Shown piece after piece: positions 1-64,000 of a stretch of 64,000 nucleotides of DNA. This stretch comes from Gluconobacter potus (GTDB lineage: Bacteria > Pseudomonadota > Alphaproteobacteria > Acetobacterales > Acetobacteraceae), in contig NZ_JABCQF010000002.1 of the NCBI RefSeq assembly GCF_015244705.1, positions 310,001 through 374,000 on the forward strand, read 5' to 3'. The first letter of the stretch is position 1. Every line of letters begins with the position of its first letter. The notes beneath the pieces were generated by a model. That model saw only the letters and a list, made by a program, of their open reading frames with translations. It ran no database searches and was not told where the DNA came from. Position numbers and translations under genes: made by a program.

Positions 1-853
1 TGGTCTGAAGCGTGGTGGTTACGCCGAGCTGGCCCGAGCGTCCGCGTTCCAGACCTTCGAGAAGGTTCGTGGCATCCGAGGCGCGCACGCCAGCGGCCCA
101 GACGCGGAGGCTGGCGGGGATGTGCTCGCCGGATTTGAGGCTGAAACCGGTCTCGTCCGCGCCGACCACCATGGCTTCGGTGCGCACGGAAATTCCGAGC
201 TTTTCGAGCTGCTGCGTGGCAGCGGTGGAGACGGCTTCGGGAAAGGCCGGGAGGATGCGCGGGCCGGTCTCGATCAGGACGGCGTTCAGCAGGGACTTGC
301 GAACGGCCGGTCCCAGACCGCGGGCGTCATCGATGGACTTGCACAGTTCGGCAATCAGCTGGACGCCGGTTGCGCCACCGCCGACGATGCCAACCGAGAG
401 CTTCTCGCCAGCGGCACGGGCCTTCTGCACGGCTTCGCGGAAAGTGGCGAAGAGTGCGTCGGCGTCGTTCAGGCTGTCGATGAACATGCAGTGATCGACG
501 ATGCCGGGAATGCCGAAGTCATTCGCGCGTGAGCCGAGAGCGACCACCAGATAATCGTAAGGCAGTGTCGCGCCGGTATCGAGCGAGACGGTCTTGTTCT
601 CGCGATTGACGGCGACGGGGCTGCCCTGGACGAAGGTGAAGCCGAACTTTGCGGCCGTGTCCTTGAAGGGGATGCAGTTCCCCTGATGCTGCATGGTGCC
701 CGCAGCGAATTCGTGCAGGGCCGGCTTCCAGTAGTGGACGGGGCTGCGATCAACGAGTGTCAGGGAGATGTTCTGGCGACGGCCCAGCGCTGCAGCGGCT
801 TCAAGCCCCCCAACGCCACCGCCAAGAACAAGCACGCGAGCTCCAGCAGACAT
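1..853 (-). CDS. ndh: Type II NADH:quinone oxidoreductase (NDH-2), 3' end cut by window edge
   Basis: This is a single-subunit, non-proton-pumping FAD enzyme that passes electrons from NADH to ubiquinone at the cytoplasmic face of the membrane. The first 284 residues are visible and the gene runs off the left edge. A Rossmann FAD motif (GGGVGGLEA) lies at residues 11-19 and a second GGGATG nucleotide-binding motif near residue 160, the two-domain layout of the NDH-2 family. The ATG at 853 is preceded by a GAGGA ribosome site on the minus strand. In Gluconobacter NDH-2 is the main route for NADH oxidation (family knowledge). The membrane-anchoring C-terminus is outside the window. The product call is secure at family level. 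Confidence 0.9.
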   Translation of the reverse strand, partial: MSAGARVLVLGGGVGGLEAAAALGRRQNISLTLVDRSPVHYWKPALHEFAAGTMQHQGNCIPFKDTAAKFGFTFVQGSPVAVNRENKTVSLDTGATLPYDYLVVALGSRANDFGIPGIVDHCMFIDSLNDADALFATFREAVQKARAAGEKLSVGIVGGGATGVQLIAELCKSIDDARGLGPAVRKSLLNAVLIETGPRILPAFPEAVSTAATQQLEKLGISVRTEAMVVGADETGFSLKSGEHIPASLRVWAAGVRASDATNLLEGLERGRSGQLGVTTTLQT

Positions 854-951
854 GGATTTTTCCTCATATCAAGTGCGAAACGGCACCCGGATTTTGCTAA
901 CGGCAGAGGCGGGGACGCACAAGCCCCGCTCTCGCTGACGTGTTGGGACGG

Positions 952-2187
952 TCAGCTGCGGTAGGAGCCGTTGATGTCGATGTAGCCATGCGTCAGATCG
1001 CAGGTCCAGACGCGGGCCTGTCCGTCGCCCAGGCCGAGATCAACGGCAATTTCGATCTCCTGACCCTTCATGTGGGCGACGACCGGGGCTTCATCGTAAT
1101 TCTCGACGACACCGCCGTCTTTCGCGATCCACGTGCCGCCGATGGCGACGGAGAGGCGGTCGCGGTCTGCGGGTTCACCGCTTTTTCCCACCGCCATGAC
1201 CACGCGGCCCCAGTTGGCGTCCTCGCCCGCAATGGCGGTTTTGACGAGCGGGGAGTTGGCGATGCACAGCGCGATGCGGTGGGCGGAGAGGTTGGAATCC
1301 GCTCCGGTGACGGCGATACGGACAAGCTTTGTCGCACCTTCGCCATCGCGGACCACCATCAGCGCGAGCTCCAGCAGGAGATCGTTCAGCGCAAGGGTAA
1401 ACTCGGCGAGAGCGGGGTCGTTGACGTCGTCGACTTCCGGATTGTCGGCCAGTCCGGTCGCGAAAATCATCAGCATGTCCGAAGTGGACGTGTCCGAATC
1501 GACGGTAATGGAATTGAAGCTCTGGGCGCAGCCGGAGGCCAGCAGGGACTGCAGCACGTTCTGCGGCAGTCTGGCGTCGGTTGCGACATAGGCCAGCATC
1601 GTGGCCATGTCGGGGGCAACCATGCCCGATCCCTTGGCGATGCCCTGGATGCGGACAGGGGTACCGTTGATTTTCACATCGCGACGGGCGGCCTTGGGGA
1701 AGGTGTCCGTCGTCATGATGGCGCGGGCGGCATCGGCCCAGCCGTTCTCTTCCAGTCCGGCCCTAGCGGCGGGAAGGGCGGCGATGATGCGGTCCTGAGG
1801 CAGTTTTTCGCCGATCACGCCCGTGGAAGCGAGAAAGACGTCCTGCGGAGGGCAGTCGAGAAGCTGTGCGGTGGCGTCCGCGCAGTCTTCGCAGGCCTGG
1901 ATTCCGGCGCGGCCGGTAAAGACGTTCGCGTTGCCTGCATTGACGAGCAGGGCGCGGGCATAGGGGGTCGTCAGGGCCTCACGGCACCATAGGACCGGGG
2001 CGCCGGGGCAGGCGTTCTTCGTATAGACGCCCGCGGCGACCGTGCCGGGGACGAATTCCGCGAGCATCAGGTCCGTGCGGCCCTGATAGCGGATGCCCGC
2101 GGCGACGGCGGAAAGCCGCACGCCCGCAATCGTTGCAAGGTCCGGAAGAGGACGCGCGAGCGGAGAGACGGGGAGCGGCTTTGCCAT
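952..2187 (-). CDS. argJ: Bifunctional glutamate N-acetyltransferase / ornithine acetyltransferase ArgJ
   Basis: ArgJ moves the acetyl group from N-acetylornithine to glutamate and, in bifunctional members, also makes N-acetylglutamate from acetyl-CoA, giving the cyclic arginine pathway. The protein has 411 residues, the usual size. The autocleavage region KGSGMVAPDMATMLAY is intact; the Thr of the ATML block becomes the N-terminal nucleophile of the beta chain. I place the start at the ATG at 2187, four bases after the stop of the upstream parvulin gene; a longer reading would overlap that gene. Co-transcription with the parvulin gene is likely from the spacing. A weak GC hairpin at 909-929 follows the stop. 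Confidence 0.95.
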   Translation of the reverse strand: MAKPLPVSPLARPLPDLATIAGVRLSAVAAGIRYQGRTDLMLAEFVPGTVAAGVYTKNACPGAPVLWCREALTTPYARALLVNAGNANVFTGRAGIQACEDCADATAQLLDCPPQDVFLASTGVIGEKLPQDRIIAALPAARAGLEENGWADAARAIMTTDTFPKAARRDVKINGTPVRIQGIAKGSGMVAPDMATMLAYVATDARLPQNVLQSLLASGCAQSFNSITVDSDTSTSDMLMIFATGLADNPEVDDVNDPALAEFTLALNDLLLELALMVVRDGEGATKLVRIAVTGADSNLSAHRIALCIANSPLVKTAIAGEDANWGRVVMAVGKSGEPADRDRLSVAIGGTWIAKDGGVVENYDEAPVVAHMKGQEIEIAVDLGLGDGQARVWTCDLTHGYIDINGSYRS

Positions 2188-2191
2188 GGAC

Positions 2192-3130
2192 TTACTTCTT
2201 TGCAGGTGCGGCAGCCGGAGCTGCATTCGGGATCGCCTTGCCCTGTGCGTCGTAGTGAACGACCTTCACCTGGGATTCAGCGGCCTGAACGATGTCACGC
2301 ACCTTGTCGCGGATCAGCTCCTGACGGACCTGGTCGTGGACCTGGTCGAAGGTCGGGATCGGGGCCGTACGGGTCGCGAGGACCTGGATCACGTGCCAGC
2401 CGTACTGGGTGTGAACCGGGGTCTGGGAGATCGTGTTCGGCTTCATGGCGAAAGCGGCTGCGGAGAAGGCCGGCAGCATGTCGTCCTTCTTGAACCAGCC
2501 GAGATCGCCACCGTTCGCACCAGCGGAACCCTTGTCCTTGGAAAGCTGGGCAGCAAGCTTGCCGAAATCAGCGCCCTTGCCGAGCTGGGCAATGATGTCC
2601 TTGGCCTGTGCTTCGCTGTCCACGAGGATGTGGCGGGCGTGGATCTCTTCTTCCGGCTTCTTGTTCGCGTAATGCGACTGGTAGAAGTCACGCATTGCGG
2701 AATCGGTGACCAGCGGGCCGACTTTCTCTTCGAGATAGGCGTTCTGCAGGGCGTTCGCGGCGGCAGCGTCCATGGCGGCCTTCACGTCCGGCTTACGGCT
2801 CAGGCCTTCCTTGTCAGCAGCGATCTGGACGGCCTTCTGGTCAACGAGCTGGTTGACGATCAGGGGAACCAGGACGGACGGCTGGATCTGGCGGGCCTGC
2901 GGCGGGAGGTTGCCCGCTGCGCGCTGCACGTCGCCCAGCGTGATCTTCGCACCGTTGACGGTGGCGATTAGCATGTCGGGGTTGGGGGCAGCGGCCGGAG
3001 CACCGGTCGGGGCAGCTGCGGGCGCTGCGGCGGCAGGGGCTGCCGCAGGAGCGGCGAAAGCCGTCGATGCTGCGACCGACGTGCCGGCCAGAAGGGCGGC
3101 GAGAGCGAAAGTGGAGCGGGAAAGCCGCAT
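2192..3130 (-). CDS. Exported parvulin-type peptidyl-prolyl cis-trans isomerase (PpiC/SurA-like)
   Basis: This is a 312-residue periplasmic foldase. The N-terminus is a typical signal peptide ending near AFA at residues 24-26, followed by a very Ala/Pro-rich linker to about residue 50. A SurA-like N-terminal helical domain follows. The parvulin rotamase domain spans about residues 160-265, with the markers HARHILV, GDLGWF and the YGWHVIQV block. The C-terminus is again Ala/Pro-rich and ends in two Lys. The ATG at 3130 is chosen because the signal peptide starts there; a longer in-frame extension is not supported. It likely assists outer-membrane protein folding. It leads the argJ unit and is divergent from secA. 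Confidence 0.88.
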   Translation of the reverse strand: MRLSRSTFALAALLAGTSVAASTAFAAPAAAPAAAAPAAAPTGAPAAAPNPDMLIATVNGAKITLGDVQRAAGNLPPQARQIQPSVLVPLIVNQLVDQKAVQIAADKEGLSRKPDVKAAMDAAAANALQNAYLEEKVGPLVTDSAMRDFYQSHYANKKPEEEIHARHILVDSEAQAKDIIAQLGKGADFGKLAAQLSKDKGSAGANGGDLGWFKKDDMLPAFSAAAFAMKPNTISQTPVHTQYGWHVIQVLATRTAPIPTFDQVHDQVRQELIRDKVRDIVQAAESQVKVVHYDAQGKAIPNAAPAAAPAKK

Positions 3131-3455
3131 GTGGGGACTACCTCGGATGTAACCTGGAAAAAGGATGGCCTGCACCATGACAAAGGCTGGTCCGCCCTGC
3201 AAGGGTGCGGTCCGTTACCATTCCTTCACGCACCCTGCAGGCGGGTGTCGCGCGAGGCGTGTGGTCGGTCGGGGATGTGACCCTGTGATGACAATGGGAA
3301 CATTTCATCGGGGTTCTGGACGGGCTCTCCATTGACCCTTTGCGGCCCGGGTCCTATCTCCAGCAGACGTGAAAATCCTGACGGCACGGTGTGGCGGGTC
3401 TTTCCGGTAGTGGAAAGAGCTGGCGCTTCGGGCCTTCGGCATCTCAAGGTTCAGC
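3131..3455. other. Divergent intergenic region between the parvulin gene and secA
   Basis: I see no credible gene in these 325 bases. The secA-proximal part holds a good sigma-70-type promoter (listed separately). The parvulin-proximal part holds an inverted repeat with 8-bp arms at 3202-3209 and 3229-3236, overlapping two direct copies of CCCTGCA at 3195-3201 and 3233-3239. That could be an operator or an mRNA leader hairpin for the minus-strand unit. Confidence 0.5.
3332..3360 (+). promoter_or_regulatory. Putative sigma-70-type promoter of secA
   Basis: TTGACC at 3332-3337 is followed after 17 bases by TATCTC at 3355-3360, five of six and four of six matches to the -35 and -10 consensus with ideal spacing. 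It lies about 95 bases before the secA start. The assignment is by inspection only. Confidence 0.45.
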
Positions 3456-6221
<2,766 letters not shown>

Positions 6222-6255
6222 GCCTCTGACACGCAGATAGAGGAAGGAGCGACCG

Positions 6256-7005
6256 ATGGCCGGTCATTCACAGTTCAAGAACATCATGCACCGCAAGGGT
6301 GCGCAGGATGCCAAGCGCGCCAAGCAGTTCGCCAAGGTCCTGCGGGAGATCACGGTTGCGACACGGTCGGGTCTTCCGGATCCGGCGTCCAACCCGCGTC
6401 TGCGTGCGGCGATTTCCATGGCGCGTGAAGTCAACATGCCCAAGGACAATGTCGAGCGCGCCATCAAGAAGGCGTCCGGTGCTGCGGGTGGCGACGACTA
6501 TGTGGAAGTGCGTTACGAGGGCTATGGCCCGGCCGGTGTTGCGCTGATCGTCGAAGGTCTGACGGACAACCGCAACCGGACGGCGGGTGAAGTCCGCGCG
6601 GCGTTCTCCAAGCATGGCGGATCGCTGGGCGAGACGAACTCGGTGTCGTTCATGTTCCAGCGCCTGGGCGTGATCAGCTACCCGCTGGATGTGGCCTCCG
6701 AAGACGAAATGCTGGAAGCCGCCATCGAGGCCGGTGCAGACAATGCCGAGACGACCGAAGAAGGCCATGAAGTGACCTGCGCGATGGAGAATTTCTTCGC
6801 CGTGCGTGATGCGCTTGAGAGCCGTTTCGGTGAGCCGCAGTCGGCCAAGCTCGACTGGCGTCCGGAAAACAGCGTGACGCTGGACGAGGACAAGGCGCGT
6901 TCGGTCATGAAGCTGATCGACGTGCTGGAAGACAGCGACGATATCCAGGCTGTCTATGCGAACTTCGATATTCCCGACGACGTGGCTGAGGCGCTGGCTG
7001 CTTGA
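6256..7005 (+). CDS. yebC: YebC/PmpR family protein
   Basis: This 249-residue protein belongs to the TACO1/YebC family. The N-terminal block [14 protein letters not shown] and the acidic central domain ([17 protein letters not shown]) are diagnostic. Family members have been described as DNA-binding regulators and, more recently, as ribosome-associated factors that help translate proline stretches; which role applies here cannot be read from sequence. The neighbouring tolA homologue has long proline runs, so the translational role would fit (inference). A strong AGGAAGGAG ribosome site precedes the ATG. Its stop overlaps the ruvC start, and yebC-ruvC linkage is common in bacteria. Confidence 0.93.
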
Positions 7006-7508
7006 TCCGTCTGATGGGCATTGACCCCGGCCTGCGTTTCATGGGCTGGGGCATCATCGACGTGGACGGCAATCATCTCAAGCATGTGGCTTCGGGTGTG
7101 ATCGGGACCGATGGGTCCGAATCCGTGCCGCTGCGTCTGTGTGAACTTCACGGCGCGCTGAAAAAGCTGATCCGTGAATATGCGCCGGCCGAGGCGGCTG
7201 TTGAGGAGACTTATGTCAACCGCAACGGCTCCTCGACGCTCAAGCTCGGCTATGCGCGTGGGGTGGCTCTGCTGACGCCCGCCTATGAAGGGCTGCCGGT
7301 TGCGGAATATGGGGCGATGACGGTCAAGAAATCCGTGGTCGGGACCGGGTCTGCGAGCAAGGAACAGGTGACGATGATGGTGAAGCGCCTTCTGCCGGGG
7401 GCGGAGATCCGCAAGGCTGACGCGTCCGATGCGCTGGCCGTTGCGATCTGTCATGCCCATCACCGTGCAAGTGCCGCGCATGTCGTGGCTGGAAAGCGCA
7501 TGGCATGA
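7002..7508 (+). CDS. ruvC: Holliday junction endodeoxyribonuclease RuvC
   Basis: RuvC is a dimeric resolvase that cuts four-way junctions placed by RuvAB. All four metal-binding acids are present: Asp8 in GIDPG, Glu69 in AVEET, and Asp140 and Asp143 in the DASDALAVA helix. The 168-residue length is normal. The likely start is TTG at 7002, overlapping the yebC stop; the ATG at 7014 would remove the first beta strand almost up to the catalytic Asp and is less likely. The gene overlaps ruvA by four bases (ATGA), indicating translational coupling. Confidence 0.93.
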
Positions 7509-8107
7509 TCGGGCAGCTCACCGGACTTGTCGGGCAGATCGAAGGCGAACGCTGCATCGTGGACGTCAATGGTGTGGGGTATGTGGTCTCGGCCTCGACC
7601 CGCACGCTCGGGGCACTGCCGCAGCCGCCGTCTGTGGCGCGCGTCCTGATCGAGACGATCGTGCGCGAGGATGCGATCCAGCTTTTCGGTTTTGCGACGA
7701 CGGATGAGCGGGACTGGTTCCGGCTGCTGACGACCGTGCAGGGGGTGGGTGCGAAAGTGGCGCTGGCGATCCTGTCGGCGAACAGTCCGGGCGAGATCCT
7801 GCTGGCGATCAATGCCGGGGACAAGGGCTCGCTGACCCGTGCGGCCGGTGTCGGGCCGCGTCTGGCGGACCGGATCCTGAGCGAGCTGCGCAACAAGGTT
7901 GCGAAAATGCCGGGCGGGGGCGGGACCGTGTCCGCGCCGGGGATCGTCTCGGGGCCGAGTGTCGAGAATGATGCGCTGCTGGCGCTGGCGGGGCTTGGGT
8001 TCCGTCGGGCCGAGGCCTGGCCTGTTCTGAGCAGGGTGCTGGCCGAGAACGAGAATGCGACGCTTGATCTGGCGATCCGGCTGAGCCTGAAGGATCTCGC
8101 GCGATGA
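7505..8107 (+). CDS. ruvA: Holliday junction branch migration complex subunit RuvA
   Basis: RuvA forms the tetrameric platform that binds the junction and loads the RuvB motors. The 200-residue protein has the N-terminal OB fold ([10 protein letters not shown]), two helix-hairpin-helix segments near residues 70-130 ([17 protein letters not shown] and [14 protein letters not shown]), and the flexible C-terminal domain III that contacts RuvB. It overlaps ruvC and ruvB by ATGA on both sides, so the three proteins are translated as a coupled ruvCAB set. Confidence 0.95.
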
Positions 8108-9153
8108 GCGACGACTACCGCGAAACCGATCCGGCCCGTCAGCCCGAGGATACGGGCGAGGGCAGCCTGCGGCCTGAAACGCTTGCGGACTTTACGGGCC
8201 AGAAGGCCAGCCGTGAAAATCTGGCGATTTTCATTGAAGCCGCCCGGGCTCGGAATGAGGCGCTGGACCATGTTCTGCTGCATGGACCGCCGGGTCTGGG
8301 CAAGACGACGCTGGCGCAGATCGTGGCGCGTGAACTGGGTGTGGGGTTTCGGGCGACGTCCGGGCCGGTGATCCAGCGTGCAGGCGATCTGGCGGCGATC
8401 CTGACAAATCTCCAGCCGCGTGACGTGCTGTTCATTGACGAAATCCACCGTCTCCAGCCGGCGATCGAGGAAGTGCTCTATCCGGCGATGGAGGACTTCC
8501 AGCTTGATCTGATCATCGGCGAGGGGCCGGCTGCGCGGTCTGTGCGGATCGATCTGGCGCCGTTTACGCTTGTGGCTGCGACCACGCGGGCCGGTCTGCT
8601 GGCGACGCCTCTGCGGGACCGGTTCGGGATTCCGCTGCGGCTGGTGTTCTATACGCCGGAAGAACTGCGGGCGATTGTCTCGCGCGGGGCTCTGAAGCTC
8701 GGGATGCGGCTGACGGATGACGGGGCGGAAGAAATTGCCCGCCGGTCCCGTGGGACGCCGCGTATTGCAGGGCGTCTGCTGCGCCGGGTGCGGGATTTCG
8801 CGCTGGTGTCGAAGCATGCGGTCGTGGACCGGGCGCTGGCAGATGCGGCTCTGGGGCGGCTTGAGGTTGACGAGCGCGGGCTGGATGCGATGGACCGGCG
8901 CTATCTCAAGCGGATTGCCGAGCATCATCATGGCGGGCCGGTCGGTGTGGAAACGCTGGCGGCGGGGCTTGCCGAAGCGCGCGATACGCTGGAAGACGTG
9001 ATCGAGCCCTACCTGATCCAGGAAGGGCTGGTTTTAAGAACGGCCCGCGGGCGGATGCTGGGTGAGGCGGGATGGCGTCATCTCGGCCTGACGCCGCCGG
9101 CGAGCCAGGTGGATCTGCTCTCCTCGCTGGAGCAGGACGATTCCGCGCCCTGA
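8104..9153 (+). CDS. ruvB: Holliday junction branch migration helicase RuvB
   Basis: RuvB is the AAA+ hexameric motor of the RuvABC resolvasome. The 349-residue protein has Walker [10 protein letters not shown] at 61-69, Walker B with Asp112-Glu113 in LFIDEIH, a sensor 1 block (LVAATTRAG), the arginine-finger region (LRDRFG) and the C-terminal winged helix. It starts at an ATG overlapping the ruvA stop. A short 52-base gap follows before ybgC. Confidence 0.97.
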
Positions 9154-9205
9154 AAGGCCCTGAACACGGTTCGGGGTATGGGCGCACCATGACTGGAGAA
9201 ACAGT

Positions 9206-9631
9206 ATGGCCACGCACAAGATCAGGTTCCGGGTTTATTACGAAGACACGGATGCGGGCGGTATCGTCTATCACGCGCGCTATCTGGGCTTTGCCGAGCG
9301 TGCGCGGAGCGAGGCGATGCGGGATGCGGATGCGTCCGTGACCGAGCTTCTAAACGATTTCGGACTGGTCTTCGTCGTGCGTCAGGCCGCACTCCGCTAC
9401 CGCTCGCCGCTCCGACTCGATGACGAGATGGAAATCGAGACGGCGCTGGAGGCCATGACTCCGACGCGGCTGAAACTTTGTCAGACGGTCCGGAATTATT
9501 CCGGGGGTGGCGAAACGGCTACGGTTATCGACGTTGAACTGGCCTGTCTGAATGCTGCTGACATGAAACCTGCCAAAATTCCGCCTCGGTGGCGTGATGC
9601 AGTAAGAAAACTGGAGGCAGGAGAGGTCTGA
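9206..9631 (+). CDS. ybgC: Tol-Pal-associated acyl-CoA thioesterase YbgC
   Basis: This is a hot-dog-fold thioesterase of 141 residues. The 4-hydroxybenzoyl-CoA thioesterase signature YYEDTDAGGIVYHARYLGF is at residues 11-29, with catalytic Asp16 and the adjacent His23. YbgC is the conserved first gene of tol-pal clusters and is thought to act on acyl-CoA or acyl-ACP in phospholipid metabolism at the membrane (family knowledge). A GGAGAA ribosome site precedes the ATG. The gene lies just upstream of tolQ, as expected. Confidence 0.92.
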   Translation: MATHKIRFRVYYEDTDAGGIVYHARYLGFAERARSEAMRDADASVTELLNDFGLVFVVRQAALRYRSPLRLDDEMEIETALEAMTPTRLKLCQTVRNYSGGGETATVIDVELACLNAADMKPAKIPPRWRDAVRKLEAGEV

Positions 9632-9708
9632 CCCACTTTCCTGTTTCGTCATGAAGTGCAATGGAGAGTCCTGACCCGCAAGGGACAGGATCTGTACAGG
9701 AGAGAACA

Positions 9709-10452
9709 GTGGATCATGAGGTAAGTTCGAGTGCGCTTGGGGCGGTCGGTGCGGCCGGTCTTTCGCCTCTGGACCTGTTCCTGCACGCCTCCATCGTTGT
9801 AAAGCTGGTGATGCTGGGTCTGCTGCTGTGCAGCGCCGGCGTATGGGCGATCATTGCGGAAAAAATCATTCTCATCCGTCGCGTCAACCGTGAGGCGACC
9901 GAGTTCGAGGACCGTTTCTGGTCGGGCGGATCGCTCGACGATCTTTACGAATCCGATGGAGCGCGTCCGACGCATCCGATGGCGGCCGTATTCGGTGCTG
10001 CCATGGGTGAGTGGCGCCGTTCTGCACGGATTGGCGGGATCGACCTGTCGCGGGGTGGCGTGCGTGAGCGCGTGGACCGCGCGATCGACATCACCATCAT
10101 GCGTGAGAACGACCGTCTGACGCGCCGTCTGATCTTCCTTGCGACGATCGGCCCGGTGGCACCGTTCGTCGGTCTGTTCGGAACGGTCTGGGGCATCATG
10201 CATTCCTTCGCGTCCATCGCGCAGATGCACAACACGAACCTTTCGGTCGTGGCGCCTGGTATTTCCGAAGCCCTGTTCGCTACGGCGATCGGCCTCGTGA
10301 CGGCCATTCCGGCCTATATCTCCTATAACGGTCTGAGCAATTCCTTCGAGAAGTTCGCGGATCGCATGGAAGCTTTCGGCACCGAGTTCGCGGCCATCCT
10401 GTCGCGTCAGTCCGAGGAACGTGCGGACGATACGACCGGCGGGAAGGCCTGA
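9709..10452 (+). CDS. tolQ: Tol-Pal system proton channel subunit TolQ
   Basis: TolQ (MotA/TolQ/ExbB family) forms, with TolR, the inner-membrane proton channel that energises TolA. I favour the GTG start at 9709 (247 residues) because an AGGAGAG ribosome site ends six bases before it; an ATG 48 bases upstream at 9661 has no good site. Three membrane segments are visible: near residues 20-45 ([20 protein letters not shown]), near 140-165 ([20 protein letters not shown]) and near 185-210. The conserved [13 protein letters not shown] block confirms the family. tolR follows after three bases. Confidence 0.94.
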
Positions 10453-10455
10453 ACC

Positions 10456-10896
<441 letters not shown>

Positions 10897-10908
10897 GAGG
10901 CCGCTGCC

Positions 10909-11904
10909 GTGGTGCGTCCACGCCGCTCTGACAACAGGCGCTTTCGTCATGCGCTTTACGGATCAGCCGCCGTTCACCTGGGGCTGATCGCGTATCTGCT
11001 TGTGCAGATCCCCCCTGAAAAACCACCCGAGCCGCCTGAGCCCCCCACGGTTCAGATGGAGTTCGAGCAGGCAGGACCGCCGACCCATCCGGTCAAGGGC
11101 GATCATCCGGCGCCTGCGCCCGCTCCGGCCCCCGCACCTGTAAAGAACGAGGCGCCTCCTGCACCGACGCCGCCGTTGAAGGCGCCGACGGAAGAGCCGC
11201 CTCCGCCACCACCACCGCCTCAGCCCGTGCCGCCTCCGCCGGAGACGCCGCCGCAGAAGCTGCCGGACATCAAGCTGCCGCCGAAGATGACGGACGAGTC
11301 GCCCGAGCCTGTGCCAGCGTCGCCGCCTAAACCGTCACCGCCGTCGAAATCGACGATGGTTGCACCACCGAGCCCGCAGACGCAGAAGGCCGACAAGCTG
11401 CCGGATATGCCGAAATTCTCGCATATGACGCAGCCGAACGCGGCCAAGAAGACGGAGGCGGACAGTCATTCGCTTCTGGCGACGCTGGATAATTTCCGGG
11501 CAGACCAGAAGCAGACCCACGCGCCGACCGCGAAAGCCAATCCGCCGCAGGGTGGTGCGCCGAACGGGGGCGGGGTGCCGAATGGTGACATCACCAAGTC
11601 CCTGTCCATGGCGGATCAGAAGGCCATCGGTGGGTCCGTGCGCCGCTGTTATACCGAGGACACCGAAGCGCGGAACTATGCGAGCTTTGTCGCGCATATG
11701 GTTGTGACCGTTGATGCGACCGGCGAGGCCCGCATTGTCAAATTTGCGCCTGATACGGCTGCGAAGATGGCGTCTGACCCGTCCTATCGCGTTCTGGCGG
11801 AGCGGGCGCGGGATGCGGTGCTGAGCCCCACCTGTGCCCATTTGCCCATTCCCTCCAAGATGCTTGGTCAGACGCATGAACTGCGTTTTGTCTTCAGGCC
11901 GTAA
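10909..11904 (+). CDS. tolA: Tol-Pal system energy-transducing protein TolA
   Basis: TolA links the TolQR motor in the inner membrane to Pal and TolB at the outer membrane. The 331-residue protein has an N-terminal membrane helix (about 13-32, LYGSAAVHLGLIAYLLV). A long periplasmic spacer follows that is unusually proline-rich, with repeated PAPAPAPAP and PPPPPPP runs, rather than the Ala/Lys/Glu helix of the E. coli protein. The C-terminal domain (about 230-331) has two Cys (RRCYTED and SPTCAHL) that could form a disulfide, as in the TonB/TolA C-terminal fold. The start is GTG at 10909. The identity rests on position plus architecture. Confidence 0.85.
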   Translation: MVRPRRSDNRRFRHALYGSAAVHLGLIAYLLVQIPPEKPPEPPEPPTVQMEFEQAGPPTHPVKGDHPAPAPAPAPAPVKNEAPPAPTPPLKAPTEEPPPPPPPPQPVPPPPETPPQKLPDIKLPPKMTDESPEPVPASPPKPSPPSKSTMVAPPSPQTQKADKLPDMPKFSHMTQPNAAKKTEADSHSLLATLDNFRADQKQTHAPTAKANPPQGGAPNGGGVPNGDITKSLSMADQKAIGGSVRRCYTEDTEARNYASFVAHMVVTVDATGEARIVKFAPDTAAKMASDPSYRVLAERARDAVLSPTCAHLPIPSKMLGQTHELRFVFRP

Positions 11905-11920
11905 TCCACGAGGAAGTCTC

Positions 11921-13282
11921 ATGTCCTTCATTCCCGATACCGAAGCCGAGGCCCTGAGCGCGCTGTTCTCGCGCCGCTCCGTTCTGGGAGCGACCGCCGC
12001 GGGCGGTCTCCTGGCGACGCCTCTGGTGGCCTTTGCCCAGTCGGGCGCCGCTTCCGGCCCCGGTGAAGCCGAAATCACCGTCGATCAGGCCCGTCAGGAG
12101 CCGATCCCCATCGTTGTTCCGAATTTCGGGGCAGGGCTGGGTGAGCAGATTTCTGGCGTGATTACGTCCGACCTGAACGGAACCGGTCTGTTCAAGGTCA
12201 TGAGCGGCAGTGTGCCGCCGGGCTCCACGCCGGATTTCAGTGCTCTCAAGGCCCAGGGCGCCCGTGCGGCCGTGGCCGGTCAGGCCGTTGGTGCGGGGAG
12301 CGTGCGCGTCGAGATGCGTCTGTGGGACGTGCTCTCCGGACAGCAGCTTCAGGGCACGGCCTATACGGCGTCCAACAGCAACTGGCGCCGGATCGCGCAT
12401 ATCATTGCTGACGTGATCTATGAGCGGATGCTGGGCGAGAAGGGCTATTTTGATACCCGCATCGCCTATATCGCCCGGACCGGTCCGCGCCATCACCAGA
12501 TCACCCGTCTGGCCCTGATGGATCAGGATGGCGCGAACGAGCGTATGCTGACGGGTGGCGAGTGGCTGACACTGACGCCGCGCTTCAACCCGGTGCGCGA
12601 CCAGATTGCGTTCATGTCTTACGCCAATAACCGTCCGCGCGTGTATCTGTTCGATCTGGCGTCAGGTCGGCAGCAGATCCTGGGCGAGTTCGCGGGCATT
12701 TCCTTTGCGCCGCGCTTCTCGCCGACGGGTGGATCGGTCGTGCTGTCCGCCACGCGTGGGGGTGGGTCTGACATCTTCGTTGTCGATCTGGCGTCCCGTG
12801 TGAAACGGCAGATCACCAATTCCAACGGTGCGATCGACACCAGCCCGTGCTTCAGCCCGGATGGCAGTCAGATTGTGTTCAACTCCGACCGTGGCGGCAG
12901 CCCGCAACTCTACATCATGAGCGCGTCCGGCGGTGGAGCAAAGCGGATCTCCTACGGCAGCGGGCAGTACGGTTCGCCAGTCTGGTCGCCGCGTGGGGAT
13001 CTGATCGCCTTTACCCGGATCGGCAGCGGAGGGTTTTCGCTCGGTGTCATGAACCCGGACGGTACGGGTGAGCGTATCCTGACGCAGGGCTTTACGGTGG
13101 ATGGGGCCACGTTCTGCCCGAATGGTCGTGTGCTGGCGTTCTGCCGCCAGAGCGCGTCCGGTGCGGGTGGTGCGGGTTTTGCCTCTGGCATCGGCACGAT
13201 CGATATTACGGGCTTCAACGAGCGTCCGATCCGGATCTCGACGGGTGCGTCCGACCCGGCCTGGTCTCCGCGGAACGGCTGA
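11921..13282 (+). CDS. tolB: Tol-Pal system beta-propeller protein TolB
   Basis: TolB is the periplasmic partner of Pal. The 453-residue protein has an N-terminal alpha/beta domain (to about 190) and a WD40-like beta propeller of PD40 repeats with recurrent blocks such as SPTGGSVVLSATRGG and SPDGSQIVFNSDRGG. The ATG at 11921 follows an AGGAAG ribosome site. The signal peptide is unusual: SRRSVLGATAAGG then a hydrophobic stretch ending in AFA resembles a twin-arginine (Tat) signal rather than a plain Sec signal. It is followed by a strong terminator-like hairpin, so pal is expressed separately. Confidence 0.95.
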   Translation: MSFIPDTEAEALSALFSRRSVLGATAAGGLLATPLVAFAQSGAASGPGEAEITVDQARQEPIPIVVPNFGAGLGEQISGVITSDLNGTGLFKVMSGSVPPGSTPDFSALKAQGARAAVAGQAVGAGSVRVEMRLWDVLSGQQLQGTAYTASNSNWRRIAHIIADVIYERMLGEKGYFDTRIAYIARTGPRHHQITRLALMDQDGANERMLTGGEWLTLTPRFNPVRDQIAFMSYANNRPRVYLFDLASGRQQILGEFAGISFAPRFSPTGGSVVLSATRGGGSDIFVVDLASRVKRQITNSNGAIDTSPCFSPDGSQIVFNSDRGGSPQLYIMSASGGGAKRISYGSGQYGSPVWSPRGDLIAFTRIGSGGFSLGVMNPDGTGERILTQGFTVDGATFCPNGRVLAFCRQSASGAGGAGFASGIGTIDITGFNERPIRISTGASDPAWSPRNG

Positions 13283-13291
13283 GGTCAGGCT

Positions 13292-13322
13292 CCGCGCTTT
13301 CGATTGGAAAGCGCGGATTTTC
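13292..13322 (+). terminator. Rho-independent terminator after tolB
   Basis: A perfect 10-bp stem (CCGCGCTTTC with GAAAGCGCGG, 13292-13301 and 13307-13316) closes a five-base loop and is followed by ATTTTC. It starts nine bases after the tolB stop codon. Confidence 0.75.
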
Positions 13323-13593
13323 AGGGGTGAAAACCCCCATATCCCAGAGTCCCGTTGCCGTGCTGATTCGGTCTGTGGCCGTCAGGGCCTCGTGGACCAG
13401 CTTCCGATGCTACGCCTGCAGCGCTTGGCTGCCACGCGGGCAGCGCATGTATCCAAACTGCAAAACTTCAATGCTGAGACAAATATGGCGGAATTCTGCC
13501 ACATTCGTCAGAGTTAGTGTGACATTTCTGCCGAGTTTTGTGGTTCCGAAACTGAATCGAACTTTTCGGCCTTAACCCGCGTTAAGACGACAC

Positions 13594-13623
13594 TTGACCC
13601 ATGATTTGAGTCATGAGTATGGG
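13594..13623 (+). promoter_or_regulatory. Putative pal promoter with flanking palindromes
   Basis: TTGACC at 13594-13599 and TATGGG at 13618-13623 are separated by 18 bases. A perfect palindrome (CTTAAC-CCGC-GTTAAG) lies directly upstream at 13571-13586, and a CATGA/TCATG inverted repeat lies in the spacer. The -10 element is poor, so this is a tentative call. Confidence 0.3.
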
Positions 13624-13769
13624 CGCTTATGGCCACTGGTTTTCAGGCACGGCAGACAGGGATCGAAACCGACTCCTGCTTGTTCCGGTCTGGGAAGAAG
13701 TGGTCCGGGATAACGCGGCATTTTCCGCATTCGGTTCCAGATGTGGGGCCGTTCTCAGGATTGAGACAC

Positions 13770-14249
13770 ATGAAGTTCAAGGTATTTGGCGCGCTTGGTC
13801 TGGCGCTTGTTCTCGCAGCCTGTTCCAACGGCAACACCAACAAGGGTGACAGCAATGGCGCTGGCGCCGTCGCTCAGGAAGCCGGCCCGACGCCCGGCAG
13901 CGAAGCCGATCTGGTCGCCAATGTCGGCGATCGCGTCTTCTACGAGCTGAACCAGTCCCAGCTTTCTGAAGAAGCCCGCGCAACGCTGGACAAGCAGGTT
14001 GCCTGGCTTGCCAAGTACCCGCAGGTCAGCATCCAGGTTGCTGGCAACTGCGATGACCGCGGCACGGAAGAGTACAACATTGCTCTCGGCCAGCGTCGTG
14101 CAAACGCAGCCCGCGACTACCTGGTCGCCAAGGGTGTGAGCGCTTCGCGCATCACCACGATCTCCTACGGCAAGGACCGTCCGACCGCCGATGGCGATGA
14201 CGAGCAGTCCTGGGCCCAGAACCGTAACGCCATCACGTCTGTTCGCTGA
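13770..14249 (+). CDS. pal: Peptidoglycan-associated lipoprotein Pal
   Basis: Pal tethers the outer membrane to peptidoglycan and cycles with TolB and TolA during constriction. The start at 13770 gives a 159-residue precursor with a lipobox LVLAAC; Cys18 or so is the lipidation site. The OmpA-like domain covers about residues 50-159, with the peptidoglycan-binding region (CDDRGTEEYN and LGQRRANAARDYL) intact. The usual GHADERG block reads GNCDDRG, so an extra Cys is present in the binding loop. It is separated from tolB by 487 bases and flanked by terminators, so it is probably monocistronic. Confidence 0.94.
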   Translation: MKFKVFGALGLALVLAACSNGNTNKGDSNGAGAVAQEAGPTPGSEADLVANVGDRVFYELNQSQLSEEARATLDKQVAWLAKYPQVSIQVAGNCDDRGTEEYNIALGQRRANAARDYLVAKGVSASRITTISYGKDRPTADGDDEQSWAQNRNAITSVR

Positions 14250-14285
14250 ACCGACGTTTCAGGCCTGACGAACTGGGATGATGAG

Positions 14286-14320
14286 CGGCCGGGGGATTAT
14301 CCCCCGGCCGTTTCTGTTTT
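14286..14320 (+). terminator. Rho-independent terminator after pal
   Basis: A perfect 10-bp GC stem (CGGCCGGGGG with CCCCCGGCCG) closes an ATTAT loop and is followed by TTTCTGTTTT. It is the strongest terminator in this cluster and separates pal from cpoB. Confidence 0.9.
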
Positions 14321-14392
14321 ATGACTGGGCCATGTCGCACGCGAGACCTGCCTGCGTGCCCGTGACCGTGAGTTTGTCTCAGGAGATCCGTT

Positions 14393-15259
14393 ATGGTGCT
14401 GTCCCGTTCCCTGCGTGCCGTCTTTCTGGGCACGGCTCTTTCCGTTCTGTCGCCCGTCGTTCCGGTGCTGGCTCAGGATGCCCCTGACAGCGGGGAAATT
14501 TCTTCACGCGAAGCCATTGCCCTGCAGGACCAGATCGCATCCCTGCGCCAGCAGCTTTCTCAGGTTCAGAATGGTGGCGGTCTCGCTGCGCCAAGTGCGA
14601 CGGCGGCTCCGCAGGTTTCGGCCGCAGACGGCAATCTGACGGCGCAGCTTCTGGAGCGTGTTTCGGCTCTGGAAGAACAGAACCGCCAGATGCGGGGGGA
14701 GTTGGATCAGCTCAGCAATTCCGTCCGGGATAATCAGGCCAGCGTGTCCAAGCAGATTTCGGACATGCAGTTCGCGTCCCAGAACGGGGGCGGATCACCG
14801 GCCCCAGCTCCTGCCAAGGCCGCCACCGAGGAAAAGGCCTCTGCCCCTGCTGCCGAGGCTGCCGAGCAGCCGAAGACGGCTCTGGATGCCCTGAAGGCCG
14901 GTAACGCCTCCCTGCATTCCGGCAATTACACGGATGCGGAAAGCAATGCCCGCTTCGCTATCAAGACGGCGCATAGCGTGTCGGGCAAGATGGATGCGCA
15001 GTTCCTGCTGGCCCAGTCCCTGGCAGGGCAGAAGCAGTACCGTCAGTCCGCCGTTGCCTATTACGATGCCTATACCAAGGCGCCCAAATCCCTGAAGGCT
15101 CAGGACTCTCTGCTTGGCGTAGCGGCATCGATGCTGGCGCTCGGGGATAAAGGATCGGCCTGTCAGGCGCTGGACAAGCTCAAGACCGAGTTCCCTGCGC
15201 CCGCGCCGCGTGTGAAGACGGCCGAGACGACATTCCGGAGCCGTGCCGCCTGTCACTGA
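14393..15259 (+). CDS. cpoB: Cell-division coordinator CpoB (Tol-Pal system protein YbgF)
   Basis: CpoB is a periplasmic protein that couples Tol-Pal activity to peptidoglycan synthesis at the septum. The 288-residue precursor has a signal peptide ending at VLAQ (about residue 26) and a coiled coil (about 40-110, with regular Leu/Gln heptads such as [19 protein letters not shown]). An Ala/Pro linker is followed by TPR-like repeats (about 160-288, [20 protein letters not shown] onward). An AGGAGA ribosome site precedes the ATG. It lies downstream of the pal terminator, so it needs its own promoter or read-through. Confidence 0.88.
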
Positions 15260-15267
15260 GCGATGTC

Positions 15268-16518
15268 TTGCTGAGTTCGGGGATGGCGCATCCAGTCGGG
15301 GAGCAGGAGTTTGCCGACCGGATGGCCGGGTTTGGTCCGTGGCCACCCGATATCGATGACGCACCGGTCGGGCTGGCTGTCTCGGGGGGCGCCGATTCCG
15401 TGGCGCTCGCGTTTCTGGCCCGTCGCTGGCGGCGGAATGTTGTGGCGTTCGTCGTGGATCATGCCTTACGTCCTGAGTCTGCTGCCGAAGCGCAGCTGAC
15501 GGTTTGTCGTCTTGCCGCGATGAGTGTGAAGGCCCGGCTTCTGACGCTTGTGCCGTTTCCGAAAGGCCGGATGCAGGAGCGCGCGCGTCAGGCCCGGTTC
15601 GAGGCTCTTGAGGCGGCCTGTGTTTCGGAAGGCTGTCTGGATCTGCTGGTTGCACATCATGCCGGCGATCAGGACGAGACGGTGTGGATGCGGCATCTGC
15701 GGGCGAGCGGCCCTCTGGGGCTGAGCGGCATCCAGCCTGTTTCCGTTCGCGGACGTATCCGACTGATCCGGCCGCTTCTTGCGTTTCCCACAGCGCGTCT
15801 GCGCCTGACTCTGCAAGCGGAAAACCTGCCCTGGATCGAGGACCCGTCGAACGCCAACCGGCGTTTCGAGCGGGTTCGTCTGCGGCAGGATCTGACGCCG
15901 GAGCAGAGACAGGAAGCCCGTGCTCTGCACCAGGATGCCCTACAGGAACGTCAGCGCCTTGAGGCGGAACTGGCGGGACAGCTTGGGCGCCATGCCGTCT
16001 GGTATCCGCAGGGCTGGGTTTTTCTCGGGCAGGAGGGAGTGGACGAAGAAGCCCTGTCAGTTCTGATCCGGCTGGTTTCGGGAAATCCCTATCGTCCGGC
16101 GCGTGAGGCTGTGCGGACCCTGATGACACAGGGATATGGAACGCTGTCAGGGGTTCAGGTCCGGCCGGCGGGGCGCTTCGGGGACGGGATCATTCTGGTG
16201 CGGGAGGAAAGGGCGCTTGGTCCGGCCGTTCCTGCGAAGGCCGCAGTGCTCTGGGATGGACGCTGGCGTCTTCTGACCGCCGATCTTCCGCAGGGGAGTC
16301 TGATCGGGCCGCTGGGGGATGCCGTTCACGCGCTGGATCTGCGCAGGCTGGGCATGCCTTATGCGGCTGCCCGCTGTCTTCCGGGCGTGTGGCATGAGGG
16401 GCGACTGGTTTTGGGGCCGCGTCTGGGGGAGAGGGCCAAGGGCGAAATTGCCGGTGAGGCGGATTTTGTCTGGTCGTCCGGCGTTCCTGCGACGGGGGAA
16501 AATCATTTCAGGACGTAA
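15268..16518 (+). CDS. tilS: tRNA(Ile)-lysidine synthetase TilS
   Basis: TilS converts C34 of the CAU-anticodon isoleucine tRNA to lysidine, changing its codon from AUG to AUA. The PP-loop ATP motif SGGADS is at residues 39-44, and the [13 protein letters not shown] block (about 131-143) is typical. The protein has 416 residues if started at TTG 15268; an ATG at 15283 would remove five residues and is equally possible. It follows cpoB by eight bases. The C-terminal third is weakly conserved, as usual for alphaproteobacterial TilS. Confidence 0.92.
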
Positions 16519-16529
16519 AAAGCGCTTCA

Positions 16530-16550
16530 AAAACGCAAGAAATGCGTTTT
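16530..16550 (+). terminator. Hairpin after tilS
   Basis: A perfect 8-bp stem (AAAACGCA with TGCGTTTT) closes a five-base AGAAA loop 11 bases after the tilS stop. The T run forms the 3' arm, so it could end transcription before ftsH. Confidence 0.55.
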
Positions 16551-16689
16551 CCTGCCCCCGATGGGGTAGGATCGTGGACGCGGAGGCTTATGTTATGAAG
16601 TCAACGCAGAATGTGACCGGTCGGCCAGTTGTGACGGGGGTTCCCGGACCGCATCTGACGGAACAGTCTGAAGGACGACAGAGAGCGAG

Positions 16690-18594
<1,905 letters not shown>

Positions 18595-18617
18595 TCAGGC
18601 AGCCAATCGCACCAACG

Positions 18618-18656
18618 GGCGCGTCATCGGGATATTTCCCGGTGCCGCGCCTTTTT
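18618..18656 (+). terminator. Rho-independent terminator after ftsH
   Basis: The outer stem GGCGCG/CGCGCC (18618-18623 and 18646-18651) encloses a second CGGG/CCCG pairing and is followed directly by five T residues. It lies between the ftsH stop and the glmM start. Confidence 0.75.
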
Positions 18657-18687
18657 CATTTCTGGCAGACAGGCAGGATTCTTCATT

Positions 18688-20046
18688 ATGGCCACCAAAA
18701 GGTCTCTGTTCGGTACTGATGGCATCCGGGGAACGGCCAATACCGCGCCCATGACGGTCGAGATCGCACAGAGACTGGGGCAGGCGGCCGGCCTGTATTT
18801 CATGCGCAGCCAGAACCGCCGGCATAGCGTCGTGCTCGGCAAGGATACGCGTCTTTCGGGCTATATGCTGGAATGTGCCCTGGTTGCGGGCTTCCTGTCG
18901 GCCGGGATGGACGTCATTCTGGTCGGACCGCTACCCACGCCTGCCATTGCCATGCTGACGCGCTCTCTCCGGGCGGATCTGGGGGTGATGGTCTCGGCAT
19001 CGCACAACCCCTTTACCGACAACGGCATCAAACTGTTCGGACCGGACGGTTTCAAGCTTTCTGACGAGGTGGAAGGCGAGATCGAGGACCTGATGTCGCA
19101 GGACCTCTCCGCACGCTTGGCGTCACCGGCGCAGATTGGCCGGGCGTCACGTCTGACGGATGCGGCCGGACGGTATATCGAGAATGCGAAGGCCTCTTTT
19201 CCGCGGGGTCTGCGGCTGGATGGCTTGAAGATTGTCATCGACTGTGCCAACGGCTCGGCCTATCGCGTGGCGCCCACGGCCCTGTGGGAGCTTGGTGCGG
19301 AAGTCATCAAGATCGGCTGTTCGCCTGATGGGCTGAACATCAATGACGGCGTGGGGTCAACGCATCCTGAAACGCTGTGTGCAGCCGTCAGGGAGCATGG
19401 GGCGGATTTCGGTATTGCGCTGGATGGTGATGCGGACCGTGTCCTGATTGCAGATGAGAACGGCAATCTTGTCGACGGGGACCAGATCATCGGTCTGATT
19501 GCAGCCTTCTGGAAGCAGCATGACCGGTTGCGGGGCAATACGGTGGTGACGACCGTCATGTCCAATATGGGGCTGGAAAAGGCCCTGGCGGAGAATGGTC
19601 TCGAACTTCAGCGCACGGCGGTTGGTGATCGCTATGTCGTGGAACGGATGCGGGAAATCGGGGCCAATCTGGGCGGCGAGCAGTCCGGTCACATGGTCCT
19701 GTCGGACTATGCCACCACGGGCGATGGTCTGATTGCGGCATTGCAGGTCCTGGCAGTGTCCGTCGAGACCAAGCGGCCTGCCAGCGAGATCTGCCGTTTC
19801 TTCACGCCCTATCCGCAGCTTCTGAAAAATGTCCGTTATTCAGGGACCAGCCCGATGAGTAGCCCCGATCTCGCTGCGGCCAAGGCCTGGGCGGATGAGC
19901 GGCTGGCCGGAAGTGGTCGTCTTGTCCTGCGGGCGAGCGGGACTGAACCGCTGATCCGTGTCATGGCCGAAGCGCAGGATGAAGCGCTGGTGCATGAAGT
20001 CGTGGACCATGTCTGTGATGTCATCCGCGCGATCGCGCACGCTTGA
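18688..20046 (+). CDS. glmM: Phosphoglucosamine mutase GlmM
   Basis: GlmM interconverts glucosamine 6-phosphate and glucosamine 1-phosphate, feeding UDP-GlcNAc synthesis for peptidoglycan and lipid A. The 452-residue protein has the phosphoserine loop VSASHNP with the active Ser at 105, the metal-binding DGDADR block (about 247-252), the sugar-recognition GEQSGH (about 330-335) and the phosphate-binding [12 protein letters not shown] near the C-terminus. The ATG at 18688 is preceded by a spaced CAGGATTC. It is followed by a convergent gene, ctrA. Confidence 0.97.
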
Positions 20047-20063
20047 CACCGTCGGATCGTGAA

Positions 20064-20084
20064 CGGGGAGCTGTCTGATCCCCG
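20064..20084. terminator. Hairpin between convergent glmM and ctrA
   Basis: A 6-bp stem CGGGGA/TCCCCG closes a nine-base loop in the 47-base gap between the two convergent stops. There is no clear T run on either strand, so activity as a terminator is uncertain. Confidence 0.35.
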
Positions 20085-20093
20085 GAGGGTGGT

Positions 20094-20837
20094 TCAGATG
20101 GCCGCGACGGTTGCGGGAACGCTGTTTCTGGAAATAGCATCAGTTGCGGCAGGAATTTCCGCGGTGTCGTCTTCGCGCAGGATGTAGCCGCGTCCCCAGA
20201 CGGTCGCGATCAGGTTTCCCGCGCCGACATTCTGGAGTTTGCGACGCAGCTTGCAGATGAAGACGTCGATGATCTTCATTTCCGGCTCGTCAATGCCGCC
20301 ATAAAGGTGGTTGAGAAACGCGTCCTTGGTCAGGACGGATCCCTTGCGGATCACCAGCAGTTCCAGAATAGCATATTCCTTGCCCGTCAGGTGCAGCGGA
20401 GCGCCGTCAACGGTGACGTTCTTGCCGTTCAGATCCAGTTCCAGATTGCCGACGCGAAGCTTGGGCTCGGCAAAGCCACGGGAGCGCCGCATGACGGCCT
20501 GCAGACGGGCGACCAGTTCGCCGGCGTCGTAAGGCTTGGTCATGTAGTCGTCCGCGCCCATGGAGAAGGCCCGGATTTTTGCCTGGGGCCGCAGCAGGGC
20601 GGACAGGACAAGAATGGGCGTCGTGATACGCGCGGCCCGGGCGCGGCGAATGACTTCGTAGCCTTCAAGATCGTTCAGCATCAGTTCGAGCACCACCACA
20701 TCGTAGTCGTAGTGGCGAAGCATCTCGATGGCCTCTTCGCCAGACGGCGTGTGATCCACGGTGAAAGACGCGGTCCGCAGGATCTGGGACAGTGTGGCGG
20801 CGGCTGACTGATCGCTGTCGACAAGAAGGATACGCAT
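20094..20837 (-). CDS. ctrA: CtrA-family response regulator with Glu in place of the phosphoacceptor Asp
   Basis: This is an OmpR-type regulator of 247 residues that matches Caulobacter CtrA closely in the DNA-binding half: LTGKEYAILELL, the LTKDAFLNHLYGG block and KIIDVFICKLRRKLQ. CtrA controls cell-cycle, division and flagellar genes in alphaproteobacteria. The receiver is odd. Residue 51, which in Caulobacter CtrA is the phosphorylated Asp, is Glu (codon GAA at 20687-20685, in VVVLELML). The acidic pair at the start of the receiver, Glu7-Asp8 in Caulobacter, is Asp7-Ser8 here. The Lys of MTKP and the Ser of VLSALL remain. I start at ATG 20837, where the receiver begins. It is divergent from fliI, consistent with flagellar control. 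Confidence 0.9.
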   Translation of the reverse strand: MRILLVDSDQSAAATLSQILRTASFTVDHTPSGEEAIEMLRHYDYDVVVLELMLNDLEGYEVIRRARAARITTPILVLSALLRPQAKIRAFSMGADDYMTKPYDAGELVARLQAVMRRSRGFAEPKLRVGNLELDLNGKNVTVDGAPLHLTGKEYAILELLVIRKGSVLTKDAFLNHLYGGIDEPEMKIIDVFICKLRRKLQNVGAGNLIATVWGRGYILREDDTAEIPAATDAISRNSVPATVAAI

Positions 20838-20950
20838 TTTTTCAACTCCCGGCTTGGTGAAGCAATGGTTACTACTCAAGGTTGTGACTGTCGATAGATA
20901 TGGATCAAAAATCGTAAAATTGTCATTATTTTTCTCGTCAGAGGGGAACG

Positions 20951-20965
20951 TTAGCGTTCTCTTAA
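20951..20965. promoter_or_regulatory. Near-consensus CtrA binding site (TTAG-N7-TTAA)
   Basis: TTAG at 20951-20954 and TTAA at 20962-20965 are separated by exactly seven bases, one mismatch from the CtrA consensus TTAA-N7-TTAA. The site lies in the 190-base region between the divergent ctrA and fliI starts, where autoregulation or flagellar regulation would act. Confidence 0.45.
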
Positions 20966-21027
20966 GGGTATGGCTGTAGGGTTGAAAGATCGGAATAATC
21001 CGCAGGAAACGGTCAGAAACTGCCATT

Positions 21028-22383
21028 ATGGACGACTACGACGCACTGCTTGAAAGGCTTTCGAACCTCACCTGCGACTGGGTTGTAGGAAGCGTTAAAG
21101 ACGTTATCGGTCTCTGCCTGACCGTTATCGGACTCGAAGGTTTCATTACGATTGGGGACCGAGTCGCGGTGAAGGCACGTGACGGAAGAGTTGTGCAATC
21201 CGAGGTTGTGGGCTTTCAGGGCGATGTCGCGCGGCTCATGTCCTTCGGGCCTCTGGACGGAATTGGTCCGGGCTGTGAGGCCAAGATTCCGCTGAACCGT
21301 CATGATGGTGGCCTTGGCGTCAATGAAAGCTGGCTGGGCCGCGTGCTGGATCCGCTGGGACAGCCGATCGACGGGAAGGGGCCTCTGTTTCCGTCGTTTG
21401 AGCGGCAGCCGGTCCAGTGTCCTCCGCCCAATGCCGCAAGCCGGGCGCGGCTTGGCGAGCGTATCGACCTCGGGGTCCGAGCGCTTGATACTTTCACGAC
21501 GTGCCGGCACGGACAAAGGCTGGGGCTTTTCGCGGGGTCGGGTGTCGGGAAATCGACATTGCTGTCCATGCTCGCCCGGGGCGCGGACTGTGATGTCGCC
21601 GTGATCTCGCTTGTGGGTGAGCGTGGACGCGAGGTGCGGGAGTTCATCGAGGATGATCTCGGACCGGAAGGGCTGGCGCGGAGTGTGCTGGTGATTGCGA
21701 CTTCGGATTCCCCCCCGCTGATGCGTCGCGAAGCCGCCCTGTCCGCCATGGCCATCGCGGAATATTTCCGGAACCAGGGCAAATCGGTCCTGCTGCTGAT
21801 GGACAGCGTGACGCGGTTCTGCATGGCGCTGCGTGAAATCGGTCTGTCAGCCGGAGAGCCGCCTGCGACACGGGGATATCCGCCTTCGGTGTTTGCCGAA
21901 CTGCCGCGTCTTCTGGAGCGGGCAGGCCCTGGCTATGCCGATCAGGGGATGATCACGGCGCTTTTCACGGTTCTCGTGGAAGGGGACGACCAGAATGAGC
22001 CGGTTGCGGATGCCGTGCGTGGTATTCTGGACGGGCATATTATCTTGGATCGCAAGATTGGTGAGCAGGGGCGGTATCCTGCCATTGATGTTCTGCGCTC
22101 TCTGTCGCGCGCGGTTCCGGGATGTAATTCACCCGAAGAAAACGCCCTCACGCAGCGTGCGCGTGCCGCGATGGCGACCTATCAGCGGATGGCGGACATG
22201 ATCCGGCTGGGGGCCTACAAGCCCGGAACGGATCGCGAGGTGGACGAGGCCATTGCCCTGATGCCGAAGCTGAATGCATTCCTGTCTCAGGGACGAAATG
22301 AACGCTCCACGCGCGCGGAGGCCTTTGAACAGCTGGCACAGATCATGCAGCCGCCGCAGAACGTCCCCCCGAATAAATCGTAA
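21028..22383 (+). CDS. fliI: Flagellum-specific ATP synthase FliI
   Basis: FliI is the F1-beta-like hexameric ATPase of the flagellar type III export apparatus. In the 451-residue protein Walker A (AGSGVGKST) is at 169-177, followed by the VISLVGERGREVREF block and Walker B (VLLLMDSVTRF); the signature segment RAVPGCNSPEENALT is in the C-terminal part. The N-terminus is short. The gene lies directly opposite ctrA and is followed after 13 bases by fliJ. No other flagellar genes are in the window. Confidence 0.95.
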   Translation: MDDYDALLERLSNLTCDWVVGSVKDVIGLCLTVIGLEGFITIGDRVAVKARDGRVVQSEVVGFQGDVARLMSFGPLDGIGPGCEAKIPLNRHDGGLGVNESWLGRVLDPLGQPIDGKGPLFPSFERQPVQCPPPNAASRARLGERIDLGVRALDTFTTCRHGQRLGLFAGSGVGKSTLLSMLARGADCDVAVISLVGERGREVREFIEDDLGPEGLARSVLVIATSDSPPLMRREAALSAMAIAEYFRNQGKSVLLLMDSVTRFCMALREIGLSAGEPPATRGYPPSVFAELPRLLERAGPGYADQGMITALFTVLVEGDDQNEPVADAVRGILDGHIILDRKIGEQGRYPAIDVLRSLSRAVPGCNSPEENALTQRARAAMATYQRMADMIRLGAYKPGTDREVDEAIALMPKLNAFLSQGRNERSTRAEAFEQLAQIMQPPQNVPPNKS

Positions 22384-22396
22384 AGGAGCTCACATA

Positions 22397-22822
22397 ATGG
22401 AACGCTCACCTCTCGAAACACTGATTACTCTGCGGGAGCAGGAACTGGATCTTGTGGAACGCAGCTTCGCAGAGGCCGTGGCGCGGGAAACGGCTGCGGA
22501 AGAAAAACTGGCTACGGCCCAGGCGGAGATCCTGAGCGAACAGCGGATCGCATCCAGTCCTACGGCGGATGACGGGGCTGTGGAAGCATTCAGCCGGTGG
22601 CTGCCTGCCGGGCGGCAGGCGGTTCTGGAAGCGCGCGAGCGCTGTCGGGAAGCGGCGATGGATCGCGAGGCGGTGCGTTCAGCCCTGATCGCTGCCCGGG
22701 CGGCCATGGAGGCCGTCAGGACATTGCGTGAAGAGCAGAAAGAGGAAGAGCGGCAGGCTGACCTCAGAAAGGAGCAGAACGTCCTCGATGAACTCGCGGT
22801 CCGTCAGTTCGGCAGGTCGTGA
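22397..22822 (+). CDS. fliJ: Probable flagellar export protein FliJ
   Basis: This 141-residue protein is almost entirely predicted coiled coil, rich in Glu, Arg and Ala with heptad-like Leu spacing from the start (ETLITLREQELDLVERSF). FliJ is the gamma-subunit-like stalk that sits in the FliI hexamer and links it to FlhA. Primary sequence is poorly conserved in this family, so the call rests on length, coiled coil and position directly behind fliI. An AGGAG site at 22384-22388 fixes the ATG at 22397. Its last 19 bases overlap a convergent gene. Confidence 0.8.
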   Translation: MERSPLETLITLREQELDLVERSFAEAVARETAAEEKLATAQAEILSEQRIASSPTADDGAVEAFSRWLPAGRQAVLEARERCREAAMDREAVRSALIAARAAMEAVRTLREEQKEEERQADLRKEQNVLDELAVRQFGRS

Positions 22823-23235
22823 GACGATCCATACCCGCGTAAGGCCGTCTCGATCTGGGTTGCGGTTCCGATCAGGGCGCAGGCGACCGGGTGGGTGCTG
22901 TCACGGACGAAAGCCAGGACAAGGTCGGGATCGCTTGGGAAAAGATCGCTTTGCAGCGTGATGACGGGCGTCATTTCGCCGTTGCGGGATGCCCCTTCGG
23001 CCGCATGGGAGAGAAGGTGGGCAACGGCTTTTTCAAGTGCGGGAAGAATCACTGTGTGGGGGGCGTCATGCTGTGCGGCATGGGTTGCGATCAGTTCATC
23101 CCAGCCGGCACGGGTTACGAAAGCGGGGATGCCGTCAGGGGGCGTGTCGCGCTCGGCGCGCAGGAGGGCGCCGGACTGGGCCATGCCGAGGATATCCAGG
23201 GCAGGGAGAATCGCGGGGTCGAGTTTGATGGACAT
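22804..23235 (-). CDS. Hypothetical protein, 143 residues
   Basis: I do not recognise this protein. It has 143 residues, no signal peptide or membrane helix, and looks like a small soluble alpha/beta protein (for example HTVILPALEKAVAHLLSH and DPDLVLAFVRDSTHPVACALIG). Codon use matches the neighbours, so it is probably a real gene. It converges on fliJ and overlaps its last 19 bases. It is the last of three same-strand genes after the aminopeptidase and the secreted protein, with a 69-base gap that holds an AGAGGCCG/CGGCCTCT inverted repeat (23260-23295). Confidence 0.6.
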   Translation of the reverse strand: MSIKLDPAILPALDILGMAQSGALLRAERDTPPDGIPAFVTRAGWDELIATHAAQHDAPHTVILPALEKAVAHLLSHAAEGASRNGEMTPVITLQSDLFPSDPDLVLAFVRDSTHPVACALIGTATQIETALRGYGSSHDLPN

Positions 23236-23304
23236 TTGGGTCTTTGGTTCGCGGGTGGGAGAGGCCGGCTTATTTCCACGGAAGGCGCGGCCTCTGTGCC
23301 GTTT

Positions 23305-23859
23305 TCAGTGCGGCGGGTTGCCCATGGCCTGCATCAGGGCCGTGACCTGCTCGGGTTGGGCCTTGAAGAGGGCGACATTGGACGGGTTGGGGCTGGGCAT
23401 TCCCGTCGGGAGCTGTCCGTTGCTGGCGGCCAGGGTCATGCCGAATGTGGTCATGCCCATGACAAAGCTCTCGGGTGTGAAACCGTGGCTTTGCAGGACG
23501 GGGGCCAGTCCCGGCACCTGACTGATCTGCCGGATCGTGTCTGAGAGGCTCGTGCCATGGGAATTGGGGGGCTGGATATTGCGGGCCTGGAGTTCGGCGA
23601 TCGTCGCTGCGGCACGGGTCATGAAGTCAGGCGGTAGCGGGTAATGCATGGCCCGCTCCGTATCCGCGCGGACCTGGGGGGAGATCTGCTGGGTTTGCTG
23701 CGGCGCGCCCTGAAGGGGCGTGCTTCCGTCAACCTGGGTCTGGCTTTGGGCGCCACCCTGATAAGCGGAGGGCGGATAGGACTGTGCCTGGGCTGCCAGT
23801 GGCAGCATTGCAGCGGAAACGAGGAGGGCGGAGAGCCCTGTCATGCGGGGAAATGTCAT
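23305..23859 (-). CDS. Secreted hypothetical protein, 184 residues
   Basis: I do not recognise the family. The ATG at 23859 overlaps the stop of the upstream aminopeptidase (ATGA), giving 184 residues and a clean signal peptide (MTFPRMTGLSALLVSAAMLPLAAQAQ, of which the last seven or so hold the cleavage site). The mature part starts with a Gln/Pro/Ser-rich low-complexity segment (about 27-65). A helical domain follows with LPPDFMTRAAATIAELQARN and FVMGMTTFGMTLAASN. It is probably periplasmic and translationally coupled to the aminopeptidase, but no function can be read. Confidence 0.65.
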   Translation of the reverse strand: MTFPRMTGLSALLVSAAMLPLAAQAQSYPPSAYQGGAQSQTQVDGSTPLQGAPQQTQQISPQVRADTERAMHYPLPPDFMTRAAATIAELQARNIQPPNSHGTSLSDTIRQISQVPGLAPVLQSHGFTPESFVMGMTTFGMTLAASNGQLPTGMPSPNPSNVALFKAQPEQVTALMQAMGNPPH

Positions 23860-25139
23860 GCCTGCACCCATTCGCCAGCGCGCATCAGTGGCACGCGGTT
23901 GCCATTCTTGAGACCATCAAGGTCGATCTTGTCCGAACCGATCATCCAGTCAATGTGGATGAGGGAGTCGTTGACGCCTCGCTCCAGCAGTTCTTCCGGC
24001 GTCAGGCCTTCGATATCGACCATGCACTTCGTATAGGCCTGACCGAGAGCAATGTGGCTGGACGCATTTTCGTCGAATAGCGTGTTGCGATACAGGATCT
24101 TGCTGGCCGAGATGGGCGAGGAGTGCGGCACGAGGGCCACTTCACCGATCCGGGCTGCGCCTTCATCGGTGCTGAGGATGCGCTTGAGCACGTCTTCGCC
24201 ATGGCTTGCGGATGCTTCGACGATCCGTCCGTTTTCAAAGCGGACCGAGATGTTGTCGATCAGCGTGCCCTGATGGAACAGCGGCTTGGTGCTGCTGACC
24301 CGGCCATCGACCTTGCTGCGATGGGGGGTCGTGAAGATTTCTTCCGTGGGAATGTTCGGGTTGCAGACAATGCCATTGCCCGATTTTTCCGATCCACCCG
24401 CCCAGAGATGACCGTCAGCAAGGCCGACTGTCAGATCGGTGCCGGGGCCGCTGAAATGCAGGGCCTCGAAGCGGCTGTCATTCATGAACTTCGCCCGGAC
24501 ATGCAGGGCGGCGTTATGAGCTTTCCATTCGGCGATGGGGTCGGCCACGTCGACGCGGGAAGCTTTGAAAATTCCGTCCCACAGGGCGGTGAGTGCCTTA
24601 TCGGCCGGAAGCTCCGGGAAGACCTGTGCGGCCCAGGCCGGGGTGGCGCAGGCGATGATGTTCCAGTTCACGGCGAACTGCGTAATGATTTCCATCGCCG
24701 GGCGATTGGCCTTGGAATTGGCGCGGTTGGCCCGGGAAATGCGCTCGGGGTCCTGGCCCTTCAGAAGGGTCGGATTGGCGCCCGTGATGGCCATGCGGGC
24801 TGCGCCTTCACGGAAAGCGCGGGCCATGCCGTCAGCCAACCATGTGGGTGCGACGTCGAAGGCTTCGTCCGGGGCGTGGATGAAGCGGGCCAGCGTGGTC
24901 TCGTCATCCGCATACAGCGTCGTCACCAGGGAGGCGCCGGCCTTGTAGGCGTGTTCCGTTACGCGACGGACAAGCGGGACGGCGGCCAAAGGTGCTGTGA
25001 TGAGAAGCTGCTGGCCCGGCGCGATGTTCAGGCCAACGCGGACGGCAACCTCGCCCAGGCGATCAAGCAGTTGTTCGTGCGAAAAGGTGGAAGGAGCGGA
25101 CACGTTGGACTCTTTCGCAGTGATCATTCTGTCCGTCAT
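23856..25139 (-). CDS. M29-family metalloaminopeptidase
   Basis: This is a cytoplasmic, dimetal aminopeptidase of the thermophilic AmpS/AmpT (M29) family, which removes N-terminal residues from peptides. From the ATG at 25139 the protein has 427 residues. Family marks include NIAPGQQLLI near the N-terminus, NIPTEEIFTTPHRSKVDGRV (metal ligands Glu and His), HGEDVLKRIL, IGEVALVPHSSPIS, the SSHIALGQAY segment and the terminal HIDWMIGSDKIDLDG. A second ATG twelve bases later (25127) is also possible. It leads a three-gene minus-strand unit and is divergent from the glycosyltransferase. Confidence 0.9.
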   Translation of the reverse strand: MTDRMITAKESNVSAPSTFSHEQLLDRLGEVAVRVGLNIAPGQQLLITAPLAAVPLVRRVTEHAYKAGASLVTTLYADDETTLARFIHAPDEAFDVAPTWLADGMARAFREGAARMAITGANPTLLKGQDPERISRANRANSKANRPAMEIITQFAVNWNIIACATPAWAAQVFPELPADKALTALWDGIFKASRVDVADPIAEWKAHNAALHVRAKFMNDSRFEALHFSGPGTDLTVGLADGHLWAGGSEKSGNGIVCNPNIPTEEIFTTPHRSKVDGRVSSTKPLFHQGTLIDNISVRFENGRIVEASASHGEDVLKRILSTDEGAARIGEVALVPHSSPISASKILYRNTLFDENASSHIALGQAYTKCMVDIEGLTPEELLERGVNDSLIHIDWMIGSDKIDLDGLKNGNRVPLMRAGEWVQA

Positions 25140-25229
25140 GGTGTGCCCTGTGGCGCCGAAGTGCAAGAGAGCAGCGCGGGCTTAGGCTGTGACGTGACAG
25201 GTCTGCGGACGCGCAGTATCGTCGCCGGC

Positions 25230-26045
25230 ATGGAACCCGGACTTCACATTTTCGCCGATGCCGGCGAGCCAGACCAGCGGCCGTTTGATGTTGCGGTCGT
25301 CATGCCGAGCCTGCTGCGACCGAGTATCGTCCGGGCACTCCAGTCCATCTTCGCGCAGCAGAGTGGATTGCGGGTTCAGATCATGATCGGGCTGGATAGG
25401 GCGCCAGGAGAAGGTGCGGACGAACTGCTGCAGCGTGCAGTCGAGGGACGGCCGCCGGGCTGGGCTGTTGAAGTTCTGTGGCCCGGCTATTCCACGTCCC
25501 AGAGGCATGGCGGGTTTGGCCGTGCAAAGGATGGGGGCGTGTTGCGCAGTGTGCTCAGCCAGCTTTCGAATGCGCCGCGGATTGCTTACCTCGACGACGA
25601 CAACTGGTGGGCGCCGGATCACCTGTCTTCCCTGCTGACGGCGATCGAGGGGCAGGACTGGGCCTGGGCCGGGCGCTGGTTCGTGCATCCGAGGACGCTG
25701 ACATCCATCTGCGAAGATCAGTGGGAGTCCGTCGGGATCGGGGGCGGAATTTTCCGGGAAAGCTATGGCGGGTTTGTCGATCCGAACTGTCTGATGATCG
25801 ACCGGACGCGGGTGCCGGAAGCTCTGGACATGTGGAACCAGCCTCTGGCCGGAGACAGGACGCAGATGACGGCGGACCGGAATGTTTTCAGATTGCTGAA
25901 GGACAGGCCAGGCAGGCCGACCGGCGAATATACGGCGTATTATGTCCTGACCGAGACCGACGGGCTTCACCCGACCCGACTGCGGCTGATAGGGCCGGCG
26001 GCCTGGGATGCGGCGTCCGGGAAAACGGTCGCTCAGGACGCCTGA
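25230..26045 (+). CDS. GT-A-fold glycosyltransferase (family 2-like)
   Basis: The 271-residue protein begins with VAVVMPSLLRPSIVRALQSIFAQ, the nucleotide-sugar-binding start of family 2 glycosyltransferases. Residues about 110-118 carry IAYLDDDNWW, which includes the DxD metal site. The remainder (WAWAGRWFVHP and FVDPNCLMIDR) fits an acceptor domain. No membrane segment is seen. Donor and acceptor are unknown, and no polysaccharide genes are nearby. The ATG at 25230 is chosen as first ATG; GTG codons upstream at 25194 and 25161 are alternatives. A strong hairpin follows the stop. Confidence 0.75.
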   Translation: MEPGLHIFADAGEPDQRPFDVAVVMPSLLRPSIVRALQSIFAQQSGLRVQIMIGLDRAPGEGADELLQRAVEGRPPGWAVEVLWPGYSTSQRHGGFGRAKDGGVLRSVLSQLSNAPRIAYLDDDNWWAPDHLSSLLTAIEGQDWAWAGRWFVHPRTLTSICEDQWESVGIGGGIFRESYGGFVDPNCLMIDRTRVPEALDMWNQPLAGDRTQMTADRNVFRLLKDRPGRPTGEYTAYYVLTETDGLHPTRLRLIGPAAWDAASGKTVAQDA

Positions 26046-26051
26046 TGCAAA

Positions 26052-26086
26052 ACGGCCGGTGCAGAGGAAGTCTCTGCACCGGCCGT
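26052..26086. terminator. Bidirectional hairpin between convergent genes
   Basis: A perfect 15-bp inverted repeat (26052-26066 with 26072-26086) encloses the loop GAAGT. It sits between the stop of the glycosyltransferase and the stop of the minus-strand small protein gene. On the minus strand it is followed by TTT; it is the longest perfect stem of the first half of the window. Confidence 0.7.
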
Positions 26087-26098
26087 CTCGGCCGCCAA

Positions 26099-26353
26099 TT
26101 ACATGGAGCGGATCGTGTTGCGACGCGGCGGGCGGCGCTGGCGGTCGGACTGGGCGTCCGGATTGGCGGCCTTGGCAGCCTTTTCACGCGCGATGGTGCG
26201 CAGTTCGACTTCCAGTTCGCGGATGCGGCGCTGGATGCTCTCCTTCAGCGTCGGAGAGGTGTGGGACTTCATGGACGCGATCGTTTCCTTGAGGTCCCGG
26301 AGCTGTTTTTCCTTTTCGGCCTGATTACGGCGAATAGGCTGGTTGTCGGACAT
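26099..26353 (-). CDS. Small coiled-coil protein, 84 residues
   Basis: I do not recognise this protein. From the ATG at 26353, which has an AGGGA ribosome site four to five bases upstream, it has 84 residues. The middle is a charged helix with heptad-like spacing (EKEKQLRDLKETIASMKS and IQRRIRELEVELRTIARE). The tail is very basic (RQRRPPRRN). It might bind nucleic acid, but that is a guess from charge. Longer starts at 26374, 26392 and 26476 are in frame and less supported. It sits alone between two hairpins. Confidence 0.6.
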   Translation of the reverse strand: MSDNQPIRRNQAEKEKQLRDLKETIASMKSHTSPTLKESIQRRIRELEVELRTIAREKAAKAANPDAQSDRQRRPPRRNTIRSM

Positions 26354-26485
26354 CTGTCCCTGAAATGCACGCATGTGTTCGTCTTTCCGCATGAAGCATT
26401 CACGGGCCTCCCGCTCATCCGGGGATGGCGGGATGGAACACGCAAAAGCGTGCCCGGCTGGCCCTGTCTGGCTCATGATTATGGG

Positions 26486-26504
26486 GGACGGAGTATTACC
26501 GTCC
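26486..26504 (-). terminator. Hairpin after hisC
   Basis: A 6-bp stem GGACGG/CCGTCC with a seven-base loop lies eight bases beyond the hisC stop. No T run follows on the minus strand, so the call is weak. Confidence 0.3.
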
Positions 26505-26511
26505 GGTTAAT

Positions 26512-27579
26512 TCAGGATCGGGGAGAAAGGATGTCCCGCAAAGCGTCTGTCAGGCGTATGCAGGCTTCGTCCGTTCCGATCGAGATGCGCAGCCAGTCCT
26601 GGATGCGCGGGGTTGAGAGATGCCGGACAAGGATCGCCCGCTCGCGCAGGGCGGCGGCGATGGCTCCGGCTTTGTGCGCCGGGTGGTGCACGAGAACGAA
26701 GTTGGCACAGGATGGCAGGACTTGGAAGCCAAGATTTTGCAGATCCGGGACCAGCCTGTCACGGCTGGCGATGACGCGCGCCGTGATATCCGCAAGCCAG
26801 TCGGTATCCTGGATCGCGGCGATGGCCCCGGCCTGTGCCGGACGGGAGAGGGGATAGGAATTGAAGCTGTCCTTGACCCGGATGAGACCTTCGATCAGCT
26901 CCGGGGAGCCGATCGCAAAACCCACACGCAGCCCTGCCAGGGCATAGGACTTGGACAGCGTCTGGACCACCAGAAGATTGTCATACCGGTGTGTCAGTTC
27001 AATGGCGGACTGCGCCCCGAAATCGACATAGGCCTCGTCGATGATGACGGTCCGGTCCGGATGACGCTTCAGGAGCATCTCGATCTGCTCCAGCGGCAGG
27101 GCGATGCCCGTATTCGCATTGGGATTGGCGACGATGATGCCACCGCAGTCGCCGGTATAGGCGTCGATGTCGATCGCAAAATCGTCATTGAGCGGGATGT
27201 GGCGGAACGGCTGTTCGAACAGGCCGCAATAGACCGGATAGAAGCCGTAGGTCACATCCGAGAACAGGACCGGCGCATCATCGTGGAACAGGGCGCGGAA
27301 GGCATGGGCCAGCACTTCGTCCGAGCCATTGCCGACGAAAACGCGGTCTGCCGTTGTGCCGAAGCGGGCGGCAATGGTGTCGCGCAGAACTGCCGCCGTC
27401 GGGTCCGGATACAGGCGCAGGTCATCCGATGCGGCGTCCCGGATGGCTGCCAGCGCCTTCGGGCTCGGGCCGTAGGGAGACTCGTTCGTATTGAGCTTCA
27501 GCAGGTCCGCGACCTTGGGCTGCTCGCCCGGGACGTAAGGGTGCAGGTCACGCACCCGGCGGTTCCAGAAACGGCTCAT
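26512..27579 (-). CDS. hisC: Histidinol-phosphate aminotransferase
   Basis: HisC is a PLP enzyme that makes L-histidinol phosphate from imidazole-acetol phosphate; in this clade such enzymes may also accept aromatic keto acids. The 355-residue protein has the N-terminal KLNTNESPYGPSP, the PLP-ring Asp181 in DEAYVDF, the Schiff-base Lys210 in TLSKSYALAGLRVGF, and an Arg-containing C-terminal LRISIGT. Its ATG overlaps the stop of the upstream ankyrin gene by four bases. It is away from other his genes, so a second aminotransferase role is possible. Confidence 0.9.
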   Translation of the reverse strand: MSRFWNRRVRDLHPYVPGEQPKVADLLKLNTNESPYGPSPKALAAIRDAASDDLRLYPDPTAAVLRDTIAARFGTTADRVFVGNGSDEVLAHAFRALFHDDAPVLFSDVTYGFYPVYCGLFEQPFRHIPLNDDFAIDIDAYTGDCGGIIVANPNANTGIALPLEQIEMLLKRHPDRTVIIDEAYVDFGAQSAIELTHRYDNLLVVQTLSKSYALAGLRVGFAIGSPELIEGLIRVKDSFNSYPLSRPAQAGAIAAIQDTDWLADITARVIASRDRLVPDLQNLGFQVLPSCANFVLVHHPAHKAGAIAAALRERAILVRHLSTPRIQDWLRISIGTDEACIRLTDALRDILSPRS

Positions 27580-28076
27580 GCGGGTATTCCGGTGAACAGG
27601 CTGCTCATGAGCTGGCGTTCGGCAAGGACGCGGGCGGAGACGCCGTCCGCGTCTTTCAGGTCAGGGTTCGCTCCGGCTGCCAGAAGGGTTCTGGCCATCT
27701 CTTCGCGGTTGAACATGATGGAGAACATCAGCGGCGTGCGACCGGCATGATTGGCATGATCCACCTGAGCACCGTGATCGAGCAGAAGCTTTGCGATGTC
27801 GGTCAGGCCCTTGAAGGCGACGCCGGAGAGCGCCGTGGCGCCCTTGAGATCGGTTGCTTCCGTATCGGCGCCGCGGTCCAGCAGCAGGCGCGTGGCGTCG
27901 GCGTGGCCGTTATAGGTGGCGACGATCAGCGCGGTGTATCCGCGGCTGTCGGGCGTATCGATGGCCATGCCGGCGTCCAGAAACTGGGTCAGGAGGTCGG
28001 TATCGCCTTCACGGGCCGCGTCGATGAACAGGGCGGTGATCTGGTCTGACGTGAAAGTGACGTTCTGGGCGTTCAT
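27576..28076 (-). CDS. Ankyrin-repeat protein
   Basis: The 166-residue protein consists mainly of four to five ankyrin repeats. The repeat core appears as DSRGYTALIVATYNGHADATRLLL, DLKGATALSGVAFKGLTDIAKLLL and NHAGRTPLMFSIMFNREEMARTLL, each followed by D/AxGA turns. No signal peptide is present, so it is probably a cytoplasmic protein-binding adaptor. ATG 28076 is chosen; a GTG at 28088 is in frame. It lies between the metallo-hydrolase gene and hisC on the same strand and is translationally coupled to hisC. Its partner is unknown. Confidence 0.88.
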   Translation of the reverse strand: MNAQNVTFTSDQITALFIDAAREGDTDLLTQFLDAGMAIDTPDSRGYTALIVATYNGHADATRLLLDRGADTEATDLKGATALSGVAFKGLTDIAKLLLDHGAQVDHANHAGRTPLMFSIMFNREEMARTLLAAGANPDLKDADGVSARVLAERQLMSSLFTGIPA

Positions 28077-28127
28077 GACGGTTTCCACATGGCGGTGTCC
28101 CCTCGCGGGGTGTTGTCGGAGGAGAGG

Positions 28128-29162
28128 TTAGCTTTTTGTGTCAGCCGGCGGAAGGGTAAGGCTCTCACCGTTCTCCAGTGCTGCGAAGGGGCGGCTTCCG
28201 GGACGGCTGGCGAATTCCAGGCGGGTGGGGGGCTCCAGAATGGCTTCGTCGGTGAGCTGGAAGGTCCCGAAATGGATGGGCAGCCCCTGTTTTGCCCTGA
28301 GTGTATCGAACGCCATAAGGGCTTCTTCGGGCGACATATGGACGCGCCGCATCAGGTCGCGCGGGTCGTAGGCGCCGATGGGCAGGATGGCGAGGTCGAT
28401 GTCCGGCCAGCGGCGGTGAATCGCGTCGAAATGCTTGCCCCAGGCCGTGTCGCCCGCGAAAAAGACCGTGTAGCCATCCGCTTCGATCGTGAACCCGCCC
28501 CACAGCGCACGGTTGGAATCGAACGGTGTGCGAGCGCTGCCATGCAGGGCCGGGGTGGCCGTGATGCGGGCGCCGTCATCGGTCGTGCTTTCCCACCAGT
28601 CAAGCTCGGCGATGCGGGGCAGATCGGCCTTTTCCAGATGCCGGCGGTTGCCGGGCAGGGAGATGCACAGCGGATCGTCACGTTCGGCCAGCGCGCGCAG
28701 GCTGGGCAGGTCCAGATGGTCGTAATGGCAGTGCGAGACGAGGATGACGTCGATGTGGGGCAGGACATCGAGCGTGATGCCGGGCGGACGAACGCGACGG
28801 GGACCGAAACTGCGGAAGGGGGAGCAGCGTTCGGAGAAAACCGGATCAGTGATGATCCGCAGAGGTGCGCGTCCCGCGCGACCAAACTGGAGCAGAACGG
28901 TCGCATGGCCGATAAACGTAACGCAGCATTCTCCCGGAGCGGGCATGACCTGTGGCCAGGATTTCTGTGGCGGAAGGGCGTTCGGCCAGCGGGGGCGCAG
29001 TCCTATCTGCCAGCGGAAAATGTTCCCGATCCGCTGGGAAGTCCTGCGGGTTGTGCGTGTTTCATCAGGCCGCCAAACCTCGGGATTAAGGTAATGATCA
29101 CCGTCGAAATGAGACGGGTTGTCATCAAGCACAAGAGCGTGTTTCACAATATGGTTTACCAA
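28128..29162 (-). CDS. Metallo-beta-lactamase-fold hydrolase, NAPE-PLD/UlaG-like
   Basis: This 344-residue protein has the metal-binding motif HCHYDH in LVSHCHYDHLDLPSL, an upstream FIGHATVLLQ strand, a further metal-site His in TPALHGSART, and the late block FFAGDTAWGKHF. The combination fits the N-acyl-phosphatidylethanolamine phospholipase D-like branch (family knowledge). Substrate in bacteria is mostly unknown; a lipid phosphodiester is plausible. The first in-frame codon after a stop is TTG at 29162; GTG at 29147 or 29132 are alternatives, and all keep the conserved HFDG segment. It probably leads the ankyrin-hisC unit (51 bases gap). Confidence 0.82.
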   Translation of the reverse strand: MVNHIVKHALVLDDNPSHFDGDHYLNPEVWRPDETRTTRRTSQRIGNIFRWQIGLRPRWPNALPPQKSWPQVMPAPGECCVTFIGHATVLLQFGRAGRAPLRIITDPVFSERCSPFRSFGPRRVRPPGITLDVLPHIDVILVSHCHYDHLDLPSLRALAERDDPLCISLPGNRRHLEKADLPRIAELDWWESTTDDGARITATPALHGSARTPFDSNRALWGGFTIEADGYTVFFAGDTAWGKHFDAIHRRWPDIDLAILPIGAYDPRDLMRRVHMSPEEALMAFDTLRAKQGLPIHFGTFQLTDEAILEPPTRLEFASRPGSRPFAALENGESLTLPPADTKS

Positions 29163-29269
29163 TCAGCCATTGCGTCCGGCGTGACTTCGCGTCATGCCGT
29201 GGCAGCAGAATGCGCGGGGGATATCGTTGCGTTTCTTCCCGTCAGTCACAAGCCGGAGACCCCGTTCCG

Positions 29270-31327
29270 ATGAGTACGCTTCCCCAACTCGCCATCAATA
29301 CGATCCGTACCCTTTCGATGGAAGGTGTTGAACGCGCCAATTCCGGCCATCCTGGCACGGCCATGGCCCTTGCTCCCGCGATGTACGCGGTGTGGCAGCA
29401 TGATCTGAAATACGATCCGGCCGACCCGTGCTGGCCGGCGCGTGACCGCTTTGTCCTCTCGGTCGGCCATGCGTCGATGCTCCTGTATTCCACCCTCTTC
29501 CTGACGGGTGTGAAGGATATCCGGGACGGCAAGGTCGTCGATGCCCCGTCGCTGACGGTGGAAGACCTCTCCCAGTTCCGTCAGCTGAACTCCAAGACGC
29601 CGGGCCATCCGGAATACCGCTTTACCGCTGGTGTCGAGACCACGACTGGCCCGCTTGGGCAGGGTTGCGGCAATTCCGTCGGTATGGCGATTGCGCAGAA
29701 ATGGATGTCCGCACGTTACGACCGTCCGGGCTTCAAGCTGTTCGACTACCACGTGACGGTGTTCTGTGGAGACGGTGACATGATGGAGGGCGTGGCGTCT
29801 GAAGCTGCGTCTACCGCCGGTCATCTGGCTCTGGGGAACCTGACCTGGATCTATGATTCAAACCAGATTTCCATTGAAGGCTCGACGGATCTGGCTTTCA
29901 CGGAAAATGTCGGCAAGCGCTTCGAGGCCTATGGCTGGCACGTCCAGACGCTGACGGACGGCAATGACGTCGATGCCATCCTTGCCGCGCTGAAGGCTGC
30001 GCGCGCGGTGACGGACCGTCCGAGCCTTATCGTTCTCAAGACGATCATCGGTTACGGCGCGCCCAAGAAGGCTGGCACGGCCTCGGCCCATGGTGAGCCG
30101 CTGGGTGCGGATGAAATCAAGGGTGCAAAGAAGGCCTATGGCTGGCCGGAAGACGCTCCGGACTTCTACGTGCCGGATGGCGTGAAGGAGCATTTTGCCG
30201 ACGGCCTTGGCAAGCGTGGCGCGGAAGCGCATGCGGAATGGCGCGAGCTGTTCTCGGCCTATCGCGAGGCACATCCGGACCTTGCTGCTGAAATCGACTG
30301 CATCATCGAGCATCGTCTGCCGGAAGGCTGGGACAAGGATATCCCGACCTTCGACGCGGATGCGAAGGGCATTGCTTCGCGTGCAAGCTCGGGCCAGGTG
30401 CTGAACGCGGTTGCGAAGAACCTGCCCTGGATGATCGGTGGCTCTGCGGACCTGACGCCCTCCACCAAGACGGACATCAAGGGCGGTGGCTCCTTCCAGC
30501 CGGAAAAATGGAACGGCAGCTATGGCGGCCGGAACATCCATTTCGGTGTGCGCGAACATGCGATGGGCTCCATCTGCAACGGCATCGCGTTGTCGGGGAT
30601 CCGCGCTTACGGTTCGGGCTTCCTGATCTTCTCCGATTACATGAAGGCCCCGATCCGTCTGTCGGCCATCATGGAACTGCCGGTTCTGTACATTTTCACG
30701 CATGACTCCATCGGTGTGGGTGAGGACGGTCCGACGCATCAGCCGATCGAACAGTTTGCCCAGTTGCGCGCCACGCCGGGGATCATGACGATCCGTCCGT
30801 CCGATGCCAACGAAGTGGCGGAAGCCTGGCGCACGCTGATCCCGATGACGCACAAGCCGGCGGTGCTCGCACTGAGCCGTCAGAACCTGCCGACGATCGA
30901 CCGTACGAAATATGCTTCCGCCGCCGGTCTGGCGAAGGGTGGCTATGTGCTGGCGAGCTGTGAGGGCAAGCCGGACGTGATCCTGATTGCTTCGGGTTCA
31001 GAAGTCAGTCTCGTGGTCTCGGCTTACGAGAAGCTGACGGAAGAGGGCATCAAGGCCCGCGTGGTGTCCATGCCGAGCTTCGACCTGTTCGAAGAGCAGA
31101 GCCAGGAATACCGTGATTCCGTGCTGCCGCCGGATGTCATCGGTCGCGTTGCGGTCGAGCAGGCCGCAGCCTTCGGCTGGGACCGCTATGTCGGCATCGG
31201 TGGTGCGATCATCGCCATGAACACGTTCGGTGCGTCGGCTCCGGCTTCCGCACTGCTTACGAAATTCGGTTTCACGCCTGAGGCGGTCTATGACGCGGCA
31301 AAGCGTCAGGCCCTGCGCGGCAAGTAA
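29270..31327 (+). CDS. tkt: Transketolase
   Basis: This TPP enzyme moves two-carbon units between ketoses and aldoses in the non-oxidative pentose phosphate pathway. From the ATG at 29270 the protein has 685 residues. Visible marks are the SGHPGTAMALAPA substrate/TPP His region (25-37), the TPP-binding GDGDMMEG with the following Asn near residue 195, the FGVREHAMG block with the catalytic Glu, and the late DSIGVGEDGPTHQP. It opens the pentose phosphate cluster, and tal-pgi begins 12 bases after its stop. In Gluconobacter this pathway carries most cytoplasmic sugar flux because glycolysis is incomplete (established). Confidence 0.96.
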   Translation: MSTLPQLAINTIRTLSMEGVERANSGHPGTAMALAPAMYAVWQHDLKYDPADPCWPARDRFVLSVGHASMLLYSTLFLTGVKDIRDGKVVDAPSLTVEDLSQFRQLNSKTPGHPEYRFTAGVETTTGPLGQGCGNSVGMAIAQKWMSARYDRPGFKLFDYHVTVFCGDGDMMEGVASEAASTAGHLALGNLTWIYDSNQISIEGSTDLAFTENVGKRFEAYGWHVQTLTDGNDVDAILAALKAARAVTDRPSLIVLKTIIGYGAPKKAGTASAHGEPLGADEIKGAKKAYGWPEDAPDFYVPDGVKEHFADGLGKRGAEAHAEWRELFSAYREAHPDLAAEIDCIIEHRLPEGWDKDIPTFDADAKGIASRASSGQVLNAVAKNLPWMIGGSADLTPSTKTDIKGGGSFQPEKWNGSYGGRNIHFGVREHAMGSICNGIALSGIRAYGSGFLIFSDYMKAPIRLSAIMELPVLYIFTHDSIGVGEDGPTHQPIEQFAQLRATPGIMTIRPSDANEVAEAWRTLIPMTHKPAVLALSRQNLPTIDRTKYASAAGLAKGGYVLASCEGKPDVILIASGSEVSLVVSAYEKLTEEGIKARVVSMPSFDLFEEQSQEYRDSVLPPDVIGRVAVEQAAAFGWDRYVGIGGAIIAMNTFGASAPASALLTKFGFTPEAVYDAAKRQALRGK

Positions 31328-31339
31328 GGGAGAGATCCT

Positions 31340-34213
31340 GTGGCAGACACAATCTCCAATACCGGTCTGAACGAAGTCGGCAGTGTGCTGCGCGACCTTG
31401 AGAAATACGGTCAGTCTCCCTGGCTGGACTTCATCCAGCGCAGCTTCACGGAGGATGGCAGCCTCCGCAAGCTGGTGGACGAGGACGGCCTGCGGGGTGT
31501 GACGTCCAACCCGGCCATCTTCGAGAAGGCCATCGGGCACGGCACCGAATACGATCCGCAGATCCGCAAGCTGCTCGAAGGGGAGGGTCTGTCCCCCGGC
31601 GAGCTGTACGAGCATCTCGCCATTGACGATATCCGCTCGGCCTGTGCGGTGCTGGATCCGGTGTTCGAAAAGACCAAGGGGCTGGACGGCTATGTCAGCC
31701 TCGAGGTTTCGCCCTATCTGGCCTTCGATGCGCACGGTACCATCACGGAAGCGCGCCGCCTGTGGAAGGCAGTCGGACGCCCGAACCTGATGATCAAGAT
31801 CCCGGGTACGGTTGAAGGCACGGGTGCGATCCGCGAAGCCATCGCGGACGGCATCAATGTTAACGTGACGCTGCTGTTCTCGCTGGATGCGTACAAGGCG
31901 GTCCTGGAAGCCTATATTTCCGGTCTTGAAGCGCGTGTGGCCCGTGGCGAAGAAATCTCGCGCATCTCCAGCGTGGCATCGTTCTTCGTCAGCCGTATTG
32001 ACGGGAAGATCGACGCGGAAATCGACCGTCGCGTTGCCGCAGGGGACCCGGAAGCTGAAGCGCTGAAGGCCATTCGCGGCAAGGTTGCGATCGCCAATGC
32101 CAAGATGGCGTACCAGTACTATCTGGAAGTCCGCAACAGCCCGCGCTGGAAGGCTCTGGCGGAAAAGGGTGCGAACCCGCAGCGTCTGCTCTGGGCCAGC
32201 ACCGGGACCAAGGACAAGGCCTATTCCGACGTCCTGTATGTCGAGGAGCTGATCGGCCCCGAGACGGTCAACACCATCCCGCCCGCAACATTCGATGCTT
32301 TCCGCGATCACGGCAAATCCCGTGCGAGTCTGACGGAAAACGTCGATCAGGCGCGGCACGTCATGGCAGAGGCCGAGCGCCTGGGTCTGGGTCTGGACGC
32401 GATTACGGCCAAGCTGGTCAAGGATGGCTGTGCAGCGTTCAGCGTCTCGTTCGATACGCTGCTGACGGCCGTTGCCACCAAGCGCGAGGCCGTGCTGGGC
32501 GATCGTCTGCTGCGGGTCAGCGCGGATCTGCCGCCTGATCTGCGAGATGATGTTGCCGCGGCTGAAAAGGACTGGAGCCACAGTGGCGGTCTGCGCCGCA
32601 TCTGGAAGAAGGACCCGTCCGTCTGGACGAACGGTCCGGAAGCCGGATGGCTGAACTGGCTGACGGTCGTGCAGGACCGCCTGTGGCATATCGAGGAGCT
32701 GGAAGTCCTGGCCCGCGATGTCCGCAGTCGCGGCTTCAAGGATATTCTGCTCCTGGGCATGGGTGGTTCGAGCCTTGGTCCCGAGGTTCTGGCCGAGACG
32801 TTCGGGCAGCGCGAAGGCTGGCCGAAGCTGCATGTGCTCGACAGCACGGACCCGCAGCAGGTTACGGCGTTCGAAAAAGCCATCGATCCGAAGAACACCC
32901 TGTTCATCGTGGCCAGCAAGTCCGGCGGTACGCTGGAGCCGAACATTCTGTTCGCGCATTTCTGGCAGGTCGCGGGGCAGGCTCTGGGCAAGAAGCCGGG
33001 TGACAGCTTCATCGCCATCACCGATCCGGGCTCGCACATGCAGAAGGTGGCCGAGGAAAACGGCTTCTGGCGCATTTTCTATGGCGATCCGAAAATCGGT
33101 GGCCGTTATTCGGTCCTGTCCAATTTCGGTCTTGTCCCGGCTGCCGCGAGCGGCATCGATGTCCGCAAGCTGCTGACGATCACGCGTCTGATGGTGGAAT
33201 CCTGTGACGGCAGTGCACCCCCTTCTGCCAATCCGGGTGCGGTCCTTGGTCTGATCCTGGGTCATGCCGCGCACTGCTTTGGCCGTGACAAGGTGACGAT
33301 CCTGGCGTCTGACGGGATTGCCTCACTAGGGGCCTGGCTCGAACAGCTGATTGCCGAGAGCACCGGCAAGAAGGGCCTCGGACTCATCCCCATCGATGAG
33401 GAAGAGCTTGGGACGCCGGATGTCTACGGAACAGACCGTGTCTTCGTGGATCTGCTGCTGGGCGAGGATGTTCCCGACAGCCGCCTTGGCGCCCTGCGCG
33501 CCGCTGGTGCCCCTGTAGTCACCATCCGCCTGGCCGATGCGTCCCAGATTGGGCAGGCATTCTTCCTGTTTGAATTCGCTACCGCTGTTGCCGGTGCGGT
33601 TCTCGGGATCGACCCGTTCGATCAGCCGGATGTGGAGTTCAGCAAGCTTGAGACGCGCAAGCTGACCTCGGCCTATGCTGAGACAGGCTCGCTACCGCCG
33701 GAAACGCCCTTCGCCAAGGATGGTCCGCTGTCCTTTTACGCGGATGCGAAGAACACGGAAGCCTCTGGAAACAAAGGTGATGCGGTCTCCATCCTCAAGG
33801 CGCTCTTTGATCGCGTAAAGCCGGGTGACTATGTCGGGCTACTCGCCTATATCAGGCGCGACCAGCAGACCCGGGACTGGGCACAGTCCGTTCGCATGGA
33901 GCTTCGGGACGCGCTGAAGGTGGCAACAGCCGCTGAATTCGGGCCCCGGTTCCTGCACTCGACGGGCCAGGCCTACAAGGGCGGACCCGACAGCGGCGTG
34001 TTCCTGCAGGTTACGGCGACGGATGCGGCGGATGTGCCGGTTCCGGGCCATGGCTTCAGCTTCAGTGTCGTGAAAGCGGCACAGGCGCGAGGCGATTTCG
34101 AGGTGCTCGCGGCCCGTGGTCGTCGTGCCCTCCGCGTTCATATCGATGGACCGCTGGAGGACGGGCTGAAGGCTCTGGAAACGGCGATTCACAAAGCACT
34201 GGCAGGAGCATAA
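31340..34213 (+). CDS. tal-pgi: Bifunctional transaldolase / glucose-6-phosphate isomerase
   Basis: A single 957-residue frame joins two enzymes. Residues 1 to about 365 are transaldolase (class similar to TalB/TAL subfamily), with TSNPAIFEKAI at 55-65 and Schiff-base Lys153 in NLMIKIPGT. Residues from about 385 to 957 are phosphoglucose isomerase, with the phosphate-binding GMGGSSLGPEV near 473-483 and SKSGGTLEPN. Transaldolase makes fructose 6-phosphate, and the isomerase half can return it to glucose 6-phosphate, so the fusion closes the pentose cycle. Fusions of this kind are known in acetic acid bacteria. The start is GTG at 31340 after an AGGGAGAG site; gnd follows after three bases. 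Confidence 0.95.
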   Translation: MADTISNTGLNEVGSVLRDLEKYGQSPWLDFIQRSFTEDGSLRKLVDEDGLRGVTSNPAIFEKAIGHGTEYDPQIRKLLEGEGLSPGELYEHLAIDDIRSACAVLDPVFEKTKGLDGYVSLEVSPYLAFDAHGTITEARRLWKAVGRPNLMIKIPGTVEGTGAIREAIADGINVNVTLLFSLDAYKAVLEAYISGLEARVARGEEISRISSVASFFVSRIDGKIDAEIDRRVAAGDPEAEALKAIRGKVAIANAKMAYQYYLEVRNSPRWKALAEKGANPQRLLWASTGTKDKAYSDVLYVEELIGPETVNTIPPATFDAFRDHGKSRASLTENVDQARHVMAEAERLGLGLDAITAKLVKDGCAAFSVSFDTLLTAVATKREAVLGDRLLRVSADLPPDLRDDVAAAEKDWSHSGGLRRIWKKDPSVWTNGPEAGWLNWLTVVQDRLWHIEELEVLARDVRSRGFKDILLLGMGGSSLGPEVLAETFGQREGWPKLHVLDSTDPQQVTAFEKAIDPKNTLFIVASKSGGTLEPNILFAHFWQVAGQALGKKPGDSFIAITDPGSHMQKVAEENGFWRIFYGDPKIGGRYSVLSNFGLVPAAASGIDVRKLLTITRLMVESCDGSAPPSANPGAVLGLILGHAAHCFGRDKVTILASDGIASLGAWLEQLIAESTGKKGLGLIPIDEEELGTPDVYGTDRVFVDLLLGEDVPDSRLGALRAAGAPVVTIRLADASQIGQAFFLFEFATAVAGAVLGIDPFDQPDVEFSKLETRKLTSAYAETGSLPPETPFAKDGPLSFYADAKNTEASGNKGDAVSILKALFDRVKPGDYVGLLAYIRRDQQTRDWAQSVRMELRDALKVATAAEFGPRFLHSTGQAYKGGPDSGVFLQVTATDAADVPVPGHGFSFSVVKAAQARGDFEVLAARGRRALRVHIDGPLEDGLKALETAIHKALAGA

Positions 34214-34216
34214 GTC

Positions 34217-35215
34217 ATGCGGATCGGAATCATCGGACTGGGACGGATGGGCGGCAACATTGCTATTCGTCTGACCCGGCATGGGCATGATGTTGTCGTG
34301 CATGACCGCACGCCGGAAGTCACCACGTCGGTCGTCAGCCGCTGTGAAGCCGGGCGCGCAACGCCTGCCGATACGCTGGCCGATATGGCAAAACTGCTTG
34401 AGGGCGACGAGCACCGTGTGGTGTGGGTCATGCTGCCCGCAGGAGCCATCACCGAGGATTGCGTTCAGCAACTCGGTGGTCTGCTCGGACGTGGCGATAT
34501 CATCATTGATGGCGGCAACACCTACTACAAGGACGATGTCCGCCGCTCGGCCGAACTGGCCGAAAAGGGCATTTCCTATGTCGATGTCGGGACTTCGGGC
34601 GGTGTCTGGGGTCTGGAACGTGGCTACTGTATGATGTTTGGCGGTACGAAAGAGACCGCCGAATACATCGACCCGATCCTCAGCGCGCTGGCGCCGGGCA
34701 TCGGGGATGTGCCGCGCACGCCGGGCCGTGACGAAAAGGGTCATGATCCGCGGGCCGAGCAGGGCTATCTGCACTGTGGTCCCGCCGGTTCGGGCCACTT
34801 CGTGAAGATGGTCCATAACGGCATCGAATACGGCATGATGCAGGCCTTCGCCGAAGGCTTCGATATCATGAAGAGCAAGAACTCCCCGGTCCTCGCGGAA
34901 AAGGACCGGTTCGAGCTCAACATGGGTGACATCGCGGAAGTCTGGCGTCGCGGAAGTGTCGTGTCGTCCTGGCTGCTCGACCTGACGGCCGAGGCCCTGA
35001 CGCGTTCGGAGACTCTCAACGAGTTCTCCGGCGAAGTTGCGGATTCCGGTGAGGGTCGCTGGACGATCGAGGCCGCTATTGAAGAAGACGTGCCGGCTCC
35101 CGTCATGACGGCTGCGCTGTTCACGCGCTTCCGCTCACGGTCGGGTAATAATTTTGCCGAGAAAATTCTCTCGGCACAGCGTTTCGGTTTCGGCGGACAC
35201 GTCGAAAAGAAATAA
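34217..35215 (+). CDS. gnd: 6-phosphogluconate dehydrogenase (decarboxylating), NAD-type
   Basis: Gnd oxidises 6-phosphogluconate to ribulose 5-phosphate and CO2. The 332-residue length marks the short form of the family. GLGRMGGN at 7-14 is the nucleotide-binding loop, DVGTSGG (123-129) is the substrate block, and catalytic Lys197 with Asn201 sits in [19 protein letters not shown]. At the end of beta strand two the sequence is VVVHDRT; Asp30 there would repel the NADP phosphate, so NAD is the likely main cofactor (inference; the short family is often NAD-preferring). It is the third gene of the pentose cluster. Confidence 0.94.
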
Positions 35216-35239
35216 GCCTGCGCCCCGCATGGGCAAGGA

Positions 35240-35280
35240 CTGGCTGGCAGGGTATGGTTTTGCCATCGATGACCAGCCAG
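35240..35280 (+). other. Leader hairpin between gnd and the HAD gene
   Basis: An 8-bp stem CTGGCTGG/CCAGCCAG (35240-35247 and 35273-35280) encloses a second ATGG/CCAT pairing. Its 3' arm abuts the 5' arm of the terminator hairpin at 35281, so the two stems stack end to end. The pair could act as a tandem terminator or an attenuator; it matches no riboswitch class I recognise. Confidence 0.4.
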
Positions 35281-35309
35281 CCCCCGCAAAGACTCTGACG
35301 GGGGTTTTT
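35281..35309 (+). terminator. Rho-independent terminator inside the pentose-phosphate cluster
   Basis: CCCCCG (35281-35286) pairs with CGGGGG (35299-35304) and is followed by TTTTT. It lies only 12 bases before the ATG of the HAD phosphatase gene, so it can end the tkt-tal-pgi-gnd transcript or limit read-through into the second half of the cluster. Confidence 0.65.
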
Positions 35310-35321
35310 ACAGGGGCTTTT

Positions 35322-36182
35322 ATGTCCGTTGACCTCGACGCCATCCATGCGGATCTGCCGCCGCTGCCACAGACCATCCGTATGGTCGTGTCCGACATGG
35401 ATGGAACCCTCCTGACGTCAGACAAGACCATCGCGCCTTCGACGCGGGCCATGGTCAGGGTGCTGCAGGAGCGGGGAATTCCGCTCTGTCTGGCCAGTGC
35501 AAGACCGCCTGCCGCCATGGTCCCCTATATCGAGCAGCTCGGCCTGACCGGGCAGAATGCCGGCTTCAATGGTGGCATCATCTTCAAGCCTGACGGCACC
35601 ACGTCCGTCAGTCGTGTTCTGTCCCCCGATGTGCTGTCGATCGTCCATGACATGCTGCATCTGCACGGGATCGAGACCTGGTTCCTGCGGCAGTCCTACT
35701 GGATGGTGAGGGACGCCTATACGCCCTTCGTCCAGCACGAACAGGGCATCACCGGCCTGACACCACATCAGGTTCCCGATCTTCGCAAGGAGTTCGAGGG
35801 CATCGGCAAGGTGATGGGCGTGAGCAGCGATACCAGTCTGCTTCAGGACATTGAGACCGAGCTTGGGGTCATGCTCCAGGGCGACGCGAGCGTGCGCCGT
35901 TCTTCCGATATTCTTCTCGACGTGACGCCGGCCCTGGCCAACAAGGGTGAGGCCATTCGCGAACTGGCGCTTGCTCACGGCATTGCGCCACACGAGGTCG
36001 CCTGTCTTGGTGATGCCCATAACGATCTGCCGATGTTTTCGGTGGCGGGACTGGGCATTGCGATGGGGCAGGCCGAAGACGATGTGAAAGCCGCCGCGCA
36101 GGTTCTCACAGACACCAACGAGCGCGATGGCTGGGCCAAGGCCGTCGAGCGCTACATCCTGCCGAGAGTTCCCAATCCATGA
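35322..36182 (+). CDS. Cof-type HAD-family sugar phosphatase
   Basis: The 286-residue protein has HAD motif I DMDGTLL near residue 25 (both Asp present), motif II near LASARPPAAM, a C2-type cap domain in the middle, Lys in NKGEAI and motif III/IV in ACLGDAHNDLPMF. This is the Cof/YidA layout, typically phosphatases of sugar phosphates and related metabolites. I start at ATG 35322; upstream in-frame codons would read through the terminator. Its stop overlaps the pgl start by ATGA, so it is translated with pgl, and a sugar-phosphate substrate from the pentose pathway is plausible (inference). Confidence 0.9.
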   Translation: MSVDLDAIHADLPPLPQTIRMVVSDMDGTLLTSDKTIAPSTRAMVRVLQERGIPLCLASARPPAAMVPYIEQLGLTGQNAGFNGGIIFKPDGTTSVSRVLSPDVLSIVHDMLHLHGIETWFLRQSYWMVRDAYTPFVQHEQGITGLTPHQVPDLRKEFEGIGKVMGVSSDTSLLQDIETELGVMLQGDASVRRSSDILLDVTPALANKGEAIRELALAHGIAPHEVACLGDAHNDLPMFSVAGLGIAMGQAEDDVKAAAQVLTDTNERDGWAKAVERYILPRVPNP

Positions 36183-36919
36183 CCACCGACATTCGTGCCG
36201 CCACGCTGGAAACCCTTCCTGACTCTGAAGCCGTTGCCCTGCGGATGGCGGATCTTCTCGTCGAAGGGATTCTGGCCAAGACGGATGGCCCGTTCCGGGT
36301 TGCCCTGTCCGGCGGCTCCACGCCCAAGCGCCTGTTCGAGATCCTGGCTACGCCGTCCCGCGCAAAGCTGATCCCGTGGGAGCGTGTCGAGATTTTCTAC
36401 GGCGACGAGCGACACGTGCCGGAAGGCCATGCGGACAGCAACCACACGGTCGGCCAGTCCGTCCTGCTGTCCCGCGTTCCGGTGCCAGCGCAGAATGTCC
36501 ATGCCATTCCGACCGCTGGTACGGTGGAAGAGGATGCGAAGGCCTACGAAAAGACCCTTCAGGCCGCTTATGGCTCCGCAACGCTCGATCCGCAGCGCCC
36601 GCTGTTTGATCTGGTCATGCTAGGTCTGGGTACCGATGGTCACACGGCCTCGCTGTTTCCCGGGCAGCCGGTTCTGAAGGAGCGGACGGCCTGGGTCGGG
36701 ACGGCCGCACCGTCCACAGCACCTTACGAGCGCATCACGCTCACCTATCCCGCCATCCAGTCCAGCGCGCTGGTCGTGTTCCTCGTGACGGGGGCCTCCA
36801 AGGTCGAGATGCTGGAGCGCCTGGTCGAGGGCGACAGTTCCATCCCGTCCGCACGGGTGACGAGCGAGGGACGGATCATCATTCTGGCAGACCGCGCTGC
36901 GGTGGGAGAAGACGCATGA
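36179..36919 (+). CDS. pgl: 6-phosphogluconolactonase
   Basis: Pgl hydrolyses 6-phosphogluconolactone made by glucose-6-phosphate dehydrogenase. The 246-residue protein has the family blocks ALSGGSTPKRLFEIL (about 42-56), FYGDERHVPEGHADSN (about 75-90) and LGLGTDGHTASLFPG (about 152-166). It overlaps the HAD gene and rpiA by four bases on each side. Its dehydrogenase partner (zwf) is not in this window. Confidence 0.95.
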   Translation: MTTDIRAATLETLPDSEAVALRMADLLVEGILAKTDGPFRVALSGGSTPKRLFEILATPSRAKLIPWERVEIFYGDERHVPEGHADSNHTVGQSVLLSRVPVPAQNVHAIPTAGTVEEDAKAYEKTLQAAYGSATLDPQRPLFDLVMLGLGTDGHTASLFPGQPVLKERTAWVGTAAPSTAPYERITLTYPAIQSSALVVFLVTGASKVEMLERLVEGDSSIPSARVTSEGRIIILADRAAVGEDA

Positions 36920-37611
36920 GCGGCACGGATATGAACGTTCACAAGCGCACGGCTGCCCGTGAAGCTGCGGATATGGTCAAAAGCGGCATGGTCGTGGGGC
37001 TCGGGACCGGCAGCACAGCGGCGTACATGATCGAGCGTCTGGGCGAGCGCGTTGCGGAAGGCTTGGAGATCTTTGGCATTCCGACCTCGGATGACAGCGA
37101 GGACAAGGCGCTCAAGGCCGGAATTCCGCTGACCGATTTCAGCGCGCATCGCCGGATCGACATTGCCATTGATGGCGCGGACGAGGTCCAGCGTGGTTCG
37201 CTCAATCTTATCAAGGGGCTGGGCGGGGCATTGCTGCGTGAAAAGATTGTGGCGCAGGCAGCCAAGCGGTTCGTGGTGATCGTGGACGGCACCAAGCCCG
37301 TGGACCTGCTGGGCGAACGTGCGCCGGTGCCGGTGGAAGTCATTTCCTTCGGCTGGGAATGCACGGCAGAACGTCTGGCAGCCTGTGGCGCACGCGGCGT
37401 GAAGCCGAGGACGGACCGGGCCGGATCGCTGTTCGTAACCGATACCGGCAACATGATTCTGGACTGCCATTTTGGACCGATCGAAAAGCCCGAGGAACTG
37501 GCTGAGAAAATCGACCGGATCGTGGGTGTCGTGGAGCACGGCATGTTTCTCAACATGGCGTCCGAAGTCCTCGTGGCGACGCCGGATGGTGTGGAGCACT
37601 GGGAGCCATGA
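36916..37611 (+). CDS. rpiA: Ribose-5-phosphate isomerase A
   Basis: RpiA interconverts ribulose 5-phosphate and ribose 5-phosphate. The 231-residue protein shows GLGTGSTAAYMIERLGER near 32-49, the catalytic-acid block IDGADEVQ near 84-91, and KGLGGALLREKIVA, matching the type A family. It overlaps pgl and gntK by ATGA, giving coupled translation of four consecutive genes. Confidence 0.95.
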   Translation: MSGTDMNVHKRTAAREAADMVKSGMVVGLGTGSTAAYMIERLGERVAEGLEIFGIPTSDDSEDKALKAGIPLTDFSAHRRIDIAIDGADEVQRGSLNLIKGLGGALLREKIVAQAAKRFVVIVDGTKPVDLLGERAPVPVEVISFGWECTAERLAACGARGVKPRTDRAGSLFVTDTGNMILDCHFGPIEKPEELAEKIDRIVGVVEHGMFLNMASEVLVATPDGVEHWEP

Positions 37612-38150
37612 AAATGACGGAAAATGAAATACAGCTGGGTCTGAAGCCGCGTTTTCTCGTGGTCATGGGCGTGTCCGGAACAGGCAAGACGACGGTTGCA
37701 ACCGGACTGGCCACGCGTCTGGGCTGGCATTTTCAGGAAGGCGATGCACTGCACCCGCCGGCCAATGTCGAAAAGATGAGCACCGGTCAGCCGCTGACCG
37801 ATGCGGATCGCGCCCCTTGGCTTGCGCTCTGTCATGACTGGCTGCGCGAACAGGTGAAGGCCGGACATGGCGCCGTCCTGACGTGTTCCGCGCTCAAGCG
37901 CTCCTATCGTGAGCAGCTTCGCGGCGAGGACCTGCCGATCGAGTTCGTGCATATCGATACGTCGGCCGGGGAACTTGCTGAACGCTTGCAGCGCCGGGAA
38001 GGGCATTTCATGCCGGCGAGCCTGCTGCCCAGCCAGCTTGCGACACTTGAAGTACCTGGCGACGACGAGCCTGTAATCCGGGTCTCGGGCGAGAAGCACC
38101 CCGATGTGGTGCTGGAGGAGCTGATCCGCCATTTTCAGGCGGAGGACTGA
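37608..38150 (+). CDS. gntK: Gluconokinase
   Basis: GntK phosphorylates gluconate to 6-phosphogluconate, the entry point for gluconate into the pentose phosphate pathway. The 180-residue protein carries Walker A GVSGTGKTT at 21-29, FQEGDALHPPANVEKMSTG and the TCSALKRSYREQLRG segment, all diagnostic for the small P-loop gluconokinases. Clustering with pgl, rpiA and gnd fits an organism that oxidises glucose to gluconate outside the cytoplasm and then takes up some of it. Confidence 0.95.
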   Translation: MKMTENEIQLGLKPRFLVVMGVSGTGKTTVATGLATRLGWHFQEGDALHPPANVEKMSTGQPLTDADRAPWLALCHDWLREQVKAGHGAVLTCSALKRSYREQLRGEDLPIEFVHIDTSAGELAERLQRREGHFMPASLLPSQLATLEVPGDDEPVIRVSGEKHPDVVLEELIRHFQAED

Positions 38151-38153
38151 TCC

Positions 38154-38681
38154 ATGGCCGAGACCACCCGGCTTCTGGTGGATGCCGATGCGTGCCCGGT
38201 CAAGGATGAGATCTACCGGGTCGGGGCACGCTACAGCCTTAAGACGGTCATCGTTGCCAATAGCTGGATGAATATCCCGCAGTCGCCGCTTATCGAGCGC
38301 GTCGTGGTGCCGGAAGGGCCGGACGTGGCAGATGACTGGATTGCGGGACAGGTGACGCCTGCGGATATCGTCATCACCAGCGACATTCCGCTCGCGGTGC
38401 GCTGTCTGGCGAAAAAAGCCTCTGTCCTGCGGCCGAATGGCGAGGAAATCGACGAACGCTCCGTGGGGATGGTCTCGGCCATGCGGGACCTGATGCAGGG
38501 TCTGCGCGAGACGGGAGCGGTCACGACCTACAATCCGTCCTTCGGGAAAAACGACCGGAGCCGGTTTTTATCCGCGCTCGATACGCTCATCGTGCGACTC
38601 CGCAGGAAAGCTGCCCTGGCGCAATCGGTCCCCAGTTCGTCAGAAACAATCCACAGGCCCTTCCCCGGAGATGTTCCCTGA
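38154..38681 (+). CDS. YaiI/YqxD family protein (DUF188)
   Basis: The 175-residue protein begins with LLVDADACPVKDEIYRVG and contains ADIVITSDIPLAVRCL and RPNGEEIDERSVGM, the conserved segments of DUF188. The fold is PIN-like, with acidic residues that could bind metal, so a nuclease role has been suggested for the family but is not established. It follows gntK by three bases and is probably co-transcribed without a metabolic link. Confidence 0.88.
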   Translation: MAETTRLLVDADACPVKDEIYRVGARYSLKTVIVANSWMNIPQSPLIERVVVPEGPDVADDWIAGQVTPADIVITSDIPLAVRCLAKKASVLRPNGEEIDERSVGMVSAMRDLMQGLRETGAVTTYNPSFGKNDRSRFLSALDTLIVRLRRKAALAQSVPSSSETIHRPFPGDVP

Positions 38682-38685
38682 TTCT

Positions 38686-38734
38686 GGGGATATCTTCTAC
38701 CGGGGGATAATCCCGCCCCGATAAGGATATTTTC
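38686..38734 (+). promoter_or_regulatory. Direct repeats just upstream of the LysR gene
   Basis: GGATATCTTC (38688-38697) and GGATATTTTC (38725-38734) are ten-base repeats with one mismatch, 37 bases apart, with GGGATAATCCC between them. The second copy ends two bases before the LysR start codon. They may be an autoregulatory operator. Confidence 0.3.
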
Positions 38735-38736
38735 CC

Positions 38737-39603
38737 ATGAATCCACTCCGCCTCGCCCAGCTTGAAATGTTCTGCGCGGTCGTGGAGGAGGGGACGGTCG
38801 TAGCAGCGTCCCGGCGCCTGAACTGTGTGGCGTCCAATGTGACGGCGCGGCTGAAGGAACTGGAGCTTCTGGTCGGGCAGGAGCTGTTCCTGCGTGAAAA
38901 AGGGCGTCTGACCCTCACTCCCGAAGGTCGTCTGTTCTATCAGCAGGCGCTGCCGGTCGTGGCTGGCGCACGGAGCCTGACGGATCTGTTTTCCGAGGGC
39001 ACTCCGCGCGGTGTCCTGAATATCGGGGCGCTGGATGTCGCTCTTGAGGGCTATCTGCCGCGGATCGTGCCTGAGTTTCTCAAAGCCTGCCCGGGTGTGG
39101 AACTGAAGATGTTCCAGCGCCCGACCTATACGCTGGAGCGCATGCTGGCGGATGGGGAAATCGATCTGGCGCTGACGGACGGGCCGATCGTTCATCCCCT
39201 GATGGAAAGCCGCTTTGCCTTTCGCGAGAAACTGGCGCTCGCCATGCCGGAAGGACAGAAAGGCGCGCGGGACGGGCAACATGTGTTCCTGTTCAACACC
39301 GACTGCTTCTACCGCCGCTATTTCGAGACCTGGCTTGAGCGGCATGGCGTCTCGAACGCGATCATCCACACGGTTGAATCCTATGACGTCATTCTTGCCT
39401 GCGTTCAGGCGGGCTTGGGTATTTCCTGTGTTCCGCACAGCATCATTTCACAGGTCAAGAAACGGCGTCGTGAGGGGATCGCGTTTACATATCCGGAAGA
39501 TCTGAAAGGCAGTGAAGTCTATTTCATCTGGCGTGAGCCGGGACTGAATGATCTCGGGCGGAGATTTCTGGACTATACGCCGCCCCATACAGATATTCAT
39601 TAA
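38737..39603 (+). CDS. LysR-family transcriptional regulator
   Basis: The 288-residue protein has the N-terminal winged helix-turn-helix (LRLAQLEMFCAVVEEGTVV then AASRRLNCVASNVTARLKEL) and the PBP-like co-inducer domain from about residue 90. It lies upstream of the aldehyde dehydrogenase gene on the same strand, so it may regulate that gene, but LysR targets are often divergent and no target is proven. Inducer unknown. A hairpin terminator overlaps its stop codon. Confidence 0.92.
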   Translation: MNPLRLAQLEMFCAVVEEGTVVAASRRLNCVASNVTARLKELELLVGQELFLREKGRLTLTPEGRLFYQQALPVVAGARSLTDLFSEGTPRGVLNIGALDVALEGYLPRIVPEFLKACPGVELKMFQRPTYTLERMLADGEIDLALTDGPIVHPLMESRFAFREKLALAMPEGQKGARDGQHVFLFNTDCFYRRYFETWLERHGVSNAIIHTVESYDVILACVQAGLGISCVPHSIISQVKKRRREGIAFTYPEDLKGSEVYFIWREPGLNDLGRRFLDYTPPHTDIH

Positions 39604-39637
39604 AAGTGAGTCCCGGGCTCACGAATCATCACTTTTT
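39602..39637 (+). terminator. Rho-independent terminator at the end of the LysR gene
   Basis: AAAAGTGA (39602-39609) pairs with TCACTTTT (39629-39636), and a further T follows. An alternative internal stem GTGAG/CTCAC (39606-39610 and 39618-39622) would compete with it. The 5' arm begins inside the stop codon. Confidence 0.6.
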
Positions 39638-39748
39638 ATTATCGGGGAATGCCTGCACCTTACGGTCATCGAATGAACTGCTGGTTGGCTGATGCGTCTG
39701 TTTCATCACGGAGCGCAGGGTCGCCACACAGAAAATGCAGGAAATTTC

Positions 39749-41191
39749 ATGACTGAGAAAAGCAATCTTTTCATCAATGGAAGCTGGGTCGCCCCCAAGA
39801 ATGGCGCGTGGATCAAGGTTGAAAACCCGGCCACGAAAGCGGTTGTCGGCGAAGTGGCCAAGGGCAGTCAGGCCGATGTGGATGCGGCGGTCTCTGCCGC
39901 GAAATCAGCCTTTGTTGGCTGGAGCCGCCGTACGGCGACCGAACGTGCCGATTACATCCACGCGCTCAAGGATCTGGTGAAGCGCGACAAGGAAAAGCTG
40001 GCCGCCATCATCACGTCAGAAATGGGCAAGCCGCTGAAGGAAGCCCGGATCGAGGTGGATTTTGCTATTGGTCTGCTGCGCTTCTCAGCCGAGAACGTGT
40101 TGCGGCTTCAGGGTGAAATCATTCCAGGCAGCTCCCCGGAAGAGAAGATCCTGATCGACCGTGTGCCGCTGGGCGTTATCGGCGCAATCACGGCCTGGAA
40201 CTTCCCGCTGGCCTTGTGTGCCCGCAAGATCGGTCCGGCTGTGGCCGCGGGCAATACCATCGTCGTCAAGCCGCATGAACTGACGCCGCTGGCCTGCCTG
40301 CATCTGGCGAAGCTGGCTGAGGAAGCGAAGATTCCGCACGGCGTCATCAATGTCGTGACGGGCGATGGCAAGGATGTCGGCGTGCCACTGGTGGCGCATA
40401 AGGACATCAAGCTCATTACGATGACGGGCTCGACTCCGGCCGGCAAGAAGATCATGGCCGCTGCGTCCGAGACGCTGAAGGAAGTCCGGCTTGAGCTGGG
40501 CGGCAAGGCGCCGTTCATGGTCATGGAAGACGCCGATCTGGACAAAGCCGCCGATGCTGCGGTGGCGTCGCGCTTCGGCAATGCCGGTCAGGTTTGCACC
40601 TGCAACGAGCGCACCTACATTCATGAGGCCGTCTACGACAGGTTCGTCCAGAAGGTCCGTGAGAAGATCGAGGCCCTGAAGGTCGGCCTGCCGACGGACC
40701 CGTCCACGGATATGGGCCCGAAGGTGAGCGAGGACGAGCTCAACAAGGTCCATGAAATGGTCGAGCATGCTGTCCGGCAGGGCGCGCGTCTGGCCATCGG
40801 GGGCAAGCGTCTGACAGGCGGCGTGTATGACAAGGGCTATTTCTACGCCCCGACGCTGCTGACGGATGTCACGCAGGACATGGACATCGTGCATAACGAA
40901 GTGTTCGGTCCGGTCATGTCGCTGATCCGCGTGAAGGATTTCGATCAGGCGATCGCCTGGGCCAATGACTGCCGTTACGGCCTGTCAGCCTATCTCTTCA
41001 CCAACGATCTGAGCCGGATCCTGCGCATGACCCGCGATCTGGAATTCGGTGAGGTCTATGTGAACCGTCCGGGTGGTGAGGCGCCGCAGGGCTTCCATCA
41101 TGGCTACAAGGAAAGTGGCCTGGGCGGTGAAGACGGGCAGCACGGCATGGAAGCCTATGTCCAGACCAAGACCATCTATCTCAACGCCTAA
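39749..41191 (+). CDS. NAD(P)-dependent aldehyde dehydrogenase, AldA-like
   Basis: The 480-residue enzyme has the ALDH catalytic pair Glu249 (LELGGKAP) and Cys283 (GNAGQVCTC), the Asn of TAWNFP and the cofactor loop MTGSTPAGKKI. The C-terminal block GEVYVNRPGGEAPQGFHHGY and KTIYLNA resembles E. coli AldA, so glycolaldehyde or lactaldehyde are candidate substrates (inference). It is cytoplasmic, unlike the membrane PQQ/cytochrome aldehyde dehydrogenases of acetic acid bacteria. The ATG at 39749 follows an AGGAA site. The LysR gene upstream may control it. Confidence 0.9.
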   Translation: MTEKSNLFINGSWVAPKNGAWIKVENPATKAVVGEVAKGSQADVDAAVSAAKSAFVGWSRRTATERADYIHALKDLVKRDKEKLAAIITSEMGKPLKEARIEVDFAIGLLRFSAENVLRLQGEIIPGSSPEEKILIDRVPLGVIGAITAWNFPLALCARKIGPAVAAGNTIVVKPHELTPLACLHLAKLAEEAKIPHGVINVVTGDGKDVGVPLVAHKDIKLITMTGSTPAGKKIMAAASETLKEVRLELGGKAPFMVMEDADLDKAADAAVASRFGNAGQVCTCNERTYIHEAVYDRFVQKVREKIEALKVGLPTDPSTDMGPKVSEDELNKVHEMVEHAVRQGARLAIGGKRLTGGVYDKGYFYAPTLLTDVTQDMDIVHNEVFGPVMSLIRVKDFDQAIAWANDCRYGLSAYLFTNDLSRILRMTRDLEFGEVYVNRPGGEAPQGFHHGYKESGLGGEDGQHGMEAYVQTKTIYLNA

Positions 41192-41247
41192 TTCTCTAAC
41201 GGGCGGCGGCCTCTCCGTCGCCCACACTCTCTGAAAGGACCGCAATC

Positions 41248-41775
41248 ATGGTAAAAGTCGCTGCACTGGCCACTGACGGCCTCGAAGAAATCGAACTGAC
41301 GGGTCCGCAGGAAGCGCTGGAAAAAGCCGGTGCGACCGTCACGGTCATTTCCCTCAAGGCAGGGGAATTCCAGGCCGTGAACAAGGACATCTATCCGTCC
41401 AACAAAATCCGCGCCGATCTGGCGATTGCCGATGCAAAGGCCGAGGATTATGACGCGCTGCTGCTTCCGGGCGGTCTGGCCTCTCCGGATGCGTTGCGGA
41501 TGAACAAGGATGTCGTGGCATTCGCCCGTGCTTTCGTAAAGGCGAACAAGCCGATTGCTGCCATCTGCCACGGCGCGCAGACGCTGATTGAAGTGAATGA
41601 ACTCAAAGGTCGGACTGTCACATCTTGGCCGGCCATCCGAACTGATCTGGAAAACGCTGGCGCGACCTGGGTGGATAATGAGGTCGTTGTTGACGGACCT
41701 TATGTCTTCTCACGCTGCCCGGATGATATTCCGGCTTTCAACAAGGCGATCATCAAGCATTTCAAGATCGCCTGA
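41248..41775 (+). CDS. DJ-1/PfpI family protein
   Basis: The 175-residue protein has the nucleophile elbow AAICHGAQ with Cys107 followed by His108, Glu14/Glu15 near the N-terminus and the GLASPD loop, as in PfpI/YhbO-type proteins. Family members are described as glyoxalase III-like or deglycase enzymes or chaperones against carbonyl stress. Its place 56 bases behind an aldehyde dehydrogenase fits a shared role in reactive-aldehyde handling (inference). Confidence 0.9.
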   Translation: MVKVAALATDGLEEIELTGPQEALEKAGATVTVISLKAGEFQAVNKDIYPSNKIRADLAIADAKAEDYDALLLPGGLASPDALRMNKDVVAFARAFVKANKPIAAICHGAQTLIEVNELKGRTVTSWPAIRTDLENAGATWVDNEVVVDGPYVFSRCPDDIPAFNKAIIKHFKIA

Positions 41776-41793
41776 GATTTCTGTCAGGTCACA

Positions 41794-41833
41794 AAAAAGG
41801 AGGCTCTCCCGATCAGGGAGGCCTCCTTTTTTG
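41794..41833. terminator. Bidirectional terminator between pfpI-like gene and glpQ
   Basis: AAAAAAGGAGGC (41794-41805) pairs with GCCTCCTTTTTT (41822-41833), with a further CTCCC/GGGAG stem inside. A/T runs flank both sides, so it works for the plus-strand gene and the convergent glpQ. Confidence 0.9.
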
Positions 41834-41845
41834 TGGCAGCGGCCT

Positions 41846-42952
41846 TCAGATTATGCCCTTCACGGCAATGCGTCCCAGTGCGGGATCATCCGTGAAGAAG
41901 CCGTCGATCCCCATATCCAGATAGCGGCGGACTTCCGTGATCATGCCCTTGGGGTTGCGGGCGGCGTCTCCGGCATCGCTGCGAAGCTGGGCCGGGAGGA
42001 AGTGGTTTTCCGGCCGTGCCGTATAGGAATGAACCAGCAGTCCGGCCTTATGGGCATCCGTTACAAGCGTGGAGGGCTCAAGCCACGCACCCTTGCTGTC
42101 ACGCGGGATCAGGTCCGTGTTGGAGGGACCGATCACGTCGGCATAGTGGCGAACCTCCTTGAGCCCATCGGGCGTCATGAGATCTCCGAACGTCGTGGTC
42201 TTGCCGGCTGCCAGAAGATCCGGTGGGACGTCCTTGCGCTCGCCCATGAGCAGCATCAGACGCGCCTGCGGGTTGATGGACAGCACGTCCGCCCGGATGC
42301 GGCCCAGATTGCCGGTCTCAAAAGACTGGAGTTCCAGCGGGGCCTGCCGGGTATACTCGTGGGCGGCGATGGTCCGCAGGAACGCGGCTTCGGGGTTCAG
42401 GCCGAGGCTGTTGAAATGGGTGGAATGCTTGATTTCCGGCACGAGTCCAAAGACCTTGCCAGTCGCGGCTGACTGTGCGGCGACCTGTTCGATGACTTCC
42501 TCGAAGGTCGGGATTTCGAAATGGTCGTCATATCGGGTGTTGTGCACCCGGATCGTGGAAAGGCGCTCGCGGGCGCGGAGGGTCTTGAGTTCGGACAGTG
42601 TGAAGTCTGTGGTGAACCAGCCGGTTTCGGTCTTTCCGTCGATCTTCAGCGTACGATGACGGGAGGCGAATTCCGGATGGTCCGCCACGTCCGTCGTGCC
42701 GGCGATGTTGCTCTCATGGCGCACGACCAGATGGCCGTCCCTTGTCATGACGAGATCAGGCTCGATGAAATCCGCACCGTCCATCATGGCGCGGGCATAA
42801 GAGGCCAGCGTGTGCTCCGGACGCAGGGCCGAGGCCCCACGATGGGCGAACACGAGAGGCTTCAGTGCCAGTGACGGCGCTGCCTTTGCCCGCAGGTGGA
42901 GAGCGGGAACTCCGGCAGCCAGCAGGCCCAGTGCGCGGCGGCGTGACAGCAT
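41846..42952 (-). CDS. glpQ: Exported glycerophosphodiester phosphodiesterase GlpQ
   Basis: GlpQ hydrolyses glycerophosphodiesters, such as deacylated phospholipids, to glycerol 3-phosphate and an alcohol in the periplasm. From the ATG at 42952 the protein has 368 residues. Catalytic blocks are VFAHRGASALRPEHTLASY (His and Arg) and FIEPDLVMTRDGHLVVRHE (metal acids and second His). The N-terminus SRRRALGLLAAGVPALHL looks like a signal peptide, possibly Tat-type. It starts 11 bases after the TonB receptor stop, so the two form one unit under the Pho-box-bearing promoter region. Confidence 0.92.
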   Translation of the reverse strand: MLSRRRALGLLAAGVPALHLRAKAAPSLALKPLVFAHRGASALRPEHTLASYARAMMDGADFIEPDLVMTRDGHLVVRHESNIAGTTDVADHPEFASRHRTLKIDGKTETGWFTTDFTLSELKTLRARERLSTIRVHNTRYDDHFEIPTFEEVIEQVAAQSAATGKVFGLVPEIKHSTHFNSLGLNPEAAFLRTIAAHEYTRQAPLELQSFETGNLGRIRADVLSINPQARLMLLMGERKDVPPDLLAAGKTTTFGDLMTPDGLKEVRHYADVIGPSNTDLIPRDSKGAWLEPSTLVTDAHKAGLLVHSYTARPENHFLPAQLRSDAGDAARNPKGMITEVRRYLDMGIDGFFTDDPALGRIAVKGII

Positions 42953-42963
42953 GACGGAACTCC

Positions 42964-45360
42964 TTACAGGGCGGCGCTGATGCTCAGGAAGAACATGCGC
43001 GGCGCGATGGGATAGGCCGAGAACTGACCCGAAGTCTGGGTCGCGTTGATCGTGGACCACCCCTTGGTGTTTGTCAGGTTGGTAATGTTGCCCTGGACCT
43101 TCAGCGACGCCAGATGCGGGATGTTGTGGAAAGTGTAGCCCGCGTTCAGGTTGAACTGTGCATAGGGTGCGGCCCACATGTCGTTGGTATAGGTCGCATA
43201 ACGCTTGCCGATGACGTCACCGGTGAACTGGCCATAGGCGTTGCCCCAGTTGGTGGTGAAGACGAACTTCTCCGACCAGTCCGGCATGCCGACGACGTTC
43301 TTGCCAGCCGTATGGATGACGCTCGAGCCCGTGCTGTAGTTATCGTTGTAAACGGACTTGTTGTAGGACAGCGCGTTATACAGCGAGAAATGCGGGCCGA
43401 AATGGGTGGTGAAGGAGAAGTCTATGCCATCCGTCGTGACCGAACCTACGTTTGCAAGCGTGGTGGCCGAACCGATAATGGACGACAGCGTCTGCGTCGT
43501 TGCAACAGCCAGAAGACGGTTCGAGAAGTGGACGTGATAGTACTCGACCTGACCTTCGATCGCCGTCAGCGGCCCGAGATGGACCTGACGGTGTTCACGC
43601 AGGCCGGTCTCATACGTCCATGAGGTTTCGGGCTTGCCGTTCTTCTTGAATTCTTCAAAGGCGGCCTGGCTGGTGGCGCCCCAGGGCGTGGCATTGCCGT
43701 AACCTGCGTCCTGATAGGAGCGCATGTTTTCCTGGATGTTGGCGAACCACTGTTCATGCTTCGTGATGTCCCAGACCGCGCCGAAGGCGGGCAGGAACGG
43801 CTTGGCGGCATCGATCTCGCCACCCGGTGCCGTCACGGCATAGGACGGGGAGAGCGAACCCGCCTTGGCGGCGACCGGCAGGGTGCCGTTCGTATAGACC
43901 AGCTCGGACTTGAAGCCCGCCATCAGGGAGAAAGTCTTCGAGATCTGCCAGTTGTCCTGCAGATGCGTGACGAACGTGTTGGTGTAGAAATTGTTGGTGT
44001 ACTGGTCGATCAGGGCGTTCTGCTGGCGCTCGTAAGGCGTGGTCGGATTGTTGGCATCCAGCGGATACCAGCGACGGGCCTGCGTGTTGTTGTTGCGCTC
44101 ATACCAGCCGCCAAGCTCGATCGAGTGCTTGCCGAGATGGTAGCGCAGCGTGGACATCAGGCCGCCGCGGTTGTCCCAGTATTCGGTCGTTCGCGTGGCA
44201 TAGCCCGAACCGCCGAAAACGGTGTTCAGATCCTGACCCGGGAAATAGGCGGCGAACAACGTCGGAAGGCCAGCGGCCGAGATCGGACCGGCTACGACGC
44301 CTTCACCCAGATCGTGGTGATAATAGATGCTGTTGTCCCAGTGCAGGTTTTCGCTGAAATCATGCGTCCACTTTGCATAGGCGAGGAAATCCTCACGCTG
44401 TGCTGCGGAATAGTAGTTCCGGTAGTTCAACCCAGCATTCGTGTAGGCTGCGGAGTTGATGTACGACTTGGCATACGCGAAATTCGGATAGGTGAACGGA
44501 CGCACATAGGTGCCATAACCGTTCGGCAGCGTGATGCTGTCCTCGTTCGGCTCGACCTTCTGGGACCAGTCAAAGAACGTCGAGAAATGATCGTGTTCGC
44601 TGTTGTGCACGAACTTCGCATTGACCTGATAGCCGCCCTGATGGCCGGCGAAGTCCCAGGCGCGGGCGTCCTGACGCGCGAAGGAGACATAGGCCGAGTT
44701 GCCATTGCCGAACTCACCCGTATCGAGGCGTGCGAAGGTGCGGAACGTGGACCAGCTTCCGAATACCTGTTCAATCTGCGCGCCGCGCTTCTTCAGCGGG
44801 TCCTGCGTCGTGAACTGGAGCGTACCACCGAGGTTGGATGTGGATGCCGTGCCGAGCGCACCGGCACCCGAGGAGACCGACGCCGAGCCGATGTTCTCGC
44901 TGATTGCCGCGCGCTGCGGGGACAGGCCGTCATAGTTGCCATAGGCCTGATCGCCCAGCGGAATGCCGTCGAGCGTGTAGCCGAGCTGGTTCTGGTTGAA
45001 GCCGTGAACGTAGAGCGAGGAGTTCTGCTCGTTATTGCCCCACGGATCGGCGTTGTTGAACACGACGCCCGGCAGCATTTCCAGCGCCTTGATCGGGTTC
45101 ACGCCCGGAAGGATACGCTGGATCTGGACGTGGCTCAGCCCCTGTTCGGAGCGCGTGCGGCGTGCGGTGATGACGAGCTGTTCCGTACCGCTGGCCACGG
45201 CGTCAACCTTGGCCTTGTGTTTGGTGTCATGTCTGGCGGTCGTGTTTTTTTTCGTTCCTGTCGTTGCTGCCTCGACAGGATGGGGAAGGGCTGCAGCCAG
45301 CGCAAATGGCGAGCAGAAAACGGTCAGGAGCAGGCGGGAACGCAGCAGGTTGCGCGGCAT
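42964..45360 (-). CDS. TonB-dependent outer-membrane receptor
   Basis: The 798-residue precursor has a signal peptide, a Lys/Thr-rich spacer, and a plug domain (about 70-190) with ITARRTRSEQG, ALEMLPGVVF, LYVHGFNQNQLGYTLDGIPL and SNLGGTLQF. A 22-strand barrel follows and ends in MFFLSISAAL with a terminal-strand aromatic pattern. The EQLVITARR segment near residues 62-70 is the probable TonB box region. The substrate cannot be read from sequence; co-transcription with glpQ and the upstream Pho-box repeats suggest a phosphate-containing organic ligand (inference). A GGAAAG ribosome site precedes ATG 45360. Confidence 0.93.
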   Translation of the reverse strand: MPRNLLRSRLLLTVFCSPFALAAALPHPVEAATTGTKKNTTARHDTKHKAKVDAVASGTEQLVITARRTRSEQGLSHVQIQRILPGVNPIKALEMLPGVVFNNADPWGNNEQNSSLYVHGFNQNQLGYTLDGIPLGDQAYGNYDGLSPQRAAISENIGSASVSSGAGALGTASTSNLGGTLQFTTQDPLKKRGAQIEQVFGSWSTFRTFARLDTGEFGNGNSAYVSFARQDARAWDFAGHQGGYQVNAKFVHNSEHDHFSTFFDWSQKVEPNEDSITLPNGYGTYVRPFTYPNFAYAKSYINSAAYTNAGLNYRNYYSAAQREDFLAYAKWTHDFSENLHWDNSIYYHHDLGEGVVAGPISAAGLPTLFAAYFPGQDLNTVFGGSGYATRTTEYWDNRGGLMSTLRYHLGKHSIELGGWYERNNNTQARRWYPLDANNPTTPYERQQNALIDQYTNNFYTNTFVTHLQDNWQISKTFSLMAGFKSELVYTNGTLPVAAKAGSLSPSYAVTAPGGEIDAAKPFLPAFGAVWDITKHEQWFANIQENMRSYQDAGYGNATPWGATSQAAFEEFKKNGKPETSWTYETGLREHRQVHLGPLTAIEGQVEYYHVHFSNRLLAVATTQTLSSIIGSATTLANVGSVTTDGIDFSFTTHFGPHFSLYNALSYNKSVYNDNYSTGSSVIHTAGKNVVGMPDWSEKFVFTTNWGNAYGQFTGDVIGKRYATYTNDMWAAPYAQFNLNAGYTFHNIPHLASLKVQGNITNLTNTKGWSTINATQTSGQFSAYPIAPRMFFLSISAAL

Positions 45361-45428
45361 TGAAAGTCTTTCCGGATGGAGAAGAGATCGAACGCGGCGG
45401 ACCCTAATCTTTCCTGAAAGAACTGCGT

Positions 45429-45468
45429 GTGAAGCTCCTGTGAACGTACCGTTGCAGAACTGTGACAG
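45429..45468 (-). promoter_or_regulatory. Four-repeat Pho-box array upstream of the TonB receptor-glpQ unit
   Basis: Read on the minus strand, four heptamers follow each other with an exact 11-base period: CTGTCAC (45468-45462), CTGCAAC (45457-45451), CGTTCAC (45446-45440) and GCTTCAC (45435-45429). Each pair has the seven-plus-four layout of a PhoB box (CTGTCAT-N4-CTGTCAT). The first copy matches six of seven positions. The array ends 68 bases before the receptor ATG, a normal place for PhoB activation. Confidence 0.55.
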
Positions 45469-45471
45469 CCG

Positions 45472-46911
45472 TCAGACCGTCTGCCATCCCAGCCCGACGA
45501 TGGCGACGCGACGGCCCAGCGGCGTCTCCTGAAGGACGATAACCTCGCGCTCTTCCAGATAGTTCAGCTGCCGCCGGGCGCGGCCAAGCGAGTGTGTTCC
45601 ATAGGCGCGAGCCAGAGCCTCGTCGCCTGGGCAGGTTTCGCCGTCGAGTGCGGTGCGGGCGAGGAGCAGGAAGACGCCCTGCACATCTTCGGGCAGCGTC
45701 GCGGCAATGGCCTGGGCCTGCTTCCAGTCCTCGCTGTCAGCGCGCGCCCGGTCCAGTCCGGCGCGGATGGTGGCCAGCATCCGGTGGAACGGTCCCAGCT
45801 CCAGCACATTGCGCGACAGGCCCTGAATCCTCGCCCGGAGCTGGAAGTCCTGATACAGAGTAGCCAGCGGCTTGTAGTCCGAGCCTTCACCGGCCACGAC
45901 TTCGGCCACCAGTGACCAGAGCTGGTCGGGATCGGCTTCGACGACGACGGCTGCCGGAGCGGGTTCTTCAGCTTCGCGTTCAGCGCCATAGGCATCGAGC
46001 TGTGCCAGAAGGTCTGGCGGGGGCGGACGGGACTCCCGGCGGGGACGGGGTGTAAACTCGTGGACCGGCTCGAGAATGATGTCCCGCAGGTCTTCGGCTG
46101 AGACAGGCTCAAGCGGCAGAAGAACCGGCCCCGTGGCGTGGCTCGCGGTCGTCACAGGGCCGATGGTCACCAGCTTCGGACGGCGGCTCAGGGCCGGCCC
46201 GAGCGCCATGAACTGACCGCGCGCCAGATCCCGGAAGGACTCCGCCGCCCGGCGCTCCATGCCCAGAAGATCGGCCGCACGCGCCATGTCGATATCAAGG
46301 AAGGTCCGGCCCATCAGGAAGTTGGACGCTTCGGCTGCGACGTTCTTGGCCAGCTTGGCCAGACGCTGCGTTGCGATGACCCCGGCCAGACCGCGCTTTC
46401 GGCCGCGGCACATGAGGTTTGTCATGGCCCCGAGCGACAGACGGCGGGCTTCGTCGGATGTATCACCGCCCGCCACAGGCGCGAAAAGCTGGGCTTCATC
46501 GACCACGACGAGAACGGGATACCAGTGCGCGCGGGGGGCCTCGAACATGCCGTTAAGGAACGCGCCGGCTGCCCGAAGCTGCATTTCGGCTTCGACCTGC
46601 TCAAGGTTCAGCACCACGGACGCGCGATGGGCGCGCACGCGTTCGCCCGCCGCGCGCAGGCTGGCTTCGGACTGGTCTTCAACGTCGATCACCAGATGGC
46701 CGTAATGGTCGGCCAGGGTGACGAAATCGCCTTCCGGATCGATCATGACCTGCTGGACAAGGGTGGCCGTCTGCTCCAGCAGGCGTCGCAGAAGATGCGA
46801 TTTTCCCGAGCCGGAATTGCCCTGGACCAGCAGGCGCGTGGCCAGGAGTTCCGGCAGATCAATGCAGGTGTCGGAGCCGTCGCGGCCCTGTCCGAGAATG
46901 ATGGATGTCAT
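45472..46911 (-). CDS. HerA/DUF87-like P-loop ATPase
   Basis: The 479-residue protein has Walker A GNSGSGKSH at 31-39, MIDPEGDF shortly after, Walker B VLVVVDEAQLF near 132-142, and GVIATQRLAKLAKNV (sensor-like), the usual set of HerA/FtsK-type DUF87 ATPases. The C-terminal half is a Pro/Glu linker and a helical domain ending in a likely winged helix (RARRQLNYLEEREVIVL). HerA proteins pair with NurA nucleases, but no nurA-like gene is adjacent. Function is therefore open: a DNA-translocating or mobilising motor. The flavoprotein gene precedes it by four bases on the same strand. Confidence 0.8.
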   Translation of the reverse strand: MTSIILGQGRDGSDTCIDLPELLATRLLVQGNSGSGKSHLLRRLLEQTATLVQQVMIDPEGDFVTLADHYGHLVIDVEDQSEASLRAAGERVRAHRASVVLNLEQVEAEMQLRAAGAFLNGMFEAPRAHWYPVLVVVDEAQLFAPVAGGDTSDEARRLSLGAMTNLMCRGRKRGLAGVIATQRLAKLAKNVAAEASNFLMGRTFLDIDMARAADLLGMERRAAESFRDLARGQFMALGPALSRRPKLVTIGPVTTASHATGPVLLPLEPVSAEDLRDIILEPVHEFTPRPRRESRPPPPDLLAQLDAYGAEREAEEPAPAAVVVEADPDQLWSLVAEVVAGEGSDYKPLATLYQDFQLRARIQGLSRNVLELGPFHRMLATIRAGLDRARADSEDWKQAQAIAATLPEDVQGVFLLLARTALDGETCPGDEALARAYGTHSLGRARRQLNYLEEREVIVLQETPLGRRVAIVGLGWQTV

Positions 46912-46915
46912 GGCG

Positions 46916-48139
46916 TCAGGCGATAGCGGAATTGGACGATTCTAGCCACCCAAGGACGCCATTTGCTGCGGCATAGGCCGTGGAAAAACAGCCCTGAAGC
47001 AGATAACCGCCCGTCGGTGCCTCCCAGTCCAGCATTTCACCTGCCACGAAAACCCCGGGGCGGGATTTCAGCATGAACCGCTCGTCCACGGCATCCTGCC
47101 GTATGCCGCCGGCTGTGGAGATGGCGCGATCAAGCGCGTCCATACCGATCAGTGGCAGGGGAAGGGCCTTGATTGTCTGGGCAAGCTGAAGAGGCGTGAC
47201 GTCTTTCGGGGTGGCGGATTTCAGAAGGTCACGGGAGGGGGCATCCAGCGACAGGGCCTTGCGAAGCCGGTTGCTCTGGCTCTCGCGTTCCCGCTGGGCC
47301 AACAGGCGTTTCAGGACGTCATCGACTGAAAGCGTGGGGCGGAGGTCGAGCGTAAGGACTGCGCGTCCTTCATTCAGGATGCTTTCCCGCAGATCTGCTG
47401 AAAGCGCGTAGAGTGCCGAGCCTTCCAGCCCGCGCGATGTGAGGGTCAGGTCGCCACGGGTCTGCCGCGTGCCGAAGGTCAAGCCAACGGAATGAAGCAC
47501 GCTGCCTTCGTGCCTTGCCGCAAAATCTGCGGCCCAGTCGGGCAGGAAACCACAATTCGCGGGGGCGAAAGGCGCTGTCTCATCCGTCATGAAATCCGCC
47601 CAGCGGCCGTCCGATCCCAGCCGGGACCAGCTTGCGCCCCCCATTGTGAGAACGGTCGCATCGGCTCTGACGGATGTCTGACCGTCCGCCGTGTCGAAGC
47701 GCAAAGTTGCGCCGTCCCAGCCGACAAAACGATGCCGGGTGTGGATCTGGACGCCCTGTTCGGCCAGTCGGCGGAGCCAGGCGCGCAACAGGGGAGAGGC
47801 TTTCATGGCCGTAGGGAAGACACGCCCTGAGGAGCCGGAAAAGCAGGCCTGTCCAAGTCCCTCGGCCCATTCTGTTAAAGCGGATGGCGAAAACGCGCGG
47901 ATGGCGGGTTCGAGCCAGTCCTGTGCTTTGCCATAGCGGCTCAGAAAACAGTCCAGCGGCTCCGAATGGGTCAGGTTCAGGCCGCTGCGTCCTGCCATGA
48001 GCAGCTTGCGTCCCACGCTTGGCATCCGGTCGAAAACCTGCACCTTACATCCCCGCGCGGACAGGATTTCTGCCGCGAACAGTCCGGCGGGACCGGCTCC
48101 TATAATGGCGATGGATGGGGGAGGGGGCGCAGCATTCAT
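46916..48139 (-). CDS. HI0933-like flavoprotein (BaiN/TIGR03862-type)
   Basis: The 407-residue FAD protein has a Rossmann motif GAGPAG at 14-19, followed by VGRKLLMAGRSGLNLTHSE, which is the signature of the HI0933/YhiN family. A GGASWSRLGSDG block and a C-terminal AGEMLDWEAPTGGYLLQGC FAD-binding segment complete the match. The family's reaction is unknown; it may reduce a small substrate. I place the start at ATG 48139. It is divergent from panC with 74 bases between, and four bases upstream of the HerA-like ATPase start. Confidence 0.87.
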   Translation of the reverse strand: MNAAPPPPSIAIIGAGPAGLFAAEILSARGCKVQVFDRMPSVGRKLLMAGRSGLNLTHSEPLDCFLSRYGKAQDWLEPAIRAFSPSALTEWAEGLGQACFSGSSGRVFPTAMKASPLLRAWLRRLAEQGVQIHTRHRFVGWDGATLRFDTADGQTSVRADATVLTMGGASWSRLGSDGRWADFMTDETAPFAPANCGFLPDWAADFAARHEGSVLHSVGLTFGTRQTRGDLTLTSRGLEGSALYALSADLRESILNEGRAVLTLDLRPTLSVDDVLKRLLAQRERESQSNRLRKALSLDAPSRDLLKSATPKDVTPLQLAQTIKALPLPLIGMDALDRAISTAGGIRQDAVDERFMLKSRPGVFVAGEMLDWEAPTGGYLLQGCFSTAYAAANGVLGWLESSNSAIA

Positions 48140-48213
48140 AAGCGCCTGATTGCCATGTGGAGCAGGGTTTGTCAGGCTCCGCGCCCGCAGTTCTGGCGGG
48201 AAAGGAACATGAC

Positions 48214-49041
48214 ATGCAGGTTTTTGAGACAATCGGCGCGTTCCGCGCTGCGCGGACGGCCTATCCGACCCTCGGTTTCGTTCCGACCATGGGGTTTCTG
48301 CATGAAGGCCATCTCGGACTGGTCCGGCGGGCTAAGGCGGAAAACGGCGCGGTGGCGGTCAGTATTTTCGTTAATCCCACACAGTTCGGCCCGAATGAGG
48401 ACTATGCGTCCTATCCGCGCGATCCCGAGCGAGATCTGGCGCTTCTGAAAGAGGCCGGGGCCGATCTGGCGTTTCTGCCAACGCCCGATATGCTCTATCC
48501 ACCGGGTTCTGTCACCCGGATTGAAGTCGGCGGTGTAGCAGAAGAACTCGAAGGCCAGTCCCGTCCCGGACATTTCTCCGGTGTGGCGACGGTGGTCACC
48601 AAACTGTTCAACATCGTCCAGCCGCAGCGGGCTTATTTCGGGCAGAAAGATGCCCAGCAATGCGCGGTTGTGCGCCGCTTCGTGGCGGATCTGGATATTC
48701 CGGTTGAAATCGTGGTCTGCGATATTGCGCGTGAAGCGGATGGGCTTGCGCGTTCCAGCCGTAATGTGCGCCTGACAGCCGAAAACCGTCAGAAAGCTCC
48801 GGCCCTGTTTCGGGCTTTGCAGGAAGCCACGCGGCTGTTCCGTAATGGCGAGCGGGATGTGGACGTTTTGGAAAATGCCATGCGCGCGGTCCTGACCGAA
48901 GCCGGACTTCCGGATATCGACTATGCGACGGTTGTGAACGCAGACACGTTCCGCCGCGAACAGCCTTGTTCCGATAACGCTCTGGCGCTTCTGGCCGTGC
49001 GGGCCGGGGAGGTCCGGCTGATCGACAACATGCCGCTTTGA
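48214..49041 (+). CDS. panC: Pantothenate synthetase
   Basis: PanC joins pantoate and beta-alanine with ATP to make pantothenate. The 275-residue enzyme begins MQVFETIGAFRAAR and has the HIGH-like nucleotide motif PTMGFLHEGH with His30 and His33, the FVNPTQFGPNEDYASYPR block and GQKDAQQCAVVRR (ATP/pantoate site). The ATG at 48214 has an AAAGGAAC ribosome site; a longer start at 48157 would add an unconserved stretch. panB is not in the window. Confidence 0.95.
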   Translation: MQVFETIGAFRAARTAYPTLGFVPTMGFLHEGHLGLVRRAKAENGAVAVSIFVNPTQFGPNEDYASYPRDPERDLALLKEAGADLAFLPTPDMLYPPGSVTRIEVGGVAEELEGQSRPGHFSGVATVVTKLFNIVQPQRAYFGQKDAQQCAVVRRFVADLDIPVEIVVCDIAREADGLARSSRNVRLTAENRQKAPALFRALQEATRLFRNGERDVDVLENAMRAVLTEAGLPDIDYATVVNADTFRREQPCSDNALALLAVRAGEVRLIDNMPL

Positions 49042-49067
49042 GTTGCTCACCCTTCGTGCGGTATAAG
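49038..49067 (+). promoter_or_regulatory. Putative promoter of ade
   Basis: TTGAGT (49038-49043) and TATAAG (49062-49067) are separated by 18 bases. The -35 element overlaps the panC stop codon. A GGAGG ribosome site at 49086-49090 follows, nine bases before the ade start. Confidence 0.4.
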
Positions 49068-49099
49068 CATGCACTGCTGACGTACGGAGGATTTCAGGC

Positions 49100-50797
49100 A
49101 TGCAGAAAACCATCATGCGTCGCGTGGCCCAGGGTCAGGGCCACGAACCCGCCGATCTGGTCATCCGCAATGTCCGGCTGTTCGATCTGGTCACGGGCGA
49201 TCTTATCCCGACCGATATCGCCATCTGCGGCGATCGGATCGTCGGGACTTACGGTGAATACGAAGGCGTCCGGATGATCGATGGTGCGGGCCGGATCGCC
49301 GTACCGGGCTTCATCGACACCCATCTGCACGTTGAATCTTCGCTCGTCACACCCTTCGAGTTCGATCGCTGTGTGCTGCCGCATGGTGTGACGACGGCCA
49401 TCTGCGATCCGCATGAAATGGCCAATGTGCTGGGGCGTGCGGCGTTCGATTATTTTCTGGCTGCCGCCGAGCGGACCATCATGGATCTGCGCGTCAACCT
49501 GTCGAGCTGCGTGCCGGCGACGTCCATGGAGACATCGGGCGCGGTTCTGAACGTGGATGATCTGCTGGCCTATCGGGACCATCAGAAAGTGATCGGTCTG
49601 GCCGAATTCATGAACATCCCAGGCGTTCTGAACGGCGATCCGGGCTGTGTGGACAAGCTGGCGGCCTTTGCGGACGGGCATATCGACGGTCACGCACCGC
49701 TCATGCGCGGCAAGGCCCTGAACGGCTATCTGGCGGCTGGTATTTCAACCGACCACGAAGCCACGGCTGCTGATGAAGCGCTGGAAAAAGTCCGCAAGGG
49801 CATGACGGTCCTGATCCGGGAAGGATCGGTCTGCAAGGATCTTGAAGCGCTGGTGCCGCTGCTGAACGTCGCGACTTCGCCGTTCTTCGCGTTCTGCACT
49901 GATGACCGCAATCCGCTTGAAATCGCCCATGAGGGCCACTTGGATTTCCTGATCCGCCGGGCCATCGAACTGGGCGTGGAGCCGCTGGCTGCGTATCGTG
50001 CCGCATCCCTGTCTGCGGCCACAGCTTTTGGCCTGAAGGATCGTGGACAGATCGCGCCGGGGAAACGGGCCGATATCGTCCTGCTCGATGATCTTGAGCG
50101 CTGTCAGGTGTCGGACGTCATTTCCGCCGGTCGTCTGGTGAATGATGCGCTGTTCGCAGGCCGCGAGATCGTATCGCCTGTCGGGCTGGAGAGCGTGAAA
50201 CTGCCGCGTCCGGTCATCGCGCAGGACATGGTGGTTGAGGGCAGCGGGAAAGACCGCCCTGTCATGGGGGTCATTCCGGGCCAGATCATTACGGATTTCC
50301 TGCGGCTCGATCTGCCTGAAGACCATGGCCACGTTCTGCCGGATCTGGAACAGGATGTCGCCAAGGTCTGCGTCGTGGCGCGGCATGGGCATAACGACAA
50401 TATCGGGCGCGGTTTCGTGCGGGGTTTTGGCCTGAAAGAAGGCGCGCTGGCGTCGTCCGTCGGCCATGACAGCCACAATATCTGCGTTGTCGGAACCAGT
50501 GACTCCGACATGGCCTGTGCGGTGAACCATCTGGAAAAAACCGGTGGTGGCTTCGTGGCGGTCCGCAATGGACAGGTTCTGGCGGACCTGCGTCTTCCGG
50601 TCGCCGGCCTGATGAGCGATGCGCCTTACGAGCAGGTCCGCGATGAGCTCATCATCCTGCGCAAGGCGGCGAAGACGATGGGCGTTGTTCTGGAAGAGCC
50701 GTTTCTGCAACTGGCCTTCCTGCCGCTACCCGTGATTCCTCATCTCAAGATTACGGATTTCGGGATGATCGATGTCCGGACCATGAGCATAGTCTGA
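49100..50797 (+). CDS. ade: Adenine deaminase (Ade type)
   Basis: Ade converts adenine to hypoxanthine and ammonia in purine salvage. The 565-residue protein belongs to the amidohydrolase superfamily and is the long Ade type, not the shorter adenosine-deaminase-like form. DTHLHVESS with metal ligands His75 and His77 is near the N-terminus; TTAICDPHEMANVLG and HDSHNICVVGTSDSDM are further Ade blocks. The C-terminal third (GFGLKEGALASSVGHD) is specific to this family. It has its own promoter-like element and strong ribosome site. Confidence 0.95.
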   Translation: MQKTIMRRVAQGQGHEPADLVIRNVRLFDLVTGDLIPTDIAICGDRIVGTYGEYEGVRMIDGAGRIAVPGFIDTHLHVESSLVTPFEFDRCVLPHGVTTAICDPHEMANVLGRAAFDYFLAAAERTIMDLRVNLSSCVPATSMETSGAVLNVDDLLAYRDHQKVIGLAEFMNIPGVLNGDPGCVDKLAAFADGHIDGHAPLMRGKALNGYLAAGISTDHEATAADEALEKVRKGMTVLIREGSVCKDLEALVPLLNVATSPFFAFCTDDRNPLEIAHEGHLDFLIRRAIELGVEPLAAYRAASLSAATAFGLKDRGQIAPGKRADIVLLDDLERCQVSDVISAGRLVNDALFAGREIVSPVGLESVKLPRPVIAQDMVVEGSGKDRPVMGVIPGQIITDFLRLDLPEDHGHVLPDLEQDVAKVCVVARHGHNDNIGRGFVRGFGLKEGALASSVGHDSHNICVVGTSDSDMACAVNHLEKTGGGFVAVRNGQVLADLRLPVAGLMSDAPYEQVRDELIILRKAAKTMGVVLEEPFLQLAFLPLPVIPHLKITDFGMIDVRTMSIV

Positions 50798-50882
50798 AAC
50801 AGGAAAAGGAAGTCTCGGCCTGAGATTGATCTCGGTCGGGACAGCCACGCTGATCAGGCAGAGTGTATCTGGTTTTGGGGAG

Positions 50883-50959
50883 TGGTGGACCTGACGCGAT
50901 TCGAACGCGTGACCTTTGCCTTCGGAGGGCAACGCTCTATCCAGCTGAGCTACAGGTCC
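50883..50959 (-). tRNA. tRNA-Arg (anticodon CCG)
   Basis: On the minus strand the cloverleaf is complete: acceptor GGACCTG pairs with CAGGTCC, D stem GCTC/GAGC, anticodon stem TTGCC/GGCAA with loop CTCCGAA (anticodon CCG, reading CGG), T arm ACGCG-TTCGAAT-CGCGT, discriminator A and an encoded CCA end. CGG is a common Arg codon in this GC-rich genome. Confidence 0.97.
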
Positions 50960-51046
50960 ATGCGCCCTCAGATAACTGCTTCGGCGACAGATTGCCAGCC
51001 CTCTTTTTTGAAAGTTCTGTCGTCCGGACATACGCTTGGCAGAAGG

Positions 51047-52081
51047 TCATGGAAAAGTCTGTGTCTGGGCGGTGGCCTGCCATGCGGCAGCGGCGATATC
51101 GCCGCCTGATGGCAGGAAGCGGTCGGGGTCTGCCAGCCACGAGACGGCATCCTGTGCTGCGCCCCGGTGGTCCCGGCTGAGAAGATGATGGGCGCCGGGC
51201 AGTTCGTCGATCCGCGTGTCGGGGGGCAGTTTGCGGAGCAGGCGCGCCGTGAAGGGTGGGAGGACGAACTGGTCACGGCCACCAAAAATAATGAGCAGCG
51301 GGATCCGGGCCCGGGGGGCGGCCTTGTAGGCGGCCTGCATCAGCAGGGTCAGGCCATAGAGCGGGTGGAGCGTCGAATTGTGCAGGGTGAGGGGATCGAA
51401 ATACATCCGCCGCAGGGCCTTGAGGTTGTCGCTTGCAACCCGGTGACCGGGAACGGCCGATCCGTCGAGCTTCCAGTGCGGGGTCAGGAGATCAAGACCA
51501 CCCAGAATGCTCTCCCAGGGCTGACCGATATCGAGCGCCGCAGGGGCAAGCAGGATTGTACTGCTGATATGGGGCGTGTCTGTCGCGGCCAGAAGCAGGG
51601 CTATGGCGCCCCCCATGCTTTCTCCCATGACGTGAATGGGTGTGCCGGGATAGCGGGTGTGTAGCCAGAGCACCTGTTCGCGGGCGTCCTGCACCAGTCT
51701 GGCCGTGCTGCTCCATCCACCCCGGTCCGCAGTTCCGCCAAAGCCCCGGATGTCCGGCGCGGCGAGCGTAAAGCCCTGGGACGTGAAAGCCGGTGCGGCG
51801 AACTCCCAGGCATCCCGGCTGTCGCCGTAACCATGCAGGGCCAGAATGATGCCGCGGGGGCTGGGTGTGAGGGCCGGATACAGTCGCAGGGGAATATGGG
51901 CGCCATCCGACATGTCGAGTGTGAGTGTCGGGGGGATGAGGGCCGTTTCCTGTGCTGTCGGATGCAGGTCCGGAATATGGGGTGCCGTGCAGCCTTGTAG
52001 CGCCAGCGGGGTCATCAGGCAGAGCAGTCCGAAGGAAAGACGTCCGAGGCGGTTTGAAACGGAAGGGAATGAGCCTATCAT
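51047..52081 (-). CDS. Alpha/beta-hydrolase lipoprotein (lysophospholipase-like)
   Basis: The 344-residue precursor has a lipobox LALQGC (Cys31), so it is predicted to be anchored in the outer or inner membrane. The hydrolase domain carries LALHGYGDSRDAWE (oxyanion loop), nucleophile elbow GESMGG near residue 150, a late Asp in IIFGGRDQFVLP and His in GAHHLLSRDH, i.e. a complete Ser-Asp-His triad. It resembles PldB/monoacylglycerol-lipase-type serine hydrolases. The substrate is unknown. It is divergent from polA with 51 bases between; the start at ATG 52081 has only a weak ribosome site. Confidence 0.86.
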   Translation of the reverse strand: MIGSFPSVSNRLGRLSFGLLCLMTPLALQGCTAPHIPDLHPTAQETALIPPTLTLDMSDGAHIPLRLYPALTPSPRGIILALHGYGDSRDAWEFAAPAFTSQGFTLAAPDIRGFGGTADRGGWSSTARLVQDAREQVLWLHTRYPGTPIHVMGESMGGAIALLLAATDTPHISSTILLAPAALDIGQPWESILGGLDLLTPHWKLDGSAVPGHRVASDNLKALRRMYFDPLTLHNSTLHPLYGLTLLMQAAYKAAPRARIPLLIIFGGRDQFVLPPFTARLLRKLPPDTRIDELPGAHHLLSRDHRGAAQDAVSWLADPDRFLPSGGDIAAAAWQATAQTQTFP

Positions 52082-52132
52082 CACGGATGATTTTAGAACG
52101 TCCGCTCCTTCGGGGCGAGAAGGGAGACATTC

Positions 52133-54967
52133 GTGCCGCCAGAAAAACCTGATCTGGGAAAAGCCGATCTGGAAAAGCCTCATCTGGTACTGATCGACGG
52201 GTCCGGTTTCATCTTCCGCGCGTTCCATGCCCTGCCGCCGATGAGCAGCCCCCAGGGTGTGCCGGTCAATGCGGTCTATGGCTTTACGAATATGCTGGCG
52301 CGTCTGCTGCGGGACCATGTGGGAACGCATCTGGCCGTGATCTTCGATGCCGGCCGCACGACGTTCCGCAACGAGATCTATCCACAGTACAAGGCGCACC
52401 GGCCGGAAGCTCCGGAAGACCTGCGCCCGCAGTTCGGTCTGATCCGCGATGCCACGGCGGCTTTCAACGTGCCGTCGATCGAGCTTGCCGGATGGGAAGC
52501 GGATGACCTTCTCGCAGCCTATGCAAAAGCGGCCGTGGAAGCGGGTGGCTGCTGCACCATCATTTCGTCCGACAAGGATCTGATGCAGCTCGTGCGTCCC
52601 GGCGTTGAGCTGATGGACCCGATGAAGCAGAAGCCGATCCGCGAGGCCGAGGTCGAGGCCAAGTTCGGTGTCCGTCCCGATCAGGTCGTGGACGTACAGG
52701 CTCTGATGGGGGATTCGACTGACAATGTTCCCGGTGTGCCCGGCATTGGTCCGAAAGGTGCGGCGCAGCTCGTAAACGAGTACGGCACGCTGGAGCAGAT
52801 CCTCGCCGCCGCGCCGGGCATGAAGGCGTCCAAGCGGCGTGACAATCTGATCGAGCATGCCGATGCCGCGCGCATGTCGCGCAGACTGGTGTTGCTGGAC
52901 GATAACGCGCCGATGCCTCAGCCGATCAGTGAGCTCGGCTGCCGCGAGCCTGTTCGAGAGACCCTGCGGGACTGGCTGGAAGAAATGGGATTCCATTCCA
53001 CCATCCAGCGGATGGGGCTGGGTCTGGCCGCAAAGCCGCGCCCGTTCACACGCCAGATTGTCCGGCCCGAGGACAAGGCGGCTGCACGGGATGAGGTTGC
53101 GGCCGTCACGATCCCCGATGCGCCTTATGGTCCGTACGAGACCGTGACGGACATGGACGCGCTGGACCGCTGGATTGCGGACGCGCGGGCCGCGGGCGTG
53201 GTGGCCGTCGATACCGAGACGGACAGTCTCAATGCGCGGCAGGCCAATATGGTCGGGCTGTCGCTGTCGGTTGCGCCGGGGAAGGCCTGTTATGTGCCGT
53301 TCCTGCACGAAACCATACGCGATCTTCTGGAAGAAGATTCGACCGGGGAAGCTTTCGTTCGGCAGCTGGATCGGAGCGAGGCACTGGAACGTCTGGTCCC
53401 GCTGCTTCGGGATCCATCCGTCCTGAAGGTTTTCCAGAACGCGAAATACGATCTGACCGTCTTTCGCGGCGCGGGTGTTCCCGAGATCACGCCCATCGAC
53501 GACACGATGCTGATTTCCTACGCCCAGTCCGCCGGTGAGCACGGGCAGGGCATGGATGAGCTGTCGGAACTGCACCTGGGCCACACGCCTGTTACCTATG
53601 ATTCCGTGACGGGAACGGGGCGCAAGCGTATTCCGTTCGCGCAGGTGGCAATCGAAGCCGCGACCGCCTATGCCGCCGAGGATGCTGACGTGACGTTGCG
53701 TCTGTGGCAGGTGCTGCGTCCGCAGTTGCGGACCCGTCAGGCGCTGGCGCTGTATGAGGAAATCGAGCGTCCGCTGATCCAGATCCTGACGGATATGGAA
53801 GATGTCGGCATCAAGGTGGACGCTACCGAACTGCGCCGCATGTCCGTTGATTTTGCTGAGCGTATGGCGACGATCGAGCAGGAAATCCACGAGCAGGTCG
53901 GGCGGAGCTTCAATGTCGGCTCCCCCAAGCAGCTTGGCGAAATCCTGTTCGATGAAATGGGTCTGCCCGGCGGCAAGCGGACGAAGAGCGGAAGCTGGGG
54001 CACGGATTCCGGGGTGCTGGAATCCCTGGCCGAGCAGGGGCATGAACTGCCGCAGAAAATCCTGGCCTGGCGTCAGCTTGCCAAGCTGAAATCCACCTAT
54101 GCCGATGCGCTGGTCCAGCAGATGGATCAGGACACGCAGCGGGTTCACACGTCCTTTCAGATGGCCATCACCACGACGGGGCGGCTGTCTTCGAACGAGC
54201 CGAACCTTCAGAACATTCCCATCCGCACCGAAGAAGGTGCGCGCATCCGCAAGGCGTTCGTCGCCGCTCCCGGGTGCGTTCTGCTGTCCGCGGATTACAG
54301 CCAGATCGAACTGCGCCTTCTGGCCCATGTCGCAAAGATTGAACCGCTGCTTGAGGCGTTCCGTCTGGGGCAGGACATTCATGCCCGCACGGCATCCGAA
54401 GTGTTCGGCATTCCCCTTGAAGGCATGGACCCGCTGACCCGTCGCCGGGCCAAGGCCATCAATTTCGGCATCATTTACGGCATTTCGGCTTTCGGTCTGG
54501 CGCAGCAGCTCCAGATTTCGCCGGGCGAGGCGCGCTCCTATATCGACGCCTATTTCGCCCGCTATCCCGGCATCCGCGCCTATATGGAGCGGACCAAGGA
54601 AGAGGCGAAAAAGCATGGCTATGTCACGACGCCGTTCGGGCGCCGCTGCTATGTGCCGGGCATCACCGAGAAGAACGGTGCCCGCCGCGCCTATGCCGAG
54701 CGTCAGGCCATCAACGCGCCGCTTCAGGGAGGCGCTGCGGACATCATCAAGCGCGCCATGGTCCATCTGGCGCGGCGTCTGCCGGCGACGGGTCTGAAGG
54801 CGAAAATGGTTCTTCAGGTGCACGATGAACTGCTCTTCGAAGTCGAGGAGCAGGATGCAAAGGCGCTGGCGGATTTCGTTCGCACGGAAATGGAAGGGGC
54901 CGCCAAACTCGACGTGGCCCTTGAAGTAGAAACCGGTATCGGCCCAAGCTGGGCTGACGCACATTAA
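52133..54967 (+). CDS. polA: DNA polymerase I
   Basis: The 944-residue protein has all three domains. The 5' nuclease (about 15-310) shows LIDGSGFIFRAFHALP and the helix-hairpin-helix GVPGIGPKGAAQL. The 3'-5' exonuclease (about 335-540) retains DTETDSL and a Tyr/Asp-containing AAEDADVTLRL, so proofreading is likely active. The polymerase has motif A SADYSQIELRLLAH, motif B RRRAKAINFGIIYG and motif C VHDELLFE. The start is GTG at 52133 after an AGGGAGAC site. It removes RNA primers and fills repair gaps. Confidence 0.97.
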   Translation: MPPEKPDLGKADLEKPHLVLIDGSGFIFRAFHALPPMSSPQGVPVNAVYGFTNMLARLLRDHVGTHLAVIFDAGRTTFRNEIYPQYKAHRPEAPEDLRPQFGLIRDATAAFNVPSIELAGWEADDLLAAYAKAAVEAGGCCTIISSDKDLMQLVRPGVELMDPMKQKPIREAEVEAKFGVRPDQVVDVQALMGDSTDNVPGVPGIGPKGAAQLVNEYGTLEQILAAAPGMKASKRRDNLIEHADAARMSRRLVLLDDNAPMPQPISELGCREPVRETLRDWLEEMGFHSTIQRMGLGLAAKPRPFTRQIVRPEDKAAARDEVAAVTIPDAPYGPYETVTDMDALDRWIADARAAGVVAVDTETDSLNARQANMVGLSLSVAPGKACYVPFLHETIRDLLEEDSTGEAFVRQLDRSEALERLVPLLRDPSVLKVFQNAKYDLTVFRGAGVPEITPIDDTMLISYAQSAGEHGQGMDELSELHLGHTPVTYDSVTGTGRKRIPFAQVAIEAATAYAAEDADVTLRLWQVLRPQLRTRQALALYEEIERPLIQILTDMEDVGIKVDATELRRMSVDFAERMATIEQEIHEQVGRSFNVGSPKQLGEILFDEMGLPGGKRTKSGSWGTDSGVLESLAEQGHELPQKILAWRQLAKLKSTYADALVQQMDQDTQRVHTSFQMAITTTGRLSSNEPNLQNIPIRTEEGARIRKAFVAAPGCVLLSADYSQIELRLLAHVAKIEPLLEAFRLGQDIHARTASEVFGIPLEGMDPLTRRRAKAINFGIIYGISAFGLAQQLQISPGEARSYIDAYFARYPGIRAYMERTKEEAKKHGYVTTPFGRRCYVPGITEKNGARRAYAERQAINAPLQGGAADIIKRAMVHLARRLPATGLKAKMVLQVHDELLFEVEEQDAKALADFVRTEMEGAAKLDVALEVETGIGPSWADAH

Positions 54968-54980
54968 AGACAGGAAGGTC

Positions 54981-55589
54981 ATGCAGACCAATCACGAACG
55001 CCGCAAGCGGGTCGGCAATCGCATCATCTGGAGCGTTCTCGCTGTGGCGGCCGTTCTGGGATATGTCGGCTTCCATCTTGCGTCCAATGGTGGTCCGGGC
55101 CTTCTGGTCCAGTCCAATGGCAATGAGGTCGGCGGCAGCTTCCGGCTGGACTCGCTGGGCGAGAGCACCGTCACCGAAGGCGATTTCCACAACACCTGGA
55201 TGCTGGTCTGGTTCTTCGATGCCAACTGCCCCGAGGACAAGTGCAAGCCCGTGCTGAAGAGCATGGAACAGGCGCTGGTCACACTCCGGGCCGAGGGGAT
55301 CCGCGTCTCGCCGCTGGCTGTCTCGCTCAATCCGTTCGACGAGGCTGACCCGCTCAAGGAATATGTCCTGCCTGTCGCACCGCATGTCATGCCGTTCACG
55401 GCCACGCCGAACATGATCAAGGCCATGACGGCCGAATATCATGCGCCGCTTCAGAAGGAAGGGGACCATTTCGTTCCCGCGCCGCAGATCGTCATCATGG
55501 ACCCGAATGCCCGTTATGCCGGCACCATTCCGGCTGATGGCAACGCAGATGCTCTGATCGCGCGTCTGCGTGAACTGGCGAAGCGCTGA
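54981..55589 (+). CDS. SCO1/SenC-like membrane-anchored thioredoxin-fold protein
   Basis: The 202-residue protein has one N-terminal membrane helix (about 15-33, IIWSVLAVAAVLGYVGFHLA) and a periplasmic domain that reads like SCO1/SenC: GGSFRLDSLGESTVTEGDF, then MLVWFFDANCPEDKC, then VSLNPFDEADPLKEYV, then a late DHFVPAPQIVIMDPNARY. SCO proteins deliver copper to or reduce thiols of heme-copper oxidases. Here the copper-site Cys pair is CxxxxC, one residue longer than the canonical CxxxC, so copper binding may differ. It lies 13 bases after polA and its stop touches the start of the next gene. Confidence 0.7.
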   Translation: MQTNHERRKRVGNRIIWSVLAVAAVLGYVGFHLASNGGPGLLVQSNGNEVGGSFRLDSLGESTVTEGDFHNTWMLVWFFDANCPEDKCKPVLKSMEQALVTLRAEGIRVSPLAVSLNPFDEADPLKEYVLPVAPHVMPFTATPNMIKAMTAEYHAPLQKEGDHFVPAPQIVIMDPNARYAGTIPADGNADALIARLRELAKR

Positions 55590-57245
55590 ATGAAGCGGGG
55601 GGCTGCGCTTCTCGCGGCGGGGCTGTTTCTGGGGCTTGGCGCTTCTCAGGCACTTGCCGGAGAGCAGATCCCGCCTGACTGGAACGGCATCACGCTCGGC
55701 TGTCCCCATCGTGGCGGCACGCTGCATCTGACGGCAGATGGCCCCGGCGGGACGCTGGATCCGCAGATCAATTACGGCACCCAGTACATGCAGGTGTTCG
55801 TCAACATGTACGACCCGCTGCTGACCTTTCGGCTGGCGCGGGGAACGGCGGGACTGGAGGTCGTACCGGACCTTGCTGATGCCATGCCGCAGATCAGTCC
55901 GGATGGTCTGACATGGCGCCTGCATCTGCGCCCGGGGCTGCATTTTTCCGATGGTGCGCCCGTGCGTGTCGAAGACGTGGTAGCGTCGTTCCGTCGGATC
56001 TATCGTGCGGGCAGCCCAACCGCAGCCTCGTTCTATGGCGGCATCGCAGGCGCTGCGGAATGTCTGGAAACGCCCGATCGCTGCACGCTGCCTGGTGTTG
56101 AGGGGCATCCGGAAACCGGCGAGATCGTCTTTCATCTGACGAAGTCGGACGGCGAGTTCCTCTACAAACTCGCATTCCCGCACGCTGTAATTCTGCCGGC
56201 CTCAACCCCGGTTCATGATATGGGCGGCACAACGGTCCCTGGGACCGGGCCGTATCGCATCACGCAGTACGACCCGGGACACGGCATGGTTCTGGAGCGC
56301 AACCCGTACTTCCACGTCTGGAACCCCCAGGCCCAGACGGACGGTTTCGTGGATCGCATCGAATATGATTTCGGGCTGTCGGACGAGGCGCAGGTCACAG
56401 CGGTCGAACAGGGGCGGTACGACTGGATGCTGGATGCCAAGCCTGCCGACCGGCTGGGAGAGCTGGGCGCGAATTACACGTCCCAGGTTCATATCGAGCC
56501 GCTTCTGGGCCTGTATTATCTGGCGATGAACACGCATGAAAAGCCGTTCACGGATGTCCGCGTGCGCCGGGCGGTCAGCATGGCCGTCAACCGCCATGCG
56601 ATGACAATCCTGTTCGGTGGCAGCGCGATTTCCGAGCCTTTATGCCAGATGGTGCCGCATGGGATTCCGGGCGCCGATCTGGGGCTGGACTGCCCGCAGG
56701 ATCTGGAGGGTGCGCGCCGTCTGATCCATGAAGCCGGGGCGGATGGTGCGTCCGTCACGCTGGTCGTTCCCAACCGGGCCATGGAACTCGGGATGGGTAC
56801 CTATCTGCGCAATGCCCTGCAATCCGCCGGGCTGAACGCCCAGCTTCGCCCGATCACGGCCGGGCTTGCGGAATCCTACGAGCAGAACACCGCCAATCAC
56901 GTCCAGATCGCGCTGTCCTACTGGTTCGCGGATTATCCGTCCGCCTCAACCTTTCTCGACGACCTGTTCGGCTGCGACAATTACCATCCAAACTCGGCCG
57001 TTTCACCGAACTATACGGGCTTCTGCGACCAGCGCGTCCAGGCCCTGTTCGATCAGGCCCGCTCCCAGACAGACCCCACAAAAGCCGCCCCGATCTGGCA
57101 GGAGGCCGGACACGCCATCATGCAGCAGATGCCCGGCGCCCCCATGATCCAGATGCGTACCGTCGATTTCGTCTCCAGACGGCTGGGGAACTATTACTCG
57201 ACACTCCTGAACCATATGCTGTTTTCACATGTGTGGGTGCAATGA
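55590..57245 (+). CDS. Family 5 (peptide-type) ABC solute-binding protein
   Basis: The 551-residue precursor has a signal peptide ending near ALAGEQ (about residue 26). The mature part matches the DppA/OppA family: LDPQINYGTQYMQVFVNMYDPLL, WRLHLRPGLHFSDGAPVRVEDV, GTGPYRITQYDPG and DVRVRRAVSMAVNRHAM. Such proteins carry peptides, nickel or other small ligands to an ABC permease. No permease or ATPase gene is next to it, so it is an orphan binding component here. It starts directly after the SCO-like stop (TGAATG), suggesting one transcript. Confidence 0.88.
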   Translation: MKRGAALLAAGLFLGLGASQALAGEQIPPDWNGITLGCPHRGGTLHLTADGPGGTLDPQINYGTQYMQVFVNMYDPLLTFRLARGTAGLEVVPDLADAMPQISPDGLTWRLHLRPGLHFSDGAPVRVEDVVASFRRIYRAGSPTAASFYGGIAGAAECLETPDRCTLPGVEGHPETGEIVFHLTKSDGEFLYKLAFPHAVILPASTPVHDMGGTTVPGTGPYRITQYDPGHGMVLERNPYFHVWNPQAQTDGFVDRIEYDFGLSDEAQVTAVEQGRYDWMLDAKPADRLGELGANYTSQVHIEPLLGLYYLAMNTHEKPFTDVRVRRAVSMAVNRHAMTILFGGSAISEPLCQMVPHGIPGADLGLDCPQDLEGARRLIHEAGADGASVTLVVPNRAMELGMGTYLRNALQSAGLNAQLRPITAGLAESYEQNTANHVQIALSYWFADYPSASTFLDDLFGCDNYHPNSAVSPNYTGFCDQRVQALFDQARSQTDPTKAAPIWQEAGHAIMQQMPGAPMIQMRTVDFVSRRLGNYYSTLLNHMLFSHVWVQ

Positions 57246-57259
57246 CGAAAAATGGCAAA

Positions 57260-58411
57260 TTAACCTGATATATTATCGTGGCATGGAAAATATTTGCTTA
57301 TAGCGGTGGTAATTAGGTTCTGTATAGCCTCATCCGGAACAAGGTATGGATCATAATTGAAGTTATTCATGTCGGGCACATCGTATTTCATGAGAGACCA
57401 GAAATATACTACAGGTACGACTTTGGTAGATGTTTGTCCTGCTTTGTGAATATGTACATCTACACATAATAGGATGCTTTTGGGTGCCGTTCCCGAAACC
57501 TGGGGAGCAATGGGTCTGGTGATATCCGCCTTGGAATATGTGACTTCCTCCAAAGGGATGGACGTCTCCAGCAACGGAGGAACTTCCCATTTCTGCCCCA
57601 GATGGTCTTCACCTAAAACGGTAATGTCTACGGTTTGACCCGTATCGGTATAGAAAAAGAAAGAACGGCTCCCGGGAAGCCAATTATAATTCAAATGGAT
57701 TTTACCAGAGGCATCGTTGGACGATAGCTGAAGAGCGAGATCTCCAAAAATCGAGAAGCATCCGGGAATAGGTCGAAAATCGTTTCCGTCATGCCACAGA
57801 CATTTATAGGCGAGGCCATAATTGTTATTGAGGGGTGCCTGCGTGCCTCTTTCATCCAGCATGAGATGATTCATGATGGTTATCAGGCTGTTTTCAGTCT
57901 CGGTTGTATTGCCGGGATCAAGATGAAGCTGATTGTCACAAAGGCGCATCTTTCGGGCAACGACAGCTTGAGCGCCCTTTTCTCCCAACACGAAGGATTT
58001 TCCGGTTTGGAAACGCTCGTTGAGAGAAAGTCCTTGACGGAGGTCGATCTTGAAGGCTGTTGCCGGATAGTCTGCTGAGCCCGAAAAAACACCTGCGATG
58101 TCTGTATTGGTTGTGAAATCAACAGGACGGTCAGCTAAAAAATTTCGCAGATCTTCCAATCTTCGAATAGTTTCAGCTTTCTCCCGCAGTTGATAACAGA
58201 ACTTCTGGATAGTTGCCGCATCTCCTGCCCCACCGATTGCGAAGACATTGTTGAGTCGCATGATCTTTTGTTGGGCCGATTGGATTTTCGGTATGGACTT
58301 GCTGAGCGGCATGACGATGCCATCGTCAACCGGGGTGCCAAAATGGAAGACGGCCATGTCTCCGATGAGAATAGGCACGCCGTCACGGATTTCTGCGATA
58401 ATTACTGTCAT
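57260..58411 (-). CDS. AT-rich gene for a proteasome/HslV-like Ntn-hydrolase-fold protein
   Basis: This 383-residue protein has no name I can give. Base composition is clearly lower in GC than all neighbours, suggesting transfer. The N-terminus resembles HslV/20S beta subunits: Thr2 right after Met (MTVIIAEIRDG), Asp18 in LIGDMA at the spacing of proteasomal Asp17, and Lys49 in QKIMRLNNVFAIGGAGDAA, which aligns with the Lys33 strand and the following Gly-rich turn. A segment near 145-160 (LGEKGAQAVVARKM) resembles the HslV GSGG-YA-AAAR helix. The last 170 residues are unexplained. It begins 19 bases after the purD stop on the same strand. Fold assignment is inference; peptidase activity is unknown. 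Confidence 0.65.
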   Translation of the reverse strand: MTVIIAEIRDGVPILIGDMAVFHFGTPVDDGIVMPLSKSIPKIQSAQQKIMRLNNVFAIGGAGDAATIQKFCYQLREKAETIRRLEDLRNFLADRPVDFTTNTDIAGVFSGSADYPATAFKIDLRQGLSLNERFQTGKSFVLGEKGAQAVVARKMRLCDNQLHLDPGNTTETENSLITIMNHLMLDERGTQAPLNNNYGLAYKCLWHDGNDFRPIPGCFSIFGDLALQLSSNDASGKIHLNYNWLPGSRSFFFYTDTGQTVDITVLGEDHLGQKWEVPPLLETSIPLEEVTYSKADITRPIAPQVSGTAPKSILLCVDVHIHKAGQTSTKVVPVVYFWSLMKYDVPDMNNFNYDPYLVPDEAIQNLITTAISKYFPCHDNISG

Positions 58412-58430
58412 CTAGCCAAATTTTATTCTG

Positions 58431-59660
58431 TTACAACCCGATATCGCTGCGGAAGATCTTGTCGTCCCACTGAATTGCAGACGCGCCTTCATAGGCCAGT
58501 TTCCGGGCCTCTTCAGGCGTTGCAGCTTTTGCACAGACCGTCAGGACGCGCCCGCCATTTGCGACCAGAACGCCATCGACCAGTCTCGTACCCGCATGGA
58601 AGACCGAGACGCCCGGAACGGCCTCGGCGCGTTCGATCCCGCTGATCCGGCCCCCCTTTTTCGGGGCGTCCGGATAGCCGTTCGCTGCCAGCACCAGCGA
58701 GATCGAGTGCTCGTCGGAAAATTCTGCTGCTGCGTGTTCGAGACTGTCCTGTGCCAGTGCAGCGAGGATCGGCAGCAGGTCCGATTTCAGACGGATCAGC
58801 AGCGCCTGCGCTTCTGGATCACCAAAGCGGACATTGTATTCGATCAGCTTCGGTCCTTCGCTGGTCAGCATCAACCCGGCGAAGATCACGCCACGGAACG
58901 GCGTGCCGCGTCGGACCATCTCGGCCAGCATCGGGCGGACCATGCTATCGAGCGCCTTTTCCTGCATGACTCGATCGAAAGCGGGGGGAGGGGAAATCGC
59001 GCCCATGCCGCCGGTATTTGGGCCGGTATCGCCGTCACCGAGGCGCTTGTGATCGCGGGCCGCACCGATGAGCACGGCCTTGTCGTCCGAGCAGAAAGCA
59101 AAGAGCGAGACTTCCTCGCCCACCAGACATTCCTCGATCACAAGTGGCATGCCGAGCTGACGGATGGCGTTCTCGGCCTCTTCAACGCTCTGGGCGACAA
59201 CCACGCCCTTGCCGCCAGCCAGGCCGTCGGCCTTGATGACGATCGGAGCGCCACGACGACGTACGAACTCAATGGCCGGAGCTTCCTCTTCAAAGCGCTC
59301 CCAGCGCGCCGTCGGAATGCCAGCCGCGTCCGCCACATCCTTCGTGAACGCCTTGCTGCCTTCCAGCAGGGCCGCCGCCTTCGTCGGACCTGCGCACGGA
59401 ATGCCCGCTTCGGCGCAGGCATCCGCCAGACCGGCCACCAGCGGCGCTTCCGGGCCGGGCACGATCAGGTCGATCTTCTGCTCCTGCGCAAAATGCACCA
59501 GCCCCGCGACATCATCGGCCTTGAGCGGAACGAGCGTTGCGACAGACGCCATGCCCGGATTGCCCGGTGCCGCATAAAGGGCGGTCAGACCCGGTGAGCG
59601 CGCAAGACATGTAGCCAGGGCATGTTCACGCCCTCCGGACCCGACCAGCAAAACGCGCAT
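58431..59660 (-). CDS. purD: Phosphoribosylamine--glycine ligase
   Basis: PurD makes glycinamide ribonucleotide in step two of purine synthesis. The 409-residue ATP-grasp enzyme has the N-terminal MRVLLVGSGGREHALA, PGPEAPLVAGLAD, KADGLAGGKGVVVA (ATP-grasp) and EYNVRFGDPEAQ (metal site). The ATG at 59660 is preceded by AAGGA on the minus strand. It is divergent from xseA (66 bases) and followed by the AT-rich gene. Confidence 0.97.
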   Translation of the reverse strand: MRVLLVGSGGREHALATCLARSPGLTALYAAPGNPGMASVATLVPLKADDVAGLVHFAQEQKIDLIVPGPEAPLVAGLADACAEAGIPCAGPTKAAALLEGSKAFTKDVADAAGIPTARWERFEEEAPAIEFVRRRGAPIVIKADGLAGGKGVVVAQSVEEAENAIRQLGMPLVIEECLVGEEVSLFAFCSDDKAVLIGAARDHKRLGDGDTGPNTGGMGAISPPPAFDRVMQEKALDSMVRPMLAEMVRRGTPFRGVIFAGLMLTSEGPKLIEYNVRFGDPEAQALLIRLKSDLLPILAALAQDSLEHAAAEFSDEHSISLVLAANGYPDAPKKGGRISGIERAEAVPGVSVFHAGTRLVDGVLVANGGRVLTVCAKAATPEEARKLAYEGASAIQWDDKIFRSDIGL

Positions 59661-59726
59661 TCCGCTTATCCTTTATTATGCAATCGTGGGCTTCGTTTGA
59701 CGGCGTGCGTAGCATAGACTGGCGCC

Positions 59727-61280
59727 ATGATGGAGAGTGATGGCGCATCGATCCGCGGGAATGTTCCGCAATATTCGGTTTCCGAGATTTCCGGGGCGAT
59801 CAAACGCACGCTGGAGAGTGGATTCGGCCGTGTGCGCGTGCGCGGTGAGGTCACGGAACTTAAGCGCTATCCCTCCGGGCATGTCTATCTGTCGCTCAAG
59901 GATGAGGGCGGCAAGATCGCCGGGGTGATCTGGCGCGGGAGTGTTTCGCGCCTTGGCATGGCGCCTGAGAACGGCAACGAGGTGATCGCAACCGGCCGCG
60001 TCTCGGCCTACGGCGAGCGCTCCAGCTACCAGCTCGTTATCGACCGTATGGAATTCGCGGGCGAGGGGGCTCTGCTCGCCAATATCGAGCGCCTGCGTCG
60101 CAAGCTGCTTGAAGAGGGCCTGTTCGACCCCGAGCGCAAAAAAGCCATCCCGTTCCTGCCGTCTCTGGTTGGCGTCATCACGTCGCGCTCGGGAGCGGTG
60201 CTGCACGACATCATCACGACAATCAGCCGTCGCTTCCCGCGGGACGTGCTGCTCTGGCCGGTACCGGTTCAGGGCGAGGGGGCGGCCGCGCAGATTGCCG
60301 CTGCCATTGAAGGCATGTCCGTCCGCCGTCCGCGCACGCCTGATGTGCTGATCGTCGCGCGTGGCGGTGGCTCGCTTGAAGACTTGATGGCCTTCAATGA
60401 CGAGCGCGTTCTGCGTGCCGTGGCAAACTGTCCAGTGCCGATCATTTCCGCTGTCGGCCATGAAACCGACACGACGTTGATCGACCTTGTTTCGGACCGT
60501 CGGGCACCCACACCGACCGCTGCCGCTGAAATGGCCGTGCCTCTGCGCTCGGAGATGGTCGCGGACATGGCGCATCGCAATGCGCGTCTGACCGGGGCAC
60601 TGACCCGTATTATCCAGACGGCGCGTGCGCGACTGGATCAGGCCGCCGCCCGTCTGCCCGATCTGCCGGGTCTGCTGGATTCCGCCCGGATGCGTCTGGA
60701 CGATCGGGGCCAGCGGCTCGATCTGGCGCTTCCGTCCTTTGTTATGCGGGTGCGCAACCGGCTGGATGCACCGGGGATGCACCTGCCATCGCCGGAACTT
60801 CTGATCGGGCGCAGTCGCGCGGGGTTGCAGGCTTTGCGTCTGCCTGCGCCCGAGCTTCTTGTCAGCCGCGCCCGTACCCGCCTGACGGCCCCCACGACTC
60901 ATCTGCCTAGCCCGGAACTGCTAATCGAGCGCCGCCGGGCCGCCCTGCGTGTGGTTTCTGGTGAACTGGATACGGCCTGGCAGCGCGCGCTCCAGACCTT
61001 CCAGCTCCGAACGGAACGCCAGCGCCTGTCGCCCGATATTCTCAGAAGCGCCATCCGTCTTCAGCAGGCCCGGCTTCAGGGACTGGGCAGCCATCTCGAG
61101 GCCGTCTCTCCCCGTGCCATTCTCAGTCGCGGCTATGTCCTCGTGCAGGATGTGAACGGACAGCCTGTCACGAGTGCGGAGGCCCGTCCTGTTGCGGATC
61201 GCGTCGTTCTGTCTTTCGCCGACGGTGATCGTGGGGCAAGACTGGACAGCCTGTCGCCGCAGGGCGATCTTGGGCTGTAA
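59727..61280 (+). CDS. xseA: Exodeoxyribonuclease VII large subunit
   Basis: XseA is the large subunit of ExoVII, a bidirectional single-strand exonuclease. The 517-residue protein has the N-terminal OB fold (VRGEVTELKRYPSGHVYLSL, about 38-57) and the nuclease core (IITSRSGAVLHDI, ARGGGSLEDL, AVGHETDTTLID with catalytic His/Asp region). A C-terminal coiled coil then contains five roughly 20-residue tandem repeats (residues 310-410, listed separately). The C-terminal LSRGYVLV block that contacts XseB is present. xseB is not adjacent. ATG at 59727 or 59730 could both serve. Confidence 0.93.
   Translation: MMESDGASIRGNVPQYSVSEISGAIKRTLESGFGRVRVRGEVTELKRYPSGHVYLSLKDEGGKIAGVIWRGSVSRLGMAPENGNEVIATGRVSAYGERSSYQLVIDRMEFAGEGALLANIERLRRKLLEEGLFDPERKKAIPFLPSLVGVITSRSGAVLHDIITTISRRFPRDVLLWPVPVQGEGAAAQIAAAIEGMSVRRPRTPDVLIVARGGGSLEDLMAFNDERVLRAVANCPVPIISAVGHETDTTLIDLVSDRRAPTPTAAAEMAVPLRSEMVADMAHRNARLTGALTRIIQTARARLDQAAARLPDLPGLLDSARMRLDDRGQRLDLALPSFVMRVRNRLDAPGMHLPSPELLIGRSRAGLQALRLPAPELLVSRARTRLTAPTTHLPSPELLIERRRAALRVVSGELDTAWQRALQTFQLRTERQRLSPDILRSAIRLQQARLQGLGSHLEAVSPRAILSRGYVLVQDVNGQPVTSAEARPVADRVVLSFADGDRGARLDSLSPQGDLGL
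60654..60956 (+). repeat. Five degenerate ~20-residue repeats inside xseA
   Basis: Residues 310-410 of XseA can be cut into five units that each open with Leu-Pro: LPDLPGLLDSARMRLD, LPSFVMRVRNRLDAPGMH, LPSPELLIGRSRAGLQALR, LPAPELLVSRARTRLTAP and LPSPELLIERRRAALRVV. The third to fifth are the most alike. They occupy the coiled-coil region. Confidence 0.7.
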
Positions 61281-61316
61281 ATCTTTCATCCACCCGATCT
61301 GTGATCCGGAGTCTGC

Positions 61317-61679
61317 ATGCGTTCGTTCTGGTTGAGTCTCGTTGCCCTGCCGCTGCTTGCAGCCTGTGCCCAGCAGCCGACGGCGCCAGCGCGTCCTGCG
61401 GGCTCGCCCCCAACGCAGGCCAAAATCCCGCCGCAGGACTTTGCGCCGGGTCTGGCCGAGGAGACGTCTGAAGACGGCAAGAAGAAGCTGTTTAACGATC
61501 CGTCGGCTCCGCTGAATACGCCGCTCTGTGGAACGGCGCTTCAGGAACAGGCGCAGGCGGGGGCGGCGATCTACCCGCAGAGCGTGGCGAGCACGAGTTC
61601 CTGCCCGCGCAATGCCTGTTTCCAGCCGCTGACCGGGACCTATATCGCAGCAACCGGCGCACAGAGCGTCTGCCGCTAA
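61317..61679 (+). CDS. Small lipoprotein, 120 residues
   Basis: I do not recognise the family. The precursor has a typical lipoprotein signal with lipobox LLAAC (Cys17). The mature part is Pro/Ala-rich at first (QPTAPARPAGSPPTQ). A compact segment follows with four Cys (LNTPLCGTAL, STSSCPRNACF and the penultimate VCR), which could form two disulfides in the periplasm. It follows xseA by 36 bases and ends before a strong bidirectional terminator. Confidence 0.7.
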   Translation: MRSFWLSLVALPLLAACAQQPTAPARPAGSPPTQAKIPPQDFAPGLAEETSEDGKKKLFNDPSAPLNTPLCGTALQEQAQAGAAIYPQSVASTSSCPRNACFQPLTGTYIAATGAQSVCR

Positions 61680-61710
61680 AGCAGACTTCAGGGTTATCCG
61701 GGACAAAAGA

Positions 61711-61746
61711 AAAAAGGCCGGTCGGGATATCCCGACCGGCCTTTTT
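61711..61746. terminator. Bidirectional terminator between the lipoprotein gene and rne
   Basis: A perfect inverted repeat of 17-base arms (61711-61727 and 61730-61746) begins with AAAAA and ends with TTTTT, with a GC core GGCCGGTCGGGA. It serves both convergent genes. Confidence 0.95.
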
Positions 61747-61772
61747 CATGGTTCGCGGAACGCGCTGACGGA

Positions 61773-64000
61773 TCAGCGCTTCCACCAGCCGGCACGACGC
61801 TTCGTCGGCGCGACTTCATCAATGTTCACCGGCTGAAGGATATTTCCTTCCTCGGTGGTCGGAGCCTCGACAGGCTTGGCCTTCGCTGTGCGACGGGCGC
61901 GGGTGCGCTTCGGCTTGACGGCTTCTTCGGAAACAGTCTCCGCGGGAGCCGCAGCGACTTCGGCAGTGGGCTCAGCCGGGGCTTCAGCCTCGACGGGCTG
62001 AGCCTTTGGTGTCCGGCGGGTCCGGGTCCGACGCGGCTTGGGCGTCTCTTCGGTCACAGGCTCTTCCGGAGCCGGAGCGGCTTCTGCTGCCGGAGCTTCA
62101 GCGACCGTCTCGGCCGGAGCAGTTTCCACAGCCTTGGCGCGGGCCGGGCGACGTCCGCGACCACGGCGGGGCTTGGGGGCCTCCTCGGCCAGCGGTTCTT
62201 CCACGACGATGGTCGTTTCAGCAGCCGGAACATGCTCGATCACGATTTCCGTGGGCGTGCTGATCCCGGTCTGAAGGGCCTCGGTTGTCCCTTCAAATTC
62301 GGCCTGCTCGATCACGTCGAAGATGTCAAAGCTGCCGCCGAACGGATCGGCAGGCGTCGGACCCGTATAGCGACGCGGTGCCGGACGCTCCTCGCGCTCT
62401 TCACGACGACGCGGGGTACGGGACGGGGCAGGCGCGTTCGAACGGGTGGTCGCAGCCGACCGCGCCGGGGCGACGTCACGAGCCTCGGATACGGGCTGTG
62501 CAGCCGTATCTTCAGACCCTTCGGTGTCCTTGACGACGCGCTTGAAGCGGGTGCGGCGACGGCCCGGGATGATACCGTTTTCGTCAGCGGCTTCGGGAGC
62601 AGCGATCTCGCGCGTTTCAGCCTTGGGGGCATCCTGCTCCTGGCTGTTTTCCGCTGTCGGCATGTCTTCGTTCTGCTCACGACGGCCACCACGACGGCGA
62701 CGACGACGGCGACGGCGACCGCCGTTGCTTTCCTCTTCGCTCTCGGATGTGGCTACGTCCTCGATAATCTCGGCGTCGACAACCGGCGTTTCCGTCCGCA
62801 CGACGACAGGCGCTTCTTCCTCGATGATTTCGATCGTACGGACATGCTCGGGAGCACGCTCGACAGCGCGTTCCGGCGCACGGACCTGAGCAGGAGCGGG
62901 GATCTGGGCCTGCAGGCGCTCAATGCGCATGTCAGCTGCCGCCAGGTTTTCTTCCGTACGGAAAATTACCTGCATGCGGTGATGGCGTTCAATGTCCGCC
63001 AGCCAGGAGCGCTTGTGGTTGAGGATGTAGAGCGCGATGTCGGAGCCCACATGCACTTCGATTTCGGCCGAACGCTGACGGGCGCCTTCCTCGTCGATGG
63101 CGCGCAGGACATGCAGAGCCGAGCTTTCCGTTCCACGGATGAAGCCGGTGCCCTGACAGTGGGGGCAGGGCGTCAGGACGGATTCCGCAATGGACGGACG
63201 CAGGCGCTGGCGGGACATTTCCAGCAGACCGAAATGGGAGATGTGCCCGACCTGGATGCGCGCACGGTCGGAGCGCAGGGCTTCCTTGAGGCGCTTTTCC
63301 ACCTGCGCATTGTGGCGGCGGCTTTCCATGTCGATGAAATCGATCACGACCAGACCGGCCAGATCGCGCAGACGCAGCTGACGGGCGACTTCCTCGGCGG
63401 CTTCGAGGTTCGTGCGCAGGGCCGTTTCCTCGATATTGCGCTGCGAGGTGGATTTGCCGGAGTTCACGTCGATGGCAACGAGGGCTTCGGTCTGGTTGAT
63501 GACCAGATAGCCACCCGACGGCAGACGGGCCGTCGGCGAGAACATCGCGTCCAGATGGCCTTCGACATTGTAGCGTGCGAACAGGCTCTGGCCGCGGTTC
63601 TGCCAGAGCTTCACCTTGTTGGCATTGCTCGGCATCAGCAGGCGCATGAACTCGCGCGCGCTCTTCCAGGCCGCTTCGCCATCCACGAGGATGTCTTCGA
63701 TGTCCTTGGAATAGAGGTCGCGGATGACGCGCTTGATAAGGCTTGCTTCCTCATAGACCAGCGTCGGTGCGACCGAGGACAGGGCGTGTGAGCGGATGTC
63801 GTCCCAGAGCTGGAGCAGATATTCGCAGTCGCGCGTCACTTCCTGCGCCGGGCGACCGGCACCGGCGGTGCGGACGATCATTGCCATGGACTTCGGCAGG
63901 TCCAGTTCCGCGATGATGTCGCGCAGGCGGCGACGGTCGGAATCGGACGTGATCTTGCGCGAAACGCCACCGCCACGCAGGGCGTTCGGCATCAGGACAC
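61773..64000 (-). CDS. rne: Ribonuclease E, 5' end beyond window edge
   Basis: RNase E is the main endonuclease for mRNA decay and rRNA/tRNA processing. About 742 codons are visible; the N-terminal S1 domain lies past the right edge. Present are the RNase H-like/DNase I-like core (RGGGVSRKIT at the start), the catalytic Asp blocks VAIDVNSGK and VVIDFIDME, and the zinc-link CPHCQGTG. The C-terminal half is disordered: a run of Arg (RRRRRRRRGGRRE) and Pro/Glu/Ala-rich segments ending in KRRAGWWKR. That tail probably scaffolds the degradosome. It also contains three tandem basic repeats (listed separately). Terminators flank its 3' end. Confidence 0.94.
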   Translation of the reverse strand, partial: VLMPNALRGGGVSRKITSDSDRRRLRDIIAELDLPKSMAMIVRTAGAGRPAQEVTRDCEYLLQLWDDIRSHALSSVAPTLVYEEASLIKRVIRDLYSKDIEDILVDGEAAWKSAREFMRLLMPSNANKVKLWQNRGQSLFARYNVEGHLDAMFSPTARLPSGGYLVINQTEALVAIDVNSGKSTSQRNIEETALRTNLEAAEEVARQLRLRDLAGLVVIDFIDMESRRHNAQVEKRLKEALRSDRARIQVGHISHFGLLEMSRQRLRPSIAESVLTPCPHCQGTGFIRGTESSALHVLRAIDEEGARQRSAEIEVHVGSDIALYILNHKRSWLADIERHHRMQVIFRTEENLAAADMRIERLQAQIPAPAQVRAPERAVERAPEHVRTIEIIEEEAPVVVRTETPVVDAEIIEDVATSESEEESNGGRRRRRRRRRGGRREQNEDMPTAENSQEQDAPKAETREIAAPEAADENGIIPGRRRTRFKRVVKDTEGSEDTAAQPVSEARDVAPARSAATTRSNAPAPSRTPRRREEREERPAPRRYTGPTPADPFGGSFDIFDVIEQAEFEGTTEALQTGISTPTEIVIEHVPAAETTIVVEEPLAEEAPKPRRGRGRRPARAKAVETAPAETVAEAPAAEAAPAPEEPVTEETPKPRRTRTRRTPKAQPVEAEAPAEPTAEVAAAPAETVSEEAVKPKRTRARRTAKAKPVEAPTTEEGNILQPVNIDEVAPTKRRAGWWKR
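61840..62186 (-). repeat. Three tandem basic/acidic repeats in the RNase E tail
   Basis: Units begin at 62186, 62051 and 61928 (45 and 41 codons apart). Each starts with two Glu, then a KPRRxRxRR-type basic core (EEAPKPRRGRGRRPARAKAVE, EETPKPRRTRTRRTPKAQ and EEAVKPKRTRARRTAKAK), then an Ala/Pro/Glu linker. Confidence 0.75.

Follow-up and report, generated by a model that had tools for sequence, protein, structure and literature searches.

Sequence comparisons indicate that the acetic acid bacteria appear to have lost the relay that normally activates the regulator CtrA. We consider it probable (roughly 70%) that CtrA persists in this group as a pseudo-receiver protein, fixed after relay loss, in which a glutamate at position 51 confers an active-like state and control is exerted through the amount of protein. 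This reading is built on the missing relay genes, the wide occurrence of Glu51 within the group, the uneven decay of the receiver, and a box conserved upstream of ctrA in Gluconobacter. Phosphorylation control is treated as the defining feature of CtrA, and in Caulobacter it is essential. The present group, which matters to industry, retains CtrA without the relay, and with the very change that laboratories use to bypass it.

The window, a 64,000-nucleotide stretch of Gluconobacter potus DNA, carries ctrA on the minus strand (20094-20837). The 247-residue translation matches Response_reg and Trans_reg_C, with a receiver at about residues 1-118 and a winged-helix DNA-binding domain at about residues 140-222 (a CtrA receiver chain is deposited in the Protein Data Bank as 4qpj). 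Among NCBIfam families the CtrA model NF045991 ranks first at 326 bits, below its curated cut-off of 350, and the next family reaches 162 bits; a Glu51 relative (L018) clears the cut-off at 352 bits. The nearest named CtrA is that of Gluconobacter oxydans NBRC 14819 (97%). The protein matches CtrA ahead of other OmpR/PhoB regulators and is single-copy, as befits an orthologue: one CtrA was seen in the 3.42-Mb genome, and the runner-up protein is 36% identical. The initial annotation had read a Glu and a Ser at two catalytic positions, and both readings are correct. Codon 51 is GAA (20685-20687, minus strand), replacing the phosphoacceptor Asp with Glu, and codon 8 is AGC (20814-20816, minus strand), replacing a Mg2+-binding Asp with Ser. 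Residues 7-9 are D-S-D, and Ser79 and Lys101 are retained. The receiver is still recognised as PF00072 (82 bits) although the catalytic aspartate and an acid are replaced, which makes it a pseudo-receiver in the usual sense of a receiver by sequence that lacks the catalytic aspartate and/or the acids.

A second ctrA with Asp51, or a sequencing error at codon 51, had been named at the outset as observations that could overturn this picture. No second Asp51 ctrA was seen in the genome, where the next-best match is the 36% identical protein; seven other matches, of 15, were read as loci, and all seven have Asp51. Sequencing error is excluded because 44 of 145 family genomes and 30 of 80 named loci share Glu51, across many species and with two Glu codons in use (GAA in 49 and GAG in 16 of 65 distinct Glu51 sequences).

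Comparison of CtrA across the Acetobacteraceae, which the initial annotation had recommended, shows that Glu51 is a group-wide state rather than a one-strain oddity, and broader than was supposed there. The 30 named Glu51 loci comprise all the Acetobacter (10/10) and Gluconobacter (12/12) fetched, two Neokomagataea, one each of Tanticharoenia, Brytella, Novacetimonas and Gluconacetobacter, and two metagenome bins; the remaining 50 named loci have Asp51 and include Acidisphaera, Roseicella, Neoroseomonas and Caldovatus. The family survey examined 299 genomes, 237 of which gave a CtrA match at 1e-60. The 145 genomes read combine 30 loci, 67 of 120 further rows (the other 53, mostly from over-represented genera, were dropped) and 48 re-searched rows; 80 of the 149 family genomes without a listed row were searched again, and 16 of these had no match at 1e-42. 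Residue 51 was Asp in 92 genomes and Glu in 44, the other nine having Arg (3), Ala (2), His (2), Asn (1) or Ser (1); 44/145 is not a frequency because the set was purposely enriched for small acetic-acid-bacterial genomes. Outside the family, 198 of 289 genomes searched gave matches (three of the 198 proved to be family members), and none of the 68 CtrAs read had Glu51; residues 7-9 were EDD in 66 and EDE in 2, with Asp51, Ser79 and Lys101 in all.

Several family members depart from either pattern. One metagenome bin labelled Asaia bogorensis (L105) stands apart from the other named acetic acid bacteria fetched in having Asp51 with its pocket intact, and we suspect a misassigned contig. CtrA-like proteins of G068, G224, G096 and G023 (g68, g96, g24), about 42-44% identical, combine Arg or Ser at position 51 with a residue at 101 that is not basic, and appear to be fully degenerate pseudo-receivers. 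Genomes of the genera g56 and g71 (G251, G132, G181, G056, G219 and G071) have no clear ChpT and keep Asp51, with Gly or Ser at position 8; judged from sequence, their receivers have decayed by a route different from that of the acetic acid bacteria.

The relay genes were searched for directly, as had also been proposed. ChpT (PF10090) gave no match in the window's genome at E 0.01, under conditions in which the Caulobacter control genome was detected. With 1e-5 as the threshold for presence, ChpT was found in 69 of the 145 family genomes. In 43 of the 44 Glu51 genomes there was nothing better than 3e-4, a level that we take as probable kinase background; the lone Glu51 genome with a ChpT match is G133 (7e-9). 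The native site of cckA can be recognised in Asp51 genomes: it follows flhB in G067 and G078, and upstream of recA in these two and in G055 (about 1.1 kb before recA in G067). The best-matching models of the G067 and G078 CckA proteins are NF046020 and NF046026, at scores below their cut-offs. We inspected the region upstream of recA in 30 genomes, 20 of them Glu51. An flhB match lies 184-289 bp from recA in eight of these 20, including the window's genome (248 bp), and no cckA was found between the two genes at 1e-5 in any of the eight. In 11 of the 20 neither flhB nor cckA occurs within 1.5 kb upstream of recA, which leaves the junction out of view, and both are likewise absent from this interval in the Asp51 genomes G030, G046, G060 and G041. 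G071, G056 and G251, three genomes with Asp51 but neither the position-8 acid nor a clear ChpT, also show the flhB-recA junction without cckA.

The kinases that remain appear to be relatives of CckA rather than CckA itself. In a kinase tree the CckA clade does not include the best kinases of four Glu51 genomes, all of which score higher against a G078 paralogue than against G078 CckA. Three of them group on the paralogue's side, and that of G295 stands by itself on a long branch at the side of CckA. Another kinase family beats the CckA models for all four, by only 3 bits in G295. For one kinase of the window's genome (L298:5059-7062) the CckA model is marginally ahead, at 283 against 273 bits, with a cut-off of 1000; in the search for CckA that genome yielded related kinases only. 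The flhB-recA interval of G133 (L269) contains a diverged CckA that lacks its N-terminal part and has an altered H-box; unknown bases fill part of this interval. The relay of G133 may be in the course of degenerating. In nine of 12 chpT loci the gene lies near a CheA match; a clean excision of chpT could not be shown because the che operon of the window's genome is differently arranged. SciP (PF06627) was absent from all 24 family genomes searched, with the Caulobacter control detected; its absence is uninformative because it is missing with and without the relay alike. Among the stand-alone receivers read, some were considered as candidates for CpdR or DivK and set aside: two adjoin cheA, and two others were unmatched by NCBIfam at 1e-20.

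Taken together, it is well supported that the window's CtrA is very unlikely to operate under the canonical CckA-ChpT relay. The independence from this relay that was first suggested from Glu51 agrees with the undetected ChpT, the disappearance of cckA from its site, and the drift of the Mg2+ acid and the helix-1 surface.

Relay loss and the state of the receiver site go together. Scoring a site as intact when it has acidic residues at 7-9, Asp51 and Lys101, we found it intact in 67 of the 69 genomes with ChpT (the exceptions being G133 and G103) and altered in 67 of the 76 without a clear ChpT. The association gives a Fisher p of 2e-28, a value to be read with the shared ancestry of the rows in mind. 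ChpT status switches at least 11 times on the CtrA tree; an independent-pairs test, underpowered with four pairs on well-supported branches, was not significant. Most of the association traces to a single ancestral loss, with a few others besides. Among the nine intact exceptions without a clear ChpT, six are from genomes no more than 93% complete, and two (G038 and G075) have ChpT matches of about 4e-5 that may be real.

The order of events was read from CtrA trees built without the trait columns, one with 138 rows (seven divergent rows dropped) and one with 146 (15 family rows dropped and 16 outsiders, not monophyletic, added). The acetic acid bacteria fall with g56/g71 on one side of a branch supported at SH-aLRT 95.6 in the 146-row tree, and the remaining 82 rows hold together at 99 in the 138-row tree; the acetic-acid-bacterial branch itself reaches only 57-72. 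The flhB-recA junction is common to the acetic acid bacteria and g56/g71. Loss of the acid at position 8 is placed after Glu51 because G295, G009 and nine of ten named Acetobacter keep E-D-D at 7-9 with Glu51. The simplest order would therefore be relay loss in the common ancestor with g56/g71, then Glu51, then loss of acid 8. Under this order an acetic-acid-bacterial ancestor would have lost the kinase CckA and the phosphotransferase ChpT, and the change of Asp51 to Glu on the branch of these bacteria would have fixed a mimic of phosphorylation. The gene tree shows two more, apparently independent, changes from Asp51 to Glu, one in G081/G146 (no clear ChpT) and one in G133 (ChpT kept). On the acetic-acid-bacterial side, Asp51 occurs in six of the 49 rows. 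Among these six, G046, G126, G060 and G184 are nested among Glu51 rows and have a broken acid pocket and Arg101, a pattern that suggests reversion from Glu to Asp.

These exceptions bear on an explanation in which the receiver has plainly decayed, Glu51 being a neutral step with no mimic effect and DNA being bound through the C-terminal domain by concentration alone. The nested Asp51 rows fit such decay and weaken the view that Glu is essential; the presence of Ala, His, Asn, Arg or Ser at position 51 in nine of the 145 genomes fits it too, and shows that the gene can persist in the absence of a Glu clamp. Moreover, position 51 has only the 32nd lowest entropy among the 118 receiver columns. 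Against plain decay stands the unevenness of the change, measured between 44 of the 49 acetic-acid-bacterial rows and 64 of the 68 Asp51/ChpT rows. The five most deviant acetic-acid-bacterial rows left out (G013, G030, G242, G169 and G066) have between them two Asp, two His and one Ala at position 51; G045, G069, G084 and G185 were left out of the other set. From Asp51/ChpT to acetic-acid-bacterial rows, entropy rises from 0.12 to 2.13 bits at position 8, 0.20 to 2.75 at 80, 0.53 to 3.54 at 14 and 0 to 2.84 at 55; the biggest rises include positions 14 and 15 of helix 1, 55, 80 (the residue after Ser79), 31 and 8. Position 51, at 0.44 bits, is far steadier than 8 and 80, and positions 79 (0.27), 101 (0.93), 56 and 102 (both zero) are also low. 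Residue 51 is Glu in 40 and Asp in four of the 44 rows, and residue 101 is Lys in 29 and Arg in 15; position 79 remains Ser/Thr, 98 Tyr/Phe, 56 Asp and 102 Pro. Both Glu codons occur, which also speaks against neutral passage. Residues 51 and 101 depart together: among the 145 genomes a basic residue at 101 accompanies an acidic 51 in 135 of 136 cases and any other residue at 51 in none of nine. Such a pattern would be expected from a retained clamp between Glu51 and Lys/Arg101, and simple drift fits it less well. We regard plain decay as unlikely.

Decay of the receiver looks selective, with position 8, position 80 and helix 1 drifting while an acidic residue 51, Ser/Thr79, Lys/Arg101 and the DNA-binding domain are mostly kept. 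The description of the DNA-binding domain as almost unchanged holds in relative rather than absolute terms, its mean identity between acetic-acid-bacterial and Asp51/ChpT-positive CtrAs being 74% against 51% for the receiver. Helix 1 is the phosphotransferase-docking face. In the mechanism we favour, Glu51 would pair with Lys/Arg101 and Ser/Thr79 and hold the receiver in a DNA-binding-competent, constitutively active form. With phosphotransfer gone, position 8, the small residue that follows Ser79 and the surface of helix 1 would be free to drift, and the clamp and the DNA-binding domain would be kept.

A different possibility is that something else acts on the receiver, such as modification of Ser/Thr or Lys, a bound ligand, a partner protein or another phosphodonor. 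The window's genome retains 27 receiver-domain matches and several hybrid kinases, and pseudo-receivers offer a precedent in Rem, which is inhibited by MirA (PMC12632262). Comparison of 17 loci runs the other way, in that only flagellar and housekeeping genes stood out as shared neighbours among those that could be identified, a part of the total. Glu is not a normal receiver phosphoacceptor, which counts against another donor. Control of this kind seems to us quite improbable.

A terminal Ala-Ala can mark a protein as a ClpXP substrate. The window's CtrA ends in V-A-A-I-stop (20094-20108, minus strand), so that its Ala-Ala is not terminal. Among the named loci, 39 of 50 with Asp51 have a terminal Ala-Ala, as do 13 of 30 with Glu51; the latter include all ten Acetobacter but none of the 12 named Gluconobacter or the two Neokomagataea. 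Where it is kept, proteolysis would also set CtrA activity. Replacement of the last three residues stabilises Caulobacter CtrA (PMC12186491, PMC5189948). The allele ctrA(D51E)-delta3-omega is described as stable and active in Caulobacter, and its expression leads to G1 arrest of stressed cells (PMC5189948). With Glu51 and no terminal Ala-Ala, the window's CtrA resembles this stable, active double mutant. A fuller scenario would have the relay dismantled across the whole group, through a shared deletion of cckA, the change of Asp51 to Glu, erosion of the Mg2+ pocket and at least two more Asp-to-Glu changes, and, with loss of the tail in Gluconobacter, would turn the cell-cycle master regulator of the class into a regulator of motility and surface-life genes that is constitutive and controlled by dose. 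We put this forward tentatively, at somewhat less than even odds for the whole sequence.

The protein is at once familiar and unusual. Like the CtrA of Caulobacter crescentus and other alphaproteobacteria, it is an orthologous OmpR-type regulator with a well-conserved DNA-binding domain, and a TTAA-N7-TTAA-type box lies upstream of Gluconobacter ctrA; unlike them, it has Glu51 and a Ser in place of the Mg2+ acid, with ChpT undetected and CckA gone from its site. The laboratory alleles ctrA(D51E) and ctrA(D51E)-delta3-omega of Caulobacter carry the identical residue change, and the Gluconobacter tail is changed too (a D51E CtrA has also been overexpressed in Rhodobacter capsulatus; PMC6363796), but here the change is natural, spans genera and comes with relay loss and erosion of the acid pocket. 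The receiver signature is shared with pseudo-receivers (ChxR, HP1043, GlnR and Rem, as well as plant PRRs and ascomycete Rim15 with Asp-to-Glu). In atypical receivers Glu stands at the D position and Arg at the K position, the second acid is replaced, and Gly/Ala is less common behind Ser/Thr; the D position is most often taken over by Glu, which can mimic in part, if not always (PMC12632262). CtrA is not named in that review. The present case differs in that a normally relay-controlled CtrA is affected and the stages of loss are visible in living relatives. That relay genes are missing in the order is already known, the absence of chpT and cckA in Rhodospirillales having been reported by Brilli 2010 (PMC2877005) and Tomasch 2021 (PMC8116508), the latter allowing that the genes may just be too diverged to find. 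As far as the main text of the former goes, it is silent on Asp51 and the receiver. Among the papers listed in searches of the open-access literature, which leaves most subscription papers outside, we found none on the Asp51 state of CtrA in acetic acid bacteria.

Living relatives display an intact system, relay loss with Asp51 kept, Glu51 alongside acids that are either still intact or already broken, and full degeneration. These stages make it testable how a regulator outlives the loss of its kinase, and whether an Asp-to-Glu mimic is a usual first step. For two-component predictions in Gluconobacter, Acetobacter and their cellulose-making relatives, phosphorylation of CtrA should not be assumed.

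TTAA-N7-TTAA is the Caulobacter CtrA consensus. In the window a CtrA-box-like site, TTAA-N7-CTAA (20951-20965, minus strand), lies in the divergent intergenic region between ctrA and fliI. An alignment of 13 Gluconobacter sequences, the window's included, shows no variation in its TTAA amid variable flanks, and a TTAA-N7-(C/T)TAA or TGAA site occurs upstream of ctrA in all 12 named Gluconobacter. For binding of TTAA-N7-TTAA by this CtrA, such conservation would count as indirect evidence. Near-boxes upstream of ctrA were found in 15 of 30 Glu51 and three of 50 Asp51 loci; candidate boxes are present in Gluconobacter, Neokomagataea and Brytella, and in none of the ten Acetobacter. We propose that activity is set by the amount of CtrA made, in Gluconobacter perhaps through autoregulation at this box. 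TTAA-N7-TTAA is not enriched genome-wide, with ten sites against 25 for a reversed control pattern. The ten exact boxes lie near two GGDEF genes, dprA, an AIDA adhesin gene, a beta-lactamase-like gene, an integrase gene and others, some just upstream of the GGDEF genes and dprA. An exact box sits at nearly the same place before dprA (-42/-40) in three genomes, and exact or near boxes precede dprA in seven of 20 Glu51 and none of nine Asp51 genomes (G009, whose match has no start, was left out). CtrA would be expected to control flagellar genes and perhaps genes for c-di-GMP and DNA uptake; for other orders, links of CtrA to motility, recombination and c-di-GMP genes have been reported (PMC8116508, PMC9756655).

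The initial annotation had gone further and proposed a rewired cell-cycle circuit; in its full form a constitutive CtrA would gate replication through synthesis and proteolysis alone. This is a version of our preferred reading and does not exclude it. Relay loss and Glu51 accord with it, and a D51E-like CtrA is no argument against a cell-cycle role because Caulobacter tolerates D51E plus stabilised ctrA alleles at the native locus, a strain of this kind being listed in PMC12186491. GANTC occurs upstream of ctrA in 21 of 30 Glu51 loci, but is no commoner than in shuffled sequence (mean 0.90 versus 1.12). The nine gene products scanned next to exact boxes include two GGDEF proteins and DprA but no replication protein. 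Moreover, loss of ctrA reportedly leaves viability unharmed in Rhodospirillum centenum and Magnetospirillum magneticum (PMC8116508). Because ctrA loss is reported as harmless to viability in these two other Rhodospirillales, a motility-type role would be at least as likely as one in the cell cycle, and a rewired cell cycle is, in our estimation, rather unlikely.

Flagellar genes lie beside ctrA. Divergent from it is fliI, encoding the flagellar export ATPase (21028-22383, plus strand; TIGR03498, 646 bits), followed by fliJ for a flagellar export protein (22379-22822, plus strand; TIGR02473, PF02050). FliI adjoins ctrA in seven of eight Asp51 and seven of nine Glu51 loci compared, as it does in the window; it was not seen beside ctrA in Gluconacetobacter (L139) or Novacetimonas (L132). 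Elsewhere in the window, a small ankyrin-repeat protein of 170 amino acids is encoded at 27576-28088 (minus strand), its end overlapping a minus-strand open reading frame at 26512-27579.
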